Positions 1 to 64,000 of a stretch of DNA of 64,000 nucleotides are shown here, in pieces. The notes below the pieces were generated by a model, which was not told the DNA's origin, ran no database searches, and was given only the letters and a program-made list of their open reading frames with translations. The stretch comes from Jatrophihabitans cynanchi (GTDB lineage Bacteria; Actinomycetota; Actinomycetes; Mycobacteriales; Jatrophihabitantaceae). The DNA lies in contig NZ_CP097463.1 in NCBI RefSeq assembly GCF_027247405.1, positions 2,604,001 to 2,668,000 on the forward strand, read 5' to 3'. The translations under genes and the position numbers were made by a program. Position 1 is the stretch's first letter; each line of letters opens with the position of its first letter.

Positions 1-25
1 GCGGTTCCGGGCTAGCGTCCCCCGG

Positions 26-628
26 GTGAGCGATACCGAGGACGCCGGCGGGTCGCGGCAGCTCGATCCGGTGCGGCCCTGGCAGGTCCGGCGGCTCGCA
101 GGTCCGGCAGCCGAGCAGCCGGGTGCATCGCCTGCGCAGGCGCGCCAGGACGCCGCGGGGCTGCCCGCCCGGCTCGCGCAGGTCGAGGCCGAGCAGGTCC
201 GACTCACCGCCGAGCTGGCAGCGTCCCAAGCGCGCAACCGCCGGCTCGAGCACGAACTGGCGCGGGCCACCGCCGACCGACGGGCCGAACGAGCCACGGC
301 CGAGGCAGGCCGGGAGGCCGCCGAGCGCGACCGCGTCGCGGCAGAGAGCGAGCGGCAGCGGACGGCAGCCGAGCTCGACGGTGCGTGCCGGCGCGCCGAG
401 CAGGCTGAGCACACCCTGGCCGAGGCCGTCGAGCTGATCGAAGCCGAGCGTTCACGGTCGCTGGCCGCGTCGCGCGAGCAGGCAGCTCGGCTCGCCGCGG
501 CCGAGCAGCGGGCCGATCGTGCCGAGCAGCGCGCCGAGGCGATCCGGCGGGAAGTGCTGGAGGAGCTGGCGGCCGAGCGCGCCCGGATTCGGGCCGAGCC
601 GGGCACGACCGGCACCGCGGACGGCTGA
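26..628 (+). CDS. coiled-coil protein of unknown function
   Basis: GTG-started protein of 200 residues. From about residue 45 to 190 it is an almost unbroken Ala/Glu/Arg-rich helix (for example AEQRADRAEQRAEA), which reads as a long coiled coil. The N-terminal 40 residues are Pro/Gly-rich and probably disordered. There is no signal peptide, membrane segment or catalytic motif. It ends about 55 bases before the next membrane-protein gene on the same strand, so the two may be cotranscribed. I do not recognise a family. A scaffold or DivIVA-like role would be a guess. The start lies near the window edge, so a longer N-terminus upstream is possible. Confidence 0.6.
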   Translation: MSDTEDAGGSRQLDPVRPWQVRRLAGPAAEQPGASPAQARQDAAGLPARLAQVEAEQVRLTAELAASQARNRRLEHELARATADRRAERATAEAGREAAERDRVAAESERQRTAAELDGACRRAEQAEHTLAEAVELIEAERSRSLAASREQAARLAAAEQRADRAEQRAEAIRREVLEELAAERARIRAEPGTTGTADG

Positions 629-683
629 GCGCTCGCCCGCGACGACCCGATCGGGCTGGCGCTGCTGTGGGAGAATTCGCGGG

Positions 684-2252
684 GTGACCAGCATCGCCGA
701 GCGGGCTCCCTGGAGCGCTCGGCTGGAGGGAATTCCGCGCGCGTACGCCCCGGCGTTGGTGTCCGCGCTGAACGCGGTCGCCTTCTTGCTGGTCCGTCCG
801 GACGTCAACGATCTGTGGGCCGCGCGGGCGAGGGCGTCCGCAGTCGACCACGGCGTCGGCCTCACCTACTGGTTCTCGTGGTTCGGCGGCGGGTCCACGC
901 CCGGCAACTACTCGATCCTCACCCCGTACCTCTCCGCGCTGATCACCGCCGAACTGCTCGGCGCGCTGTCGGCCGTCGCGATCCCGGTGCTGTGCGCCGT
1001 CGCGATGCGTGGCACCGAGCACCCGGTCGCCGGCACCTGGGTCGCCGCCTTCGCGAGCGGCGTGAACCTGTGGAGCGGGCGCGTGCCGTTCCTGTTCGGC
1101 GCCGCGCTCGCGCTCGGTGCCCTGATCACCTTGCGCCACAAGCAGATCGTGCTCACCTCGATCCTCGCGCTGCTCAGCATCCTCGCCTCGCCGGTCACCG
1201 GGGCGTTCCTCGCGATGGGCCTGTCCGGCGTGTTCCTGTCCAACCGCGAGTACCGCCGGATCAGCTTGATCACGATCGCGGTGATCGGTGTCGGGCTGGC
1301 CGTGGTGGGGTTTGCCTTCGGCGCCCCCGGCCCGGAGCCGTTCTCGAACGCACTCAAGGTCGAGGTGGTCAGCGGGCTGCTGCTGATGCTGCTGACCCGC
1401 CCGCCGATCTGGATGCGCAGCACCATCTGGCTCTCGGTCATCGCCACGTTCGTGATCGCCGCGATCCCGAACGGGCTGGGATCGAACTTCAGCCGCATCG
1501 TCTGGTACTGCTTGCCGGCGGCGGTGGTCGCGCTGAGCAAGTTCCGGGTGTGGCTGCTGACTCTCATCGTCCTGCCGTTGCTCGTCGCCGGCGCGAACGG
1601 GACGGTGATCGACCTTCGCAACGCCGGGAAGCCGATCTCGACCGTGGCGTACTACAAGCCGCTCGCGGCGCAACTGGACACCATCTCCGGTCTGGCCAAC
1701 TACCGCGTCGAGGTCGTCAACCACGGCGCGCACGCCGCGTACGACGCGCTGCTCGACCACGCGGTGCTGGCCCGCGGCTGGGAGACGCAGGAGGACATCG
1801 CCCTCAACTCCTCGCTCGCGCAGCACGACCTGGATGCGGTCACGTACAAGGCCTGGCTGGACAACAACGCCGTCGGCTACGTCGCCCTGCCCGCGATCGC
1901 GGTGAACGACTATCCCGAGTACCGCCTGGTGCAGGCCGCGACGCCGGACTACCTCAAGCTGATCTGGCAGACGGACGACTGGCGGCTGTACCGGGTCGCC
2001 AATGCGACGCCGATCGTGCCCAAGCCGGCCACGTTGATCGACGTCAGCCAGTCGAAGCTGACCCTGGCGGTGCCGTGCGCCTGCACGGTGAACGTCCGGA
2101 TTCGCGCCTCGAAGTTCCTGCACGCCGAGGAGCGCGACACCAAGGCGGTGGCCCGGGTCAGCGACGACGGCTCCGGCTGGACCACCATCACCACCCCGGA
2201 GCCCGGCACCTACGTGCTGCGCGGCAGCCTGAGCGGCGGCCTGCTCCGCTGA
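684..2252 (+). CDS. polytopic membrane protein, function unknown
   Basis: About 522 residues if the GTG at 684 is used; the frame is open further upstream, but that part runs through the preceding gene's frame. Roughly eight to ten hydrophobic segments fill residues 20-330. A soluble C-terminal domain of about 190 residues follows and would face the cell exterior if the topology resembles GT-C glycosyltransferases or similar envelope enzymes. A conserved-looking stretch (TYWFSWFGGGSTPGNYS) follows the first hydrophobic segment. Aromatic and Asp/Glu residues between segments suggest an enzyme rather than a transporter, but no catalytic motif can be named. It precedes the dnaK operon by 226 bases and is probably not part of it. 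Confidence 0.7.
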   Translation: MTSIAERAPWSARLEGIPRAYAPALVSALNAVAFLLVRPDVNDLWAARARASAVDHGVGLTYWFSWFGGGSTPGNYSILTPYLSALITAELLGALSAVAIPVLCAVAMRGTEHPVAGTWVAAFASGVNLWSGRVPFLFGAALALGALITLRHKQIVLTSILALLSILASPVTGAFLAMGLSGVFLSNREYRRISLITIAVIGVGLAVVGFAFGAPGPEPFSNALKVEVVSGLLLMLLTRPPIWMRSTIWLSVIATFVIAAIPNGLGSNFSRIVWYCLPAAVVALSKFRVWLLTLIVLPLLVAGANGTVIDLRNAGKPISTVAYYKPLAAQLDTISGLANYRVEVVNHGAHAAYDALLDHAVLARGWETQEDIALNSSLAQHDLDAVTYKAWLDNNAVGYVALPAIAVNDYPEYRLVQAATPDYLKLIWQTDDWRLYRVANATPIVPKPATLIDVSQSKLTLAVPCACTVNVRIRASKFLHAEERDTKAVARVSDDGSGWTTITTPEPGTYVLRGSLSGGLLR

Positions 2253-2368
2253 ACGCATGGCCGGCCCGCGCGAACATGTGGACAAATCGCGCGTTTTAGG
2301 CAGCTGCGGTCCGAACCCGCGGGAGTCATGCGATCGGACGTGACCGGCGTCACAACGGGTCCCGGGAA

Positions 2369-2389
2369 CTTGAGCGTGCTCGACTCAGT
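2369..2389 (+). promoter_or_regulatory. HAIR-like operator for HspR
   Basis: CTTGAGC-N7-ACTCAGT closely matches the HspR inverted repeat (CTTGAGT-N7-ACTCAAG). It ends four bases before a TTGACA box and lies about 90 bases upstream of dnaK. HspR is encoded as the fourth gene of the same operon, so negative autoregulation is expected. Confidence 0.75.
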
Positions 2390-2393
2390 TCTT

Positions 2394-2423
2394 TTGACAT
2401 AGGCCTACGCCAGAGAGCAGGAT
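2394..2423 (+). promoter_or_regulatory. probable housekeeping-type promoter of the dnaK operon
   Basis: TTGACA at 2394-2399 is separated by 18 bases from CAGGAT at 2418-2423. This resembles actinobacterial vegetative promoters. The HAIR operator sits immediately upstream of the -35 box, where HspR binding would hinder polymerase. The -10 box is weak, so the exact start is uncertain. Confidence 0.5.
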
Positions 2424-2478
2424 GCGGCATGGGCCGCAAAGCCCAGTACTGAACAGACCAACCTCAAGGAGCAATCCC

Positions 2479-4353
2479 ATGGCACGTGCGGTCGGCATCG
2501 ACCTCGGTACCACCAACTCCGTCGTCGCGGCCCTGTCCGGCGGCGAGCCGGAGGTCATCGCGAACGCGGAAGGCGCGCGCACCACGCCGAGCGTGGTCGC
2601 CTTCGCCAAGAACGGCGAGGTGCTCGTCGGCGAGGTCGCCAAGCGCCAGGCCGTCACCAACGTCGACCGGACGATCCGCTCGGTCAAGCGCTACATGGGC
2701 GACCCGGCGTGGAAGGTCGACATCGACGGCAAGGGCTACACCGCGCAGGAGATCAGCGCGCGCGTGCTGCAGAAGCTCAAGCGCGACGCCGAGTCCTACC
2801 TGGGCGAGACCATCGCCGACGCCGTCATCACCGTCCCGGCGTACTTCAACGACGCCCAGCGCCAGGCCACCAAGGAGGCCGGTGAGATCGCCGGCCTGAA
2901 CGTGCTGCGCATCGTCAACGAGCCGACCGCGGCCGCGCTCGCGTACGGCCTGGACAAGGGCCACACCGAGCAGACGATCCTGGTGTTCGACCTCGGTGGC
3001 GGCACGTTCGACGTGAGCCTGCTCGAGATCGGCGAGGGCGTCATCGAGGTCAAGGCCACCAACGGCGACAACCACCTCGGCGGCGACGACTGGGACCAGC
3101 GGATCATCGACTGGCTGAGCGACAAGTTCAAGGCCGCGCACGGCATCGACCTGACCAAGGACAAGATGGCGATGCAGCGGCTGCGCGAGGCGGCCGAGAA
3201 GGCCAAGATCGAGCTGTCCTCCAGCCAGCAGACGTCCATCAACTTGCCGTACATCACCCAGGACGCCGAGAAGAACCCGCTGTTCCTGGACGAGTCGCTC
3301 TCCCGCGCCGAGTTCCAGAAGATCACCGCGGACCTGCTCGACCGCACCCGCGCGCCGTTCCAGAACGTCATCAAGGACGCCAAGATCGACGTGGGCAAGA
3401 TCGATCACGTCGTGCTCGTCGGTGGCTCGACCCGCATGCCGGCGGTGGCCGAACTGGTCAAGGAACTGACCGGCGGCAAGGAGCCCAACAAGGGCGTGAA
3501 CCCGGACGAGGTCGTCGCCGTCGGCGCCGCACTGCAGGCCGGCGTGCTCAAGGGCGAGGTCAAGGACGTCCTGCTGCTCGACGTCACCCCGCTGTCCCTC
3601 GGTATCGAGACCAAGGGCGGCATCATGACCAAGCTGATCGAGCGCAACACCACGATCCCGACCAAGCGCAGCGAGATCTTCACGACCGCGGACGACAACC
3701 AGTCCAGCGTGCAGATCCAGGTGTACCAGGGCGAGCGGGACATCGCGGCGTACAACAAGAAGCTCGGCATGTTCGAGCTCACCGGCCTGCCGCCGGCACC
3801 GCGCGGCATCCCGCAGATCGAGGTCACCTTCGACATCGACGCGAACGGCATCGTGCACGTCTCGGCGAAGGACACCGCGACCGGCAAGGAACAGGGCATG
3901 ACCATCACCGGCGGCTCGGGCCTGTCCAAGGACGAGATCGACCGGATGATGAAGGACGCCGAGGCGCACGCCGAGGAGGACCGCAAGCGCCGCGACGAGG
4001 CCGAGATCCGCAACTCCGGTGAGGCGCTGCAGTTCTCGACCGAGAAGTTCCTCGCCGACAACGGTGACAAGCTGCCGGCCGACAAGAAGGCCGAGCTCGA
4101 GGCCGCCGTCGAGGAGCTGAAGAAGTCGCTCGAGGGTGCCGACTTCGACGCGATCAAGGCTGCGCAGGAGAAGGTCTCGGCGATCGCGACCGAGGCCGGT
4201 GGCGCGATGTACGCGGCGGCGCAGGAAGCGGCCGGCGCGGCCGGTGCCGCAGGCGCCTCCGGTGCAGGGGCTGGTGCCGATGCCGGTTCCGCCGACGACT
4301 CCGTCGTCGACGCCGAGGTCGTGGACGAGGGTCCGGCCGAGGAGCAGAAGTGA
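2479..4353 (+). CDS. dnaK: chaperone DnaK (Hsp70)
   Basis: 624 residues, the usual size for actinobacterial DnaK. It binds and refolds unfolded polypeptides in an ATP-driven cycle with DnaJ and GrpE in the cytoplasm. The N-terminal ATPase domain begins with GIDLGTTNS (residues 6-14), contains the phosphate-2 motif [11 protein letters not shown] and the adenosine motif LVGGSTRMP. The substrate-binding domain and helical lid follow, ending in an Ala/Gly-rich tail. ATG 2479 is chosen because of the AAGGAG at 2466-2471 and the conserved [10 protein letters not shown] start. It is the first gene of the operon, with a HAIR operator upstream. The stop overlaps the grpE GTG. Confidence 0.99.
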
Positions 4354-4994
4354 GTTCTGAACACCCGGCGGAGCCGGTCGTCATCCGCGACAAGCGCAAG
4401 ATCGATCCGGTGACCGGGGAGGCGCGTGAGGTCCCGGCCGAGGCAACCGCCCCGGCCGGGAGTGCGGCGGAGGACGACGTGCCCAAGGCCGAGGCGTTGC
4501 TGCTCGAGGAGCGCACCCGCGACCTGCAGCGCGTGCAGGCCGAGTACGCCAACTACCGCAAGCGGGCCGAGCGTGAACGGTCGGCGGCGGGCGACGTGGC
4601 GGTGAGCCGGGTGCTCACCGAACTGCTGCCCGTGCTGGACGACATCGATCGGGCGCGCAGCCACGGCGACCTGACCGGTGGGCTCAAGGCCATCTCGGAC
4701 CAGCTCGAGCTCGTCCTGTCCAAGTTGGGCCTGGCCGCGTTCGGGGAGGAGGGCGACGTGTTCGACCCGACGATCCACGAGGCGGTCATGCACAACGAGT
4801 CACCGGAGGTCACCGAGCCGAGTTGCACGACCGTGATGCGCAAGGGGTACCGGCACGGCGACCGGCTGCTGCGCCCGGCGATGGTCGGCGTGTCCGACCC
4901 GGCGTCCGACCCGGCCTCCGCGGCGCAGGCGGCACCGTCCGCGGCGGCGGACGAGATCGGCGACGAGCCCGCCGACAACGAAGCAGACGAGTAA
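4350..4994 (+). CDS. grpE: nucleotide exchange factor GrpE
   Basis: 214 residues from a GTG that overlaps the dnaK stop (GTGA), so translation is coupled. GrpE is a homodimer that releases ADP from DnaK. A charged, disordered N-terminus of about 50 residues is followed by the long dimerisation helix (residues 50-95, with [17 protein letters not shown]) and the compact beta-wing domain. The wing contains the family signature HEAVMHNES and a [20 protein letters not shown]-type ending. The last 40 residues are an Ala/Asp-rich tail. It sits between dnaK and dnaJ in the standard actinobacterial order. Confidence 0.98.
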
Positions 4995-5019
4995 CGACGG
5001 GAGGAGGTGACGCCCAGCG

Positions 5020-6195
5020 ATGAGCGGACGGGACTTCGAGAAGGACTACTACGCGGCGCTGGGCGTCGCCAAGGACGCCGACGCGGGCGCGATCAAGAAG
5101 GCGTACCGCAAGCTCGCGCGCGAGCTGCATCCGGACAAGAACCCGGGCGACGCCAACGCGGAGGCGCGGTTCAAGGACGTCTCCGAGGCCTACGACGTGC
5201 TGTCGGATCCGAAGAAGCGGGCCGAGTACGACGAGGCGCGCACCCTGTTCGCCGGCGGCGGCTTCCGTCCGGGTGGCTTCGGTGGCGGTGGCGGCGGGTC
5301 GACCTTCGACATGTCCGACCTGTTCGGCGGCTCGAGCGGCGCCAACCTCGGTGACCTGTTCTCGGACCTGTTCGGCGGTGCCACACCTGGCACGTCGCGG
5401 GGCGGCCGGCGAACCGGCCCGACGCGCGGGCAGGATCTGAGCGCCACCGTCAGCCTCGGTTTCGACGAGGCCGTGCACGGGACCACGCTGCCGCTGCAGC
5501 TGTCCGGCCCGGGCGCATGCCGGCGGTGCCACGGGTCCGGGGCGGAGCCGGGCACCGGCACACACCGCTGCCCGACGTGCGGCGGCATCGGCACCATCAG
5601 CCGCAACCAGGGCGGGTTCAGCTTCAGCGAGCCGTGCCGCGACTGCCGTGGCACCGGCACCATCATCGACACGCCGTGCACCGAATGCGGCGGCACCGGG
5701 GTCACCAACCAGACCCGCACCATCACCGTACGGGTGCCGGCCGGGGTCCGCGACGGCGCCAAGCTGCGCATCCCCGGCAAGGGCGGTCCGGGCAGTGACG
5801 GGGGGCGCGCCGGTGACCTGTTCGTCACCGTGCACGTCGGCGGGCACGCGCTGTTCGGCCGCAACGGCGACGACCTCACCCTCACCGTGCCGATCACCTT
5901 CGCCGAGGCCACGCTCGGGACCACGCTGCGCGTGCCCACGCTGGACGGGTCGGTAGGCCTGAAGATCGCACCGGGCACCCCGTCCGGCCGCACGCTGCGG
6001 GTGCGCGGTCGCGGCGTCCCGCGCAAGGGCAAGATCGGCGACCTGCTGGTCACCGTCGAGGTGGCCGTCCCGCAGAAGTTGTCCGCCGGCGCCCGCGAAG
6101 CGCTGGAGAAGTACGCGGCCGAGCAGCCGGACGACCCGCGCCCGGCCATCACCGCGGCGCTCGCAGCGGCCGCGCGGGAGGCGCCCCGTGCCTAG
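5020..6195 (+). CDS. dnaJ: chaperone DnaJ (type I Hsp40)
   Basis: 391 residues, full length. It delivers substrates to DnaK and stimulates its ATPase. The J-domain (residues 8-75) carries HPD at 37-39. A Gly/Phe-rich linker runs from about 85 to 130. Four zinc-finger repeats follow (CRRCHGSG, CPTCGGIG, CRDCRGTG, CTECGGTG), then the two beta-barrel substrate domains. ATG 5020 follows GAGGAGGTGA with suitable spacing. It is the third gene of the dnaK operon and overlaps hspR by eight bases. By position and HspR control it corresponds to the heat-shock DnaJ (DnaJ1 of Streptomyces). Confidence 0.98.
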   Translation: MSGRDFEKDYYAALGVAKDADAGAIKKAYRKLARELHPDKNPGDANAEARFKDVSEAYDVLSDPKKRAEYDEARTLFAGGGFRPGGFGGGGGGSTFDMSDLFGGSSGANLGDLFSDLFGGATPGTSRGGRRTGPTRGQDLSATVSLGFDEAVHGTTLPLQLSGPGACRRCHGSGAEPGTGTHRCPTCGGIGTISRNQGGFSFSEPCRDCRGTGTIIDTPCTECGGTGVTNQTRTITVRVPAGVRDGAKLRIPGKGGPGSDGGRAGDLFVTVHVGGHALFGRNGDDLTLTVPITFAEATLGTTLRVPTLDGSVGLKIAPGTPSGRTLRVRGRGVPRKGKIGDLLVTVEVAVPQKLSAGAREALEKYAAEQPDDPRPAITAALAAAAREAPRA

Positions 6196-6580
6196 GCCGC
6201 TGATTCCGCAGGACGTGCCGGACGACGCGCCGGTGTTCGTCATCTCCGTCGCCGCCCAACTCGCCGGAATGCACGCCCAGACGCTGCGCCAGTACGACCG
6301 GCTCGGTCTGGTCACGCCCGGCCGCACCGGGGGCGGCGGCCGGCGCTACTCGGCGCGGGACGTCGCCCTGCTGCGCGAGGTGCAGCGCCTCTCGCAGGAG
6401 GACGGCGTCAACCTGGCCGGCATCAAACGCATCATCGAACTCGAGTCGCACGTGGACGCGCTGCGCGCCCGTGTCGCCGAACTGGCCGCCGAACTCGATC
6501 ACGCGCACGCCGAACTGGTGCGCCGCAGCAACCCGTCCACCGCGCTCGTCGTGTGGAAGCAACAGCAGCGGAGGCGCTGA
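6188..6580 (+). CDS. hspR: heat-shock repressor HspR, MerR family
   Basis: 130 residues from a GTG inside the end of dnaJ. HspR binds HAIR operators, with DnaK as co-repressor in Streptomyces, and shuts off the dnaK operon. The N-terminal winged-helix MerR domain (residues 17-85) shows VISVAAQLAGMHAQTLRQYDR, a Gly-rich wing (GRTGGGGRRYS) and DVALLREVQRLSQ. A coiled-coil dimer helix (residues 85-115) follows and the tail is basic. A HAIR-like site lies upstream of dnaK, closing an autoregulatory loop. A nested inverted repeat follows the stop. Confidence 0.96.
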   Translation: MPRPLIPQDVPDDAPVFVISVAAQLAGMHAQTLRQYDRLGLVTPGRTGGGGRRYSARDVALLREVQRLSQEDGVNLAGIKRIIELESHVDALRARVAELAAELDHAHAELVRRSNPSTALVVWKQQQRRR

Positions 6581-6601
6581 AGATGACCACCATCCACCTC
6601 G

Positions 6602-6669
6602 CGAGTGGCGACCTGTACCCCCCAGTGGCGAGCATCCAGTCGCCACTGGGCGCCCTGAGTCGCCACTCG
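6602..6669. repeat. nested palindrome, AGTGGCGA family
   Basis: Two perfect 11-base inverted repeats lie one inside the other. The outer arms are CGAGTGGCGAC (6602-6612) and its complement (6659-6669). The inner arms are CCCAGTGGCGA (6621-6631) and its complement (6640-6650). It fills most of the hspR-clpB gap and has no T-run. Related nested palindromes occur at 35307-35355 and 45578-45649. It may terminate or process the dnaK-hspR transcript. Confidence 0.85.
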
Positions 6670-6721
6670 GCGGGGCAGGGCAGCAGCACGCCGCCGTCAG
6701 AACAAACCTGGAGAACCTGAG

Positions 6722-9301
<2,580 letters not shown>

Positions 9302-9413
9302 CGCTCCGGCCCCATCCGCCGCGTCCTCGGGTGGATGACCGTGGTCGTCGCGATCTGGCACCGCGCCGACGGCGACGGGCAGCGACGAGGGCGCAGCCAA
9401 CTAGGGTGGGCGG

Positions 9414-10415
9414 GTGCGCGCCCTGCCGTCCGGATTGATCGCGCTGTCCGGACTGATCGCCGCCGGCCTGCTGGCCGGGTGCGCTACCGGCGCCGCGCAG
9501 AGCCCGACCGCCCCGTCCGCATCCGGCGTCTCGTCCGCCGTTGCTGTCTCCTCCGGCCCGTCGGCGAGCATGACGGCGCCCGTACCCGGCAGCGCCACGC
9601 ACCCGGCCTCGGCGCGCACCCCGACGACGCCTGCCTCGTCACGACCGGCGAGGACCACGCGGCCACCGGTCCGCACCTCCGGACCGGTGGTCGGTTCCGG
9701 GTCGATCACCAGCCGCGCCGCGCAGGCCGTGAGGTACGCGAACGATCGGGGCATGACGTCCGGTGTCGCCGTACTCGACACGAGCACCAATCGCCTTTAC
9801 GCAGGGGGCAATTCCACCGGCTACTACGCCAGCGCGTCGGTGGTGAAGACGTTGATCGCGGCGCGCTTGCTGATCGAGAAGAAGATGCACGGCGTCGTCG
9901 CGACGAAGGCACGCGCGATGATCACGCAGTCGGACAACGACGCGGCCTGGGCGCTGTACCCGTCCGTGGGCAAGGACGCGCTGCTGCCGTGGATGGAACG
10001 GCACTACGGTATCGAGATCGGCGCGCCGCCGACCATGCCGGGGATCTGGGGCAGCACGCAGATCTCGGCGCGCGGGATCGTGACGTTCTACGCCGCGGTA
10101 CGGCACGACAAGGCGGTGTGGCCGTGGCTGTCCAGCGCGATGCACGACTACGCGCCGCGCTCGTCGTCCGGTGAGCCGAACCTGTTCGGGATCGCGGTGC
10201 CGGCGCCAGGGGCCGCGGTCAAGAACGGCTGGGACACCAACCGCGATGTCAAGGCCCCGTCGAACGCGATCGTGAACAGCACCGGCTTCGTGCAGGGTGA
10301 CCGGTACGCGGTCGCGATCTTGTCCGAAGGGGCCGGTTCGCTGTACTACTCCGGCGGCGAGCGCATCGTGACCGACGAGGCCACGATCTTGCTCCCGCAC
10401 GGCCGGGTGGTGTGA
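9414..10415 (+). CDS. lipoprotein with a class A beta-lactamase-like serine hydrolase fold
   Basis: 333 residues. The N-terminus is a lipoprotein signal ending in LLAGC (lipid-attached Cys23). An Ala/Ser/Pro/Thr-rich spacer (24-100) follows, as expected for an anchored exported protein. The domain after residue 100 has the penicillin-recognising order of motifs: SVVK (142-145, nucleophile Ser142), SDN (173-175) and KNG (270-272) in place of the usual KTG/KSG. The Omega-loop glutamate of true beta-lactamases is not obvious. It could be a beta-lactamase relative, a DD-peptidase-like enzyme or an inactive relative. It is an isolated gene between clpB and the RDD gene. Confidence 0.75.
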   Translation: MRALPSGLIALSGLIAAGLLAGCATGAAQSPTAPSASGVSSAVAVSSGPSASMTAPVPGSATHPASARTPTTPASSRPARTTRPPVRTSGPVVGSGSITSRAAQAVRYANDRGMTSGVAVLDTSTNRLYAGGNSTGYYASASVVKTLIAARLLIEKKMHGVVATKARAMITQSDNDAAWALYPSVGKDALLPWMERHYGIEIGAPPTMPGIWGSTQISARGIVTFYAAVRHDKAVWPWLSSAMHDYAPRSSSGEPNLFGIAVPAPGAAVKNGWDTNRDVKAPSNAIVNSTGFVQGDRYAVAILSEGAGSLYYSGGERIVTDEATILLPHGRVV

Positions 10416-10528
10416 GCCGCGGTATCAGCACCGGCGAGCCGCCCTCTGGACGGCGGGGATGCCCCGCGTCAGACTGTCTCGACCCGGTCGCCAGCGCGGC
10501 GCCGGCAGGAGGAGGGATTTTCAGTTCG

Positions 10529-11281
10529 ATGACCACGCCACCAGAGGACCCGTACGCACAGCAACCGCAGCAGCCGCAGTACCCGCCACCGGCCGCGCCG
10601 CAATACGGGCAGCCGCAGTACGGCCAGCAGCCGGGGCAGCAGCCGCAGTACGGCCAGCAGCCGGGGCAGCTGCAGTACCCGCCACCGGCCGCGCCGCAGT
10701 ACGGCCAGCCGCAGTACGGCCAGCCGCAGTACGGCCAGCAGCCGGGACAGCAGCCGCAGTACGGGCAGTACCCGCCCGCGCCGGCCTACTCGGCATACCA
10801 GACACCGCAGACCGGTCAGGGCGTGCCGGCGTCGATGGGCAGCCGGCTACTCGCGCGGATCATCGACGCGTTGATCATCGGTATCCCGGCTGGAATCATC
10901 ATCGCCATCGTCGCGGTGAGCGTGGCGGACAAGAACACCTGCACGACCGACGCCGCCGGTGTGGCGCACTGCACGACCAAGGGCCTGGGCGCGTTGCTCG
11001 CCGTCTACTTCATCTTCATCATCGCCTTCTTGCTGTACGAGATCTTGATGATCGGCCTGAAGGGCGCCACGATCGGCAAGCGGATGATGAGCATCCAGGT
11101 GCGCGATGCGGCCACGGGGGGCACGATCGGGGCAGGGCGCGCGTTCGTGCGCTACTTGGTGCTGGCGATCACCGGAGCCATCTGCACCCTCGGGTACTGG
11201 TCGCCGTTCTTCGACAGTTCGCGGCGCTACCAGGGCTGGCATGACAAGGCCGCGAACGACTTCGTCGTCTCGTCCCGCTGA
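10529..11281 (+). CDS. RDD family membrane protein with a Pro/Gln/Tyr repeat N-terminus
   Basis: 250 residues from ATG 10529, preceded by GGAGGAG. Residues 1-95 are a low-complexity cytoplasmic tail built of repeats of QYGQ, PQYGQQPGQ and PPPAAPQYGQ. The RDD domain (about 100-250) begins with MGSRLLARIIDALIIGIP, where the Arg and Asp that name the family are visible. It has three predicted membrane helices and a loop with Cys residues (CTTDAAGVAHC) between helices one and two. RDD proteins are poorly understood membrane proteins, some linked to ion transport. It is followed after three bases by a DUF2752 gene, so the pair is likely cotranscribed. Confidence 0.9.
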   Translation: MTTPPEDPYAQQPQQPQYPPPAAPQYGQPQYGQQPGQQPQYGQQPGQLQYPPPAAPQYGQPQYGQPQYGQQPGQQPQYGQYPPAPAYSAYQTPQTGQGVPASMGSRLLARIIDALIIGIPAGIIIAIVAVSVADKNTCTTDAAGVAHCTTKGLGALLAVYFIFIIAFLLYEILMIGLKGATIGKRMMSIQVRDAATGGTIGAGRAFVRYLVLAITGAICTLGYWSPFFDSSRRYQGWHDKAANDFVVSSR

Positions 11282-11284
11282 GCC

Positions 11285-11698
11285 GTGCGCACGGACGTGA
11301 GGCCTGCGCCATCGCGGCGGCGTGCCCTCGCGTCCGTGCCGCAGGCCTACCGGGTCGGGGCCACGCTGCTACTCGCAGCCGCCGCCGACATCGCGATCGA
11401 CCCGGTACACACCCACATCCCGCTGTGCCCGTTCAAGGCGATCACCGGCTGGCAGTGCCCGTTGTGCGGCGGCCTTCGCGCTGTCTACGAGATGGCGCAC
11501 CTGCGGATCGGTATCGCGCTGCGCGACAACGTCCTTGTGGTGGTGGCGATCCCGCTGATCGTGACGCTGTGGCTGGCCTGGGCGCGCCGACGCGTGGCGC
11601 TGCGCACGCCGCGCTGGACGTTGCCCATGCTCGTGCTGCTCGGCGTGCTGTTCACGGTGCTGCGCAACCTGCCGCCGATGACGGTGCTGCGTCCATAG
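11285..11698 (+). CDS. DUF2752 family small membrane protein
   Basis: 137 residues, GTG start three bases after the RDD stop. Three hydrophobic segments are visible (about 28-42, 82-97 and 112-127). The family signature CPFKAITGWQCPLCGGLRA contains the CPxCG pair typical of DUF2752. The function of the family is unknown; the cysteines suggest metal binding or redox chemistry. It probably forms a two-gene unit with the RDD gene. The next gene is convergent, with a single base between the two stop codons. Confidence 0.85.
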   Translation: MRTDVRPAPSRRRALASVPQAYRVGATLLLAAAADIAIDPVHTHIPLCPFKAITGWQCPLCGGLRAVYEMAHLRIGIALRDNVLVVVAIPLIVTLWLAWARRRVALRTPRWTLPMLVLLGVLFTVLRNLPPMTVLRP

Positions 11699-11699
11699 C

Positions 11700-12311
11700 T
11701 CACAGGTGATCGCTGATGCACTGGTTGTAGGCGGACGAGCCGGTGTTCAGGTCCAGGCAGTCGCGGAACTTGTTGTAGATGACGAACGTCAGGATCGTCG
11801 CGAGGATGGCACCGACCACGGCGCACGCGATGCCGCTGATCGCCATGCCGCGGCCTTCGCCGGACGGCTTGCGCTTGGCCTCGTTGAGCGCGATCAGGCC
11901 GAAGATCACGGCAAGCACGACGAACAGGGCGTCGAGGATGGACAGCCAGCAGAACACGATCGAGGCGATACCCAGCACGAGTGAGGCGATCGCCTTGCCG
12001 TTGCCGGTTCTCGGCTGCGGGTACTGCCCGTAGGGGGGCGGCGGCGGGACTGCCGGAAACTGCGGGTACTGCGGCCCGTACGGCTGCTGTGGATACTGCG
12101 GGCCTCGGGGGTGCTGCGGATGGGCCGCGCTCTGCTGCCCGAACGGCGCCGGTGGCTGGTACTGCAGATGCGGCGGCGGTTGGTAGCCGGGCGGGGCGTA
12201 CTCCGGCGGGATCGGATGCTCGGGCGCGCCGAACCGGTACGGGTCGAAGTCCGGTGTGTCGTCGTTCTTGCTCAGCGACACCGGTTCGTGCCCGTCCTGC
12301 GGGGTGGTCAT
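11700..12311 (-). CDS. DUF4190 domain membrane protein
   Basis: 203 residues. A Pro/Gln/Tyr-rich N-terminal tail of about 100 residues (PQYPQQPYGPQYPQ) precedes two membrane helices. The first, NGKAIASLVLGIASIVF, is the typical DUF4190 opening, and the second contains GMAISGIACAVVGAI. The C-terminal 30 residues are soluble and hold two cysteines (KFRDCLDLNTGSSAYNQC). The tail composition resembles that of the nearby RDD protein although the genes are convergent. Function is unknown; such proteins are common in actinomycete envelopes. Confidence 0.85.
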   Translation of the reverse strand: MTTPQDGHEPVSLSKNDDTPDFDPYRFGAPEHPIPPEYAPPGYQPPPHLQYQPPAPFGQQSAAHPQHPRGPQYPQQPYGPQYPQFPAVPPPPPYGQYPQPRTGNGKAIASLVLGIASIVFCWLSILDALFVVLAVIFGLIALNEAKRKPSGEGRGMAISGIACAVVGAILATILTFVIYNKFRDCLDLNTGSSAYNQCISDHL

Positions 12312-12443
12312 GGCAAGCCCTTCGGGAATTGCGGCGGTGTTGTGTCGAATCTAGTCAACGAACGGCAGCGCCTGCCCGTGCCCGCGCCGTGCTCGCCCCG
12401 GCGGCGGGCGCGGGCACGGTGCCGGCGCACGTACACTGCGCCG

Positions 12444-13343
12444 GTGAGCGATGCACCGCAGAACAAGCCCGCGCCGAAGATCTCGATGGCCAAGAAGCCC
12501 TCGAGTGCTGCGGTGAACCCGTCCGGTGGTAGTGACAAGCCGGACCGCCCGGCAGCGGTGCCGATCCCGCGGACCATCCAGCTCGCGACCGCGGCCGTGA
12601 TCGGTGAGATCGTGTTCACCCTCGCGCACGCGCTCGCGGCACGCGGCTTCACCAGCCAACTGCTGCAACTGATGAAGCACGCGAACGACACGGCCAAGAA
12701 GCCGGTCAAGAACTTCGACGCCGTCAAGCAACTGGCCGACTACCGCACCGGACTGCTGGTACAGGGGCTGGTCATCTGCGTCGCGATGGTGATCCTCGGC
12801 CTCAGCCTGCGCCGCGCCCGCGGGGCCAGCGGAGCGCGCTGGGCGATCCTGATCGTGCTGGTGCTGACGGCCCAGTCGAACGGCCCGTTCGCGGTGTTCC
12901 CGATCTCGGGCTACCCGGGCACGCTGCAGGTGCTGCGCAGCCTGATCGGCGTCAGTTCCATCGCGCTGATCGTCTGCCTGCTGCTGCCGGAGTCGATGCG
13001 CTACTTCCGCGCCTGCAAGGCGGCGACCCGTCCCGAGGGCGCGCCGGCGCGGTCCGGGCTCGGCGCGCTGTTCGGGCCGCGCGGCGCGGGCGCCTCGCGC
13101 GGCGGTGCGCTCGGTGCCCGCACGGCCACGCGCGGCGGCGGCCTCGGTGCCCGCGGCGCTGCGCGCGCGAAGGCGGACGCGGCTGGTGCGGCCGAGGCGG
13201 AGGCGATCCGCCCGTCCGACGGGCCGCGTGGCCGGGCGAAGGCCAAGGGCCGTGCCGACGCCGACGCGGTCGCCAAGGGTGCGGCGCTGGCCCGCACTCG
13301 GGCCAAGGCGAGCAAGTCGCGGCGCACCCCCGAGACGTCCTGA
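12444..13343 (+). CDS. membrane protein with an Ala/Lys/Arg-rich C-terminal tail
   Basis: 299 residues from GTG 12444. A charged N-terminus (1-45) is followed by about four hydrophobic segments: 47-62, 107-121, 130-150 and 161-182. Between the first two lies a loop with KHANDTAKKPVKNFDAVKQL. From about residue 190 to the end it is a disordered Ala/Gly/Arg/Lys-rich cytoplasmic tail. No family recognised. It stands alone, 130 bases before pyrE, with a strong hairpin in between. Confidence 0.7.
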   Translation: MSDAPQNKPAPKISMAKKPSSAAVNPSGGSDKPDRPAAVPIPRTIQLATAAVIGEIVFTLAHALAARGFTSQLLQLMKHANDTAKKPVKNFDAVKQLADYRTGLLVQGLVICVAMVILGLSLRRARGASGARWAILIVLVLTAQSNGPFAVFPISGYPGTLQVLRSLIGVSSIALIVCLLLPESMRYFRACKAATRPEGAPARSGLGALFGPRGAGASRGGALGARTATRGGGLGARGAARAKADAAGAAEAEAIRPSDGPRGRAKAKGRADADAVAKGAALARTRAKASKSRRTPETS

Positions 13344-13349
13344 ACCTGC

Positions 13350-13442
13350 GCTTCCCCCACGCCGTGACGACATTTCGCCCGCTTCCCCCCTGCTGTGACG
13401 AAATTGAGCGCCGGATTCTCGGCACACCAGGGGGGAAGCGGG
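13350..13442. repeat. hairpin plus direct repeat upstream of pyrE
   Basis: Inverted repeat: CCCGCTTCCCCCCTGCTGTG at 13378-13397 pairs with 13423-13442 in 19 of 20 positions around a 25-base loop. A diverged direct repeat of the left side (GCTTCCCCC..GTGACGA.ATT) lies at 13350-13377, 31 bases upstream. It could terminate the preceding gene. It lies only 31 bases before the pyrE start, so it may also shape the pyrE leader. Confidence 0.7.
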
Positions 13443-13473
13443 AACGGTCAACAGGCTGGATAGGGTCCACGAC

Positions 13474-14001
13474 GTGAGCGACCGCGACGACCTGCTGCAG
13501 CTGATCAAGGACCTGGCCGTGGTACACGGCAAAGTGGTGCTGTCCTCCGGCAAGGAGGCGGACTACTACGTCGACCTGCGCCGGGTCGCGCTGCACCGCA
13601 CCGCGGCACCGCTGGTCGGCCGGGTGCTGCTCGAGCTGACCGCCGACTGGGACTACGACGCCGCCGGCGGCCTGACCCTCGGCGCGGACCCGGTCGGCAC
13701 CGCGATCCTGCACGCGTCCGGCGGCACCAAGGACGCGTTCGTGGTGCGCAAGAGCGAGAAGCAGCACGGGCTGCAGCGCCGGATCGAAGGTCCGGACGTC
13801 GCCGGCCGGCGCGTGCTCGCCGTCGAGGACACCTCGACGACCGGCGGCAGCGTGCTCACGGCGGTCGAGGCGCTACGCGAGGCCGGGGCCGAGGTCGTGG
13901 GTGTTGCCGTGATCGTCGACCGCGGCGCCGGGCCGGCGGTCGAGGCCGCCGGGCTGCAGTACCGCGCCGCCTACAGCCTCGCGGATCTGGGCCTGTCCTG
14001 A
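13474..14001 (+). CDS. pyrE: orotate phosphoribosyltransferase
   Basis: 175 residues, GTG start, short actinobacterial form. It converts orotate and PRPP to OMP in pyrimidine synthesis, acting as a cytoplasmic dimer. The PRPP-binding motif VLAVEDTSTTGGS spans about 114-126. The orotate-side sequence SSGKEADYYVDLR is near the N-terminus, and VRKSEKQHG provides the catalytic flexible loop. The other pyr genes are not in the window. The hairpin just upstream may affect expression. The RNA methyltransferase reading frame follows directly. Confidence 0.96.
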   Translation: MSDRDDLLQLIKDLAVVHGKVVLSSGKEADYYVDLRRVALHRTAAPLVGRVLLELTADWDYDAAGGLTLGADPVGTAILHASGGTKDAFVVRKSEKQHGLQRRIEGPDVAGRRVLAVEDTSTTGGSVLTAVEALREAGAEVVGVAVIVDRGAGPAVEAAGLQYRAAYSLADLGLS

Positions 14002-14132
14002 GCGACGGACCGCAGGACGCGACCCCGGACCTGCCGGCCGAGTCCGGGATCGGGGTAGGGCCGCACCCGCGGCCCTGGCCGGACGATCCGCGGCTGGACC
14101 CGGACCTGCTCGCGGCTGGTGACCGGCGCAAC

Positions 14133-14639
14133 GTGCTGGACCGCTACCGCTACTGGCACCTGGACGCGATCGTCGCCGATCTGGACACCCGCCGGCACGA
14201 GTTCGGCATCGCGATCGAGAACTGGCATCACGACCGCAACATCGGCACGGTCGTCCGCACTGCCAACGCGTTCCTGGCCCGCGAGGTCGTCATCGTCGGG
14301 CGGCGGCGCTGGAACCGCCGCGGCGCGATGGTCACCGATCGCTACCAGCACGTCGTGCACGTCGAGACGATCGCGCAGTTGCGCGCACACGCCGGCGACG
14401 TCCCGATCGTCGGCGTCGACAACCTTCCCGGCTCCGTCCCGATCGAGACGTTCGCCTTGCCGCGAAAGGTGATTCTGCTCTTCGGGCAGGAGAGTGTCGG
14501 GCTGACGGACGAGGCGCGGGCCGCGTGCGCCGCGGTGTGCTCGATCGCCCAGTACGGCTCGACCCGTTCGATCAATGCCGGGGTGGCCGCGGGAATCGCG
14601 ATGCACGCCTGGATTCGGGCCCACGCCGCGCTACCGTAG
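14133..14639 (+). CDS. TrmH/SpoU family RNA methyltransferase
   Basis: 168 residues from GTG 14133. SPOUT methyltransferases 2'-O-methylate tRNA or rRNA ribose using SAM through a trefoil-knot fold. The motifs are visible: motif 1 IENWHHDRNIGTVVRTANAF, motif 2 VILLFGQESVGLT and motif 3 IAQYGSTRSINAGVAAGIAM. The reading frame stays open back to the pyrE stop. It encodes a sequence (WPDDPRLDPDLLAAGDRRNV) that I recall from actinobacterial relatives, but there is no ATG, GTG or TTG there. Either GTG 14133 is used or initiation is at a CTG (13998) overlapping the pyrE stop. The substrate is unknown. Confidence 0.88.
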   Translation: MLDRYRYWHLDAIVADLDTRRHEFGIAIENWHHDRNIGTVVRTANAFLAREVVIVGRRRWNRRGAMVTDRYQHVVHVETIAQLRAHAGDVPIVGVDNLPGSVPIETFALPRKVILLFGQESVGLTDEARAACAAVCSIAQYGSTRSINAGVAAGIAMHAWIRAHAALP

Positions 14640-14661
14640 TCGCGAGCGCTGGGAGGGAACC

Positions 14662-15342
14662 ATGCGAATCGCGCACCTCGCCGAACCGGGAAACGGCTCG
14701 GCAACCAGAACAGCCCATACGGTGCTGGGCGTCGCGTCGGCCGTGCTGGTCACCGCGCTGATCGCTGGATGTGCCTCGACCACCAACGGCACGGGCAGCG
14801 GCGGGCAGCCGGCGACCGCCACTTCGACTCAGGACTTCCCGTCCGGCTCACCGGCGCCGGAGGCGACGGCCCCCACCGGTAGCGCGTTCCCGACAGCCAG
14901 CAGCGCCCCGACCGGCGGCAGCGCCCCGACGGCCAGCGCGGTCACGACCCACAGCAGCGCCCCGACGGGAGTGGACATCTCGACGTTCGTCGGCGAGTGG
15001 GGCGGCCACGGCCGGACGCTGACCATCACCGCGTCCGGCGCCGGCACGATCGTCTACCGCGCCTACAAGAACTGCAGCGACGACCCGAAGCCGCCGTGCG
15101 ACAAGATCGAGAACAACGAGATCCACGACGGCGGCAAGCTGACCTTCCAGATCCTGGGCACTGCCAACGGCATGGGCAAGTGGGACGCGCACATCCGGAT
15201 CGTCACGTCGAACGACCCGCAGTTCGCCGAGAAGACCACGGTGATCGAGTTCGATCAGGACACCGACGTGATCACCATGCCGTTCTTCAACTCCTCGACC
15301 TTCTGCGGTCCCAAGGCCGCGGCCGGCGCCTGCGGCGCCTGA
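14662..15342 (+). CDS. putative lipoprotein
   Basis: 226 residues from ATG 14662, preceded by GGGAGGG. It has an N-terminal signal with lipobox LIAGC (Cys37), then a Thr/Ser/Pro/Ala-rich spacer to about residue 105. The globular part of about 120 residues begins STFVGEWGGHGRTLTITASG. Four cysteines (two flanking DDPKPP, two near the C-terminus) suggest disulfides outside the membrane. No enzyme motif is seen and the family is not recognised. It lies 22 bases after the methyltransferase gene, so cotranscription is likely. Confidence 0.75.
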   Translation: MRIAHLAEPGNGSATRTAHTVLGVASAVLVTALIAGCASTTNGTGSGGQPATATSTQDFPSGSPAPEATAPTGSAFPTASSAPTGGSAPTASAVTTHSSAPTGVDISTFVGEWGGHGRTLTITASGAGTIVYRAYKNCSDDPKPPCDKIENNEIHDGGKLTFQILGTANGMGKWDAHIRIVTSNDPQFAEKTTVIEFDQDTDVITMPFFNSSTFCGPKAAAGACGA

Positions 15343-15391
15343 CTCCGGAACGGATGCGTTGCCGCGAGGCGAGCACGGCCGGCGAGGGTGC

Positions 15392-15619
15392 TCAGGACGG
15401 GGCGGCGGTCGAGTTCCGGACGATGAGCTCGGTGGCCAGTTCGACGTGGTGCGCGTCGATCCGCTCGCCGTTCGCGAGCCGCAACGCCGTGCGCAGCGCG
15501 ACCGCGCCCATCCGGCGCAGGGGCTGCGCGACCGTGGTCAGCTGCGGCGAGGCCCCCCGCGCCACCTCGGTGTCGTCGAAGCCGACGATGCTGAGGTCCT
15601 CCGGCACGCGCCGCCCTCC
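15392..15619 (-). pseudogene. C-terminal remnant of a LacI-family regulator
   Basis: About 75 codons ending at 15392 read RVPEDLSIVGFDDTEVA, then SPQLTTVAQPLRRMG, then HVELATELIVRNSTAAP. These are the last conserved blocks of the LacI/PurR effector-binding domain, in order. The DNA-binding domain and most of the sugar-binding domain are missing. The homology stops at about 15619, where the tail of a sugar permease begins on the other strand. It is a broken gene, and I do not expect a functional product. Confidence 0.85.
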
Positions 15620-15628
15620 ACCAGGCCG

Positions 15629-15733
15629 TCCTCGCTGGCGGCCGTGCTGCTGACCGCGGTACCGGTCCTGGCGCTGTACATCGTGGGCCGCAAGCAGCTG
15701 CTCAGCGGGCTGAGCGCCGGTTTCACCAAGTAA
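15629..15733 (+). pseudogene. C-terminal remnant of a sugar ABC transporter permease
   Basis: The last 33 codons before the TAA at 15731 read SLAAVLLTAVPVLALYIVG then RKQLLSGLSAGFTK. This is the usual end of MalG-type carbohydrate permeases (final membrane helix, then QLLSGLTAGxxK). Everything upstream is missing. Together with the LacI remnant on the opposite strand it marks an internal deletion of a divergent regulator-transporter locus. The 426 bases between the lipoprotein and ATPase genes hold nothing else that I can identify apart from a short direct repeat. Confidence 0.8.
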
Positions 15734-15749
15734 CGCCGGGGGTCAGATC

Positions 15750-15790
15750 TCCTGCTGCCGCAGGCTCCTTACACTTCCTGCTGCCGCAGG
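15750..15790. repeat. 15-base direct repeat at the 3' end of the ATPase gene
   Basis: TCCTGCTGCCGCAGG occurs at 15750-15764 and again at 15776-15790, with 11 bases between. The second copy encodes the last codons of the ATPase (LRQQE). The first copy, read in the same sense just after its stop, would encode LRQQE again. Each copy is itself a small CCTGC/GCAGG hairpin. It lies beside the LacI/permease scar and may be a trace of the same rearrangement. Confidence 0.8.
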
Positions 15791-16974
15791 TAGAAGCCGA
15801 AGTGCGGCACCGTGAAGGCGATCTTGCCGCGCTGGCCTGAGTACACCAGGCCTTTCTTCAGCAGCCCGTCGCGGGCCGGGGAGAGCGACTGGGGCGGGCG
15901 ACCGACCGACTCGGCGACGGCCGAGGTGGCCACCGGCTGATCGGGCGCATCCGGGTCGGCGACCTCGGCCATCGCCCGCAGGTACTCGCGCTCGGCCGGA
16001 GTGGCCCGCTCGTACCGCGAGCCGAAGAAACCCACCGCGAGCTCGGCCTGCGCCTCGGGTACCGCGACCGCTATGTCGGCGGCGGTGATCGGCGACCGGG
16101 GCGCCACGTCCCACGCCACCTTGCCGTACGCCTGCACGAAGTACGGATAGCCTCCGGTCGCCGCGTACATCGCGTCCAGCGCGGCATCGTCGAACGCGGC
16201 GTGCTCCTCCTGTGCCGGCCGCTGCAGCGCGGCATCGGCGGCGGCGCGATCGAGCCGGTCGATGCGCGCGTACCGGAACAGCCGCTCGGAGTAGGACTTG
16301 GACGCGGACAGCACCGCCGGAAGGTGCGGCAACCCGGCGCCGACCACGACGAGCGGCAACCCCTGTTGGGACACCTCGTGGCATGCGGCGCACAGCGCCG
16401 ACACGTCATCGGGCATCAGGTCCTGCAGCTCGTCGATGAACAGCGCCACGCCGTGCCCGGTGTCGCCGGCGAGCCCGGACACGTCGGTGAACAGCTCGAC
16501 CAGGTCGATCTCGATGTCGCCGGAGTCGGCGCGGCCGGTCACGACCGGCACGTCGATGCCGGGCTGCCAGCGGTCGCGCAGCTTCGGCGCCTTGCCGGAC
16601 GCGGTGCGCGATTCGCGCTGCGCGAACGCCTTCAGCACCCCGAGCACGTGCTCGGCCTCGCCGCGGTTCGGCCGGGCGAGTTCGCGCACGGCCAGGTGCA
16701 GGGCCGCGGCCAGCGGGTGCCGCAGCGGTTGATCCGGGCGGGCCTCCAGCTTGCCGGTGCCCCAACCGCGCCGTACGGCGGCGCCGCGCATCGCGTTCAG
16801 CAGCACCGTCTTGCCCACCCCGCGCAGGCCGGTCAGCATGACCGAGCGTTCGGGGCGGGCGCGGGCGACCCGCTCGAGCAGCACGTCGAAGGCGGCCAGC
16901 TCGTTGTCGCGGCCGGCCAGCTCGGGCGGACGCTGCCCCGCGCCGGGGGCATAGGGGTTGCGCACCGGGTCCAC
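15769..16974 (-). CDS. AAA+ ATPase with a C-terminal winged-helix region
   Basis: 401 residues, GTG start. Walker A GLRGVGKT is at 49-56 and Walker B VALFIDE at 176-182, followed by QDL. The lid contains GGYPYFVQAYGKVAWD. The C-terminal 80 residues (TPAEREYLRAMAEV...VAESVGRPPQSLSPARDGLLKKGLVYS) look like a winged helix. The layout resembles archaeal Orc1/Cdc6-like and STAND-type ATPases found as single genes in actinomycetes. Function is unknown: it could be a DNA-binding ATPase, a regulator or part of a defence system. No partner gene is adjacent; one side is the deletion scar, the other map. Confidence 0.85.
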   Translation of the reverse strand: MDPVRNPYAPGAGQRPPELAGRDNELAAFDVLLERVARARPERSVMLTGLRGVGKTVLLNAMRGAAVRRGWGTGKLEARPDQPLRHPLAAALHLAVRELARPNRGEAEHVLGVLKAFAQRESRTASGKAPKLRDRWQPGIDVPVVTGRADSGDIEIDLVELFTDVSGLAGDTGHGVALFIDELQDLMPDDVSALCAACHEVSQQGLPLVVVGAGLPHLPAVLSASKSYSERLFRYARIDRLDRAAADAALQRPAQEEHAAFDDAALDAMYAATGGYPYFVQAYGKVAWDVAPRSPITAADIAVAVPEAQAELAVGFFGSRYERATPAEREYLRAMAEVADPDAPDQPVATSAVAESVGRPPQSLSPARDGLLKKGLVYSGQRGKIAFTVPHFGFYLRQQEV

Positions 16975-17157
16975 GATCGGACTGTATCGGGGACTCTAGC
17001 GAATTCGGCAGACATCGCCAGAAAGCCGGATCGTGTCGCCGCGGCGCGGCTGCCCGATCGCGCGGTTCGCCCTCGAGGTCGCTGCTGGACGCGAGGTTGC
17101 CGAGCGCCTTCCCGGGATCACCAATCGCCGACGCCGGCGAGGGATTTCGACCGGTGC

Positions 17158-18036
17158 TCAGGTGGACGGCAGGGTGAGGATCTCGGCGCCGTCGTCGGTG
17201 ACGACGAGGGTATGTTCCCACTGCGCGACCCAGGAACCGTCCTTGGTCAGGATGGTCCAGTCGTCGTCCCAGCTGTACCAGTCGACACCGCCGAGCGTGA
17301 GCATCGGCTCGATGGTGAAGGTCATCCCGGGCTCGAGCGGGGTCGTCGCGGTCGGCTCGTCGTAGTGCAGGATCGTCGGGCGGGTGTGAAAGCTCGGCCC
17401 GACCCCGTGCCCCGTGTAGTCGCGCACGACGCCGTAGCCGAAGCGGCGGGCGTAGGACTCGATCACGCGACCGATGACGCTCACCGGACGTCCGGGGCGC
17501 ACCGCCTTGATGCCGCGCAGCATCGCCTCCCGGGTGCGCTCGCCGAGGTCGCGGACCTCGTCGGCGACCTCGCCGGCGTAGAACGTGGCGCAGGTGTCGC
17601 CGTGCACGCCGCCGACGTACGCGGTGATGTCGACCTTGACCACGTCACCGTCGTCGAGGCGTCTGGAGTCGGGGATGCCGTGGCAGATGACCTCGTTCAC
17701 GCTGGTGCACAGCGACTTGGGAAACCCCCGGTAGCCCAAGGTGGACGGGTAGGCGCCGGCCGCGATCATGAACTCGTGGCCGATGCGGTCCAGCTCGTCG
17801 GTGGTGATACCGGGAGCGACGTGGCGGCCGACCTCGACGAGCGCGTCGGCCGCGATTCGGCCGGCGACGCGCATCCGCGCGATCGTGTCGGCGTCCTTGA
17901 CCATCGGGTCGTCGAAGTCGGCCGGCGTGCCGGGCTTGGCGCCGACGTAGTGTGGCCGCGCGATCGCCGCCGGCACCGGCAGCCGTGGTGAGATCGTCCC
18001 TGGCTCTACCGGCGTGCTGGTGCGCATGGCGACCAT
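17158..18036 (-). CDS. map: type I methionine aminopeptidase
   Basis: 292 residues (or 289 from the second ATG). It removes the initiator methionine from nascent proteins. All five metal ligands are visible: Asp136, Asp147, His210, Glu243 and Glu274. The catalytic-pocket His217 (SFHTRP) is also present. The N-terminal 40 residues carry a Pro-rich extension ([17 protein letters not shown]) as in Mycobacterium MetAP1c, which is proposed to contact the ribosome. About 180 bases without a gene separate it from the ATPase; I see nothing definite in them. Confidence 0.96.
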
Positions 18037-18056
18037 TGTGCCAACCCGGCCGTGGG

Positions 18057-19682
18057 TCAGTACTGGAACTGACCCACCAGGGTGCGCAGCTCGGCGGACA
18101 TGCGCGCCAGCTCGGCGGTGGCGCCGCGGCTGTCCTCCGCGCCTGCCGTGGTCACGCGCGCCGCATCGGCGACACCGCCGATGTTGTCGGCGATCTGCCC
18201 CGATCCGGACGCGGCGTCGGCGACCGACCGCGCCATCTCGTTCGTCGTCGCGGTCTGCTCCTCGACGGCCGCGGCGATCGTCGTGGCGTAGTCGCTGATC
18301 CGGCCGATGATCGTGCCGATCTCGGTGATCGCGCGGACCGCCCCGGCGGTGTCGTTCTGGATCGCGTCCACCCGGCGGCCGATGTCCTCGGTGGCGCGGG
18401 CCGTCTCCTGGGCGAGCTCCTTGACCTCGTTGGCGACCACGGCGAACCCCTTGCCCGCCTCGCCCGCGCGCGCCGCCTCGATGGTGGCGTTGAGCGCGAG
18501 CAGGTTGGTCTGCTCGGCGATGGCGGTGATCGTCTTGACGACCGCGCTGATCTCGCTGCTGGACTCGCGCAGCTTGTCCATGGTGATGTTCGCGGCGTCG
18601 GCCGACGCGACTGCTGTGGCGGCCACCCCGGCCGCCTCGCTCGCGTTCTGCGCGATCTCGCGGATGGAGCTGCCCATCTGCTCGGCGCCGCCGGCGACGG
18701 TCGACACGCTCGCGGTGATGCGCTCGGCGGCAGCCGAGACGACGGCCGCGCGGTCGGACGTCTGCTCGGCGCCGTCGGCGATCTGCTGGTTGGTGACCGA
18801 CAGCTCCTCGGCCGAACTGGCCAGCGTGCCGGCGCTCTCGGCCAGCGCGGTCACCGTCTGCCGGATCGTCGCGACCGCATTGTCGAGGGCATCAGCCATC
18901 TGGCCGACCTCGTCGCGCGACGCCTCGCCGACGCGGCCCGTCAGGTCGCCGGCGGACATCCGCGTCAACACCGTGGAGACCTTGCGCAACGGGCGCAGGA
19001 TGAACCGGCCCACCACGATTGCCAGGGCGATCGCCAGCGCGGCGCCGACGATCAGGGCCAGAATCGCGATCGTGCGGTTGCTGGAATAGGTGTCCGATGC
19101 GGCGCGGGCCGCGGGGTCGACGCCGGCATTGACCCTGTCGGCCAGCTTGTCCAGCGGTTCGGCGAACGCGTCATCGGCCTCGGCGAGCGGGCCGGTGATC
19201 GCGGCGTCGGCACGGATGGCGTCGCCGTCCTTGGCCGCGGCGACGACCTGCTGGTCACGCACCTGGCGCCACGCGGCGAGCTTGCCGGTGAAGTCGTCGA
19301 ACTGCTGCTTCTGCACGGGGTCGTGGCTCGCCGTCACCGATGCGCGGAGCGCGGACACCGCGCGGTCCATCTCGTTGTCGGTGTCGGACGACGCGCTCAT
19401 CGCGTCGTCGAACGCCTTGGCGTCATGGGCGGACGCGACGGCGTACACGTTCACGCGCATGTCGCCCTCCATGTCGCGCAGCACGTCCAGGTGCTGCAGG
19501 GTGGCGCCGATGCGCGCGAGCTGTTGCGCCTTGTCGTTCACCGAGCCGAGGCCCGCGGTGCCCAGGATCGCCACGACGAGCACGCCGGCAACGCCGGTGC
19601 CCGCCATCAGCGCCAGCTTGGTGCGGACGCGGGCGTGCCGCAGTGACAGCACCTGCGGGCGCTGCGGGGTGTTTCGGTCCAC
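18057..19682 (-). CDS. methyl-accepting chemotaxis protein
   Basis: 541 residues, GTG start. It is a transmembrane chemoreceptor controlling CheA. TM1 spans about 22-44, an extracellular four-helix-type sensor domain about 45-200, TM2 204-226, HAMP 227-279, and the cytoplasmic signalling hairpin follows. The hairpin tip (about 385-425) contains the conserved [20 protein letters not shown] and [15 protein letters not shown]. The ligand cannot be inferred. There are no che genes in the window. A CTCA-N16-GCCGATGA promoter lies 37 bases upstream of the start, tying it to the flagellar regulon 4 kb away. Confidence 0.97.
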
Positions 19683-19718
19683 CGGGTGGCTCCTGGTCGT
19701 AGCGAGGTGATCGATCCC

Positions 19719-19746
19719 TCATCGGCCGCCACGAGCCGCACGTGAG
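19719..19746 (-). promoter_or_regulatory. FliA-type promoter of the chemoreceptor gene
   Basis: Read on the minus strand: CTCA (19746-19743), 16-base spacer, GCCGATGA (19726-19719). Transcription would start near 19712, about 30 bases before the GTG. It has the same motif and spacing as the flagellar promoters in this window. Confidence 0.7.
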
Positions 19747-19758
19747 CCCCGCGGGGCG

Positions 19759-21462
19759 TCAGACCTCCACTACCATCGGCATCAGCATCGGGCGGCGGCG
19801 GTACTCCCGGTCCACCCAGCGGCCGACGGTGCGGCGTACCAGGTGCGCGATCGCGTCGGAGTCGCGCGTGCCGTCGGCCAGCGCCTTCTCGACGAGCTCG
19901 ACGAGCTCGGCGTTGATCGGATCCAGCGCCGCGGGATCGTCGCTGAAGCCACGCGCGGTGATCTCCGGCCCGAACACGACCTTCCCCAGCTCCAGGTCGA
20001 CGGCGACCAGGATGGACAGGAAGCCCTCCTCGCCGAGGATGCGCCGGTCCTTGAGCGTCGCGTCGCCGATATCGCCGACCTCCAGGCCGTCGACGTAGAC
20101 GTAGCCGACCGGGATCTTTCCGGTTATCGTGGCCAGCCCGTCGACGAGATCGACGACGGTGCCGTCCTCGGCGAGCATGATCCGCTCGTCCGGAATGCCC
20201 ATCGAGCGCGCGATCGCCGCATGCGCGCGCAGGTGCCGCCACTCACCGTGCACCGGCATGTGGTTCGCCGGCCGCACCGCGTTGATCAGGTAGCGCAGCT
20301 CGCCGGCCGGCGCGTGCCCGGACACGTGCACCAGCGCCGTCGACTTGTGCACCACGGTCGCGCCGAGCCGGGACAGCCCGTTGATGACCTGGCCGACCGA
20401 CGTCTCGTTGCCGGGGATGAGCGAGGATGCGAGCAGGATGGTGTCGTCGGCGGAGATGCGGACGGTCTGGTGCTCGCGGTTCGCCATCCGCGACAGCGCC
20501 GACAGCGGCTCACCCTGCGAGCCGGTGGAGATCAGCATGACCCGGCGGGACGGCAGCTCCTCGGCCAGCTTGAGGTCGATCAGCACCCCGTCCGGCACCC
20601 GCAGCAGCCCCAGTTCGCGGGCGATCTGCATGTTGCGCACCATCGAGCGGCCGACCAGCGCGACCTGGCGTTCACTCGCGACCGCGGCGTCCAGAACCTG
20701 CTGCACGCGGTGCACGTGCGAGGCGAAGCAGGCCACGATGATGCGGCCGGGTGCCTTGTGGATCACGTCGGCGACGACCTTGCCCACGTCCCGTTCGGAC
20801 GGGATGAAGCCGGGCACCTCCGCGTTCGTCGAGTCGGCAAGGAGCAGGTCGACCCCTTGGTCGCCGAGGCGGGAGAAGCCGGGCAGGTCGGTGAGCCGGC
20901 CGTCGAGCGGCGTCTGGTCCATCTTGAAGTCACCGGTGTGCAGCACGGTCTGCTCGCCGGCGGTGATCGCCACGGCAAGGGCGTCCGGGATCGAGTGGTT
21001 GACGGCGAAGAACTCCAGGTTCCACGCCCCGACACCGGTCCGCTCGCCTTCGCGCACCTGGCGCAGGTCGGGTTTGATCTGGTGCTGGTTGAGCTTGGCG
21101 GCGACCAGCGCGAGCGTCAGCCGGGAGCCGATCACCGGTATGTCGCGGCGCTCGCGCAACAGGTACGGCAGCGCGCCGATGTGATCCTCGTGCCCGTGCG
21201 TCAGCACCACCGCGTCGATGTCGCCGAGCCGGTCGGCGAAGTGCGACCAGTCCGGCAGGGTGATGTCGACGCCGGGAGAGTTCGTCTTGCCGAGCAACAT
21301 CCCGCAGTCGACGACGAGCAATCGGCCGCCGAACTCGAACATGGTCATGTTGCGGCCGATCTCCTTGATGCCGCCGAGTGCCACGATCCGCAGCCCTCCG
21401 GCCGGCAGCTTCGGCGGCGCGCTGAGACCGGGCGCACCCGGTGCCTTGCCCTGTGCTGTCAC
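19759..21462 (-). CDS. rnj: ribonuclease J
   Basis: 567 residues, GTG start. RNase J is a metallo-beta-lactamase/beta-CASP nuclease with endo- and 5'-exonuclease activity in mRNA decay and rRNA maturation. The zinc motif HGHEDH is at 89-94. Other metal-ligand motifs (HSIPDA, HTGDFKMDQ) and the beta-CASP signatures ISTGSQGEP and HVSGHA follow in order. A C-terminal oligomerisation domain with FGPEITARGF completes the protein. The start follows the typical GLRIVALGGIKEIGRN by about 20 residues, normal for actinobacteria. It is a single-gene unit. Confidence 0.97.
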   Translation of the reverse strand: MTAQGKAPGAPGLSAPPKLPAGGLRIVALGGIKEIGRNMTMFEFGGRLLVVDCGMLLGKTNSPGVDITLPDWSHFADRLGDIDAVVLTHGHEDHIGALPYLLRERRDIPVIGSRLTLALVAAKLNQHQIKPDLRQVREGERTGVGAWNLEFFAVNHSIPDALAVAITAGEQTVLHTGDFKMDQTPLDGRLTDLPGFSRLGDQGVDLLLADSTNAEVPGFIPSERDVGKVVADVIHKAPGRIIVACFASHVHRVQQVLDAAVASERQVALVGRSMVRNMQIARELGLLRVPDGVLIDLKLAEELPSRRVMLISTGSQGEPLSALSRMANREHQTVRISADDTILLASSLIPGNETSVGQVINGLSRLGATVVHKSTALVHVSGHAPAGELRYLINAVRPANHMPVHGEWRHLRAHAAIARSMGIPDERIMLAEDGTVVDLVDGLATITGKIPVGYVYVDGLEVGDIGDATLKDRRILGEEGFLSILVAVDLELGKVVFGPEITARGFSDDPAALDPINAELVELVEKALADGTRDSDAIAHLVRRTVGRWVDREYRRRPMLMPMVVEV

Positions 21463-21540
21463 CCCACGAGGCTATCGACCCGCGGCGCGGGCGGCAGCGG
21501 CTGACCTGATCCGCGGCGTGCAGGCGCTACGGTCACCTGC

Positions 21541-21819
21541 ATGACAACGGCTTTGGACTCCGGTGACATCACCAAGATCGGCGTCGGCGCCACGATCGCG
21601 ATCGTGGTCATCGGGCTGATCCTCGGCATGATCATCACCGCGCTGGTGGCCCGGGTGATCATCCTGGTGATCGTCGTGGCGCTGGGTGTGTTCATCTGGC
21701 AACAGCGCGCGGTGATCCAGGACCACGTGAACAAGTGCGAACTGAACATGACGTTCTTCGGCGTACATCTCGATGCGCCGGACAGCGTGGTGAAGGCGTG
21801 TCACGAGCGAGGGAAGTAG
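21541..21819 (+). CDS. small membrane protein, unknown
   Basis: 92 residues from ATG 21541. Two closely spaced hydrophobic stretches (about 16-36 and 38-52: IGVGATIAIVVIGLILGMII and ARVIILVIVVALGVFIW) precede a soluble tail of 40 residues with two cysteines (KCELNMTFFGVHLDAPDSVVKAC). It is transcribed divergently from the RNase J gene and convergently with the DedA gene, with only 15 bases to the latter's stop. Family not recognised. Codon bias matches the neighbours, so I take it as a real gene. Confidence 0.65.
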   Translation: MTTALDSGDITKIGVGATIAIVVIGLILGMIITALVARVIILVIVVALGVFIWQQRAVIQDHVNKCELNMTFFGVHLDAPDSVVKACHERGK

Positions 21820-21834
21820 CCGAACCGGTATCGC

Positions 21835-22461
21835 TCAGTCCGGCGGGGTGCGCCGCCGGCTCTGCACGTAGTGGATCGCGGCCGGGATCAGGCCGATGAC
21901 CACGACCACCACGACGGCGTAGTCGACGTAGCCCTTGTGGTCCTGGACGAACTTGACGTGCCCGAGCCGCTCACCCAGCAGCAGCACGCCGTCGGCCCAG
22001 ATCACCCCGCCGATGACGCTGTACAGCGCGTACACCGAGAAGCGCATCCGGCCGACGCCTGCCATCACCGTGGCGACCGTGCGCACGATCGGCACGAACC
22101 GGCCGATCAGGATGGTCCACGAGCCGAAGCGCGCGAAGAACTCGTGCGAGCGCTGCACGTACTCCGGCCGGAACAGCCGCGAGTCGGGACGGTCGAAGAC
22201 ACGCGGCCCCACGCGGTAGCCGATCCAGTAGCCGACCAGGTTGCCCAGCACCGCGCCGATCGGCACCAGCACCAGGAACGCGGCGAGCGAGGTGTGGATC
22301 TTGCCGGTGGCGATCGCGATGCCGGCAGCGAACAGCAGCGTGTCGCCGGGCAGGAAGAAGCCGATCAGCAGGCCGCACTCGGCGAACAGGATCACGGTGA
22401 CGACCAGCAGCGCGGAGCTGCCGAGCAGGTTGTCCGGGCTGATCGGGTTCGCGAGGAGCAC
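21835..22461 (-). CDS. DedA family membrane protein
   Basis: 208 residues. DedA/DTT-fold proteins act in membrane lipid flipping and homeostasis, and some move undecaprenyl-phosphate. Features are a re-entrant first segment with FAECGLLIGFFLPGDTLLF (the conserved Glu and PGD motif), GYWIGYRVGPR and the signature FxxRFxPxxRT seen as LIGRFVPIVRTVATVMAGVGRM, then two further membrane helices and a basic tail. Length is typical. It is encoded 43 bases downstream of the epimerase gene on the same strand, so the two may be cotranscribed. Confidence 0.93.
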   Translation of the reverse strand: MLLANPISPDNLLGSSALLVVTVILFAECGLLIGFFLPGDTLLFAAGIAIATGKIHTSLAAFLVLVPIGAVLGNLVGYWIGYRVGPRVFDRPDSRLFRPEYVQRSHEFFARFGSWTILIGRFVPIVRTVATVMAGVGRMRFSVYALYSVIGGVIWADGVLLLGERLGHVKFVQDHKGYVDYAVVVVVVIGLIPAAIHYVQSRRRTPPD

Positions 22462-22504
22462 GCGGCGAGTCTACGGACGCGACGTGAGCCGGCCGGGCTC
22501 GTCC

Positions 22505-23527
22505 TCAGCCAGCCGGAGTGCTCGGCACCGAAGCGTGCCAGGCGGTCAGCAGTTCGGACTCGCGGTCCGCGGCCAGGCCCGGGGTGCGCGGGCCGGCCGT
22601 CCAGTCGAGCGAACGCTGCCAGGCCCAGGTGTCGGCCACCGTGTCCGCGAGCGGGCGCCAGCTCAGCCCGGCGGCTTCGGCGGCCGCGGTGTCGTGCGTG
22701 AACAGCCCACGCGCGCCCGGTGCCCACAGCGGCAGTTCGGTCCACGGCGTGACGCCCTGCTCCACCGGCCAGGCGTCGCCGACATAGGTGAAGCCCGCGT
22801 CCGAGCCGGTGATCCGGCGGCAGGCCGCCATCAGGTCGGCGCGGGTGTCGCGCCCACTCGGTCCGCCGGTCTCGAACGTGCCCGGCACCGCGGCCAGCGC
22901 GAACGCGGCGAGATCGCGCGCATCGATCAGCGCGATCGCGTCGTCCGGAGCGCCGGGCACCAGGACCTCACCGCCGCGCGCGACCCGGTCGATCCACCAC
23001 GGCAGCCGCCCCACCTGCGAGTCGTCCGGGCCGACGATGCACCCCGCGCGCAGCGCCGTGCTGCGGCCGGCACCGAAGGCACGCGCCGCGGCCAGCTCGC
23101 AGCCGGCCTTGAGCCAGCCGTACGCGGCACCGGGGTCCAGGCCCGCGGGCACGTCGCCGGCCGTCGCATCCGGGTCACCGGCGTGGGTGCCGAGGCGCTG
23201 GTAGTCGGCCTCGTCCGGCCAGCCCGGGAAGACGTTGATGGTGGACACGAACGCGTAATGGCCGCAGCGCGCGGCGAGCAGTCCGGCGCTGCGGGCGACG
23301 TCCGCCGGCTCGTAGCCGCTGGTGTCCACGACGACGTCGAAGCTGCGGCCGGCGAGCTGGGCCAGGTCGGCGGCCGCGGTGCGGTCGCCGGTGATCTGCT
23401 CGACGCCGTCCGGGGCGACGCCGGAGCGGCCACGGTTGAACACGGCTACGCGGGCTCCCTGGGCCAGCGCGGTCGACACGACGGCGCGGCCGAGGAAGAC
23501 CGTGCCGCCCAGCACCAAGATATCCAT
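22505..23527 (-). CDS. NAD-dependent epimerase/dehydratase family protein
   Basis: 340 residues. It is an extended short-chain dehydrogenase fold with N-terminal Rossmann motif ILVLGGTVFLG (GGTxFLG instead of GxxGxxG), then Asn-Arg (FNRGRSG), which suggests NADP(H). SRR1/CSP41-type members share this opening. The catalytic YxxxK is visible as YGWLKAGCE. A C-terminal substrate domain follows. The substrate is unknown. Such proteins are often annotated as reductases or isoflavone-reductase-like. It is a single gene or paired with the DedA gene. Confidence 0.85.
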   Translation of the reverse strand: MDILVLGGTVFLGRAVVSTALAQGARVAVFNRGRSGVAPDGVEQITGDRTAAADLAQLAGRSFDVVVDTSGYEPADVARSAGLLAARCGHYAFVSTINVFPGWPDEADYQRLGTHAGDPDATAGDVPAGLDPGAAYGWLKAGCELAAARAFGAGRSTALRAGCIVGPDDSQVGRLPWWIDRVARGGEVLVPGAPDDAIALIDARDLAAFALAAVPGTFETGGPSGRDTRADLMAACRRITGSDAGFTYVGDAWPVEQGVTPWTELPLWAPGARGLFTHDTAAAEAAGLSWRPLADTVADTWAWQRSLDWTAGPRTPGLAADRESELLTAWHASVPSTPAG

Positions 23528-23584
23528 GGCGCCGAGCCGATCACGTCCGGAGGCGCCCGTCGAGATCCGTTCGCCGAGCGCTGA

Positions 23585-23800
23585 CTACCTTTCGGGACGC
23601 TGCTCGCGCGGGGGCGTGCGATCGGTCGACGGCTTGTCCATCGCCGAGCGCACCAGGCCGAGCAGGATCGCGGCGACCGGGACGGCGATCAGGAACCGGA
23701 CCAGGGCGGTCTCGACCGAGATCGTCTGGTCGACCAACGCCTGCCACATCGTGGGCGCGGCGAACAGCAGCGCGCACAGCAGCACCGAGCCGCGGAACAT
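23585..23800 (-). CDS. 71-residue membrane protein ending the flhA transcript
   Basis: ATG 23800 overlaps the stop of the preceding flhF-like gene (TGATG), so translation is coupled. It has two hydrophobic segments (about 5-22 and 33-50) and a charged, Pro/Arg-rich cytoplasmic tail. I do not recognise a family. Its place as the last gene of flhA-(flhF-like)-x suggests a role with the export gate or with placement of the flagellum, but this is inference from position only. Confidence 0.65.
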   Translation of the reverse strand: MFRGSVLLCALLFAAPTMWQALVDQTISVETALVRFLIAVPVAAILLGLVRSAMDKPSTDRTPPREQRPER

Positions 23801-25128
23801 CAGCGTGCCAGTCCGGCGAGCTTGTCCAGCAGCAGCACGGCCCAGCTCGAGCGGGTCGGGACGGCGCCGTCGAGCAGGGCGACCGGGACGCCGAGTTGCC
23901 AGACGGACGCGGGGCTGGCGGTCAGCGCGGCGTTGTCGACCACGAGCGCATCCACGGTCCGGAACCCGGCGCTCAGCGCGCGCGTGTCGGCCGGCTTGCG
24001 GGTCGCGTCCACGTGCAGCAGCACGGCGTCCGGCGTGAGTGCCGCGATGACGTCCTGGGCCCACCCGGCGTCGTGCGCATCGTTCGCGATTGCGATGACG
24101 GCCGGACGGGTGCCGGTGAGGCGGTGGGCCGCGGCGACGATGGAGGCCTGCCACGGGTCGGCGACCTCGTGTGGTCCGGCGCAGCCCGCCGTCCACACCT
24201 CGTCGGCACTCAGCCGCAGTTGCGCCGCGATGGACCCGGCCGCATGCACGATCGCGTGCGCCGGCCCGACGACGGCGATGATGCGCCCGGGTGCCGCGGG
24301 CAGCGTGGGCGCCTGCGGCAGCCGGGTGACGAGTTCCTCGACTGCCGCGTAGCGATGTGCGGCGCCGGCCGGCACCCAGTCGACGGGCACGCCGATCTCG
24401 GTGAGGTCGCGGCGCAGCCCGAGATCGGAGGCGGCGGCCGGCACGGCGGGAGCCGCAGGAGCGGGCGCGGGAACAGCCGTCGGAGCTGTGCGGCCGGCGG
24501 CCGCGATCGGCTCGGGGATCGGTTCGAAGCTGGGGCGGAACTCGGCCGCCGCCGGGTCGGCCGACGCCTGTTCGGTCTTGGCCGCCTGCGACGGAGCCCA
24601 GGCCGGCACCTGGTGCCGGACCGGGAACTGGACCTGCTGCGGCTGGGACTGGACCTGCTGGGCCGCGGGCCGTGCCGGCTGTGGCACCGCCCGCTCGGCC
24701 GTCTTCTGTGCGGCCATGTCCAGCAGCAGCTGGGCGAACTCGGCGTTCGGGCCCTCCAGCCGAGCCGAAGCCGCGGTCCTGGCGGCCGGCGCGGGGGCGC
24801 CGGCGACGGGTGCGACGGTACCGGTGCGGTCGGCCGAGTCGGCCGCGTCGATCAGGGCGGCGAGCGGGTCACCGGCCAGGTTGCCCGGGTCGGCGAATCC
24901 GTCCGGGTGCGTTGCCGGGACGTCGGTGCGTGCCCGCTCGTACGGTGCTGGCGCGTCCAGGAGTTCGTAGTGCACGCCGACGAGCGGGCGGGCAAAGAAG
25001 CCGAGCACACCCCCGTCGCGCGCGTGCGTCACCTCGACGACATGTACCTGGCCCGGGTGCTCGGCGTCGAGGTCGGCCAGCAGGGCGTCGAGGTCGGGGC
25101 CCTCACGGTACAAGGTTGCGGACGTCAT
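23800..25128 (-). CDS. FlhF-like protein lacking the P-loop
   Basis: 442 residues. The N-terminus (LDALLADLDAEHPGQVHVVE followed by GGVLGFFARP) resembles the start of FlhF, the SRP-type GTPase that sets flagellar position and number. A long Ala/Pro/Gln-rich linker spans about 95-265. The C-terminal domain keeps the Rossmann-like pattern RIIAVVGPAHAIVHAAGS, VIAIANDAHDAG, VLLHVDATRKPAD and QLGVPVALLDG. Where FlhF has [10 protein letters not shown] it has GPAHAIVHAA, so the nucleotide-binding Lys is lost. It follows flhA with a 26-base overlap, the usual flhF position. I read it as a degenerate, possibly non-GTPase FlhF relative. Confidence 0.7.
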   Translation of the reverse strand: MTSATLYREGPDLDALLADLDAEHPGQVHVVEVTHARDGGVLGFFARPLVGVHYELLDAPAPYERARTDVPATHPDGFADPGNLAGDPLAALIDAADSADRTGTVAPVAGAPAPAARTAASARLEGPNAEFAQLLLDMAAQKTAERAVPQPARPAAQQVQSQPQQVQFPVRHQVPAWAPSQAAKTEQASADPAAAEFRPSFEPIPEPIAAAGRTAPTAVPAPAPAAPAVPAAASDLGLRRDLTEIGVPVDWVPAGAAHRYAAVEELVTRLPQAPTLPAAPGRIIAVVGPAHAIVHAAGSIAAQLRLSADEVWTAGCAGPHEVADPWQASIVAAAHRLTGTRPAVIAIANDAHDAGWAQDVIAALTPDAVLLHVDATRKPADTRALSAGFRTVDALVVDNAALTASPASVWQLGVPVALLDGAVPTRSSWAVLLLDKLAGLAR

Positions 25129-27145
25129 CGATCATCCCAATCGCGTTGACGGCGACCGAGCCGGCGGACAGCTCGGTATAGGACAGGACGGGCAGCGCGG
25201 GCACCGACAGGCGCACCAGCCGCCGCAGGGGCATGCGGATCTGCGCGGCGCAGACCAGGACCGGTTTGGTGCCGCGCGCGGACTCCTCGCTGTAGCGCTC
25301 GGCGATCGCGTTGATCAGGGCCTCGGCCATGCCGGGGTCGAGCACGAGCTGCGCGCCGCCGTCGCCGGGACGCACCGCCTCGAGCATCGCCTGCTGCATC
25401 CGCGGCTCGACGGTGAGCGCGTCCAGCTGGCCCTCGGTCGCCAGCGAGGCGGTGATCGCCGGGGCGAGCGCGCCGCGGGCGGCCTCGACGAGGCGGTCCG
25501 GGTCGGTGCCGCCCTTCGCGGCCACGGACAGCGCTTCGTAGATGCGGACGAGGTCGCGGATCGACACGCCCTCGTCCAGCAACGCGTGCAGCACCCGCTG
25601 GATCTCGCCGAGCGACAGCAGCGCGGGCGTGAGGTCCTCGACGACCACCGGGTGCGAACGCTTGAGCGCACGGGTGGCCGCGGCGACCTCCTCGCGGCCG
25701 AGCAGCCGGCTCGCGTGCTGGCGGACGATCTCGGACAGGTGCGTGATGATCAGCGACGAGCGGTCGACGACGGTGGCGCCGAGCAGCTCGGCCTGGCCGC
25801 GCAGCTCGATCGGCAGCCACTTGCCGGCGAGGCCGAACACCGGTTCGCGGGCCGGTTTGCCGGGCAGACCGTCCAGGCCGTCGCCGATCGCGAGGACCAT
25901 GCCGGCCGGCGCCTGGCCGCGGGCCAGCTCGACGGCGTTGATGTTGATCGCGTAGGTCGAGTGCGGCAGCGTGACGCTGTCGCGGGTGCGGACGGGCGGC
26001 ATGACCACGCCGAGCTCGGCGGCCAGCGTGCGGCGCAGCGCGCGAACCCGGTCGAGCAGGTCGGCGCCGGGGCCGTCGACGAGCGGGACGAGGTCGGCCG
26101 AGAGCACCAGCTCGAGCGGGTCGACGGCCAGCTCGCTGAGCAGGCTCTCCTCGGCGTTCGGTGCTGCGGCGTCGGTGGCCTCCTCGGCGACGGCCTCCTC
26201 GGCATCGGTCGGCTTCGGCAGCCGGCTGGCCATGAACATCAGCCCGCCGCCGACGAGCAGGAACGGCAGCTTGGGCAGGCCGGGGACGACGCACAGCAGC
26301 AGCGCGGCACCGCCGGCGATGCGCACCGCCCGGCGTTGCCCGCCGAGCTGGCGGGCCACGACCGTGCCCATGTCGTCGGAGTCGCTGGAGCGGGTCACGA
26401 TCAGGCCGGTCGACACCGACAGCAGCAGCGCCGGGATCTGGCTGACCAGGCCGTCGCCGACGCTGAGCAGGCTGTACGTCGACAGCGCCTGGCTCAGCGT
26501 CAGGTGGTGGGTGGTCATCCCGATCGCGAAGCCGCCGATCAGGTTGATGAACGTGATGATGATGGCCGCGATCGCGTCGCCCTTCACGAACCGCGTCGCG
26601 CCGTCCATCGCGCCGTAGAAGTCGGCTTCCGAGGCGATCTCGGCGCGCCGCTTGCGGGCAGACTTCTCGTCGATCAGCCCCGCGTTCAGGTCGGCGTCGA
26701 TCGCCATCTGCTTGCCGGGCATCGCGTCCAGGGTGAACCGGGCGCCCACTTCCGCGACGCGCCCGGCACCGTTGGTGATGACGATGAACTGGATGACCAG
26801 CAAGATCGCGAAGATCACCAGTCCGATCACCAGCGAACCGCCGATGACGAAGTGGCCGAACGCCGAGATGACGTTGCCCGCGAAGCCGTCGGTGAGCACG
26901 AGCCGGGTGGCGCTGATGTTCAGGGCGAGCCGGAACAGCGTGGCGACCAGGAGCAGCGACGGGAAGCTGGAGAAATCGAGCGGGCGCTTGACGTACATGG
27001 AGACGAGCACCACGAGCACGGCGCCGGTGATGTTCGCCGCGATCAGCAGGTCGAGCAGCGCCGCAGGCATCGGCACCACGAGCATCACGACGATCGCGAC
27101 GACGCCGATGGGCACGGCCAGTTGGCTGAGCCTGCCTGTCTTCAC
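25103..27145 (-). CDS. flhA: flagellar export gate protein FlhA
   Basis: 680 residues, normal length. FlhA forms the nonameric ring of the flagellar type III export gate. Eight membrane helices occupy residues 1-315. The FHIPEP-family cytoplasmic loop (ITNGAGRVAEVGARFTLDAM then PGKQMAIDADLNAGLI) is intact. The soluble C-terminal domain (about 330-680) binds export substrates and chaperones and includes GYTVVD-like LGATVVDRSSLIITHLSEI. An FliA-type promoter lies about 85 bases upstream. The 3' end overlaps the flhF-like gene. Confidence 0.98.
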   Translation of the reverse strand: MKTGRLSQLAVPIGVVAIVVMLVVPMPAALLDLLIAANITGAVLVVLVSMYVKRPLDFSSFPSLLLVATLFRLALNISATRLVLTDGFAGNVISAFGHFVIGGSLVIGLVIFAILLVIQFIVITNGAGRVAEVGARFTLDAMPGKQMAIDADLNAGLIDEKSARKRRAEIASEADFYGAMDGATRFVKGDAIAAIIITFINLIGGFAIGMTTHHLTLSQALSTYSLLSVGDGLVSQIPALLLSVSTGLIVTRSSDSDDMGTVVARQLGGQRRAVRIAGGAALLLCVVPGLPKLPFLLVGGGLMFMASRLPKPTDAEEAVAEEATDAAAPNAEESLLSELAVDPLELVLSADLVPLVDGPGADLLDRVRALRRTLAAELGVVMPPVRTRDSVTLPHSTYAININAVELARGQAPAGMVLAIGDGLDGLPGKPAREPVFGLAGKWLPIELRGQAELLGATVVDRSSLIITHLSEIVRQHASRLLGREEVAAATRALKRSHPVVVEDLTPALLSLGEIQRVLHALLDEGVSIRDLVRIYEALSVAAKGGTDPDRLVEAARGALAPAITASLATEGQLDALTVEPRMQQAMLEAVRPGDGGAQLVLDPGMAEALINAIAERYSEESARGTKPVLVCAAQIRMPLRRLVRLSVPALPVLSYTELSAGSVAVNAIGMIDDVRNLVP

Positions 27146-27229
27146 GGCACCCCTCGGTCAGGAAATCGGACGCGTACGCGTTGCTCGCGGGCATCCGACC
27201 CTGTACTGAGTGCCGTCCTGGCAGCCTGT

Positions 27230-27257
27230 CCATCGGCAAGGGTCGCGTGGACTTGAG
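27230..27257 (-). promoter_or_regulatory. FliA-type promoter of flhA
   Basis: Minus strand: CTCA (27257-27254), 16 bases, GCCGATGG (27237-27230), within the 154-base flhB-flhA gap. Expected start near 27223, giving a leader of about 78 bases. The preceding GC matches the flagellin and flgN promoters (GCTCAAG). Confidence 0.75.
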
Positions 27258-27299
27258 CAGTACTGTCCTGCTCGGCATGCCGCCGCGACGGGCGCCGGC

Positions 27300-28403
27300 T
27301 CAGCGGGCCATCGCGAGGGTGCGGACGACGTGCGTGCCGGCGGCCGAGCCCCGCTTCTTCAGCGTCATGATGAAGGCGAGGACGGTGGCCACGGCCTTGT
27401 ACAGGTCCGGGGGGATCTCCTGGCCGATCTCGCACGACTTGTGCAGAGTCCGGGCCAGCGGGATGTCGCGCACCATCGGCACCCGGTGCTGCTCGGCCAG
27501 CGCCCTGATCCGGGCGGCCACCTGGTCGGCGCCCTTGGCCACCACGCGGGGGGCGCCGCGCGCCGGGTCGTACCTCAGTGCCACCGCCACGTGCGTCGGG
27601 TTGACCACGACGACGTCGGCGGTGGGGACATCGGCCATCATCCGGTTGCGGGCCATGGCCAGTGCGCGGGCCCGGCGCATCCCGCGCACGTGCGGGTCGC
27701 CCTCGGCACTCTTGTACTCGTCCTTGATCTCCTGCTTGGTCATCTTCAACTGCTTGTTGTTGCGGCGCCGCACGACCGCGTAGTCGGCGCCGGCCATGAC
27801 CAGGCCCGCGACGGCGGCGTAGCGCAGCACGTTCAGCGCGGTGGACACGCAGATCTGCATCAACGCCGACAACGGCAGCGATCCGGAGCCGTAGACGGTC
27901 GGGACGAGACGACGCACCGACACGTACACGACCACGCCCAGGGCGGTCGTCTTCAGCAGCGCCTTGACCAGCGCCCACGCCCCGTGCGGGCCGAACATGC
28001 GCTTGATGCCGGACAGCGGGTTCAGCCGTTTGAACTGCGGCTTGAGCAGCTTGGGCGCGAACCAGAATCCACCCTGCGCCACCGCCGAGGCGACGCCGAC
28101 CAGGGCGATCAGCAGGATCATCGGCAGCACCGCGTGAAACGCCTGGGACATCGCGTCGCTGGCCACCGAGATCGCCTCGCCGGTGTCCGGGGTGTGGATC
28201 ACCGCGCCGACGCGCACCAGTGCCTCGGTCGCGGCGTCCATCAGCGAGGACGCGACGTGCGGCACCACGAACGAGGCGGCGAGCATGCCCAGCCAGGCGC
28301 CGACCTCGGGGGTGTTGCCGATCTGCCCGTCGTGCCTGGCCTTCTTGCGCCGCTTCGGGGTGGCCTTCTCGGTGCGGTCGCCGCCGCTGCCGCCGCCGCT
28401 CAT
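27300..28403 (-). CDS. flhB: flagellar export protein FlhB
   Basis: 367 residues. FlhB switches the export apparatus from rod/hook to filament substrates. The basic N-terminus (GGDRTEKATPKRRKKARHDG) is the family opening. Four membrane helices span about 36-210. The cytoplasmic domain contains the self-cleavage motif NPTH at 268-271 (cleavage between Asn and Pro), followed by VAVALRYDP and GADQVAARIRALA. It ends the fliM-fliR series, 25 bases after fliR. Confidence 0.98.
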   Translation of the reverse strand: MSGGGSGGDRTEKATPKRRKKARHDGQIGNTPEVGAWLGMLAASFVVPHVASSLMDAATEALVRVGAVIHTPDTGEAISVASDAMSQAFHAVLPMILLIALVGVASAVAQGGFWFAPKLLKPQFKRLNPLSGIKRMFGPHGAWALVKALLKTTALGVVVYVSVRRLVPTVYGSGSLPLSALMQICVSTALNVLRYAAVAGLVMAGADYAVVRRRNNKQLKMTKQEIKDEYKSAEGDPHVRGMRRARALAMARNRMMADVPTADVVVVNPTHVAVALRYDPARGAPRVVAKGADQVAARIRALAEQHRVPMVRDIPLARTLHKSCEIGQEIPPDLYKAVATVLAFIMTLKKRGSAAGTHVVRTLAMAR

Positions 28404-28428
28404 GTCCTGCCCCGGGTCATCGGGCGCG

Positions 28429-29190
28429 TCATCCCGTCACCGCCGACACGACGTCGTTGGCGCGGTGCGCGATCTGGATGACCGTGCCGGGCATCAGCGT
28501 GAAGCCCAGCCCGACGAGCAGCAGCGTCAGCCCGATCTTGACGGGGAAGCTCATCGAGAACGCATTGAGCTGGGGGGCGATGCGGTTGAGCACGCCGAGC
28601 GCGATGTCGGCGATGAACAGCACGACGATCAGCGGGCCGGCGATCTGCAGCGCCGACACGAACATCTCGGTGACGACGTGCGTGAGCATCTCGGACAGCC
28701 GTCCGAGCGACAGCGTGCCGTCGAGCGGGATTGCCGCGAAGGTCCGCAGGAAGCCTTGGAAGATCAGCAGGTGCGCGTTGGTGGCGAAGATCAGCGTGGT
28801 GCACAGCAGGCCGTAGAAGCGCCCGTAGACCGAGGTGGTGGTGGTCATCAGCGGCTCGTACGCGGCTGAGAGCGAGAACCCGCCGAACAGGTCGAGCATC
28901 CCGCCCGCCGCCTCGACCGCGGTGAACAGCAGCCGGGTGAGGAACCCGAGCGCGGCACCGATCAGGACCTGCTCCAGCAGCGCGCCCGCCATCGGGACGA
29001 CCTCCGCGGCCGGCGCGTGCGCGCGCGCCTGGGGCACCATCGCCAGCGCCAGACCGACCGACAGGATCGTCTTCACCGGCAGCGGCACGCCGCCGGTCGC
29101 GATCGGCGGCGCGATGAGCATCCACGCCAGGATCCGCGCGCTGACCAGCAGCAGCGTGACCAGCGTGGCGGCCTGGACGTCGAACTGCAT
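28429..29190 (-). CDS. fliR: flagellar export protein FliR
   Basis: 253 residues. FliR is an integral component of the FliPQR export channel. About six hydrophobic segments cover the whole length. The family pattern is visible in RILAWMLIAPPI and GALLEQVLIGAALGFLTRLLF, and in the C-terminal FPVKIGLTLLLVGLGFTLMP. It begins four bases after fliQ, within a tight fliO-P-Q-R-flhB block. Confidence 0.96.
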   Translation of the reverse strand: MQFDVQAATLVTLLLVSARILAWMLIAPPIATGGVPLPVKTILSVGLALAMVPQARAHAPAAEVVPMAGALLEQVLIGAALGFLTRLLFTAVEAAGGMLDLFGGFSLSAAYEPLMTTTTSVYGRFYGLLCTTLIFATNAHLLIFQGFLRTFAAIPLDGTLSLGRLSEMLTHVVTEMFVSALQIAGPLIVVLFIADIALGVLNRIAPQLNAFSMSFPVKIGLTLLLVGLGFTLMPGTVIQIAHRANDVVSAVTG

Positions 29191-29194
29191 GGAC

Positions 29195-29464
29195 TCAGCC
29201 GAGCAGCTGGGGGATCGACTCGAACAGCTGCCGGGTGAAGGTCAGCATCGTGTTCAGCATCCAGTGCCCGCACACCAGCAGCGCGACCGCGACGCCCACC
29301 GCCTTCGGCACGAACGCCAGGGTGAACTCCTGGATCTGGGTCGCCGACTGGAACAGCGAGACGGCGAAGCCGATCACCAGGGCGGTGAGCAGCGCCGGCG
29401 CGGCCAGCTTGGCGGCGACCAGCATGACCTCGTAGCCGAGGTGGATGATCTGGGTATCAGTCAT
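29195..29464 (-). CDS. fliQ: flagellar export protein FliQ
   Basis: 89 residues with two membrane helices, the usual FliQ size. The start MTDTQIIHLGYEVM and the central VIGFAVSLFQSATQIQEFTL match the family (SLFQAxTQIQExTL). It packs in several copies around FliP/FliR in the export channel. It lies five bases after fliP. Confidence 0.97.
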   Translation of the reverse strand: MTDTQIIHLGYEVMLVAAKLAAPALLTALVIGFAVSLFQSATQIQEFTLAFVPKAVGVAVALLVCGHWMLNTMLTFTRQLFESIPQLLG

Positions 29465-29469
29465 GTCAG

Positions 29470-30372
29470 CTAACCCGTGTGATAGCTCTGGACGAGCGCG
29501 GTGATGATCAGGCCCCAGCCGTCGACCAGGACGAACAGCAGCAACTTGAACGGCAGTGACACCGACACGGGCGGCAACATCATCATGCCGAGCGACATGA
29601 GCGACGAGGACACGACGAGGTCGATGATCACGAACGGCACGTAGACGACGAAGCCGATGATCATGGCGGCGCGCAGCTCGGAGAGCACGAAAGCCGGGAT
29701 GATCGTGGTGAGCTCCAGCTTGGACTTGTCCGGCGGGTTGGGCAGGTTGCCGGCGCGCAGCATCAGGGCGATCTCCTGCGGCCGGGTGTGCGCCAGCATG
29801 AACTCGCGCAGTGGGGCGATGCCGTCGGTCCAGGCGACCGACCGGCTCTTGGTGCCGTTGAGGTAGGGCTGGATCCCGAGCTTGTTGACCTTGGTCAGCA
29901 CCGGCCCCATCACGAACAGCGACAGGAACAGCGAGAGCCCGGCGAGCACCTGGTTGGGCGGCACCGACTGCAGGCCGAGCGCGTTGCGGGTCAGCGACAG
30001 CACGATGAAGATCTTGGTGAAGCTGGTGACCAGCAGCAGCAGCGACGGCGCGACCGAGAGCACCGTGACCAGCATCAGGATGCTGATCGACTGGCTCGGC
30101 TTGCCGCCGACGTTCACCGTGACGGTGCCGGGGTCCGGCGCCGTGGGCGCCTTGGGGGCGGTCGGGGCGGCCGGCGCGGTCGGTGCCAATGCCGCCGGTG
30201 CGCTCAAGGCGGCCGGTGCGGTCAGCGCCTGGCGCGCCGACCCCAGCGTCACCGCGGCGGCCGCCGGAGCGGCCGAGACCGGCGCGGCGTCCGCGCGTTG
30301 CGTGCCGTTCAGACCGAAGAACCAGACCGCGCCGAGCAGCGTGAGCAGCAGCAGCCCGACCCGTGTTGCCAT
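29470..30372 (-). CDS. fliP: flagellar export protein FliP
   Basis: 300 residues from the ATG at 30372. FliP forms the core of the export channel as a pentamer. The N-terminus is a hydrophobic signal-like segment (about 5-20) followed by an Ala/Pro/Thr-rich stretch to about residue 85, longer than in most FliP proteins. The conserved part starts at SILMLVTVLSVAPSLLLLVT and includes TSFTKIFIVLSLTRNALG, PPNQVLAGLSLFLSLFVM and FVLSELRAAMIIGF. The frame is open further upstream, but that would run through fliO. It lies between fliO and fliQ. Confidence 0.97.
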   Translation of the reverse strand: MATRVGLLLLTLLGAVWFFGLNGTQRADAAPVSAAPAAAAVTLGSARQALTAPAALSAPAALAPTAPAAPTAPKAPTAPDPGTVTVNVGGKPSQSISILMLVTVLSVAPSLLLLVTSFTKIFIVLSLTRNALGLQSVPPNQVLAGLSLFLSLFVMGPVLTKVNKLGIQPYLNGTKSRSVAWTDGIAPLREFMLAHTRPQEIALMLRAGNLPNPPDKSKLELTTIIPAFVLSELRAAMIIGFVVYVPFVIIDLVVSSSLMSLGMMMLPPVSVSLPFKLLLFVLVDGWGLIITALVQSYHTG

Positions 30373-30425
30373 GCGTCCTGTCGCGACCTCTGGGCGTCCG
30401 TGCCCTTCTGTGGCCCGACCGGACC

Positions 30426-30923
30426 TCACGTCTTCCGGGCGGTGAGGTCGCGGAGGGACTCGACGGTCTGCTTCCAGGTGCTGAGGGACAGGGCGGAGCC
30501 GGCCAGGGCCGGCCGGCCCGCGCGTTCGGGCCGCTCGGCCGGTTCGGGCCGGGTGCGCGGCACGCGTGCCGGTTCGGGGCGCGCCGGGCGTGCGGGGCGG
30601 GCCGCGCGTGCCGGCCGGAGGGTGCGTGCGGGGCGGGCCGGTTCGGCGGCCTGCAGGCTGGCCTCGGCCGCCTGCAGATCGGTCTCGCCGAGGACGGTGA
30701 TCTGTCCGTCGGTCACGCCCACGATCAGCGCCTGGTCCATGACCCGGACGACGGCCACCGAAGCGCTCCGGGACAGCTGTTGGCGCGAGAGGACGTCGAT
30801 GATCCGTCCGCCGCGCCCCCGGCCGCCCGGTCCGCGCTTGACGCGACGTGCGATCAGCCACATCAGCCCGAGGACGAACGCGAGCGAGAGGAGCAGGCGG
30901 CCCACCACCGCCACGGTGTTCAT
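30426..30923 (-). CDS. fliO: flagellar protein FliO
   Basis: 165 residues. One N-terminal membrane helix (about 5-24) is followed by a conserved beta-rich segment: RIIDVLSRQQLSRSASVAVVRV then DQALIVGVTDGQITVL, the usual FliO core. Residues 90-145 are a repetitive Pro/Ala/Arg tail (many PARPAR units). FliO helps assemble the FliP pentamer. It lies between fliN and fliP, the standard place. Confidence 0.9.
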   Translation of the reverse strand: MNTVAVVGRLLLSLAFVLGLMWLIARRVKRGPGGRGRGGRIIDVLSRQQLSRSASVAVVRVMDQALIVGVTDGQITVLGETDLQAAEASLQAAEPARPARTLRPARAARPARPARPEPARVPRTRPEPAERPERAGRPALAGSALSLSTWKQTVESLRDLTARKT

Positions 30924-30931
30924 GGTGCGGC

Positions 30932-31654
30932 CTACCGCCCGGAGTCGTCGTTGACGACGTGGGTGATCCGCAGCCCGTAGTTCTCGTCGACCACGACCAC
31001 CTCGCCGCGCGCGATCAGCCGGCCGTTGACGTACAGGTCGGCGGGGGAGCCCGCGCCGCGATCCAGTTCGATCACCGTGCCGGTGCGCAGCGAGAGCAGG
31101 TCGTTGACGGTCATCCGGGCACGCCCGAGTTCGGCGGTCGCATCCATCTCGACGCCGCGGAGCAGGTCGAGCCGCTCGGCCGGTGGCCGCAGCGCCTCGG
31201 CGGGCACCGGCTCGGCGGGCGTGTCGATGCCCACGGCGACGGTGGCGCGCACGGAGCTCACGCCGTGCAGCGGGAGCGCGGCGGCGTCGGCGCGGGCGAG
31301 TACCCGGCGCAGGGCCAGCTTGGCGTCCAGCTCCTGGGCCGGGCCCAGCACGATCGAGCCCATCGCGGCGGCAGCCGCGTCCAGGGCGGGCGCCAGCGCC
31401 GGCAGCAGCTCCAGCGCGCCCAGGCCGGACTCGCGCAGTGCGGTGCCCAGTTCGCCGTCGACGACCAGCAGCAGTTCACCCTCGGCCGACCCGCTGAACG
31501 GGGCGATGACGGCGACTCCGTCCAGTTCCGTGGCGGCGACGTCGCGGCTCGGCTCGCCGGGGCGCAGCGGCTCACCGCTCGCCAGCGTGGCGGCGACGGC
31601 GCCGCCGGCGGCGGCGAGCAGGCCCAATGCCGTGCTCGTGAGTGCAGTGGTCAC
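30932..31654 (-). CDS. fliN: flagellar switch protein FliN with an extra N-terminal domain
   Basis: 240 residues from a GTG overlapping the fliM stop. The last 80 residues are a FliN/SpoA domain (LGRARMTVNDLLSLRTGTVIELD, then YVNGRLIARGEVVVVDE). The preceding 150 residues look like the CheC-type domain of FliY: ATELDGVAVIAPFSGSAEGEL and an Ala-rich helix ALAPALDAAAAAMG. The Glu-x2-Asn phosphatase signature of FliY/CheC is not recognisable there. It forms the C-ring with FliM and FliG. Calling the front domain CheC-like is inference. Confidence 0.88.
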   Translation of the reverse strand: MTTALTSTALGLLAAAGGAVAATLASGEPLRPGEPSRDVAATELDGVAVIAPFSGSAEGELLLVVDGELGTALRESGLGALELLPALAPALDAAAAAMGSIVLGPAQELDAKLALRRVLARADAAALPLHGVSSVRATVAVGIDTPAEPVPAEALRPPAERLDLLRGVEMDATAELGRARMTVNDLLSLRTGTVIELDRGAGSPADLYVNGRLIARGEVVVVDENYGLRITHVVNDDSGR

Positions 31655-32583
31655 GCGTGCTCCTGGGTGGTCTTGACGATGAGCGCTGCCAGGCGGTTGC
31701 CCGACTTCCCGGCGACGGCGTGGGCGAAGGCGACGCCGCCGGCCTGGACGGTGAGGGGGACGCCGACGCGGTGCGTCAGCGGCAGGACGTCGCCGGTGCT
31801 GAGGGTGAGGATCTGCTCGGGGCTCAAGGACACCGGGGCGAAGTGCACGGAGACGTTCAGCGGGACGTCGCCGAGCCGCTCGCGCAGCCGCTCCGCCGTC
31901 GCAGCGGACGCCAGGATCGCGTCCTCGCTCTCCTGCTGGCTGCGCTGGGCGCTCAGGCGCGGCAGCACCGCGGCGAGCGGGAGGCAGAGGGTGAACCGAC
32001 CGGACTCGGCGCCGATGACCATGTCGAACTCCCCGACGATGACCGCGTCGGTTGCGGTGGCCGCCTGCACGAACTGCGGGTTGTACTCGATCAGCCCCAG
32101 CGACGGCGTAACCGGCACGATCGGCTCGAGGGCATAGCGCAGCGTGGCCAGCATCTGCTCCAGCAGGCCGCGCATCAGGGTGGTCTCGATGTCGGTGAGC
32201 GGGCGGGCGACCTGGGTGCCGCCGGGGCCGCCGAGCATGTGGTCGATCGCGGCCTGCGCGATCGGCAGCCCGAACTCGAGCACGCCGGTGCCGGCGAGCG
32301 GCGGCAGCGATACCGGCGCGAGCAGGGTCTGCGTGTCGAGGCCGGTGACGTACTCCTCGTAGCTCTGCTGGGTGATCTCGCGCAGGCCCAGCTGGCAGAC
32401 CTGCCGCAGCCCGCTCGTCAACTGTGTCGTCATCCGCCTGGCGAACGTCTCGTACGCCATCTCGAGCATCCGGATGTGCTCGCGCGACAGCTTGGACGGC
32501 CGGCGGAAGTCGTACGGAACGACCGAACCGCGGGCGCGACCGCGCGCGGTTTCGCCCAGTTCGCGGACGGAGTTGATCGGCAC
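31651..32583 (-). CDS. fliM: flagellar motor switch protein FliM
   Basis: 310 residues, GTG start. The typical FliM opening YDFRRPSKLSREHIRMLEMAYETFARR begins at about residue 24. The middle domain contains LGLIEYNPQF and the C-terminal SpoA domain follows. The N-terminal LSQxEIDALL peptide, which binds CheY-P in most FliM proteins, is absent: the protein starts MPINSVRELGETARGRARG. No earlier start is available in frame, and a FliA-type promoter ends nine bases upstream. It is the first gene of the fliM-N-O-P-Q-R-flhB unit. Confidence 0.96.
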   Translation of the reverse strand: MPINSVRELGETARGRARGSVVPYDFRRPSKLSREHIRMLEMAYETFARRMTTQLTSGLRQVCQLGLREITQQSYEEYVTGLDTQTLLAPVSLPPLAGTGVLEFGLPIAQAAIDHMLGGPGGTQVARPLTDIETTLMRGLLEQMLATLRYALEPIVPVTPSLGLIEYNPQFVQAATATDAVIVGEFDMVIGAESGRFTLCLPLAAVLPRLSAQRSQQESEDAILASAATAERLRERLGDVPLNVSVHFAPVSLSPEQILTLSTGDVLPLTHRVGVPLTVQAGGVAFAHAVAGKSGNRLAALIVKTTQEHA

Positions 32584-32591
32584 GTCCCGAC

Positions 32592-32619
32592 CTATCGGCA
32601 GGCCGCCGGTGCACCTGAG
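32592..32619 (-). promoter_or_regulatory. FliA-type promoter of fliM
   Basis: Minus strand: CTCA (32619-32616), 16 bases, GCCGATAG (32599-32592). The -10 box ends eight bases before the fliM GTG, so the transcript would be nearly leaderless. Confidence 0.7.
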
Positions 32620-32682
32620 GGACGGTGTGAAATCAGTGTCAAATGCACTGTCCGGCGCTGCGTCCGCGCCGCGCGTTCGAGG

Positions 32683-33207
32683 TCACTGGGTGACGAACTG
32701 GGTCACGAAGACGTCGAACACCTCCCCGGGGTAGGCGTCCTTGATCTTGTTCAGCAGCTGGTCGGTCAGCGCCTTGCGGGCCTTGTTGGTGCTCAGCGAG
32801 GCGACCGTCCGGTTGCTGAACTCGTCGATCACCAGCTCGGCCGCGTGGCTGGTGGAGAAGGCGTCGCTGGTGGCCTTGCCCTTCACCAACTGGATGGCGA
32901 CGGCGATCTTGAGGTAGTGCCCGCCGGTGAGGTTGAGCGTGGTCGCGTCCATCGTGACCACCTCGCCGCCGCTCGGCGGCACCACCGGGGTCGGCTTGAG
33001 GAAGGTGTACGCGCCGCCGCCGACGGCGAGCACCGCTGCGACGGCGATGATGAACTTCTTGGACTTGAACAGGCTCTTCTTGGGCGCCTTCGCCTTCTCC
33101 TCCGGCTCGGCGCTGGGCTTCGACCCGGTGCCCGCGGCGCCACGTCCGGCACCAGCCGGGCGCTGCGATCCCAGGGTGCGGTTCTCTCGGTTCGCGGTAG
33201 CAGTCAT
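32683..33207 (-). CDS. fliL: flagellar basal-body protein FliL
   Basis: 174 residues. A basic cytoplasmic N-terminus (1-50) is followed by a single membrane helix (about 52-70). The extracellular FliL domain shows YLKIAVAIQLVKG, AELVIDEFSNRTVASLS and the C-terminal VFDVFVTQFVTQ. FliL rings surround the stator units and support torque. It follows motB by 17 bases and ends the flbD-motA-motB-fliL unit, about 100 bases before fliM, which has its own promoter. Confidence 0.93.
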   Translation of the reverse strand: MTATANRENRTLGSQRPAGAGRGAAGTGSKPSAEPEEKAKAPKKSLFKSKKFIIAVAAVLAVGGGAYTFLKPTPVVPPSGGEVVTMDATTLNLTGGHYLKIAVAIQLVKGKATSDAFSTSHAAELVIDEFSNRTVASLSTNKARKALTDQLLNKIKDAYPGEVFDVFVTQFVTQ

Positions 33208-33224
33208 CTTCCTCGCTCCAGTTC

Positions 33225-34127
33225 TCAGTTGTCGGCGCCGGCGGCCTGCAAGGCGTCCCCGGCGGCAGCGGGCAGGGACGAGAGCACGACGATCTCGACG
33301 CGGCGGTTAAGGGTGATCGAGCGCGGGTCGCTCGCCGGGTACAGCGGCCGCTGGTCGGAGTAGCCCACGGCCGAGAGCCGCGACTGCGCGATCCCGGCGG
33401 TGATCAGGTAGCGGACGACCGCCGAGGCGCGGGCCGAGGACAGCTCCCAGCCGCTCGGGTACGGGGCGGTGCTGACCTTCTCCTGGTTGGTGTGCCCGTC
33501 GACCTCGATGTTGTGCGGGCTGTGCAGCAGCGGCGGGGCGATCACCGACAGGATGTGCTGGCCCTCGCGCAGCAGGTTCGCGCTGTTCCCGGGGAACACC
33601 AGGGCGTTGGTGACGACCGTGATGATCAGCCCGCGGCGGTCGATCGCGAACTGCACCGCCCCCGACATGCCGCCCCGCTTGAGCGCGCTGTTGATCGCCG
33701 CCTCGATGTGCTTGTAGTCCTGGACCTCGGCGTCGACCTTGGCGGTGTAGTCGGCCGGCGGGACATCGGAGTTCTTGGGCTTGGAGTCGTTGGCCGCCTT
33801 GTCGGCCTGCGGCGGGGTCACCGGCACGCCCGGCATCAGCTGGTCGGCGCCGTTCTGCTCGGCCGAGTTCTCGTTCAGCGCGTTGCCGCCGGACAGCACG
33901 CCGGTCGGGCCGGAACCGAACGCGGACGACAGCGAACTGCGCAGCGCGATGAACTTGGACGTGTTCACGACGGAGATCGAGAACAGCACGATGAACAGCA
34001 CGAGCAGCAGGGTGAGCATGTCGGCGTAGGTCACCAGCCAACGCTCCGCGCCACCCTCCTCGCCACCGCCCTCGACACCCTTGCGCCGGGCCCGCCGAGC
34101 GGTGGCCGAGCGACCCGGCCGCGCCAT
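33225..34127 (-). CDS. motB: stator protein MotB
   Basis: 300 residues from ATG 34127, which overlaps the motA stop by one base. MotB anchors the proton- or sodium-driven stator to peptidoglycan. The single membrane helix contains the ion-carrying Asp36 (LVTYADMLTLLLVLFIVLF). A linker and plug region follow. The C-terminal OmpA-type peptidoglycan-binding domain shows IEVDGHTNQEKV, SSARASAVVRYL and SAVGYSDQRPL. It is preceded by a very basic N-terminus (ATARRARRKG). Confidence 0.97.
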   Translation of the reverse strand: MARPGRSATARRARRKGVEGGGEEGGAERWLVTYADMLTLLLVLFIVLFSISVVNTSKFIALRSSLSSAFGSGPTGVLSGGNALNENSAEQNGADQLMPGVPVTPPQADKAANDSKPKNSDVPPADYTAKVDAEVQDYKHIEAAINSALKRGGMSGAVQFAIDRRGLIITVVTNALVFPGNSANLLREGQHILSVIAPPLLHSPHNIEVDGHTNQEKVSTAPYPSGWELSSARASAVVRYLITAGIAQSRLSAVGYSDQRPLYPASDPRSITLNRRVEIVVLSSLPAAAGDALQAAGADN

Positions 34128-34900
34128 CAGGCCACGTCCTTCTGCGGCTGCTCGACGCTCGGCAGCATGCTCTGCAGCTTCTGCGCGACCAGGCGCGGGT
34201 TGGAGCCGGCCTGGATCGCCAGCACGCCCTCGATGGTCAGCTCCATCTGCTCGCACTCGCTCTCGCTGATCCGCTTGAGGCGGTTGGCGATCGGGAACCA
34301 AAAGATGTTCGCGTTCAGCACGCCCCACAGGGTGGCGACGAACGCTCCGGCGATCTTCTCGCCCAGCGAGTTCGGATCGGACAGGCTGCCCAGCACGTGG
34401 ACCAGGCCGAGCACGGTGCCGATGATGCCGATGGTGGGCGAGTAGCCGCCCATGTCGTGGAACAGCTTCGCGGCGGCGTGGTCCGCGGCGCGCTTGGTGT
34501 CGACCTCGGCCCCGAGGATCTCGGCCACCTCGTCCGCGTCCGTGCCGTCGATCGCCATCTCCAGCGCCCGCTTCAGGAACGGGTCCTCGACCGCGCCGAC
34601 GTCGCCCTCGAGCGCCAGCAGGCCCTCGCGGCGGGCCCGCTCGGCCATCTTGACGATGATCGCGACGCTCTCGTGCGGCGGGGTGACCTTCGCCTTGAAC
34701 GCGCGGATCAGCGACTTCGGCAGGTTCTTGGCCTCGGCCATCACGGTGCCGGCGACGGCCGCGCCGATCGTGCCGGCGAACACGAGGATCATCGGCGGGA
34801 TCAGGAACATCGAACCGATGTTCCCGCCCTCCATGATCATCGAGACGAGGATGGCGCCGAGCGCGAGGCCGATGCCGATCAGGGTTGCCGGATCCATCAC
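34127..34900 (-). CDS. motA: stator protein MotA
   Basis: 257 residues, four membrane helices (about 3-21, 32-52, 148-168, 180-200). The large cytoplasmic loop between TM2 and TM3 has the charged residues that contact FliG (ARREGLLALEGD). The TM3 region GGYSPTIGIIGTVLGLVHVLG is the family signature. Five MotA pack around two MotB. The start overlaps the flbD stop, and the stop overlaps motB. Confidence 0.97.
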   Translation of the reverse strand: MMDPATLIGIGLALGAILVSMIMEGGNIGSMFLIPPMILVFAGTIGAAVAGTVMAEAKNLPKSLIRAFKAKVTPPHESVAIIVKMAERARREGLLALEGDVGAVEDPFLKRALEMAIDGTDADEVAEILGAEVDTKRAADHAAAKLFHDMGGYSPTIGIIGTVLGLVHVLGSLSDPNSLGEKIAGAFVATLWGVLNANIFWFPIANRLKRISESECEQMELTIEGVLAIQAGSNPRLVAQKLQSMLPSVEQPQKDVA

Positions 34901-35178
34901 TGATCACCTTGACGGAGCGCCACGACGGTCGGTCGGGTCGGCGCGTTCTCCTTGGGCCGTGGCACGGGCTGGCGGAAGTCGGGCGGAACCTGGGCGGCGT
35001 GGATGATGTCGGCGCGGTAGTCGCGAATGAGCTGGGTCAGCTCCTCGAGCGACTCGCGGATCACGTACTTGCTGCCGTTCACGAGCGTCACGACGGTGTC
35101 CGGCGTGGCCTCGGCGCGTTCGATGAGATCGGGGTTCAGCGCGAAGACCGGGCCGCTCAGTCTGGTTAGCTGCAACAC
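34897..35178 (-). CDS. flbD: FlbD family protein
   Basis: 93 residues from GTG 35178. The core is the family pattern LTRLSGPVFALNPDLIERAEATPDTVVTL followed by GSKYVIRESLEELTQLIRDYR. FlbD proteins are small conserved products of Gram-positive and spirochaete flagellar operons next to motA; the molecular role is unclear. A Pro/Arg-rich tail of 30 residues follows the core. The start was chosen because the family begins with IxLTRL; the FliA-type promoter lies about 55 bases upstream. The stop overlaps motA. Confidence 0.92.
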   Translation of the reverse strand: MLQLTRLSGPVFALNPDLIERAEATPDTVVTLVNGSKYVIRESLEELTQLIRDYRADIIHAAQVPPDFRQPVPRPKENAPTRPTVVALRQGDQ

Positions 35179-35231
35179 GGTGTCCGTCCTTGGAGGATTG
35201 CGCGAGGCCGTCCGTGGCCTCTTCACGGATA

Positions 35232-35259
35232 CTGTCGGCACGTCCGGGCCGACCTTGAG
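35232..35259 (-). promoter_or_regulatory. FliA-type promoter of flbD-motA-motB-fliL
   Basis: Minus strand: CTCA (35259-35256), 16 bases, GCCGACAG (35239-35232). The -10 differs from the others by one base (GCCGAC). Expected start near 35225, leader about 47 bases. Confidence 0.65.
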
Positions 35260-35306
35260 GTGCCGGGCGTCCCGGCCGGGGAGGCGACCGAAAGGCCGGA
35301 CGGACA

Positions 35307-35355
35307 CCGAGTGGCCACTTGCAGCCGACCACTGGGGCTGCAGGTGACCACTCGG
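35307..35355. repeat. 20-base stem palindrome after flgE, AGTGG family
   Basis: CCGAGTGGCCACTTGCAGCC (35307-35326) pairs with 35336-35355 in 18 of 20 positions around a nine-base loop that itself contains CCACTGG. It lies 20 bases downstream of the flgE stop and before the flbD promoter, where a terminator for the flgB-flgE transcript would be expected. There is no T-run. Confidence 0.8.
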
Positions 35356-35374
35356 CGGGGGGGCTGTGCGGTGC

Positions 35375-36202
35375 TCAGTTCTTCAGGTTGACCAGCGTCT
35401 GCAGCACCTCGTCGGACGTGGTGATGACCTTCGAGTTCGCCTGGAAGCCGCGCTCGGAGATGATCAGGTTCGTCAGCTCCTGGGACAGGTCGACGTTGCT
35501 CATCTCGACGTAGCCGGAGCTGATGCTGCCGCGCGAACCGCTCTTCGGCGCGCCGACGGCGGCCGTGCCGGAGTTGGCCGAGGCGGCGTACGCCGAGTCG
35601 CCCACCTTCTGCAGGCCGTTCGGGTTGGTGAACGTCGCGAGGGCCACCTGGGCCAGCTTGGTGGTCACGCCCGCCGAGTCGACGGCGTTGACGTTGCCCG
35701 CCGAGTCGATGCTCCACGAAACGTAGGTACCGCTGTTGAGCGCGGCCAGGTTCACGTCGGTGGGTGCGGCGGGCGGGGTCGCCGGGGACATCCAGCCCAT
35801 GGCCATCGAGCCGTCCGGGGTGACCAGGTTGCCGGCCGAGTCCAGCGTGAAGTTGCCGGCGCGGGTGAACAGCTGCTGGCCGCCCTTGTCGATCATGAAG
35901 AAGCCGTCGCCGTTGATCAGCATGTTGCTGGTCACGCCGGTGGCCTGGCTGGCGCCCTGCGTGAAGTTCAGCTGGGTGCCGGCGAGCTTCACGCCGAGGC
36001 CGACCTGCTGGGCGTTCGTCCCGCCGACGCCGCCGGTGGGGCCGCCCGCGCCGGTGAGGGTCTGGCTCAACGTGTCCTCGAAGACGGTGTGGCTGCTCTT
36101 GTAACCGGTGGTGTTGACGTTCGCGACGTTGTTGGCGGTGACATCCAGCATCTGCTGGTGCGCACCGAGTCCGGCGATGCCGGTGAACAGGGACCGCAGC
36201 AT
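35375..36202 (-). CDS. flgE: flagellar hook protein FlgE (short form)
   Basis: 275 residues, much shorter than the 400-residue enterobacterial hook but like the Bacillus protein. The N-terminal rod/hook motif MLRSLFTGIAGLGAHQQMLD then VTANNVANVNTTGYK and the C-terminal GYVEMSNVDLSQELTNLIIS, ERGFQANSKVITTSDEVLQT are both complete. The middle lacks large inserted domains. It follows flgD and fliK, so it is the hook protein rather than FlgG. No separate flgF or flgG gene is present in the window. Confidence 0.93.
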   Translation of the reverse strand: MLRSLFTGIAGLGAHQQMLDVTANNVANVNTTGYKSSHTVFEDTLSQTLTGAGGPTGGVGGTNAQQVGLGVKLAGTQLNFTQGASQATGVTSNMLINGDGFFMIDKGGQQLFTRAGNFTLDSAGNLVTPDGSMAMGWMSPATPPAAPTDVNLAALNSGTYVSWSIDSAGNVNAVDSAGVTTKLAQVALATFTNPNGLQKVGDSAYAASANSGTAAVGAPKSGSRGSISSGYVEMSNVDLSQELTNLIISERGFQANSKVITTSDEVLQTLVNLKN

Positions 36203-36283
36203 GAGAACTCCTTGGGGGTATGGGGTGCTGTGGATTTCGGGGGGCCGGAGACCCGGCGGTGGCTTGGCTGCGTGCTCGTGCGG

Positions 36284-36739
36284 CTAGGGCGCCGTGGGCG
36301 CCGCGCTCACCTCCAGCACGCTGGAGAGCGGGACGCTGGTGTCACCGACGTGCAGGGTGGCTCCGGTGGCCAGGATCGAGGCCGAGTCGACGACGCCCTT
36401 GACCTGCATCCCGGAGCTGTCGGCGTAGGTGATCTGCTTGCCGATCAGCGAGGTGGCCGCCTGTGCCTGCTGGGCGCTGGCGAGCGAGGTGAGCGTCGAG
36501 GACATCGACGTCATCGTCTGGACCTGGCTGAGCATCGCGGTCTGGTTCATGAACGAGGACGTGTCGACCGGGTTGGTCGGGTCCTGGTACTGAAGCTGCG
36601 CGACGAGCAGCTGCAAGAACGCCTGCGGGTCGAGCAGGCTCTTCTGGCTGCCGGCGGTGGCCGCCGCCGCGGTGTCCTTCGGCGCGGTCGTCGGGTCGAT
36701 CGTGCCGACGGCGGCGGTGCCGCCCACGGGTGACGTCAT
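36284..36739 (-). CDS. flgD: flagellar hook assembly protein FlgD
   Basis: 151 residues from ATG 36739. FlgD caps the growing hook. The conserved N-terminal part LDPQAFLQLLVAQLQYQDP, then NPVDTSSFMNQTAMLSQVQTM, is diagnostic. The C-terminal domain is short (GKQITYADSSGMQVKGVVDS, then a brief beta region), as in Bacillus. It lies between fliK and flgE. The frame is open upstream but overlaps fliK. Confidence 0.95.
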   Translation of the reverse strand: MTSPVGGTAAVGTIDPTTAPKDTAAAATAGSQKSLLDPQAFLQLLVAQLQYQDPTNPVDTSSFMNQTAMLSQVQTMTSMSSTLTSLASAQQAQAATSLIGKQITYADSSGMQVKGVVDSASILATGATLHVGDTSVPLSSVLEVSAAPTAP

Positions 36740-36755
36740 GAGTTCTCCTCGTCTT

Positions 36756-38096
36756 TCACAGCAGCCGGTCGAGCGCGGCGTCCTGGGCCGGTCGACGACG
36801 TTCGGGGGCGGTGGTGGTCTGCTCGGGCGCGCGGTGCCTGCCGGAGGGCTGGTCCTGGCCGGGGGCCTGCTGTTGACCGGCGTGGCCCGGATCCTGCGAC
36901 GGGCCGCCGAACTGCACGTCCACCCCGCCGAACCCGGCACCGGCGAGCTGCTGGTGCAGCGTCGGCAGTGCCGCGGTGACGGCTGCCCGGGCCGCGTCGC
37001 TCGAGCAGGCGACGGTGACGGTGAGCTGGTCGCCGTGCAGGGTCGCGGAGACGTTGACGGCGCCCAGTTCGGCCGGGTGCAGCGAGACGGTGAGCTCGTG
37101 CGAGCCGTCGCCGTGGGAGCGCAGCCGGGCGAGCGCGCCGCTCAGTTCGGGCTGCGGGTCGATGAACCGGCCGGCGTAGCCGGGCGCCGGCGCGGCGACG
37201 GGCGGCAGGGAGGGCGCGGACGGTGCGGCGGGCGCTGCCGTCGGCGCCGGTGCGGCCCCCAGTTGGGTGGGGGCGGCGGGCGTCGATGCGTCGCCGTCGA
37301 TCGGCTGCTGCGGGGTGACGTGGGTGCGCTTGCCGCCCTTTGCCGTGGCCTCGAGTGCCGCGGTTCCCGGTGCTGCCGTGCCGAGTGCCGTGCCGAGTGC
37401 CGTGGTGGGCGTTGTGGCCGCGCCGGGCAGGACCGGCCCGGCCGTGCCCGGAGCCGGCCGCGCCGAGCCGGGGTCGGCCGGTTGGGCGGCGCCGTCGGGT
37501 CCGGTGACCGGCAGGCCGATCGCAGTGCTGCCCGGCTGCGTGCCCGGGCCACCCGCATGCGGCGCGGCCGGGGTGCTGCCCGGCTGCGCGCCGGGGGCTG
37601 CGCGGCCGGTCAGCGCGGCCGCGAACCCGGCGTGTCCCGCGGCGGGCGCCGGCCGGGCGGTCGTGGACGTGCTGCCTGCAGGGAGCGCGCCGGCCGCAGC
37701 CGTCGCGATCGCGGTCGAGGCGGCACCGGCGGTGCCGGCCGCCGCAGTAGCGGCGATCGCGTCGGCAGCGGATCCGGCCGCGCCCGAGACGGCCAGTGGG
37801 ACGGTTCCCCCGGTCGCGAGAACCGTCGCCACCAGCGTTCCGGCCACCTCGGTGGCCGGAGTCTGTGCGGAGCTGTCGTCGGCTGCGTGCCGCCCGGGCT
37901 TGCCCGGACCGGCGGTCGGCGTTGCGGTCGCGGGCGAGCCCGGGTCGGTGCCCGCGGCCGGCGAGCCGGCCAGGACGGACAGCAGCCCGGCGAACGTCGA
38001 GTCGCCGGGTGTGTCGTCGCCGGAGCCCGGCCCCGAGCCCGTCCTGGCGGCACCGGCCGGCGCCGCCCCGACCGGGCCCAGCAGCGCGGCGGTCAT
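36756..38096 (-). CDS. fliK: flagellar hook-length control protein FliK
   Basis: 446 residues. The first 320 residues are low-complexity Ala/Pro/Gly/Thr sequence, as expected for a secreted molecular ruler. The C-terminal switch domain (about 330-410) has RLRSHGDGSHELTVSLHPAELGAVNVS, matching LxPxxLGxVxV of the Flg_hook domain, and is followed by a Gln/Pro-rich tail. FliK interacts with FlhB to stop hook export. It lies between the NlpC/SLT hydrolase gene and flgD. Confidence 0.88.
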   Translation of the reverse strand: MTAALLGPVGAAPAGAARTGSGPGSGDDTPGDSTFAGLLSVLAGSPAAGTDPGSPATATPTAGPGKPGRHAADDSSAQTPATEVAGTLVATVLATGGTVPLAVSGAAGSAADAIAATAAAGTAGAASTAIATAAAGALPAGSTSTTARPAPAAGHAGFAAALTGRAAPGAQPGSTPAAPHAGGPGTQPGSTAIGLPVTGPDGAAQPADPGSARPAPGTAGPVLPGAATTPTTALGTALGTAAPGTAALEATAKGGKRTHVTPQQPIDGDASTPAAPTQLGAAPAPTAAPAAPSAPSLPPVAAPAPGYAGRFIDPQPELSGALARLRSHGDGSHELTVSLHPAELGAVNVSATLHGDQLTVTVACSSDAARAAVTAALPTLHQQLAGAGFGGVDVQFGGPSQDPGHAGQQQAPGQDQPSGRHRAPEQTTTAPERRRPAQDAALDRLL

Positions 38097-38163
38097 GCCG
38101 CGCCCGCGGGGTGAGAGCGGGATGGGCTGGTCATGGCCTGTTCGCCTCCTGGGTTGAGTGCGC

Positions 38164-39171
38164 TCATGCCCCGCTCGCCAACATCGCGGTGATCCGGTGC
38201 ACGTAGTTCTGGGTCTCGGCGTAGGGCGGGATGCCGCCGTACTGTTGCACCGCCCCCGAGCCCGCGTTGTACGCGGCCAGCGCCAGCGGGACGGAGCCGA
38301 ATCGCGACAGGTTGCCGGACATGATCGTGGCGGCCGCGTTGATCGCCTGGTCCGGGTCGAACGCGTTGACGCCGAGGCCGGCGGCGGTCGACGGCATCAG
38401 CTGCATCAAGCCCTGAGCCCCGGCGGGGCTGACCGCGCGGACGTTGCCGCCGGACTCCTGCTGCGCCATGGCCGCGAGCAGGCCGCGGGGCAGACGGTGC
38501 TTGGCCTCGGCCGCGGCGAACTGGTCGGCGAACGCGGCGACGGACGAGGAGAGCCCGGCGGCGGTGAGCTGTTGGGCAGGGACGCCGGCGGTCGCCGCCG
38601 TGCTGCCCGTGGCTGCCGCGGCGCTGGGCAGGATGCGGCGGATCGACGTCGGCTTCTGGTAGACGTCGGTGATGTGCACCGTCTTGCCCGGCTCGGGTGA
38701 CTCGATCAGCTTGTTGTCGCCGAGGTAGATGGCGATGTGGTAGGCCGGGTTGCCGAAGGTCAGCAGGTCACCCGGCTGGGCCTGCGCGAGCGAGGGCACC
38801 TCGGTGCCCTCGTGTGCCTGGTCGGCGGCGATGCGCGGCAGGTCGATGCCGAGCTTGTGGTAGCTGGCCTGGACGAGGCCGGAGCAGTCGATGCCGGACC
38901 TCGACTCGCCGCCCCACACGTAGGGGACGCCGAGGTAGGTCTTCGCCTCGGCGACCACGTCGGCACCGGTCACCGCGCCGGTGGCCGAACCGGCGGTCGC
39001 CGAACCGGCGGTGGCGGCCGCCGCGGGGGCGGTTGCGCCGGCCAGCTCCGCGGCGAACCGGCTGCCGCCGATGGGCGCGCCGGGCGCCGGTGCCGACACC
39101 GAGGCGATCAGCGACTGGAGCTGCGCGATGTGCGCGGTGATCTGCGACAGCGCGGTGGCCGGTGCGGTCAT
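38164..39171 (-). CDS. bifunctional NlpC/P60 - SLT peptidoglycan hydrolase of the flagellar operon
   Basis: 335 residues. Residues 70-180 are an NlpC/P60 endopeptidase domain with Cys96 (GIDCSGLV) and His145 (AYHIAIYLGD). Residues 210-335 are a soluble lytic transglycosylase domain with Glu239 (MAQQESGGN), GAQGLMQLMPSTA and ALAAYNAGSGAV. There is no signal peptide: the N-terminus is a helical flagellar-like segment (TALSQITAHIAQLQSLIAS). Its location between fliJ and fliK suggests export by the flagellar apparatus to open the wall for the rod, replacing FlgJ. The start overlaps the fliJ stop (ATGA). Confidence 0.92.
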   Translation of the reverse strand: MTAPATALSQITAHIAQLQSLIASVSAPAPGAPIGGSRFAAELAGATAPAAAATAGSATAGSATGAVTGADVVAEAKTYLGVPYVWGGESRSGIDCSGLVQASYHKLGIDLPRIAADQAHEGTEVPSLAQAQPGDLLTFGNPAYHIAIYLGDNKLIESPEPGKTVHITDVYQKPTSIRRILPSAAAATGSTAATAGVPAQQLTAAGLSSSVAAFADQFAAAEAKHRLPRGLLAAMAQQESGGNVRAVSPAGAQGLMQLMPSTAAGLGVNAFDPDQAINAAATIMSGNLSRFGSVPLALAAYNAGSGAVQQYGGIPPYAETQNYVHRITAMLASGA

Positions 39172-39596
39172 GACGGGTTCCCGTCCCGATGCACCCGGGC
39201 CGCGACCTCGTCCAGCTCCTGCTGGGCGGCGCGTGCCGTGCGGGCCTGCTCACCGGCGAGTTCGCGCTCGTGCAGTTCCTCGGCGCTGCGCCGAGCGCGG
39301 GCGGCCGCCCCGAGCGTTACCCGCTGGTTGTCGACCTCGCCGTCGGCGCGGTCGGCAGCACGGGCCGCGGCGGCGTGGGTCGCGGCCGCGGCCTGCAGCG
39401 CCACGGCGGCCGCGACGAACGCGGGCGCCGACTGCTGGGCGTCGGCAGCGACCAGCGAGTCGAGCCGGTCGGCGTCGTAGCGCACGCGGGCGTGCGCGTT
39501 GTGCGAGATGCGCTGCGCGGTGGCCAGGCGGGCCTTGGCGTTGTCCTCCTGCAGCTGGCGCGCGCGCACCAGGCTGGTCAGCCACTTCGGGCTCAT
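39168..39596 (-). CDS. fliJ: flagellar protein FliJ
   Basis: 142 residues from ATG 39596, which overlaps the fliI stop. It is almost entirely a two-helix Ala/Arg/Glu-rich coiled coil, the expected shape of FliJ, the central stalk of the FliI ATPase. Sequence identity in this family is low, so the call rests on the coiled coil, the length and the position directly after fliI. It is translationally coupled on both sides. Confidence 0.85.
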
Positions 39597-40921
39597 TCGG
39601 GCTGACCCCCGTCCAGCAGGGCGCCGAGCGCGGCCCATGAGTCGGCCGCCGAGGACAGTTGATGCAGGTCCTGCTGCAAGAACGCCTCCACCGACGGCCA
39701 GAGTGCGAGCGCCCGGTCGGCGGCGGGGTTGGTGCCGTGCACATAGGCGCCGATCTCGACGAGTTCCTTCACGTCGCGGCGGGCGTCGATCAGCTTGCGG
39801 ACCTCGCGGGCCGCGGTGCGCTGCTCGTGGGTCGTGATCGCGCCGACGACGCGCGACACCGAGGACAGCACGTCGATGGCGGGAAAGTGCCCGGCGTTGG
39901 CGAGCTTGCGGTCGAGCATGATGTGCCCGTCCAGGATCGAGCGGGCGGTGTCTGCGATCGGCTCGTTGTGGTCATCGCCCTCGACCAGCACGGTGTACAG
40001 GCCGGTGATCGACCCGACCGCGGATGCGCCGGCGCGCTCGAGCAGTTGCGGCAGCATGGCGAAGACCGACGGCGGGTAGCCGCGGGTCGTCGGCGGCTCG
40101 CCGGCGGACAGCCCGATCTCGCGCTGGGCCATGGCCAGCCGGGTGACGCTGTCCATGAGCAGCAGCACCTCGCGGCCGGTGTCCCGGAACCACTCGGCGA
40201 TACGGGTCGCGACGAACGCCGCGCGCAGTCGCACCATCGGCGGCTGGTCGGACGTCGCGACGACGACGACCGCGTTGCGCAGTCCTTCGGGCCCCAGGTC
40301 GTCCTCGAGGAACTCGCGGACCTCGCGGCCACGCTCGCCGACCAGGGCGAGCACGGTGACGTCCGCCTGGGTGCCGCGCGTGATCATCGACATCAGGCTC
40401 GACTTGCCGACGCCGCTGCCGGCGAAGATGCCCATGCGCTGGCCGCGGCCGACCGGGGTCAGCGTGTCGATCGCGCGCACGCCCAGCGGCAGCGGCGTGT
40501 TCACCCGCTGCCGGGTCATCGCGTCCGGCGGAGTGGAGTCGACGCCGGTGCGGATCAGGCCGGACGGCAGCCGGGACCCGTCCAGCGGGCGGCCCAACCC
40601 GTCCAGGACGCGGCCGAGCAGCGACTCGCCGACCGCGACGGCCATCGGGCCGCCGGTGGCCAGCACCCGGTCGCCGGCACCGATGCCGGTGAGCGCGCCG
40701 AGCGGCAGGCAGGTGGCGGCGCCGTCCTGCACGGCGACGACCTCAGCCGGGGTGGCGGGGGCGCCGATCAGCACGACGTCGCCGACGCGGGCCGGCACAC
40801 CGCGCACGGTCACCGACAGGCCGCGCACCTCGGCGACCTCGCCGGACAGTTGCGGCAGCCCGGCACTGACGGCGTCGTCGACGCTGTGCCGCACCCGGTC
40901 CAGGACGGACATGCTTGTCAT
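39593..40921 (-). CDS. fliI: flagellar export ATPase FliI
   Basis: 442 residues from ATG 40921 (a second ATG lies three codons in). It energises unloading of export substrates with FliH and FliJ. Walker A GSGVGKS is at 168-174 within [17 protein letters not shown], Walker B is [10 protein letters not shown], and GLGRPLD and [13 protein letters not shown] are typical. The C-terminal domain resembles F1-ATPase beta subunits. The frame is open upstream, but the family normally starts near here. It lies 55 bases after fliH. Confidence 0.98.
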
Positions 40922-40976
40922 GCGGGGTCCCCGCGCAAGTGCGGAGCGTTCCTTGCAGAGCAGTTTCGTGGGGCGT

Positions 40977-41708
40977 TCATGGAGCGAGCACCTCGCGGAC
41001 GCGCTCCAGTGCGGCCCCGAGGCGGGCGTCGATCGAGGTGGCGCCGCTGCGGGCGAGCGCATCGCCCGGCGCCAGCGTGTCGTCGGCCCCGAACGTGATC
41101 GCCCGGCCGCCCTCGGTGCGCGTGGTGCCTTCGGCCCCGAGCGCCGCGAGGTCGGCGGGATGCAAGGTGACGCGGACGTCCTCGTCGCTGGGCGCGAGCG
41201 AGAGCGCTCGGGCCACGGCCGCGTTCGAGCGCAACTGCTCGTCGGCGAGGGTCCGGCCGATGAGCGCCTCGGCGATCGCGAACGCGGAGGACAGGATCAG
41301 CTGCTCGATCTGCTCGGCGGCCGGGACGGCGCGCTGCTCGAGCGCCCCGGCGGCCCGGTCGATCGCGGTGATCGCCTGGGCGAGCGCGGCACGCCGCGTT
41401 GCGCTCGCGCGATCGCGGTCAGCGGCCGCGACGTGTGCCTCGGCGTCGGCCACCAGCCGGGCGGCGCGGATGCCACTCGCCCAGCCGGCCGCGTACCCGG
41501 CGGCCTGGGCGGCGGCGCGGGCCGGGGCGAGCAGTTCGTCCGGGACGCCGGCGCGCGGTGCGATCTCGAAGACCGTGGCGGCTGCCTCGGGACGAACGGC
41601 GTCGGCCACGAAGGTGACGGCCGCGGCGGGGGGCGGGACCTGGCCGGTGCGCAGCTCGGCCAGCTCGAACTGCGGTGCCAGCTCAGGCGACGAACGCATC
41701 CTCATCAC
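40977..41708 (-). CDS. fliH: flagellar export regulator FliH
   Basis: 243 residues from GTG 41708; in-frame ATGs at 41705 and 41699 are equally plausible starts, and all overlap the fliG end. FliH inhibits FliI and links it to the C-ring. A central Ala/Glu/Arg-rich helix (about 85-145) precedes the conserved C-terminal V1/V-type E-subunit-like domain: [33 protein letters not shown] and a final [19 protein letters not shown]. The family is divergent; position between fliG and fliI supports the call. Confidence 0.92.
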
Positions 41709-42789
41709 CCCTTCCGACGATGATCTGGCCGGACTCCTCCAGCTCGCGGATGATCCGGACGATGCCGGCCTGCGCCTCCTCGACGACGTGCACGCGCACC
41801 GGGCCGAGCACCTCCACCTCTTCGGCGAGGTTGAGCGCCGCGCGCTCGGACATGTTCTGCATGATCCGGTTGCGCACCGAGTCCGCCACGCCCTTGAGCG
41901 CGGTGGCCAGGTCGTTCGTCTGCACCTGGCGCAGCACCAGTTGGATCGCGCGATCGTCCAGGCTGACCAGGTCCTCGAACATGAACATCTGGCTGCGGAC
42001 CTGTTCGGCGAGTGCCGGGTCGAGCTGGTCCAGGCCTTCGAGCAGCATCTTCTCGGTGCCGCGGTCGGCGCGGTTGATGATCTCGACCAGCGGGCCGAGG
42101 CCGCCCACGGTGGACAGGTCGCTGGCCAGGCCGAGCGAGGACAGCCGGCGCTCGAGCGCGGACTCGACCTGGCGGATCAGGTCCGGCGAGGTGCGGTCCA
42201 TCACCGCGATGCGGTGGGCGACGGTCGCCTGCAGGTCGCGCTGCAGGCCGGCGAGCACGTTCGAGGCGAGCCCGGCGGGCAGGTGCGCGAGCACCAGCGC
42301 GATCGTCTGGGGATGCTCGTCGGCGAGGAAGGACGTGACCTGGCGGGCGTCCAGGTTCTGCATGAAGGCGAACGGCAGTTCGACGAAGCTCTGCGAGAGC
42401 CGGTCCAGGATCTCGGTGCCGCGCGCCTCGCCGACCGCGGAGAGAAGCAGCTCGCGGGCCAGGTCCATGCCGCCGCGCGTCGTGGCGCCGCCGTTGGCCA
42501 GCACGCCGGCGAACTCGCCGAGCACCGCCGAGGCGACGTCGGGCGGCACGCTGCCGATGCGGGCGATCTCAGCACCGAGGTCCTCCAGTTCGGCCTCGCT
42601 GAGCTGGCCGAGCACGCGCGCGGACTCCTCGCGGCCGAGCTGCAACACCAGGATCGCGGCCTTCTGCCGTCCGCTCATACCGAGCAGCGGATCGGGGCCC
42701 GAGGGCGGGGTCGGCAGCGCGATCGGCAGCGGCACCGGGGCGGCGGCGAACTCCTCGAGCGGCAGGGAAAGGACCGAGGCTTCGGTCAT
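41683..42789 (-). CDS. fliG: flagellar motor switch protein FliG
   Basis: 368 residues. FliG couples the stator to the rotor. The N-terminal domain starts at MSGRQKAAILVLQLG, the middle domain contains the EHPQTIALVLAHLPAGLAS motif, and the C-terminal torque domain has MFMFEDLVSLDDRAIQLVLR followed by the charged ridge. About 35 Pro/Ala-rich residues precede the usual start. It overlaps fliH and begins two bases after fliF. Confidence 0.98.
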   Translation of the reverse strand: MTEASVLSLPLEEFAAAPVPLPIALPTPPSGPDPLLGMSGRQKAAILVLQLGREESARVLGQLSEAELEDLGAEIARIGSVPPDVASAVLGEFAGVLANGGATTRGGMDLARELLLSAVGEARGTEILDRLSQSFVELPFAFMQNLDARQVTSFLADEHPQTIALVLAHLPAGLASNVLAGLQRDLQATVAHRIAVMDRTSPDLIRQVESALERRLSSLGLASDLSTVGGLGPLVEIINRADRGTEKMLLEGLDQLDPALAEQVRSQMFMFEDLVSLDDRAIQLVLRQVQTNDLATALKGVADSVRNRIMQNMSERAALNLAEEVEVLGPVRVHVVEEAQAGIVRIIRELEESGQIIVGRGDEDAFVA

Positions 42790-42791
42790 GG

Positions 42792-44375
42792 CTAGTTCTC
42801 CCTCGAGTTGAGCCAGCCGGACAGCACCCGGGCGACGTCGTCGGGCTGTTCGTCGGCGAGCGTGACCAGGGCGTGCCTGCGGGCGGCGGCCTCATGGATC
42901 TCGTTGGTGAGTGCGTTGTGCTCCGGAGCGGGCGCCGGGGCGACGGGCGCGTCCGGCAGCGGCAGCAGGTCGTCGAAGAACTGCGCATCGCCGTCGTCAC
43001 GCTTCTTGCGCTTGCGGCCGGCCAGCCAGGTGCCGATGACCAGGGCCACCACCAGGGCACCGAGCGCGCCCTGCTTGACCAGTGACATCAGCTGGTCGTG
43101 CGCAGCCTTGTCGGCCGCGGCACGCTTGGCCGCCTCGGCCGCCTGCGCGGCCTGTTGGGCCGCCGAGTTGTCGAACGGCATCGCCTGGACCGCGAGGGTG
43201 TCGCCGCGGGTGGCGTCGAAGCCGACGCCGGACTTGACCAGCGACTCGATGGACGCGATGTTCACGTTCTTGACCGAGCCGTCCAGCAGTACCGCGATGG
43301 ACTGCTTCTTCACGGCGCCCGGCGCGCTCTGGATCGTCTGGGTGACGGTGCCGAGCGCGTTGTTCACGACCTTGTTGGTCTTCTGGTAGCTGCCGGCGCC
43401 GTTGGTCGCGGTGCTTCCGACCGCGGGCGTGCCCGCGCCGAGCGTGCCGCCGGAGCCGTTGCCCGTGCCGGTGTACTTCTCGGTCTGCTCCTGCGACGAC
43501 AGCGGCGGGTTGCTCGGGTTGGACGTGTACGTCTGGCTGGTGGTGCTGGTCTTGTCGAAGTTGAGCACCGAGTTGACCGTGACCACCGCGTGGCCGGTGC
43601 CGAGTGCCCGGTCGATCATGTTCTGCAGGCTGGCCGCGACCCGGTTGTCGTAGTCCTGGGTGGCCTGGGTCTGGGTGTCGTTGAAGGCGGCACCGGACAG
43701 CCCGTCACCGGGCGCGGCGAGCACCTGGCCGTCGGCGTCGGTGACGGTGACGCCGTCCGAGTCCATGTTCGGTACCGACGAGCTGACCAGGTAGACGATC
43801 GACTGGACCTGCTGGCTGGTCAGGTGGGTGCCGGCGCTGGTGGTGAGCATGACGGCTGCGGTGGCCTTCTGGCTGCCGTCGTTGAAGACGTCCTGCTGCG
43901 GGATCGCCAGGTGCACCGACGCGGCCTGTACGCCGTTGATGGCCTGGATGGTCTTGCCGAGTTCACCCTCGATGGCGCGCTGGTAGTCGACCTGCTGCTT
44001 GAACTCGGAGGTGGTGACACCTTCCTTGTCCAGCAGCGAGTAGCCGGTCTGGCTGGAGCCGGGCAGCCCCGCGGAGCTCATCTTCAGCCGGGTGTCGTAG
44101 ACCTGGCTCTGCGGCACCATGATCTCGGTGCCGCCGGCGGCGAGCTTGTACGGGACCTTCTCGGAGTTGAGTTTGTCCACGATCGCGCTCGCGTCGCTCG
44201 CTGCCAGGTTGGTGTAGAGCGGTGCGTAGGTAGGTGCGGACTTCCACGTCGTGAACAGGTACCCGCCGATGATCAGAGCCAGCGCGGCGGCGATCGTCAC
44301 GGCCTTCTGTCCGGCCGAGAACGCGCGGAAGTCGTTCCAGAGCTTCTGTCCGAGGCCCTGCAGCTGGTCCTTCAT
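42792..44375 (-). CDS. fliF: flagellar MS-ring protein FliF
   Basis: 527 residues. FliF builds the MS-ring in the membrane. TM1 is at about 24-42 (KAVTIAAALALIIGGYLF). The ring-building motifs follow: APLYTNLAASDASAIVDKL, VPYKLAAGGTEIMVP and EGELGKTIQAINGVQAASVHLAIP. A Gly/Ser/Thr-rich loop is at about 285-340. TM2 lies at about 436-452, followed by a cytoplasmic tail ending in ADEQPDDVARVLSGWLN, the FliG-binding segment. The start overlaps the fliE stop. Confidence 0.98.
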   Translation of the reverse strand: MKDQLQGLGQKLWNDFRAFSAGQKAVTIAAALALIIGGYLFTTWKSAPTYAPLYTNLAASDASAIVDKLNSEKVPYKLAAGGTEIMVPQSQVYDTRLKMSSAGLPGSSQTGYSLLDKEGVTTSEFKQQVDYQRAIEGELGKTIQAINGVQAASVHLAIPQQDVFNDGSQKATAAVMLTTSAGTHLTSQQVQSIVYLVSSSVPNMDSDGVTVTDADGQVLAAPGDGLSGAAFNDTQTQATQDYDNRVAASLQNMIDRALGTGHAVVTVNSVLNFDKTSTTSQTYTSNPSNPPLSSQEQTEKYTGTGNGSGGTLGAGTPAVGSTATNGAGSYQKTNKVVNNALGTVTQTIQSAPGAVKKQSIAVLLDGSVKNVNIASIESLVKSGVGFDATRGDTLAVQAMPFDNSAAQQAAQAAEAAKRAAADKAAHDQLMSLVKQGALGALVVALVIGTWLAGRKRKKRDDGDAQFFDDLLPLPDAPVAPAPAPEHNALTNEIHEAAARRHALVTLADEQPDDVARVLSGWLNSREN

Positions 44376-44683
44376 CAGGCCTGCATCCCCATGATCGTGT
44401 TGAAGGCGGTGACGGCCTTGCTCTGCAGCGTCGAGGCGAGCTGGGTCATCAAGGTCGCCTGGGTCGTCGCGATGGTCAGCTGCGCCGGGTCGACGAGCTG
44501 GCCGGTCGCCGCCTGCACGGCGAGGCTGTCGGCGTTGGCCTGCGCGCCGGTGACGGCATCGAGGCCGTGGCCGAGCGCGGTGGCGAAGTCGGCGCCGCTG
44601 GTGGTCGGTGGCTGCGTCGCCGCGGCCGGTGCGGCGGCACCGAGCGGCGCGATGGCGCCGATGGGCGCGATGGGCACGACCAC
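44375..44683 (-). CDS. fliE: flagellar hook-basal body complex protein FliE
   Basis: 102 residues from a GTG. FliE joins the MS-ring to the rod. The Ala/Pro-rich N-terminus is followed by DFATALGHGLDAVTGAQANA and the C-terminal helix LTIATTQATLMTQLASTLQS then KAVTAFNTIMGMQ, matching the family ending (YxEImxMQ). It lies between flgC and fliF, both nearly touching. Confidence 0.95.
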   Translation of the reverse strand: MVVPIAPIGAIAPLGAAAPAAATQPPTTSGADFATALGHGLDAVTGAQANADSLAVQAATGQLVDPAQLTIATTQATLMTQLASTLQSKAVTAFNTIMGMQA

Positions 44684-44684
44684 G

Positions 44685-45092
44685 TCAGATCCCCTTGCCG
44701 ATGGCGATGGCCGACTGGTAGACGTCCTTGGCGCGGTCGACGACGGTGGCGTTGGCCTGGAACGCGCGCTGGGCCATGATCAGATTCCCCATCTGCTGGC
44801 TCATGTCGATGTCGGGCCGGCGGACATACCCCTGCGCGTCCGCCTGCGGGTCCTCGGGTGCGTACGTCAAGATCCCCTGGGCGCTGGACTCCGGCAGCCC
44901 GGTCACGTGCACGCCGCCGCCCACGCCCTCCGCGTCGCTCGGCAGCGCCTCGGCCTGCACGAACTGGGCCTGGAAGGCCGGTCCCGAGGTCGGCGAGGTG
45001 TCGTTGACGTTCGCGATGTTGTTCGCGATGGTGTCGATCCAGGTGCGATAGGTCGACAGGCCGGTGCCCGCGGTGCCGATTGCTTCGAACAC
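44685..45092 (-). CDS. flgC: flagellar rod protein FlgC
   Basis: 135 residues, GTG start. The N-terminal rod motif TGLSTYRTWIDTIANNIANVNDT and the C-terminal YVRRPDIDMSQQMGNLIMAQ then RAFQANATVVDRAKDVYQ are typical of FlgC. It forms the proximal rod with FlgB and FliE. It starts five bases after the flgB stop. Confidence 0.97.
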   Translation of the reverse strand: MFEAIGTAGTGLSTYRTWIDTIANNIANVNDTSPTSGPAFQAQFVQAEALPSDAEGVGGGVHVTGLPESSAQGILTYAPEDPQADAQGYVRRPDIDMSQQMGNLIMAQRAFQANATVVDRAKDVYQSAIAIGKGI

Positions 45093-45097
45093 CGCCG

Positions 45098-45439
45098 TCA
45101 GCCCTTCAACACGGTGCTGATCAGGCCGTACTTGGCGGTGAGTGAGCCGGTGAGCAGTTGCTCCTGTAGCCCGGTCTTGGTCGCGGTGACGATCTCGCTG
45201 TCCAGGCTGACGTTGTTGCCGTTGATGCCGGGCGCGTCCGCGGAGTTGGTCGTGCTGATCTCGGCCGACGTCGGGTCGCCGCCGGAGACCGCTGCGGCGA
45301 GGCTGGCCTCGAAGTCCACGTTGCGCGCGGTGTAACCCGGGGTCTCCAGGTTGGCGATGTTGTCCGCGGTCACCTGCTGGCGCACGCCGAGACCGTGCAC
45401 GGCGGTCTGCAAGGTGAGTGATGCGACGTCGTCAAGCAC
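45098..45439 (-). CDS. flgB: flagellar rod protein FlgB
   Basis: 113 residues from GTG 45439, preceded by GGGAGGG. The conserved segment VRQQVTADNIANLETPGYTA is near the N-terminus, and LTGSLTAKYGLISTVLKG forms the C-terminal helix. This start gives the normal FlgB length; the open frame upstream includes the promoter and is not coding. It is the first gene of the long flgB-flgE transcript, with an FliA-type promoter about 70 bases upstream. Confidence 0.96.
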   Translation of the reverse strand: MLDDVASLTLQTAVHGLGVRQQVTADNIANLETPGYTARNVDFEASLAAAVSGGDPTSAEISTTNSADAPGINGNNVSLDSEIVTATKTGLQEQLLTGSLTAKYGLISTVLKG

Positions 45440-45509
45440 GCGGGCCCTCCCGGGGCAGTACGCGCCGATCCGTCGGCTCTGGTGAGGCAATCCGTCGCTC
45501 TGTGGTTGC

Positions 45510-45537
45510 CAATCGGCTGGGCGGTCCGGAGCTTTAG
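45510..45537 (-). promoter_or_regulatory. FliA-type promoter of the flgB operon
   Basis: Minus strand: CTAA (45537-45534), 16 bases, GCCGATTG (45517-45510). Read as TAAA-N15-GCCGATTG it is also a good match to the enterobacterial sigma-28 consensus. Leader about 65 bases to flgB. Confidence 0.75.
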
Positions 45538-45577
45538 CGTTCAACTCACGAAGTCTTTACTTCGCCGTGCTGCCCCC

Positions 45578-45649
45578 GTTGAGTGGCGGGTTCGGCGTTC
45601 AGTGGCGACCTATAGCCCGCCACTGAACGCGAAAGCCGCCACTCAACGT
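45578..45649. repeat. nested palindrome, AGTGGC family
   Basis: Outer arms CGTTGAGTGGCGG (45578-45590) and its exact complement (45637-45649); inner arms GCGTTCAGTGGCG (45596-45608) and its exact complement (45619-45631). It lies about 55 bases downstream of the gene at 45704 and just before the flgB promoter. It is probably the end of the flagellin-fliD-fliS transcript. The remaining bases of the 264-base gap hold the flgB promoter and leader. Confidence 0.9.
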
Positions 45650-45703
45650 GGCGGGCGTGACTTCTCGAGAAGGCGGTCCGGGATACGGGCCGAGGTGCGG
45701 CCG

Positions 45704-46078
45704 CTACAGGTGCCGGTCGACGTACACCGGCGGCTGGGCCGCTGTGCCTACGAGTCCGGTGCCGAGCGTGGCGCGCTGGGAGTGCTGCCAGGTGCGCAGC
45801 GCGCTGGTCAGCTCGGCCTGCAGCGCCAGGATGTGCGCGCGTAGCGCCACGATGCGCTCACGCAGCTCCTCAGGGATGGCGGGCAGCTGCTCGATCGGCG
45901 GCAGGCTGCTGGGGTTGGTGGTGGGTAGCAGCCAATCGGCGGGCACCCGCGCGGCCGCGGCATCGGCTTCCTCGACCGCTGCCGCCGCCTGCTCGTCGGC
46001 GAGCAGCAATGCCTCGGCGCGGCGTGCGTCGGCCTCGACGGCCGCCAGCACCCGCTCCCACTGCTGCTTGCTGTCCAT
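45704..46078 (-). CDS. small helical protein in the fliT position
   Basis: 124 residues. An N-terminal helix (WERVLAAVEADARRAEALLLADEQAAAAVEEA) and a second helix (PEELRERIVALRAHILALQAELTSALRTWQHS) are joined by a Pro-rich segment. It lies eight bases after fliS, where many flagellar operons carry fliT, the FliD export chaperone. Size and helical content fit FliT, but I see no diagnostic motif. The C-terminus (about 20 residues) is not helical. Confidence 0.65.
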   Translation of the reverse strand: MDSKQQWERVLAAVEADARRAEALLLADEQAAAAVEEADAAAARVPADWLLPTTNPSSLPPIEQLPAIPEELRERIVALRAHILALQAELTSALRTWQHSQRATLGTGLVGTAAQPPVYVDRHL

Positions 46079-46086
46079 GGTGGGCC

Positions 46087-46506
46087 TCAGCTGACCCAGG
46101 CGCCCGCCGACGCCGGCGCGCTCTGCGCACTCTGCGCGGCTGAGCCGGCGACGATGTCAGCGGCCTGTGCCCAGGCATCACGCAGCGTGCCGACGATCTG
46201 CTGGACGCCGGCGATGCGCTCGCGATCGCCACCGCGGGCCGCGACCAGTTCGGTGAGCAGGTGCGCGTAGATCCCACTCAGGTTCTGGGCGGGGCCGCCG
46301 GCCGACACGTCCAGGCTGCCCTGCAGCTCGATGACGACGGCCATCGCGTGGCCCAGGTGCGAGCCGGTGGTGAACTCGTCCTCGGCGGATTCGGCCAGGG
46401 TGAGGTCGAGCCCGAGGCGGTCGTAGAGCATCACGACACGCTGTGCCGGCGTCGCGGTCAGCACGCGGTCGCGCAGGTAGCGGGCGCGCACCTCGTCCAT
46501 GGGCAT
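46087..46506 (-). CDS. fliS: flagellin export chaperone FliS
   Basis: 139 residues (or 137 from the second ATG). FliS binds the flagellin C-terminus and prevents polymerisation before export. The family opening is clear: ARYLRDRVLTATPAQRVVMLYDRLGLDL. Four helices follow, including LSGIYAHLLTELVAARGGD. An Ala/Ser-rich tail ends the protein. It lies 16 bases after fliD. In Bacillus FliS also assists FliW control of CsrA, which is relevant here. Confidence 0.95.
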   Translation of the reverse strand: MPMDEVRARYLRDRVLTATPAQRVVMLYDRLGLDLTLAESAEDEFTTGSHLGHAMAVVIELQGSLDVSAGGPAQNLSGIYAHLLTELVAARGGDRERIAGVQQIVGTLRDAWAQAADIVAGSAAQSAQSAPASAGAWVS

Positions 46507-46522
46507 GTGGGCACCCTTCCGA

Positions 46523-47881
46523 TCAGGAACTGCTCGAGCTGGAGCTGCCCGAGGACATCGACTTCAGCATCGAGGTGAGGTAGCTCGACTGCGACTGCAG
46601 CTTGGCGAGCGCGGTCTGCATGGCGTTGAACTTCTGCTGCAGGCCGGTCTGGATCAGAGCCAGCCGCGGCGTCCAGTCGTTGATGCGCGTGTTCAGATCG
46701 GTGATCTGCCCGTTCGCGGACGTGATCGCCGCGGTGATGTTGCCGGTCGTCGGGTCGATGGCGCCGGTCGAGACGGTGTCGAGCGACGTGGCGAAGTCGT
46801 TGACGGCCGCCTGGGTGCCGGTGGGGTCCTTGGTGAACGCCGCGGCGAAGGCGGTGGCGTCGAAGGAGAGCTTGCCGGTGCTGTCCATGTCGATGCCGTA
46901 GGTGTGCAGGCTGGTGCCACCGGGGCCGCCCTTGCTGACGGCCGCGTAGAGCGACTGCTGCAGCGAGGTGACGTCGTAGCTGCCCTGCAGCACGGCACCC
47001 TTCGCGGTGGTCTGGCCGATCGTGTTGGCGGCGCTGTTGACCGCGTCGACGAGTGCCTGGACCTTGTCGCTGATGGCGCCGTTGTCGGTCTTGACCGTAA
47101 CGGCGACGTTGCTGACGATCGCGTTCACCGAGAAGGTGACGCCCGGGATCATGTCGGTGAACGTGTTGCTCTGGCTGCTGACGGTGTACCCGCCGGCGGC
47201 CGGGTCGCCCACGCCGACCTGGGCGTTCGCGGCCTGCGTGATCGTCGCCGGTGCCGGGTCGTCGAAGCCGCTGACGGTGAAGCCGGCCTTGGTGCCCGTC
47301 GCGGTGGCGTTCAGTTGCAGCAGCGGGATGGTGCTCCCGGTGCCGGTTCCGTCGTCGACGTTGACCACGGATGCGCGGACGCCCACGGCGGCCGAGTTGA
47401 TCGCCGCGGCTACGTCGGCCGCGGAACCGGACGTCAGGCTGATCGCGTGCGCCGTCCCGTCGGCGCCGGTGATCGTGATGCCGTTGCTCGGTGTCGTCAC
47501 GACCGTGCCGTCGGTTGCGGCCTTGACGGTGGTGACCTGTGCCGCGGCGAGGCCGACGACGTTGAAGATCGTGGTGCCGGCCTGTGCCGTGCTGCTGCTG
47601 GTGGCGACCACGGCGGCGTTCGACGAGCTCGCCGCGGTCGACTGCCACACGCTGCTCAGCACGTCCGTGAACGCGTGTGCGGCGGTCTGCACCGCTGTCA
47701 CGGTCGTGTTGACCGCCTGGTAAGCCGACAGGGCCGTCTGCTGCGCGGACAGCTGATTCTTCAGCATCGTCTGCGGCAGGGCCTGCGCCTGCATCATCTG
47801 GCTGATCAACGTGGTGGTGTCGATCGAACCGGCCACGCCGCCGAGCAGTCCCGAGACGTTGAAGCTACTCGGACTCGTCAT
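46523..47881 (-). CDS. fliD: flagellar filament cap protein FliD
   Basis: 452 residues. FliD caps the filament tip and inserts flagellin. The N-terminus has FNVSGLLGGVAGSIDTTTLI and SAQQTALSAYQAVNTTVTAVQ, as in the FliD N-domain. The middle shows NTFTDMIPGVTFSV and ISDKVQALVDAVNSAANTI. The C-terminus is a coiled coil (LQQKFNAMQTALAKLQSQSSYLTSML) with a poly-Ser end. It is encoded downstream of the four flagellin genes. Confidence 0.96.
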   Translation of the reverse strand: MTSPSSFNVSGLLGGVAGSIDTTTLISQMMQAQALPQTMLKNQLSAQQTALSAYQAVNTTVTAVQTAAHAFTDVLSSVWQSTAASSSNAAVVATSSSTAQAGTTIFNVVGLAAAQVTTVKAATDGTVVTTPSNGITITGADGTAHAISLTSGSAADVAAAINSAAVGVRASVVNVDDGTGTGSTIPLLQLNATATGTKAGFTVSGFDDPAPATITQAANAQVGVGDPAAGGYTVSSQSNTFTDMIPGVTFSVNAIVSNVAVTVKTDNGAISDKVQALVDAVNSAANTIGQTTAKGAVLQGSYDVTSLQQSLYAAVSKGGPGGTSLHTYGIDMDSTGKLSFDATAFAAAFTKDPTGTQAAVNDFATSLDTVSTGAIDPTTGNITAAITSANGQITDLNTRINDWTPRLALIQTGLQQKFNAMQTALAKLQSQSSYLTSMLKSMSSGSSSSSSS

Positions 47882-47930
47882 CGTCTCGTTCCCTCTCTTG
47901 TGCTCGGCGAGCGAGCCGGTTCAGCCCGGA

Positions 47931-47963
47931 GCGGGCGGACCAGGTGGGGGTTGGTCCGCCCGC
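47931..47963 (-). terminator. GC-rich hairpin after the first-positioned flagellin gene (47995)
   Basis: A 12-base perfect stem (47931-47942 with 47952-47963) and a nine-base loop with the same sequence as in the other three spacers. It lies about 30 bases after the flagellin stop and before fliD. No U-tract follows, so partial termination or mRNA 3'-end stabilisation are both possible. Confidence 0.6.
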
Positions 47964-47994
47964 GCCGAGGTGGTGCTGGTTACTACTTCGGCTG

Positions 47995-48957
47995 CTACTG
48001 GAGCAGCTTGAGGATTGCCTGCGGTGCGGAGTTCGCCTGGGCCAGGACGCTGGTGGCGGCCTGGGTCAGGATCTGCGACTGCGTCATCTTGGTGACCTCG
48101 GACGCGAGGTCGGCGTCGGTCAGGTTCGACCGGGACGCGGTGACGTTGGTGATCGCGGTCTGCAGGTTGGTGACCGTGTAGTTGAGCTGGTTCTGCGTCG
48201 CACCGATACCCGACCGAGCCTCGGAGATCGTCGAGATTGCGGCATCGATCGTCGCCAGATCGTCGGTCGCCTGGGTTGTGCCGTAGGTCTTCAGCGCAGC
48301 GGTGCCTTCGTTGTCGGTGTACCCGGTGGTCCCGTCGTACTTGACGATGTTGAGGCCCGACAGCGTGGCCGTTCCGTCCGTGTTGGTCGACTTCGGGTCG
48401 GGGGCGCCGGCCGCAGGCGCTGTGAGAGCAGTGCTCGAGTTGCCGAGGACCCACGCTTGCACACCTGCGCCGCTCAGGTCGAGTCCGATGGTGTCGCCGC
48501 CGTTGGCGCCGACCTGGAAGTTCTTGCTGAAGTTGCCGTCGAGCAGGTTGGTGGCGCCGAACTTGGTCTGCCCGGCGATGTTGTCCAGCTGGCTGTTCAG
48601 CTTGCTGATCTCGCCCTGGATGGCCTTGAGCGAGGAGTCGTCCTGGGTGCCTTCGTTGCCGGCCTGCACGACGAGGGTGCGCATGCGCTGCAGGATGTTC
48701 TGGGTGGTGCCCAGGGCTCCGTCGGCGATCTGGGCGACGTTGATGCCGTCCTGGGCGTTGGAGACGGCCTGGGTCAGGCCGTTGATCTGGCTGGTCAGGC
48801 CCTGGCTGATCGACAGGCCGGCGGCGTCGTCGGCGGCCTTGTTGATCCGCAGACCCGAGGACAGCCGCTCGAAGCTGCTGGCCTGGGCGTTCTGGTTCGC
48901 GGCCAGGTTGTTGTAGGCGTTCAGTGCCGCGACGTTGGTGTTGATGCGAAGACTCAT
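47995..48957 (-). CDS. fliC: flagellin (copy 1, last in transcription order)
   Basis: 320 residues. The D0/D1 N-terminus MSLRINTNVAALNAYNNLAA and SSGLRINKAADDAAGLSISQ, and the C-terminus with LASEVTKMTQSQILTQAATS then VLAQANSAPQAILKLLQ, are complete. The central segment (about 160-235) is unique to this copy and short, so no large D2/D3 outer domains exist. It is the last of four tandem copies. The leader has the same SD-loop hairpin as the other copies, with an ACGGAC hairpin upstream. It is followed by a hairpin and then fliD. Confidence 0.97.
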   Translation of the reverse strand: MSLRINTNVAALNAYNNLAANQNAQASSFERLSSGLRINKAADDAAGLSISQGLTSQINGLTQAVSNAQDGINVAQIADGALGTTQNILQRMRTLVVQAGNEGTQDDSSLKAIQGEISKLNSQLDNIAGQTKFGATNLLDGNFSKNFQVGANGGDTIGLDLSGAGVQAWVLGNSSTALTAPAAGAPDPKSTNTDGTATLSGLNIVKYDGTTGYTDNEGTAALKTYGTTQATDDLATIDAAISTISEARSGIGATQNQLNYTVTNLQTAITNVTASRSNLTDADLASEVTKMTQSQILTQAATSVLAQANSAPQAILKLLQ

Positions 48958-48960
48958 GGT

Positions 48961-48975
48961 GTTTGCCTCCCAAAC
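48961..48975 (-). promoter_or_regulatory. SD-in-loop hairpin, candidate CsrA site (flagellin 1)
   Basis: On the minus strand GTTTG-GGAGG-CAAAC: a five-base stem presents the ribosome-binding GGAGG as the loop, three bases before ATG. GGA in a hairpin loop is the core CsrA target. The element is identical in all four flagellin leaders. Confidence 0.7.
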
Positions 48976-48998
48976 GCGAGTCCGTGCTTACGGGGGAA

Positions 48999-49020
48999 GG
49001 TGTGCCGTCCGTGGCGCACC
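48999..49020 (-). promoter_or_regulatory. upstream GGA hairpin in flagellin 1 leader
   Basis: Minus strand GGTGCGCC-ACGGAC-GGCACACC: seven of eight pairs with an ACGGAC loop, about 45-60 bases upstream of the start. It is a candidate second CsrA site; the loop is conserved in copies 2 and 3. Confidence 0.55.
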
Positions 49021-49072
49021 GGTCGTGCTGATCGAACTGGTCGTTCTGGTTGTGCGGGTCGTGCGGGTGGAG

Positions 49073-49117
49073 TCCGGGTCGGGCGGACCAGGTGGGGGTT
49101 GGTCCGCCCGACCCGGA
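49073..49117 (-). terminator. GC-rich hairpin after flagellin copy 2
   Basis: An 18-base perfect stem (49073-49090 with 49100-49117) and a nine-base loop. It begins about 20 bases after the stop at 49140. No U-tract follows. The same hairpin follows copies 3 and 4. Confidence 0.65.
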
Positions 49118-49139
49118 GCCGGTGGGCTGCTTCCGATTA

Positions 49140-50093
49140 CTACTGCAGCAGCTTGAGGATGGCCTGCGGGGCGGAGTTCGCTTGGGCGAGCACCGAGGTC
49201 GCGGCCTGGGTCAGGATCTGTGACTGCGTCATCTTGGTGACCTCGGATGCGAGGTCGGCGTCGGTCAGGTTCGACCGGGACGCCGTCACGTTCGTGATCG
49301 CGGTCTGCAGGTTCGTGACCGTGTAGTTGAGCTGGTTCTGCGTCGCACCGATCCCCGAACGGGCCGAGGAGATGTCCGAGATCGCCTGGTCGATCTTGGC
49401 GAGGTCGGCGCTGGACTGCGTCGAGTCGTACGTCGTGGGCACTGTGTACACAGTCGACGCAACGCCGGTCCCAGCGTTGGTGGTGGTCACGCCGCCAGCG
49501 ATTGCAAGAGCGGTTAGGTCCACGCCGCCGGTGTAGGTACCAGTCGTCTGGGTACCAGTCGGAGCCGCGTACGTGCCGCCGACCGCGTGAGCCGTCGTGG
49601 CGGCACCAGCGAGGTTCAATGCGATGGTGTCGCCGCCGTTGGCGCCGACCTGGAAGTTCTTGTTGAAGCTTCCGTCGAGCAGGTTGGTGGCGCCGAACTT
49701 GGTCTGGCTCGCGATGTTGTCGAGCTGGCTGTTCAGCTTCTGAATCTCACCGTTGATCGCCTTCAGCGAGGAGGCGTCCTGGGTGCCGGTGTTGCCGGCC
49801 TGCACGACGAGGGTGCGCATGCGCTGCAGGATGTTCTGGGTGGTGCCCAGGGCTCCGTCGGCGATCTGGGCGACGTTGATGCCGTCCTGGGCGTTGGAGA
49901 CGGCCTGGGTCAGGCCGTTGATCTGGCTGGTCAGGCCCTGGCTGATCGACAGGCCGGCGGCGTCGTCGGCGGCCTTGTTGATCCGCAGACCCGAGGAGAG
50001 CCGCTCGAAGCTGCTGGCCTGGGCGTTCTGGTTCGCGGCCAGGTTGTTGTAGGCGTTCAGTGCCGCGACGTTGGTGTTGATGCGAAGACTCAT
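49140..50093 (-). CDS. fliC: flagellin (copy 2)
   Basis: 317 residues. N- and C-terminal D0/D1 segments are nearly identical to the other copies. The variable segment (about 160-230) is Thr/Gly/Ala-rich (TAHAVGGTYAAPTGTQTTGT). Its 5' 300 bases and leader are identical to those of copy 3 as far as I can read, which points to recent duplication or gene conversion. SD-loop hairpin and ACGGAC hairpin lie upstream, and an 18-base-stem hairpin downstream. Confidence 0.97.
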   Translation of the reverse strand: MSLRINTNVAALNAYNNLAANQNAQASSFERLSSGLRINKAADDAAGLSISQGLTSQINGLTQAVSNAQDGINVAQIADGALGTTQNILQRMRTLVVQAGNTGTQDASSLKAINGEIQKLNSQLDNIASQTKFGATNLLDGSFNKNFQVGANGGDTIALNLAGAATTAHAVGGTYAAPTGTQTTGTYTGGVDLTALAIAGGVTTTNAGTGVASTVYTVPTTYDSTQSSADLAKIDQAISDISSARSGIGATQNQLNYTVTNLQTAITNVTASRSNLTDADLASEVTKMTQSQILTQAATSVLAQANSAPQAILKLLQ

Positions 50094-50096
50094 GGT

Positions 50097-50111
50097 GTTT
50101 GCCTCCCAAAC
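50097..50111 (-). promoter_or_regulatory. SD-in-loop hairpin, candidate CsrA site (flagellin 2)
   Basis: GTTTG-GGAGG-CAAAC on the minus strand, three bases before ATG; identical to the element before the other flagellin genes. Confidence 0.7.
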
Positions 50112-50127
50112 GTGAGTCGGATGAAGC

Positions 50128-50149
50128 GGCGCGCCGTCCGTGGCGGGCC
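50128..50149 (-). promoter_or_regulatory. upstream GGA hairpin in flagellin 2 leader
   Basis: Minus strand: seven of eight stem pairs around an ACGGAC loop, the same loop as in copies 1 and 3. Candidate second CsrA site. Confidence 0.5.
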
Positions 50150-50186
50150 GGTCGTACTGGTCGTGCTGGTTGTGCGGGTGGTGGAG

Positions 50187-50231
50187 TCCGGGTCGGGCGG
50201 ACCAGGTGGGGGTTGGTCCGCCCGACCCGGA
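50187..50231 (-). terminator. GC-rich hairpin after flagellin copy 3
   Basis: 18-base perfect stem (50187-50204 with 50214-50231), nine-base loop, 16 bases after the stop at 50247; no U-tract. Confidence 0.65.
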
Positions 50232-50246
50232 GCCTGTGGGCTGCTA

Positions 50247-51146
50247 CTACTGCAGCAGCTTGAGGATGGCCTGCGGGGCGGAGTTCGCCTGCGCGAGGAC
50301 CGAGGTCGCGGCCTGGGTCAGGATCTGTGACTGCGTCATCTTGGTGACCTCGGACGCGAGGTCGGCGTCGGTCAGGTTCGACCGGGACGCGGTGACGTTG
50401 GTGATCGCGGTCTGCAGGTTGGTGACCGTGTAGTTGAGCTGGTTCTGCGTCGCACCGATCCCCGAACGAGCCGACGAGATCTTGCTGATCGCCGAGTCGA
50501 TGGTGGCCAGGTCGGCCGTCGCGTCCGCTGTCGCGTAGGTGGTCGGCGGGGTGTATGTGACCGGCGTGCCGGCGACCGCGGTGCCCACGATCTTCAGTGC
50601 GGTCAGATCGACGCCGCCGGCGCCGTTGCCACCGACATCGCTGGAGGTGACATCCGAGCTCGACAGGTCGAGCCCGATGGTGTCGCCGCCGTTGGCGCCG
50701 ACCTGGAAGTTCTTGTTGAAGCTTCCGTCGAGCAGGTTGGTGGCGCCGAACTTGGTCTGGCTCGCGATGTTGTCGAGCTGGCTGTTCAGCTTGACGACCT
50801 CACCCTGGATCGCGGCGAGCGAGGACGCATCCTGGGTGCCCGTGTTGCCGGCCTGCACGACGAGGGTGCGCATGCGCTGCAGGATGTTCTGGGTGGTGCC
50901 CAGGGCTCCGTCGGCGATCTGGGCGACGTTGATGCCGTCCTGGGCGTTGGAGACGGCCTGGGTCAGGCCGTTGATCTGGCTGGTCAGGCCCTGGCTGATC
51001 GACAGGCCGGCGGCGTCGTCGGCGGCCTTGTTGATCCGCAGACCCGAGGAGAGCCGCTCGAAGCTGCTGGCCTGGGCGTTCTGGTTCGCGGCCAGGTTGT
51101 TGTAGGCGTTCAGTGCCGCGACGTTGGTGTTGATGCGAAGACTCAT
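50247..51146 (-). CDS. fliC: flagellin (copy 3)
   Basis: 299 residues, the shortest copy. The terminal segments match the other flagellins; the variable segment (about 160-215) is GLDLSSSDVTSSDVGGNGAG and a Thr/Ala-rich run. A block of about 690 bases covering its 3' end or 5' end, the spacer and the neighbouring copy is identical to the next repeat (49789-50474 versus 50842-51527). It has an SD-loop hairpin, ACGGAC hairpin and downstream hairpin like copy 2. I see no promoter motif of its own. Confidence 0.97.
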   Translation of the reverse strand: MSLRINTNVAALNAYNNLAANQNAQASSFERLSSGLRINKAADDAAGLSISQGLTSQINGLTQAVSNAQDGINVAQIADGALGTTQNILQRMRTLVVQAGNTGTQDASSLAAIQGEVVKLNSQLDNIASQTKFGATNLLDGSFNKNFQVGANGGDTIGLDLSSSDVTSSDVGGNGAGGVDLTALKIVGTAVAGTPVTYTPPTTYATADATADLATIDSAISKISSARSGIGATQNQLNYTVTNLQTAITNVTASRSNLTDADLASEVTKMTQSQILTQAATSVLAQANSAPQAILKLLQ

Positions 51147-51149
51147 GGT

Positions 51150-51164
51150 GTTTGCCTCCCAAAC
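51150..51164 (-). promoter_or_regulatory. SD-in-loop hairpin, candidate CsrA site (flagellin 3)
   Basis: GTTTG-GGAGG-CAAAC on the minus strand, three bases before ATG; identical in all four leaders. Confidence 0.7.
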
Positions 51165-51180
51165 GTGAGTCGGATGAAGC

Positions 51181-51202
51181 GGCGCGCCGTCCGTGGCGGG
51201 CC
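51181..51202 (-). promoter_or_regulatory. upstream GGA hairpin in flagellin 3 leader
   Basis: Identical to the element at 50128-50149: ACGGAC loop on an eight-base stem with one mismatch. Confidence 0.5.
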
Positions 51203-51239
51203 GGTCGTACTGGTCGTGCTGGTTGTGCGGGTGGTGGAG

Positions 51240-51284
51240 TCCGGGTCGGGCGGACCAGGTGGGGGTTGGTCCGCCCGACCCGGA
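51240..51284 (-). terminator. GC-rich hairpin after flagellin copy 4
   Basis: 18-base perfect stem (51240-51257 with 51267-51284), nine-base loop, 16 bases after the stop at 51300; no U-tract. If it stops part of the polymerases, copy 4 is made in excess of copies 3 to 1. Confidence 0.65.
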
Positions 51285-51299
51285 GCCTGTGGGCTGCTA

Positions 51300-52235
51300 C
51301 TACTGCAGCAGCTTGAGGATGGCCTGCGGGGCGGAGTTCGCCTGCGCGAGGACCGAGGTCGCGGCCTGGGTCAGGATCTGTGACTGCGTCATCTTGGTGA
51401 CCTCGGACGCGAGGTCGGCGTCGGTCAGGTTCGACCGGGACGCGGTGACGTTGGTGATCGCGGTCTGCAGGTTGGTGACCGTGTAGTTGAGCTGGTTCTG
51501 CGTCGCACCGATCCCCGAACGAGCCGAGGAGATTGCCGAGATCGCAGTGTCGATCTGGTTGAGGTCGTAAGCAGCCTCGCCCGAGCCGTAGACCTTGTCA
51601 CCCGCCACCGCGGTCGTCGTGCCGCCAACCAGGGTGTTGCCGGCGTAGCCCGCTCCCGCGCTGGTGTACTTGGCGATGTTCAGGGCGGTCAGGTCCGTGC
51701 CGCCCGACGAGCTAGCGCCGCCGACGAACTTCGAGTTGACGTTCGCGCTGGACAGGTTCAGCCCGATGACGTCACCGCCGTTGGCGCCGACCTGGAAGTT
51801 CTTGTTGAAGCCACCGTCGAGCAGGTTGGTGGCGCCGAACTTGGTCTGGCTGGAGATGTTGTCCAGCTGGCTGTTCAGCTTGACGATCTCACCCTGGATG
51901 GCCTTGAGCGAGGAGTCGTCCTGGGTGCCGGCGTTGCCGGCCTGCACGACCAGGGTGCGCATGCGCTGCAGGATGTTCTGGGTGGTGCCCAGGGCTCCGT
52001 CGGCGATCTGGGCGACGTTGATGCCGTCCTGGGCGTTGGAGACGGCCTGGGTCAGGCCGTTGATCTGGCTGGTCAGGCCCTGGCTGATCGACAGGCCGGC
52101 GGCGTCGTCGGCGGCCTTGTTGATCCGCAGACCCGAGGAGAGCCGCTCGAAGCTGCTGGCCTGGGCGTTCTGGTTCGCGGCCAGGTTGTTGTAGGCGTTC
52201 AGTGCCGCGACGTTGGTGTTGATGCGAAGACTCAT
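51300..52235 (-). CDS. fliC: flagellin (copy 4, first in transcription order)
   Basis: 311 residues from ATG 52235, the start shared with the other copies (the frame is open 30 codons further, through the leader). Conserved D0/D1 ends; variable segment about 160-230 (LNLSSANVNSKFVGGASSSGG). It is the promoter-proximal copy and the only one with an FliA-type promoter. The transcript would begin near 52309, right at a hairpin with two GGA motifs in its loop, followed by the SD-loop hairpin. Confidence 0.97.
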   Translation of the reverse strand: MSLRINTNVAALNAYNNLAANQNAQASSFERLSSGLRINKAADDAAGLSISQGLTSQINGLTQAVSNAQDGINVAQIADGALGTTQNILQRMRTLVVQAGNAGTQDDSSLKAIQGEIVKLNSQLDNISSQTKFGATNLLDGGFNKNFQVGANGGDVIGLNLSSANVNSKFVGGASSSGGTDLTALNIAKYTSAGAGYAGNTLVGGTTTAVAGDKVYGSGEAAYDLNQIDTAISAISSARSGIGATQNQLNYTVTNLQTAITNVTASRSNLTDADLASEVTKMTQSQILTQAATSVLAQANSAPQAILKLLQ

Positions 52236-52238
52236 GGT

Positions 52239-52253
52239 GTTTGCCTCCCAAAC
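52239..52253 (-). promoter_or_regulatory. SD-in-loop hairpin, candidate CsrA site (flagellin 4)
   Basis: GTTTG-GGAGG-CAAAC on the minus strand, three bases before ATG, the same as in copies 1 to 3. Confidence 0.7.
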
Positions 52254-52286
52254 GTGAGTCCTGAGGGGGTGGCCCGGGGGAGGGCC

Positions 52287-52308
52287 GTCGATCCGTCCAT
52301 GGGTCGAC
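52287..52308 (-). promoter_or_regulatory. 5'-terminal hairpin with two GGA motifs in flagellin 4 leader
   Basis: Minus strand GTCGA-CCCATGGACGGA-TCGAC: a five-base stem with a 12-base loop holding GGA twice. It is at the predicted 5' end of the mRNA, about 35 bases before the SD hairpin. Candidate high-affinity CsrA site; the two-site spacing recalls the Bacillus hag leader. Confidence 0.55.
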
Positions 52309-52315
52309 AGACTCG

Positions 52316-52343
52316 CTATCGGCACAGCCGCGCCGGCCTTGAG
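52316..52343 (-). promoter_or_regulatory. FliA-type promoter of the flagellin array
   Basis: Minus strand: CTCA (52343-52340), 16 bases, GCCGATAG (52323-52316). Expected start near 52309. Preceded by G, giving GCTCAAG, as at flhA and flgN. No other flagellin copy has such a motif. Confidence 0.8.
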
Positions 52344-52462
52344 CCGGTCACCTGATCTTGCGGCCGTTCTGGGCTAAGCCACAGCACTGCCTCAACACAG
52401 AACAGCCGGCCGGGAGCGACGTCGTCGTCGCTCCCGGCCGGCTGCCGAGGAGAAGGAAGGTG

Positions 52463-53350
52463 TCAGTTGGCCACGCGCTGGCGCAGCGGCGCGACCAAGC
52501 GGGCCTCGCCGAGCAGGGTGCTGGCCTCGAGCCGGCCGGCCAGGGTGGAGCGTGCGGCGATGGCGGCGCAGTAGGCCTCGCGGGCGCTGTCGCGGCGGCG
52601 GCTGGTGGGGGCAGGTGCCGGGGCGGCGTCGCCATCCTGGGCACGCATCCCGGTGCGCAGCATGGCCAGCGCCTCCGACCGCAGCTGTGAGACGCGGGAC
52701 TCGGTCACGCCGAGATCGGCGGCGATGTCGGCCATCTTGCGCTGCTCGAAGAAGTACTCCCGAACTACCGTGCACAGCCGCTCGGGGAGTTCGGCGATCG
52801 CGTCGCGCAGGATGCCCAACTGCTCGCGGTGCATCAGGATGCCCTCGGGGCCGGCCTCGTGGTCGGGCAGCAGCTCGGCACCGTTGTTCTCGGTCAGGCC
52901 CTGGATCGACAGCACGGCCGCCCGCTGGACGTCGGCGTCCACCGCGTCGAGTTCGTGTGCCGCGACACCCATCGTGTTGGCGACCTCGTCGCGGCTCGGG
53001 GTGCGGCCCAAGGTGGCGGCTAGCTGGTTGCGCACCGCCTCGATCTCGCGGGCCTTGCCCCGGACGGCCCGGCTGGCCCAGTCCATCGTGCGCAGCTCGT
53101 CGGTGAGGGCGCCGCGGATGCGGAAGGCGGCGAAGCGGCCGAACGGGACGCCGCGCGAGGCGTCGAAGCCCTGCGCGCTCACCGTCAGCGCCAGCATCCC
53201 GGCGGAGATGAGGTCGTCGCGGTTGACGTGCGACGGAACACGGCCGAGCAGTTCACGCACCAGGTGGCCGACCAGCGGGAGGTGCGTGCGCACCAGCTCG
53301 TCGACGGTGGGCGTGGAAGCGCTCTCGGGCGCGTTGGTTACAGCCGTCAT
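52463..53350 (-). CDS. fliA: flagellar sigma factor FliA (sigma-28/WhiG type)
   Basis: 295 residues from ATG 53350. Region 2 spans about 22-93 (DDLISAGMLALTVSAQGFDA, then PFGRFAAFRIRGALTDELRTMDW), region 3 about 100-180 and region 4 about 185-233 (FFEQRKMADIAADLGVTESR then VSQLRSEAL). About 60 residues beyond region 4, Ala/Arg-rich and ending in LVAPLRQRVAN, are not usual in FliA. It should recognise the CTCA-N16-GCCGAT promoters in this window. No anti-sigma FlgM is encoded in the window. It is transcribed alone, upstream of the flagellin array. Confidence 0.94.
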   Translation of the reverse strand: MTAVTNAPESASTPTVDELVRTHLPLVGHLVRELLGRVPSHVNRDDLISAGMLALTVSAQGFDASRGVPFGRFAAFRIRGALTDELRTMDWASRAVRGKAREIEAVRNQLAATLGRTPSRDEVANTMGVAAHELDAVDADVQRAAVLSIQGLTENNGAELLPDHEAGPEGILMHREQLGILRDAIAELPERLCTVVREYFFEQRKMADIAADLGVTESRVSQLRSEALAMLRTGMRAQDGDAAPAPAPTSRRRDSAREAYCAAIAARSTLAGRLEASTLLGEARLVAPLRQRVAN

Positions 53351-53610
53351 GGCTGCCTCCTCGGGTGACCTGCGAATCGGACGGTGTAGCTGTGTTGTCC
53401 GAGCCGGTCCCCCGACCTCGGTGCGGCTCCCCAGCCCCACCGTTCGATCCATTGGCTCGTGTTAGATCGACGTGAAGTAATCTCGCATGTAAAGTCCGTG
53501 TTTGGCAAGCCCAAGATCCAAGAATTTTGAAGTGGTGTCACAGGTCACAGCAGATAGGGCGAAACCGCCTCAAAGCACCGGTCACCGCGCACATTGGTCA
53601 CCCGCAGCTG

Positions 53611-53639
53611 CTCAAGCCGGGACGGGTGCTGGCCGATGG
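53611..53639 (+). promoter_or_regulatory. FliA-type promoter of flgN-flgK-flgL-fliW-csrA
   Basis: CTCA (53611-53614), 17 bases, GCCGATGG (53632-53639). The -10 box ends seven bases before the flgN ATG, so a leaderless mRNA is predicted. The rest of the 296-base fliA-flgN gap (53351-53610) is AT-richer than its surroundings, especially 53445-53550, and probably holds the fliA promoter; I cannot place its boxes. Confidence 0.65.
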
Positions 53640-53646
53640 TGCAGGC

Positions 53647-54168
53647 ATGCTGAACCCCCGCGCCGCTGACCCCACCGACCACGCCGACCCCTTCGCCGGT
53701 GTCGTCGCTGTGTTGTGGAGCGAGCGCGAGATCCTCGAACGAGTGCTGTTCGCCCTCACCACGGAGCGGCTGATCCTGGAGTCGGGACAGACCCGCTGGC
53801 TGGCGCGCGCCGACCGGCAGCTTCAGGACGCGCTCGAGGTGCTCCGCACCGGCGAGGTGCTCCGGTCCGCCGAGGTGCAGGCCCTTGCCGACCAGCTGAA
53901 CCTGCCGTTCGAGACGAACCTGGCCGGGCTGGCCTCGATCGCGCCCGAGCCGTGGCCCTACGTGCTGAACGAGCACCGCACGGCGCTGCGCGGCCTGGTC
54001 GCCGAGATCGACTCGGCCACCACTGACATCCGTCGTCTGCTCCACGCGGGTGCGCAGGCGATCGGCGAGACCCTCGACCGGCTCGGCGACGCGTTCAGCG
54101 CGTACACCGCCGACGGCGGGGTTGCCACGTTCCCGGCCCGCCCGATCTTCATCGACGAGCAGGCCTGA
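53647..54168 (+). CDS. flgN: flagellar export chaperone FlgN
   Basis: 173 residues from ATG 53647. FlgN escorts FlgK and FlgL to the export gate. It is mostly helical: FAGVVAVLWSEREILERVLFALTTERLIL is the typical FlgN first helix pattern (LxxExxxLexLLxxLxxExxxL). Helices at about 75-95 and 120-155 follow. It is directly upstream of flgK (two bases), the standard arrangement. The frame is open upstream, but the promoter lies there. Confidence 0.88.
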   Translation: MLNPRAADPTDHADPFAGVVAVLWSEREILERVLFALTTERLILESGQTRWLARADRQLQDALEVLRTGEVLRSAEVQALADQLNLPFETNLAGLASIAPEPWPYVLNEHRTALRGLVAEIDSATTDIRRLLHAGAQAIGETLDRLGDAFSAYTADGGVATFPARPIFIDEQA

Positions 54169-54170
54169 GT

Positions 54171-55529
54171 ATGTCCTCGACCTTCGGCGGCATCCAGCAG
54201 GCGACGAACTCCATCGGCGCCGCGCGGTACGGCCTGGAGATCGTGTCGCAGAACATCGCCAACGCGAACACGCCGGGCTACACCCGGCAGGCCTCCCAGC
54301 AGGCCACGGTCGACGCCGTAGCCGGCGTCCCGACGCTGTACACCAAGCCGGCCGGTCCCGGCGGCGTCCAGATCACCGGCACTGCCCGGCTGAACGACCC
54401 CGTCCTGGACGCCCGCTCACGCACCGAGCACGCCCGCAGCGGGCTGGCCGACACCAACGCTGCCGCGCTGTCCTCGATCGAGTCGCTGTTCCCCGAGCCG
54501 AGCGACAACGGCCTGTCCGAGCAGCTCAACGCGTTCTGGAAGGCGTGGACTCCGGTCGCGAACGACCCCGGGTCGCAGGCGCCGCGCTCGGTGCTGCTGC
54601 AGCGTGCCGCGACGGTCGCCAGCACCCTGAACGCGATGAGCACCTCGCTCAGCGACGTGGCCGACAGCGCCACCCAGTCACTGACCCAGGGCATCGACGC
54701 CGTCAACTCGGCAGCCACCCAACTCGGCAACATCAACGGGCAGATCGCCGTCGCCGCCGCCACGGGGGCCAACGCCAACTCGCTGATGGACCAGCGCGAC
54801 CAGCTGCTCGACCAGCTCAGCACGATGGTCGGGGGCGTCGCCACGATCAACGCGAACGGCTCGGCCGACGTCGTGGTCGGCGGGCAGTCCCTGGTCTCCG
54901 GCGTGACTGTGAACGCGATGGCCTTCAATGCCGGCACCAACACGGTGAGTGTCGGCGGCACGGCCGTCACGCTCGTCAACGGCAGCGCCTCGGCCTTCCT
55001 GTCCACGCTCGTCACCACCGTCCCCGCCTACCAGGCGCAACTGGACACCGTCGCGAACACGCTCGCGGCGACCGTCAACGCCGGTCAGGCGGCGGGCTAC
55101 GACCTCGCCGGTAACGCCGGTGGGCCGCTGTTCGGCGGCACCGGCGCGGCGAACCTCTCGGTGATCATCACCGACCCCACGCTGGTGGCGGCCTCGAGCA
55201 CCCCCGGGGGCAACCTGGACGGCTCGAACGCGCTCACCCTGTCCGGCAAGGGCGCGGAAAGCACGTCCGCCGACGCGCTGTACACCAAGCTCGTCGGCAA
55301 CATCGGCTCGTCCACGGCACTGGCCAAGCAGCAGCAGACCACCCAGTCGTCGGTGACGGCCAGTGTCGACGCGCTGCGCACCTCGGTCTCCGGGGTCAGC
55401 TACGACGAGGAGGTCAGCAACATGTTGACCTTCCAGCGGTCCTACCAGGCGTCCTCGCGCGTGCTCACCACGCTGGACGACCTGCTCGACACCTTGATCA
55501 ACCACACCGGATTGGTGGGCAGGGGCTGA
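54171..55529 (+). CDS. flgK: flagellar hook-associated protein 1, FlgK
   Basis: 452 residues. The first hook-filament junction protein. N-terminus: ATNSIGAARYGLEIVSQNIA then NANTPGYTRQ. Coiled-coil D1: LGNINGQIAVAAATGANANSLM then DQRDQLLDQLSTMVGG. C-terminus: GVSYDEEVSNMLTFQRSYQA then SSRVLTTLDDLLDTLIN, a signature of FlgK. It is shorter than the enteric protein (about 547), lacking outer domains. Lies between flgN and flgL. Confidence 0.98.
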   Translation: MSSTFGGIQQATNSIGAARYGLEIVSQNIANANTPGYTRQASQQATVDAVAGVPTLYTKPAGPGGVQITGTARLNDPVLDARSRTEHARSGLADTNAAALSSIESLFPEPSDNGLSEQLNAFWKAWTPVANDPGSQAPRSVLLQRAATVASTLNAMSTSLSDVADSATQSLTQGIDAVNSAATQLGNINGQIAVAAATGANANSLMDQRDQLLDQLSTMVGGVATINANGSADVVVGGQSLVSGVTVNAMAFNAGTNTVSVGGTAVTLVNGSASAFLSTLVTTVPAYQAQLDTVANTLAATVNAGQAAGYDLAGNAGGPLFGGTGAANLSVIITDPTLVAASSTPGGNLDGSNALTLSGKGAESTSADALYTKLVGNIGSSTALAKQQQTTQSSVTASVDALRTSVSGVSYDEEVSNMLTFQRSYQASSRVLTTLDDLLDTLINHTGLVGRG

Positions 55530-55530
55530 C

Positions 55531-56412
55531 ATGCGCGTCACCGAATCCTCCGCGAGCTACGGCGCGCTGGCCGGGCTGCAGTCCAGCGCCGCCCGGCTGG
55601 CGTCACTGCAGGCCAAGCTGTCCAGCGGCAAGCAGATCACCGCGCCCTCGGACGACCCGTCCGGCACGGTCCGGGCGCTGCAGTTGCGCGGCGACCTGCA
55701 GCGCAACAACGCCTACACCGACAGCGCCACCGACGCGATCGCCTGGATGTCCACCGCGGACTCGGCGTACTCGCAGATGGTCACGCTGACCCAGAGTGCG
55801 CGCACGCTCGTCGTCCAGGGCTTGAACACCGGGGCGAGCACCGGCTCGTCGGCGGGCGCGATCGCCGACCAGATCGACGCGCTGCGCACTTCGCTGCTCT
55901 CGGTGGCGAACACGACGTACAACGGTCGCCCCGTCTTCGGCGGGACGACGAGTGGTTCGGTCGCATACGACAACGGGGGCAACTACATGGGCGACAGCGG
56001 CACGGTGAACCGGACGGTAGGGCCACAGGCCACGGTGCAGATCAACCAGAACGGCCCCGCCGTGTTCGGGCCGGCCGGCGGGGACCTGTTCAGCCTGCTC
56101 AGCTCCGTCTCCGCCAACCTGCGCAGCAACAACACCACGGCACTGTCCGGCCAGCTGGCCGACCTCGACACCGCGATCGGCCGGATGAGCGCCGCGCAGG
56201 CGAGCGAGGGGGCGGCGTACCAGCGGGTACAGGTCGCGCAGTCCGCGCAGAGCTCGACCAAGCTCTCGGTCACCTCGCAGCTGTCCGAGCTGCAGGACAT
56301 CGACCTCGCCGACATCGCGGTCCAGGTCACCACCGCGAGTACCAACTACCAGGCCGCGCTGCAGACGACGGCGAACATCCGTCAGCTCTCGCTGCTCAAC
56401 TTCCTCTCCTGA
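55531..56412 (+). CDS. flgL: flagellar hook-associated protein 3, FlgL
   Basis: 293 residues. The second junction protein, flagellin-like. N-terminus LQSSAARLASLQAKLSSGKQ then ITAPSDDPSGTVRALQLR; middle FGGTTSGSVAYDNGGNYMGD; C-terminus DIDLADIAVQVTTASTNYQA then ALQTTANIRQLSLLNFL. It begins one base after the flgK stop region. Its GKQITxPSDDP motif matches FlgL rather than flagellin. Confidence 0.97.
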   Translation: MRVTESSASYGALAGLQSSAARLASLQAKLSSGKQITAPSDDPSGTVRALQLRGDLQRNNAYTDSATDAIAWMSTADSAYSQMVTLTQSARTLVVQGLNTGASTGSSAGAIADQIDALRTSLLSVANTTYNGRPVFGGTTSGSVAYDNGGNYMGDSGTVNRTVGPQATVQINQNGPAVFGPAGGDLFSLLSSVSANLRSNNTTALSGQLADLDTAIGRMSAAQASEGAAYQRVQVAQSAQSSTKLSVTSQLSELQDIDLADIAVQVTTASTNYQAALQTTANIRQLSLLNFLS

Positions 56413-56423
56413 TCGGGCGGACA

Positions 56424-56816
56424 ATGACGACGATGATGGAACGCACCCGGCAACTGCACTTCGTGGAGCCGCTCCCCGGTTTCGCGGGCGAGGACGAGTA
56501 CACGCTCGAGCCGATCGACCCGCGCGGGCTGCTGTTCTCGTTGCGCGCCGTGAACGAGCCGAGCCTGCGCTTCGTCCTGACGCCGGCGGACGCCTTCTTC
56601 GACGACTACCACCCGGACGTCGCCGGCGCGGTTGCGCCGGTGCTGGGCGGCGAGGACATCTCGCTGCTGCTGGTGCTGACGCTCGGGGCCGGGCTGGCCG
56701 ACGCCACCGCGAACCTGCGCGCCCCGATCGCCGTTTCCGCGTCCACCGGGCGGGCGGTCCAGGTCGTCATCGACGACGAGACGCTCCCGATGCGTGAACG
56801 GATCGTCCGCCAGTAG
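56424..56816 (+). CDS. fliW: flagellar assembly factor FliW
   Basis: 130 residues. FliW binds flagellin and, when free, binds CsrA and relieves repression of flagellin translation. The family pattern is visible: an N-terminal HFVEPLPGFAGEDEYTLEPI (FxxGlxGFexxxxfxL), PSLRFVLTPADAFFDDY, VAPVLGGEDISLLLVLTL and TANLRAPIAVSASTGRAVQVVID (NLxAPIvin). It is followed 20 bases later by csrA, the classical fliW-csrA pair, and lies in the flgN transcript. Confidence 0.95.
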   Translation: MTTMMERTRQLHFVEPLPGFAGEDEYTLEPIDPRGLLFSLRAVNEPSLRFVLTPADAFFDDYHPDVAGAVAPVLGGEDISLLLVLTLGAGLADATANLRAPIAVSASTGRAVQVVIDDETLPMRERIVRQ

Positions 56817-56836
56817 TCATGGCCTAGGCTCGTGGG

Positions 56837-57085
56837 GTGCTGATCCTTACCCGGCGCGTCGGCGAGAGCGTCATCGTCGGCGACGACATCGTCATCTCGG
56901 TCATCGAGGTGCGCGGTGACGCCGTGCGGATCGGTATCCAGGCACCCCGCTCGGTCAGCGTGCACCGCGAAGAGGTGTACCTGGAGCTGCAGCGCGCCAA
57001 CGAGCAGGCAGCGTCCGCCAGCGACGCCGCGATCGGCGCGGCGGTCGAGGAGCTGATGGGCGAGGACCAGCCCGAGCGCGACTGA
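56837..57085 (+). CDS. csrA: translational regulator CsrA
   Basis: 82 residues, GTG start. A dimeric RNA-binding protein that recognises GGA in hairpin loops. The core [20 protein letters not shown] and [21 protein letters not shown] is intact, with Arg6, Arg7 and the RNA-contacting Arg44 in place. A C-terminal extension of about 25 residues ([18 protein letters not shown]) is the type through which FliW contacts CsrA allosterically in Gram-positives. The flagellin leaders in this window are its likely targets. Confidence 0.97.
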
Positions 57086-57153
57086 CGCCCGAGCCCGGCG
57101 GTGCGCGATACTGGCCGGGAGCCGTCGCCCGCCGAGCACGTCAGGAGACCTTG

Positions 57154-58179
57154 ATGCCCATCGCCACTCCCGAGATCTACGCCGACATGCTGGACCGCGC
57201 CCGGGACGGCGGGTTCGCGTACCCGGCGATCAACGTCACCTCGTCCGAGACCGTGAACGCCGCGCTCCGCGGCTTCGCCGACGCCGGCAGCGACGGCATC
57301 ATCCAGATCTCCACCGGTGGTGCCGAGTTCGCCTCCGGCACGCACGTGAAGAACATGGTCGCCGGGGCGGTAGCGCTGGCCGAGTTCGCGCACTTGATCG
57401 CCGACAAGTACCCGGTCAACGTCGCGCTGCACACCGACCACTGCCCCAAGGACAAGCTGGACGGCTACGTGCGGCCACTGCTCGCGATCTCGGCTGAGCG
57501 GGTGGGTGCGGGCCGGCCGCCGCTGTTCCAGTCGCACATGTGGGACGGCTCGGCGATCGAGCTGGAGGAGAACCTGCAGATCGCCGCGGAGCTGCTGGCG
57601 AAGGCGGCCGCGGCCAAGATCGTGCTCGAGCTGGAGATCGGCGTCGTCGGCGGTGAGGAGGACGGGGTCGTCGGCGAGATGAACGAGAAGCTGTACACGA
57701 CTCCTGGTGACGCGCTGCGCACCGCCGAGGTGCTCGGGACCGGCGAGAAGGGCCGCTACCTGCTCGCCGCCACGTTCGGCAACGTGCACGGGGTGTACAA
57801 GCCCGGCAACGTCAAGCTGCGCCCGTCCATCCTCAAGGACCTGCAGGACGAGGTCGGCGCGAAGGTCGGCCGGGAGAAACCCTTCGAACTGGTCTTCCAC
57901 GGCGGCTCCGGCTCGGCTCTGGAGGAGATCCGCGAGGCCGTGTCCTACGGCGTCGTGAAGATGAACGTCGACACCGACACCCAGTACGCGTTCACCCGCG
58001 AGGTCGCCGGCCACATGTTCACCAACTACGACGGCGTGCTCAAGGTCGACGGCGAGGTCGGCAACAAGAAGGCGTACGACCCGCGGGCCTACCTCAAGCT
58101 GGCCGAGACCGGGATGGCCGCGCGCGTGCAGCAGGCCTGCGAGGATCTGCTCTCGGCCGGGACCTCGCCGGCGGCCTGA
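57154..58179 (+). CDS. fba: class II fructose-bisphosphate aldolase
   Basis: 341 residues from ATG 57154, preceded by CAGGAGACC. Cleaves fructose-1,6-bisphosphate to dihydroxyacetone phosphate and glyceraldehyde-3-phosphate; zinc enzyme of glycolysis and gluconeogenesis. Signature LHTDHCPKDKLDGYVRPLL (zinc His), LEIGVVGGEEDGV, ATFGNVHGVYKPGNVKLRP, VFHGGSGS and VVKMNVDTDTQYAF are all present. Long (class IIA-like) type, as in Mycobacterium Fba. It is not related to the motility genes before it. Confidence 0.98.
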   Translation: MPIATPEIYADMLDRARDGGFAYPAINVTSSETVNAALRGFADAGSDGIIQISTGGAEFASGTHVKNMVAGAVALAEFAHLIADKYPVNVALHTDHCPKDKLDGYVRPLLAISAERVGAGRPPLFQSHMWDGSAIELEENLQIAAELLAKAAAAKIVLELEIGVVGGEEDGVVGEMNEKLYTTPGDALRTAEVLGTGEKGRYLLAATFGNVHGVYKPGNVKLRPSILKDLQDEVGAKVGREKPFELVFHGGSGSALEEIREAVSYGVVKMNVDTDTQYAFTREVAGHMFTNYDGVLKVDGEVGNKKAYDPRAYLKLAETGMAARVQQACEDLLSAGTSPAA

Positions 58180-58258
58180 CGCCCCTCACGCGGTGGGTCC
58201 GTCCCGCTGGTGACCGGTCTGGCGCGTCCAGCCAGTCGCCGGGCGGGGCAAGCAGGAC

Positions 58259-58327
58259 TCAGCCGGCCGGCGCGAACGCCAAGCCGGCCACCGCGGCCAG
58301 CGCGACGCTGCCGATGAGCTGGCCGCA
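58259..58327 (-). pseudogene. hydrophobic C-terminal remnant, probably of a membrane protein
   Basis: About 22 codons ending at 58259 read GQLIGSVALAAVAGLAFAPAG, a single membrane-helix-like end with a normal stop. Upstream the sequence changes to non-coding and then to a TetR tail on the other strand. It may be the last helix of a transporter once divergent from that regulator. The identification is weak. Confidence 0.4.
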
Positions 58328-58361
58328 CGTTCGGCCTTGTCGTGGCGTTCGATCAGCGGTC

Positions 58362-58517
58362 CTGCCGCCGGAGCAGTTCCCGAACCTCGTCGCCTGCGCG
58401 AGCGCGCTGACCGGGTGCGAGGACGAGCAGGCGTACTGCGAATTCGGCGTCGACCTGTTCGTGTCGGGGGCCGGCCGATTGCAGGCCGCGCGCAAGCGGC
58501 AGAATCGCACGGCATGA
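58362..58517 (+). pseudogene. C-terminal remnant of a TetR-family regulator
   Basis: About 50 codons read LPPEQFPNLVACASALTGCE then EFGVDLFVSGAGRL, which fits the end of TetR-type ligand-binding domains (FPxLxALAxxLxxxDxxxxFEFGLDxLLxGL). The DNA-binding domain and most of the protein are gone. The stop TGA overlaps the ATG of the DUF3151 gene. The 334-base fba-DUF3151 gap holds only this and the opposite-strand remnant. Confidence 0.65.
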
Positions 58518-58924
58518 CCGACGCGTTCAACCTGATGGCCCAGCCGACGCGGCTGCCCGAGGACCCCGCCGTCGCGCGGCTGGAGGCGGGAGAGGACGCG
58601 AGCGCCGTGGCCGCCGCCCTTCCCGCGTCCTGTACCGCGTGGGCGACGCTCGCCGAGACGGCGCTGGCCGCCGGCAGGACGGTCGAGGGCTACGCCTACG
58701 CAAGGACCGGATACCACCGCGGCCTGGACGCGCTGCGCCGCGCGGGCTGGAAGGGCAACGGCCCGGTGCCCTGGGCCCATGAGCCGAACCGCGGCTTCCT
58801 GCGGGCGCTGCACGCGTTGGGCCGGGCCGCCGGTGCGATCGGCGAGCAAGACGAGGCCGCCCGCTGCGCCCAGCTCCTCGCCGACTGCGACCCCGAGGCC
58901 GTCCGGTACCTCGCGGCCGGCTGA
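58514..58924 (+). CDS. DUF3151 family protein
   Basis: 136 residues from ATG 58514. The family is confined to actinobacteria and commonly lies next to fba, as here. Conserved features seen are AVAAALPASCTAWATLAETALAAG, a WKGNGPVPWAHEPNRGFLRAL segment and LADCDPEAVRYL at the end. It looks like an all-helical TPR-like soluble protein. Function unknown. Its ATG overlaps the stop of the TetR remnant, so its present upstream sequence was probably created by the deletion. Confidence 0.92.
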   Translation: MTDAFNLMAQPTRLPEDPAVARLEAGEDASAVAAALPASCTAWATLAETALAAGRTVEGYAYARTGYHRGLDALRRAGWKGNGPVPWAHEPNRGFLRALHALGRAAGAIGEQDEAARCAQLLADCDPEAVRYLAAG

Positions 58925-58980
58925 CGTCTCGCCCCGTTCCGCTCGCCCGACCATGTGACGGGTGTCCGCTGAGGCCGTCC

Positions 58981-59020
58981 GTCATGCGATCACGGTGCCC
59001 GGGCACCGCGATCGCATGAC
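58981..59020. repeat. 40-base palindrome, GTCATGCGAT family
   Basis: GTCATGCGATCACGGTGCCC (58981-59000) is followed directly by its inverted copy (59001-59020) with one mismatch. It lies between the DUF3151 gene and the lipoprotein gene. It shares its outer ends with the palindrome at 62937-62976. Possible terminator or protein-binding site; no T-run. Confidence 0.85.
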
Positions 59021-59121
59021 AGTGCGCGGCCGGGCGATCCGGGACACCGGCCCCATCCGCTCGGGACACCTCGGCCGCGATCCTGACCCGACGAACCGCA
59101 CTCGTCCGGGAGGGACCGCAC

Positions 59122-60105
59122 ATGATCACCGAACACATCCGCAGGCCGCGGCGGGCCGTCGCCGCGGCCACGCTCGCCATCGGCGCGCTGGCGCTGGCGG
59201 CGTGCAGCAGCAGCGCGAACGGCGGGACGCACGCCGCGCACACCTCGGCCGGTCAGACGTCGGCCCCGGCACCGGCCGGTTCGGCGCCGAGCTCGCCCGC
59301 GCCGGCGACCTCCGACTCGTCCCCAGCGGCGAGCGACAATGCCCTGTCGGTGACGGCCACCGACTCGGCTGCGGCGATGAGCTTCGACATCAGCGGAACG
59401 CCGCACGCCGGCCTGGTCACGATCACGCTGCAGAACACCGGCAAGTACGCGCACGAGATGGGGTTGGCGCGCACCAAGCCCGGCGTCACCCTGGCGCAGG
59501 TGAAGGCCGCGCTGATGAAGGGCGATGAGGCGAAGGCCAAGGCACTGCAGGTGGATCCGGACCACGAGATCTCGGCCCCCGCGATCGTCGGGCCGGGCCT
59601 CACCGAGCAGGTCACCGTGCCGCTCCTGGCGGGCCACTACATCGTCACGTGTTTCCTGCCCGGGCCGGACGGCATGCCGCACGTGGCCATGGGCATGATC
59701 GACGAGTTCACCGTCACCGACGGCGCCGGTGCCGACCAGCCGCCGGCGAGCGACGGCACGATCACCTTGACGGACAAGGCGATCACGCTTCCCGACGGCT
59801 TCACCGGAAGCGGCACGTTCACCGTCACCAACACCGGCACGGCGGCCCACGACTTCAGCGTCGCGAGCCTGAAGTCGGCAGGCTCGCTCGGCGCGTACTT
59901 CCAGTGCGTCGCCGGCAGCTTCGGCAAGGGCACCCCGATCGACGCCTGCCCCGGCACCCTGGCAGGTGGCGTCACCGCGCTCGCTCCGGGCGCCAGCGCC
60001 TACGTCACGATCCAGCTGGCGCCGGGCCATTACGGCTACGTATCCACCCAGGGGGACGGCAAGGACTTCCAGGCCGGCCTGAACGGCGAGTTCGAGGTCG
60101 CCTGA
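59122..60105 (+). CDS. two-domain lipoprotein with cupredoxin-like features
   Basis: 327 residues. Lipobox ALAAC (Cys28), then a Ser/Ala/Pro-rich spacer to about 72. Two similar beta-rich domains follow (about 73-205 and 210-327). Each has a repeat of VTITLQNTGKYAHEMGLA / FTVTNTGTAAHDFSVASL and ends in GHYIVTCFLPGPDGMPHVAMGM / GHYGYVSTQGDGKDFQAGL. This layout recalls cupredoxin-like domains, with a possible copper-type His/Cys/Met set in the first domain only. The ligands are unproven. It is followed by a histidine kinase gene after 93 bases and may be part of that sensory unit. Confidence 0.75.
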   Translation: MITEHIRRPRRAVAAATLAIGALALAACSSSANGGTHAAHTSAGQTSAPAPAGSAPSSPAPATSDSSPAASDNALSVTATDSAAAMSFDISGTPHAGLVTITLQNTGKYAHEMGLARTKPGVTLAQVKAALMKGDEAKAKALQVDPDHEISAPAIVGPGLTEQVTVPLLAGHYIVTCFLPGPDGMPHVAMGMIDEFTVTDGAGADQPPASDGTITLTDKAITLPDGFTGSGTFTVTNTGTAAHDFSVASLKSAGSLGAYFQCVAGSFGKGTPIDACPGTLAGGVTALAPGASAYVTIQLAPGHYGYVSTQGDGKDFQAGLNGEFEVA

Positions 60106-60198
60106 GCCGGTTTGTCCCGGGTGGGCCGCGCGGAGGGGACGCGGCCCGCCCGGGCCATCGCTCGACCATTGCTGACAACCGCACCCAGGAGTGCTTGC

Positions 60199-62286
60199 AT
60201 GATCGCCATGACGACCGTGGTGGAGGGGGTCGCGGCGGCAGCGCGCGTGCCGGGCCGCGGTGCGCCCGGCCACCGGCACGCCACGAACACGGCGCGAGCG
60301 GTGGCCGTGTTCGTGCCACTGCTGCTCGTCGCCTACGTCGTGCTCCATGTGCACACGGGCTACAGCGACCTGACCAGCTGGTGGCTCGGCGACGTCGCAC
60401 TGTCGGCGACGCTGCTGGTGCCGGGCGTCCTGATCGTCGGGAAGCGTCCGGACAACGCGATCGGCTGGCTGCTGCTGCTCGCCTCGGTCTCGACCGCCGT
60501 CGCCGGTGCCGGGCGCGAGTACCTCGCGTTCGGCTTCGTCGGCGGGACGGCGCCGGGTTACCTGTGGATCGGCTGGTTCACCGACTCGATCTACATGCTG
60601 TCGATGGGCACCCTGCCGCTGGTCCTGATGCTCTTCCCCGACGGGCACGCGATGTCGCGTCGCGCGCGGACCCTGTTGCTGCTCCCGCTCGTCAGCATGG
60701 CGCTCGGTGTGTTCGGCGCGCTGTTCTTCGCCGACCGCGACGGGGTCGACGTGCAGGGACGCCGGCTCTACAACCCCGCGCGGCACTGGCTGCCGGCCTG
60801 GGTTTCCGACGCAGCGATGAACCTGAGCACGCTGCTCTTCTTCGCCAGCGTGGTCGTCTCGATCTGCCTGCTCGTGGTGCGGTACCGCCGATCCGGCACC
60901 GAGGCCAGGCTGCAGATGAAGTGGGTCGTCTGGGCCGGCGCCATCGGGGTTGTCGAACTGGCCACCGAACTGATCCCGAACAATCAGCTCTCGCAGGTCA
61001 CCGGGCCGATCGCCTCGGCGCTGCTCACCGCATCGGTGTGCATCGCGATCCTTCGGCACCGGTTGTTCGACATCGACCTCGTCATCAACCGCACCCTGGT
61101 GTTCCTCGCGCTCACCGCGGGCGTCGTCGGCGGCTACGTCGGGGTCGTCGCGCTGCTGAGCGCAGCTCTCGGCCAGCCGGTGCGGATCGGTACCGGCGTG
61201 ATCGCGACCGCGCTGCTGGCGATCGCGTTCGCTCCGGCGCGCAACCGCGTGCAGCGCGGCGTCGACCGGCTGATGTACGGCGAGCGCAGGAACCCGTACG
61301 GCGTGATGACGCAACTCGGCCTGCGGCTGGAGCGCAGCGATCAGCACGGCGAGCTCGCCGTCGTCGTGGACACCGTGACCCAGGCACTGAAGCTGCCGTA
61401 CGCCGCCATCCTGGACGCGCACGGGCTGCTGCTCGCCGAGTCGGGACTCGCCCGCGGGGCGCCGTACGTCGAGCCGCTCAGCTACCAGGGTGTGGCCGTC
61501 GGTCAGCTCGCGGTCGGAACCCGTGGCAGCCGGGTGGGGTTCAGCCGGGACGAGCGGCGCCTGATCGCCGACCTGGCCAGGCAGATCGGTGCCGCGATGC
61601 ACGCTGTCGGGCTGTCCCGCGACCTGCAGGCCTCGCGCGAGCGGCTGGTCAACGCCAAGGAGGAGGAGCGGCGACGGCTGCGGCGCGACCTGCACGATGG
61701 GCTCGGGCCCAAGCTCGCCGCGCTCGCCCTGAAGCTGGACGCGGCCCGCAGCCTGGTCGACGGCCGTCCCGAGCAGAGCAAGCAGGTGCTGGCCCAGGTG
61801 AAGGCCGACATCCGCGGCACCATCGAGGACATCAGGCAGCTGGTGTACGGGCTGCGGCCGCCTGCGCTGGACGAGCTCGGCCTCGTCGGCGCGCTGCGCG
61901 AGTGCGTCGAGCGGTTCGGCTCCGGCTCCGGCTCCGAACCGGCGATGACCGTGCACGCGCCCGCAGCGTTGCCCCCGCTGCCCGCCGCCGCCGAGGTCGC
62001 CGTCTACTGGATCGTGAACGAGGCCGTCACCAACGTGGTGCGGCACGCGTCCGCGCGGCACTGCGAGGTCCGGCTCGAGCTCGCCGAGGGAGCGGTGCTC
62101 GTGTCGGTTGCCGATGACGGCATCGGCTTGCCCGCGAACTGGCGGGCCGGGGTAGGCACGTCGTCGATGGCCGAGCGTGCGGCTGAGCTCGGCGGCACCC
62201 TGACCATGCGGCGGGCGCCGCGTGGGACGGGCACCCGCATCGACGTGACCCTGCCGGTCCGCACGGCGGCGATTCGCGATGAGTGA
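60199..62286 (+). CDS. membrane sensor histidine kinase (HisKA_3 type)
   Basis: 695 residues from ATG 60199, preceded by AGGAG. About eight membrane helices fill residues 30-350. A GAF-like domain (about 375-475) follows, then the dimerisation domain with phospho-acceptor His499 (RRLRRDLHDGLGPKLAALAL), then HATPase_c with N-box WIVNEAVTNVVRHASA and G-box VADDGIGLP. It would phosphorylate the response regulator whose gene overlaps its end. The signal is unknown. A large minus-strand frame here is a GC-skew artefact. Confidence 0.95.
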   Translation: MIAMTTVVEGVAAAARVPGRGAPGHRHATNTARAVAVFVPLLLVAYVVLHVHTGYSDLTSWWLGDVALSATLLVPGVLIVGKRPDNAIGWLLLLASVSTAVAGAGREYLAFGFVGGTAPGYLWIGWFTDSIYMLSMGTLPLVLMLFPDGHAMSRRARTLLLLPLVSMALGVFGALFFADRDGVDVQGRRLYNPARHWLPAWVSDAAMNLSTLLFFASVVVSICLLVVRYRRSGTEARLQMKWVVWAGAIGVVELATELIPNNQLSQVTGPIASALLTASVCIAILRHRLFDIDLVINRTLVFLALTAGVVGGYVGVVALLSAALGQPVRIGTGVIATALLAIAFAPARNRVQRGVDRLMYGERRNPYGVMTQLGLRLERSDQHGELAVVVDTVTQALKLPYAAILDAHGLLLAESGLARGAPYVEPLSYQGVAVGQLAVGTRGSRVGFSRDERRLIADLARQIGAAMHAVGLSRDLQASRERLVNAKEEERRRLRRDLHDGLGPKLAALALKLDAARSLVDGRPEQSKQVLAQVKADIRGTIEDIRQLVYGLRPPALDELGLVGALRECVERFGSGSGSEPAMTVHAPAALPPLPAAAEVAVYWIVNEAVTNVVRHASARHCEVRLELAEGAVLVSVADDGIGLPANWRAGVGTSSMAERAAELGGTLTMRRAPRGTGTRIDVTLPVRTAAIRDE

Positions 62287-62926
62287 GGAACCGATCCGGG
62301 TGCTGCTCGTCGACGATCACCCGATGTTCCGCGACGGTCTGAAGGTCGCGCTGGGCGCCATGGACGGCGTCGAGGTGATCGCCGAGGCAGCGAGCGGGAT
62401 CGACGCGGTGGCGCTCGCGACCGAGCACCAGCCCGACGTCGTGCTGATGGACGTCAACATGCCGGGGCTGAACGGCATCGACGCGACCCGCCGGATCGTC
62501 GCGGAGAGCCCGCACATCGGCGTGCTCGTGCTGACGATGTTCGACGAGGACGAGAGCGTGTTCCAGGCGATGCGGGCCGGCGCGCGCGGCTACCTGCTCA
62601 AGGGGTCCGACCAGGAGGACATCGCACGTGCCGTGCACGCGGTCGCGCGTGGCGACGCGATCTTCGGGCCGGCCCTGGCGCAGCGGCTCATCGGCTACTT
62701 CGCCGCGGAGCGCGGGGCCGTCGTGCCGTTCTCCGGGCTGACCGACCGCGAGCGGGAGGTGCTCGAGCTGATCGCGCGCGGCCGGAACAACAGCGAGATC
62801 GCGCGCGAGCTGTTCATCAGCGCCAAGACGGTGCGCAATCACGTGTCCAACGTCTTCGCCAAGTTGCAGGTCACCGACCGGGCGCAGGCCATCGTGCGCG
62901 CACGTGAGGCCGGTCTCGGCGAGTAG
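62279..62926 (+). CDS. NarL/FixJ-type response regulator
   Basis: 215 residues, overlapping the kinase gene by eight bases. Receiver domain with acidic pair Asp12-Asp13, phospho-acceptor Asp58 (VVLMDVNMPG) and Lys (YLLKGSD). C-terminal LuxR-type helix-turn-helix: LTDREREVLELIARGRNNSE then IARELFISAKTVRNHVSNVF. DNA-binding transcription regulator paired with the preceding kinase. Targets are unknown. Confidence 0.97.
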   Translation: MSEEPIRVLLVDDHPMFRDGLKVALGAMDGVEVIAEAASGIDAVALATEHQPDVVLMDVNMPGLNGIDATRRIVAESPHIGVLVLTMFDEDESVFQAMRAGARGYLLKGSDQEDIARAVHAVARGDAIFGPALAQRLIGYFAAERGAVVPFSGLTDREREVLELIARGRNNSEIARELFISAKTVRNHVSNVFAKLQVTDRAQAIVRAREAGLGE

Positions 62927-62936
62927 CGGGTCGACC

Positions 62937-62976
62937 GTCATGCGATTGAGGGGCTCTGGCCCCTCAATCGCATGAC
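62937..62976. terminator. perfect 18-base palindrome between convergent genes, GTCATGCGAT family
   Basis: GTCATGCGATTGAGGGGC (62937-62954), four-base loop, exact complement (62959-62976). It lies between the response regulator and the trpB2-like gene, which point at each other, so it can serve as a bidirectional terminator. No T-run on either side. The outer ten bases match the palindrome at 58981-59020. Confidence 0.75.
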
Positions 62977-62987
62977 AGATCGGGACC

Positions 62988-64000
62988 TCAGGCCGGTACC
63001 GGCGGCAGCGCCGCGATCGCTGCCGCGATGTCCTCGTCGGCCAGCGAGTGGTCGGTGATCGAGCCGGACAGGTACGCGTCGTAGGCGGCCAGGTCCAGGT
63101 GGCCGTGTCCGCAGAGTGCCGTCAGGATCACCTTCGCCTCGCCGGATTCCTTGCAGCGCAACGCTTCCTCCACCGCCGCGGCGATCGCGTGGGTGGGCTC
63201 GGGCGCGGGCACGATCCCCTCGGTCCGGGCGAACTGCACCCCGGCCGCGAAGCACTCGCGCTGCGGCTTCGCGGTGGCCTCGATCATCTTCGACTCGACC
63301 AGGTGGCTGATCAGCGGGCTCATCCCGTGATAGCGCAGGCCCCCCGCATGGATCGGGTCGGGGATGAAGTCATGACCGAGCGTGTGCATCTTCATCAGCG
63401 GCGTCATGCCGGCGGTGTCACCGAAGTCGTACGCGTACACGCCGCGGGTGAGTGACGGGCAGGCGGCCGGCTCGACCGCGCGGATCACCGGCACCATCCG
63501 CCCGGCCAGCTTCTCGCGCAGGAACGGGAAGGCCAGCCCGCCGAAGTTGGAGCCGCCGCCCGTGCAGCCGACGATCACGTCCGGTGTCTCACCGACCTTC
63601 GCGAGCTGCAGCAGCGCTTCCTCGCCGATCACGGTCTGGTGCAGCAGCACGTGGTTCAGCACCGAGCCGAGCGCGTAGTTCGTGTCGGCGTGCTGCGCGG
63701 CGACCTCGACGGCCTCGCTGATCGCGATACCCAACGAGCCGGTGGAATCGGGGTGCTCGGCGAGAATCTTGCGGCCCGCTTCGGTGAGGTTGGACGGCGA
63801 CGGGTGGATGACGCCGCCGAACGTCTCGATCATGATCTTGCGGTACGGCTTCTGGTCGTAGGACGCGCGTACCTGCCAGATCTCGCAGTCCAGGCCGAAC
63901 TGCGCGCACGCGAACGCCAGCGCCGTGCCCCACTGCCCGGCGCCGGTCTCGGTGGTCAGCCGGCGGATGCCCGCCTTCTTGTTGTAGTACGCCTGCGGCA
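62988..64000 (-). CDS. TrpB2-type tryptophan synthase beta-like protein (5' end outside window)
   Basis: The C-terminal 337 codons are visible; the N-terminus is beyond base 64000. PLP fold type II enzyme joining indole and serine. Visible motifs are [20 protein letters not shown] then [20 protein letters not shown], the phosphate-binding [27 protein letters not shown] and [29 protein letters not shown] and RYHGMSPL are typical of the TrpB2 branch rather than TrpB1. TrpB2 proteins in organisms with a trpAB pair may have a salvage or different role. Confidence 0.93.

Follow-up and report, generated by a model that had tools for sequence, protein, structure and literature searches.

An FlhF homolog stripped of its GTPase motifs in Jatrophihabitans cynanchi and its apparent single origin in Actinomycetota

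The flagellar gene cluster of Jatrophihabitans cynanchi raises the question whether the gene behind flhA still encodes an FlhF protein when the nucleotide-binding P-loop is gone, and what such a protein might do. We analyzed a stretch of 64,000 nucleotides of contig NZ_CP097463.1, called the window in the following, from a genome of 4.5 Mb in one contig. According to Pfam matches, its flagellar cluster encodes FlhB, FliR, FliP, FliL, MotB, FliI, FliG, and FliF; further members are FlgD, FliK, FliD, a hook or rod protein of the FlgE/F/G type, a sigma factor, and four flagellins. The flagellin genes lie in tandem (47998-52325, minus strand), and one protein of the cluster (38167-39171, minus strand) combines NlpC/P60 and transglycosylase SLT domains and probably opens the cell wall to let the rod pass. 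An earlier note on this DNA had placed an FlhF-like gene without P-loop at 23800-25128. These coordinates were exact, and we add the minus strand, which the note did not give, with the ATG at 25128 and the stop at 23800. The gene, here termed pseudo-flhF, and the genes relevant to it are:

23800..25128, minus strand: coding sequence of the P-loop-less FlhF homolog, 442 aa, assigned by same-slot homologs after flhA
25103..27145, minus strand: flhA, upstream neighbor of pseudo-flhF with a 26-nt overlap (Pfam FHIPEP, 1.1e-244)
23585..23800, minus strand: 71-aa protein with two predicted transmembrane segments, possible membrane partner; its ATG overlaps the pseudo-flhF stop
41683..42789, minus strand: fliG, presumed partner of the pseudo-FlhF N-terminal domain (Pfam FliG_N, FliG_M, FliG_C)

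As the earlier note had stated, pseudo-flhF occupies the flhF slot directly after flhA in the flagellar cluster. The same holds true for its relatives, and the two genes overlap by 17-47 nt at nearly all P-loop-less loci.

An AlphaFold2 model, together with the comparisons described below, divides the protein into two folded domains separated by a linker:

24955..25128, minus strand: N-terminal domain, aa 1-58, beta-alpha-beta-beta, with a GGxxGFF motif, homologous to the FlhF B-domain/FliG-interaction domain
24436..24954, minus strand: Ala/Pro/Gln-rich linker, aa 59-231, mostly disordered according to pLDDT
24691..24744, minus strand: short helix predicted by AlphaFold2, aa 129-146, with the linker motif FAxxL that is present in many relatives
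23803..24435, minus strand: C-terminal pseudo-NG domain, aa 232-442, assigned by AlphaFold2, Foldseek, VIA, and hhalign
24238..24267, minus strand: degenerate G1/P-loop GPAHAIVHAA, aa 288-297, located by alignment to intact FlhF

The long Ala/Pro/Gln linker described in the earlier note is visible in the model as low-pLDDT stretches at aa 64-86, 103-125, and 154-196. The layout is constant in the family, with an N-terminal domain of 55-60 aa, a linker, and a C-terminal domain of about 200 aa. The shortest linkers among the relatives have a few tens of residues, the longest about 1,400 aa. The pseudo-FlhF of locus L054 (5649-10628) reaches 1,659 aa owing to an extreme linker between the folded domains, and related proteins of Geodermatophilaceae have about 800-1,300 aa. 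The FAxxL motif, often FAxxLxxL, is repeated in the otherwise disordered linkers throughout the clade and also in some intact FlhF proteins (L178, L180, L182).

The N-terminal domain could be linked to FlhF by sequence. A profile of the degenerate N-termini retrieved FlhF proteins of Bacillota and other phyla that are encoded beside flhA and nearly all have an intact P-loop, the best matches including FlhF of Fictibacillus (8.8e-13). The window protein itself matched no Pfam or NCBIfam model, TIGR03499 included, but 23 of the 30 members of the homolog alignment individually matched TIGR03499 FlhF (best E 1.4e-11). In the relatives inspected, these matches ran through the N-terminal positions and scored at most about 42 bits, so that the curated cut-off of 174 bits was not reached. 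The top sequence match in the PDB was the FliG-interaction domain (FID) 9EN1, albeit a weak one (E 0.11). The crystallized FliG-interaction domain consists, according to its description, of three strands and one helix (PMC11236974), in accord with the beta-alpha-beta-beta order predicted here. By its profile and TIGR03499 matches, the family thus has the N-terminal B-domain/FliG-interaction domain of FlhF, and the FlhF-like N-terminus noticed earlier holds up.

For the C-terminal domain, a profile built from degenerate domains only was used. It matched intact FlhF proteins of the same slot, the better matches having E values of 1.6e-7 to 6e-5, and gave no match with shuffled intact FlhF (50 copies each of 24 sequences); an SRP homolog of the own genome scored 0.23. 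Profile-profile comparison with ten intact FlhF proteins (hhalign) yielded an E value of 2.8e-6 with a probability of 88, and in a profile search of all PDB chains SRP54 came out on top (E 6.6e-4). AlphaFold2 predicted the structure of aa 238-442 from degenerate sequences only with a pLDDT of 95.8 and a pTM of 0.90. The matches listed by Foldseek for this model were SRP GTPases throughout, and VIA gave Z values of 16.0 for FtsY, 15.8 for FlhF 8R9R, and 15.1 for FlhF 2PX3. Predicted structure and profiles therefore agree in the SRP-type NG fold of FlhF. We conclude that the window protein is FlhF-derived, both of its domains being homologous to those of FlhF.

The nucleotide-binding motifs of this fold have largely disappeared. 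In the window protein, IIAVVGPAHAIVHAAGSIAAQL occupies the position of ALIGPTGAGKTTTIAKLAARY in intact FlhF, the replacement already recognized in the earlier note. Among 56 alignable degenerate NG domains, the first P-loop Gly is present in all 56 and the P-loop Lys in none, a pattern that exceeds chance; the G1 motif GxxxxGK[ST] of FlhF is absent. The I-box/DTYR region (G2) falls into a gap in about 52 of the 56 domains, the Gly of DTAG (G3) in about 51, and TKxD (G4) is unconserved. With the G1-G4 signature destroyed at the sequence level, the suspicion that the SRP-type GTPase is dead appears justified. A P-loop shifted to another position among the orthologs, which the earlier note had considered, does not occur, as the clade's degenerate proteins contain no G-x4-GK[ST] at any position; since the frame is open and the flanks are conserved, a frameshift artifact was likewise rejected. 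A second, intact FlhF was not found elsewhere in the window's genome, which contains only two strong SRP54 matches, presumably Ffh and FtsY. An SRP-GTPase domain stripped of its G motifs should neither bind GTP nor form a GTP-bridged homodimer. Judging from the lost motifs, both the GTP-dependent homodimer and FlhG-stimulated GTPase activity are expected to be absent in degenerate FlhF.

Homologs of the 442-aa protein were present in 23 of 61 genomes, the own one included, and a profile from 19 homologs led to further members in the class and phylum; a search of the plasmid collection gave no match. We inspected the gene after flhA at about 100 loci and obtained the slot protein at 87, of which 24 have the P-loop motif and 63, counting the window, do not; P-loop-less loci cut by contig ends are part of the 63 and were dropped from later counts. 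Among the organisms named here, which were reached through an FlhA search, a P-loop-less slot gene was found in Dactylosporangium, Pseudosporangium, Modestobacter, Blastococcus, Geodermatophilus, and Klenkia, and also in Cellulomonas, Arthrobacter, Cryobacterium, Naasia, Occultella, and a Nitriliruptoraceae bacterium. In the Acidimicrobiia-like rows L218-L236 the C-terminal domain, assigned there by position, N-terminal domain, and shared motifs and not by a profile match, is reduced even further.

In a tree of 102 FlhA proteins, obtained by a quick IQ-TREE search and having some long branches and an unsure deep root, the P-loop state changes once. The P-loop-less rows all fall into a single clade (65 rows, support 100), together with a few rows whose slot gene was not readable; the clade takes in rows of Actinomycetes, Acidimicrobiia, and Nitriliruptoria. 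Lineages near this clade with the P-loop intact are Miltoncostaeaceae and the f74 rows, its sister. This tree places the loss of the FlhF nucleotide-binding machinery in a single ancestral event, at the point where the clade begins. The earlier note had envisaged a distinct way of placing flagella in actinomycetes; Actinomycetes are indeed included, but the trait is not peculiar to them, the loss being ancestral and common to three classes. In a 2023 survey, the three later actinobacterial classes that are devoid of FlgF/FlgG were reported to be devoid of FlhF as well (PMC10746217). Judged by the named rows, the P-loop-less clade corresponds to these three classes (PMC10746217), and the statement on FlhF therefore needs correction: the later classes are not without FlhF, most of the flagellated loci sampled in them still carrying a degenerate copy, which corrects the flagellar parts list. 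The gene was not found by whole-genome profile search in flhA-bearing Nocardioides, Aeromicrobium, and Microbacterium (loci L268, L272, L274). Because some flagellated members have lost the gene altogether, degenerate FlhF is not indispensable for the flagellum.

FlhG is the GTPase activator of FlhF. In line with the earlier note, no FlhG is encoded near pseudo-flhF, and a ParA/MinD match with the DQAxxLR motif was not found in the window's genome either. This genome-wide absence covers the window's genome, the figures for the other loci being adjacency counts: flhG adjoins the slot gene at none of 55 P-loop-less loci, compared to 10 of 22 loci with P-loop. The actinobacterial loci L178, L180, L182, L193, L194, L195, and L200 have an intact P-loop but no adjacent flhG, which makes them intermediates between the FlhF/FlhG arrangement and the pseudo-GTPase. 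Since several P-loop lineages near the clade lack an adjacent flhG, the gene arrangement suggests that FlhG was lost before the GTPase motifs.

On the other side of pseudo-flhF, the 71-aa two-transmembrane protein has no Pfam match. Small ORFs with two transmembrane segments also lie 3' of pseudo-flhF in near relatives; other families are less certain. We rejected this protein as a proven partner, as the unrepeated profile firmly links close relatives only and the iterated one strayed into out-of-frame ORFs of L213 and L214. At loci L238-L249 and L251, which belong to several families, the two-transmembrane protein is replaced by a protein of about 210 aa that by eye looks PilZ-type.

Selection on the gene was estimated by simple dN/dS counts in GC-rich DNA for 13 related species pairs. 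Values for the N-terminal domain were 0.00-0.32 in 10 of the 13 pairs. For the pseudo-NG domain, five pairs gave a dN/dS of 0.09-0.15 and the remaining pairs one of 0.24-1.0, and the linker was looser than the folded domains. The folded domains are thus mostly under purifying selection; the pseudo-NG domain is not tightly constrained everywhere, with values of 0.5-1.0 in some pairs.

These data bear on several ways of reading the C-terminal domain. An unrelated Rossmann-like fold might have taken the place of the NG domain, and the identity to solved SRP GTPases is very low indeed (10-20%). The profiles, which match intact FlhF from the flhF slot and, PDB-wide, SRP54, as well as a structure list filled by SRP GTPases with Z values of 14-16, make this scarcely credible; the structure prediction proposed as a check in the earlier note thus returned the SRP NG fold and not an unrelated one. 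Degenerate FlhF could also be a decaying relic without present function, in agreement with the lost catalytic site, the relaxed linker, and the missing gene in some flagellated lineages. We regard decay as very unlikely, as the open frame and the gene overlap have been maintained over three classes, the N-terminal domain is under purifying selection in most pairs, and a common fold is confidently predicted. Likewise improbable, if a little less so, is that the domain is still a switch which uses another small molecule or nucleotide instead of GTP. The invariant first Gly of the loop, followed by an alanine-rich helix, would fit such a ligand, and the PilZ-type-looking next gene in some families might hint at c-di-GMP; however, each of Lys, DTAG Gly, I-box, and TKxD is lost or unconserved, and a new conserved polar loop was not seen.

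Because degenerate FlhF keeps both folds and has lost the switch and its activator, a constitutive tether is the most likely reading, and by analogy the protein probably takes part in early flagellar assembly as a tether that works independently of nucleotide. In this role, its N-terminal domain would keep FliG, and via FliG also FliF, at a fixed site, the pseudo-NG domain would dock on a membrane or landmark partner, and the linker would set the reach; placement or timing would thereby be freed from the GTP/FlhG cycle. We infer the two binding functions from FlhF of Shewanella putrefaciens, whose first 60 residues bind FliG and whose NG domain attaches to HubP, a pole protein, irrespective of nucleotide (PMC11236974). 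In FlhF of Pseudomonas aeruginosa, the assembly domains (B, N) are separable from the polar-siting domain (G), and FliG binding is GTP-dependent (PMC12713375); tethering without nucleotide is therefore not universal. FipA is a membrane protein and partner of FlhF (PMC12826062), and in loose analogy the two-transmembrane protein may be guessed to be a candidate anchor.

Instead of a tether for placement, pseudo-FlhF might be an assembly factor, the contact between its N-terminal domain and FliG timing the assembly of C-ring and export gate and the pseudo-NG domain binding FlhA or another basal-body protein. The overlap with flhA, kept nearly throughout the clade, would suit such a role, which is also plausible in view of the finding that FlhF-bound FliG of Shewanella cannot bind FliM/FliN (PMC11236974). 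The documented role of the equivalent Shewanella domain, however, is landmark binding by NG, and the present data do not separate assembly from placement, so that we consider a pure assembly factor doubtful but worth keeping in mind. In either case, bacteria with degenerate FlhF probably place or assemble their flagella without a GTP switch. Returning to the tether, we tentatively propose, as a scenario that may or may not hold in full, that the FlhF/FlhG switch was dismantled in one ancestor of the three classes and that a switchless FlhF tether places flagella without FlhF GTP cycling or FlhG, with the two-transmembrane protein as a possible anchor.

No report of a GTPase-less FlhF was found in a body of literature that omits most subscription papers, and as far as this literature shows, a pseudo-GTPase FlhF that is ancestral to three classes is new. 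If FlhF was kept despite the loss of GTP binding and FlhG, the clade is a natural experiment in which the tether function is separable from the switch. In motile actinomycetes such as Actinoplanes, pseudo-flhF may offer a single-gene handle on site choice by flagellated spores.

Compared with known systems, pseudo-FlhF shares with FlhF (TIGR03499; PDB 2PX0, 2PX3, 8R9R; FID 9EN1) the slot after flhA, the FID-type N-terminus, a disordered linker, and the NG fold. Unlike FlhF, it lacks the P-loop, I-box, DTAG, TKxD, and an adjacent FlhG, and in its family linkers reach about 1,400 aa and scores stay far below the TIGR03499 cut-off. The nearest intact relatives are the FlhF proteins of basal Actinomycetota (L184, L190, L178, L180), which have the same slot and homologous domains; they differ by an intact P-loop GxxGxGK[ST], with flhG next to the gene at L184 and L190 but not at L178 and L180. 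The SRP GTPases Ffh and FtsY share the NG fold with the C-terminal domain of pseudo-FlhF, but they lack the FlhF N-terminal domain and are active GTPases.
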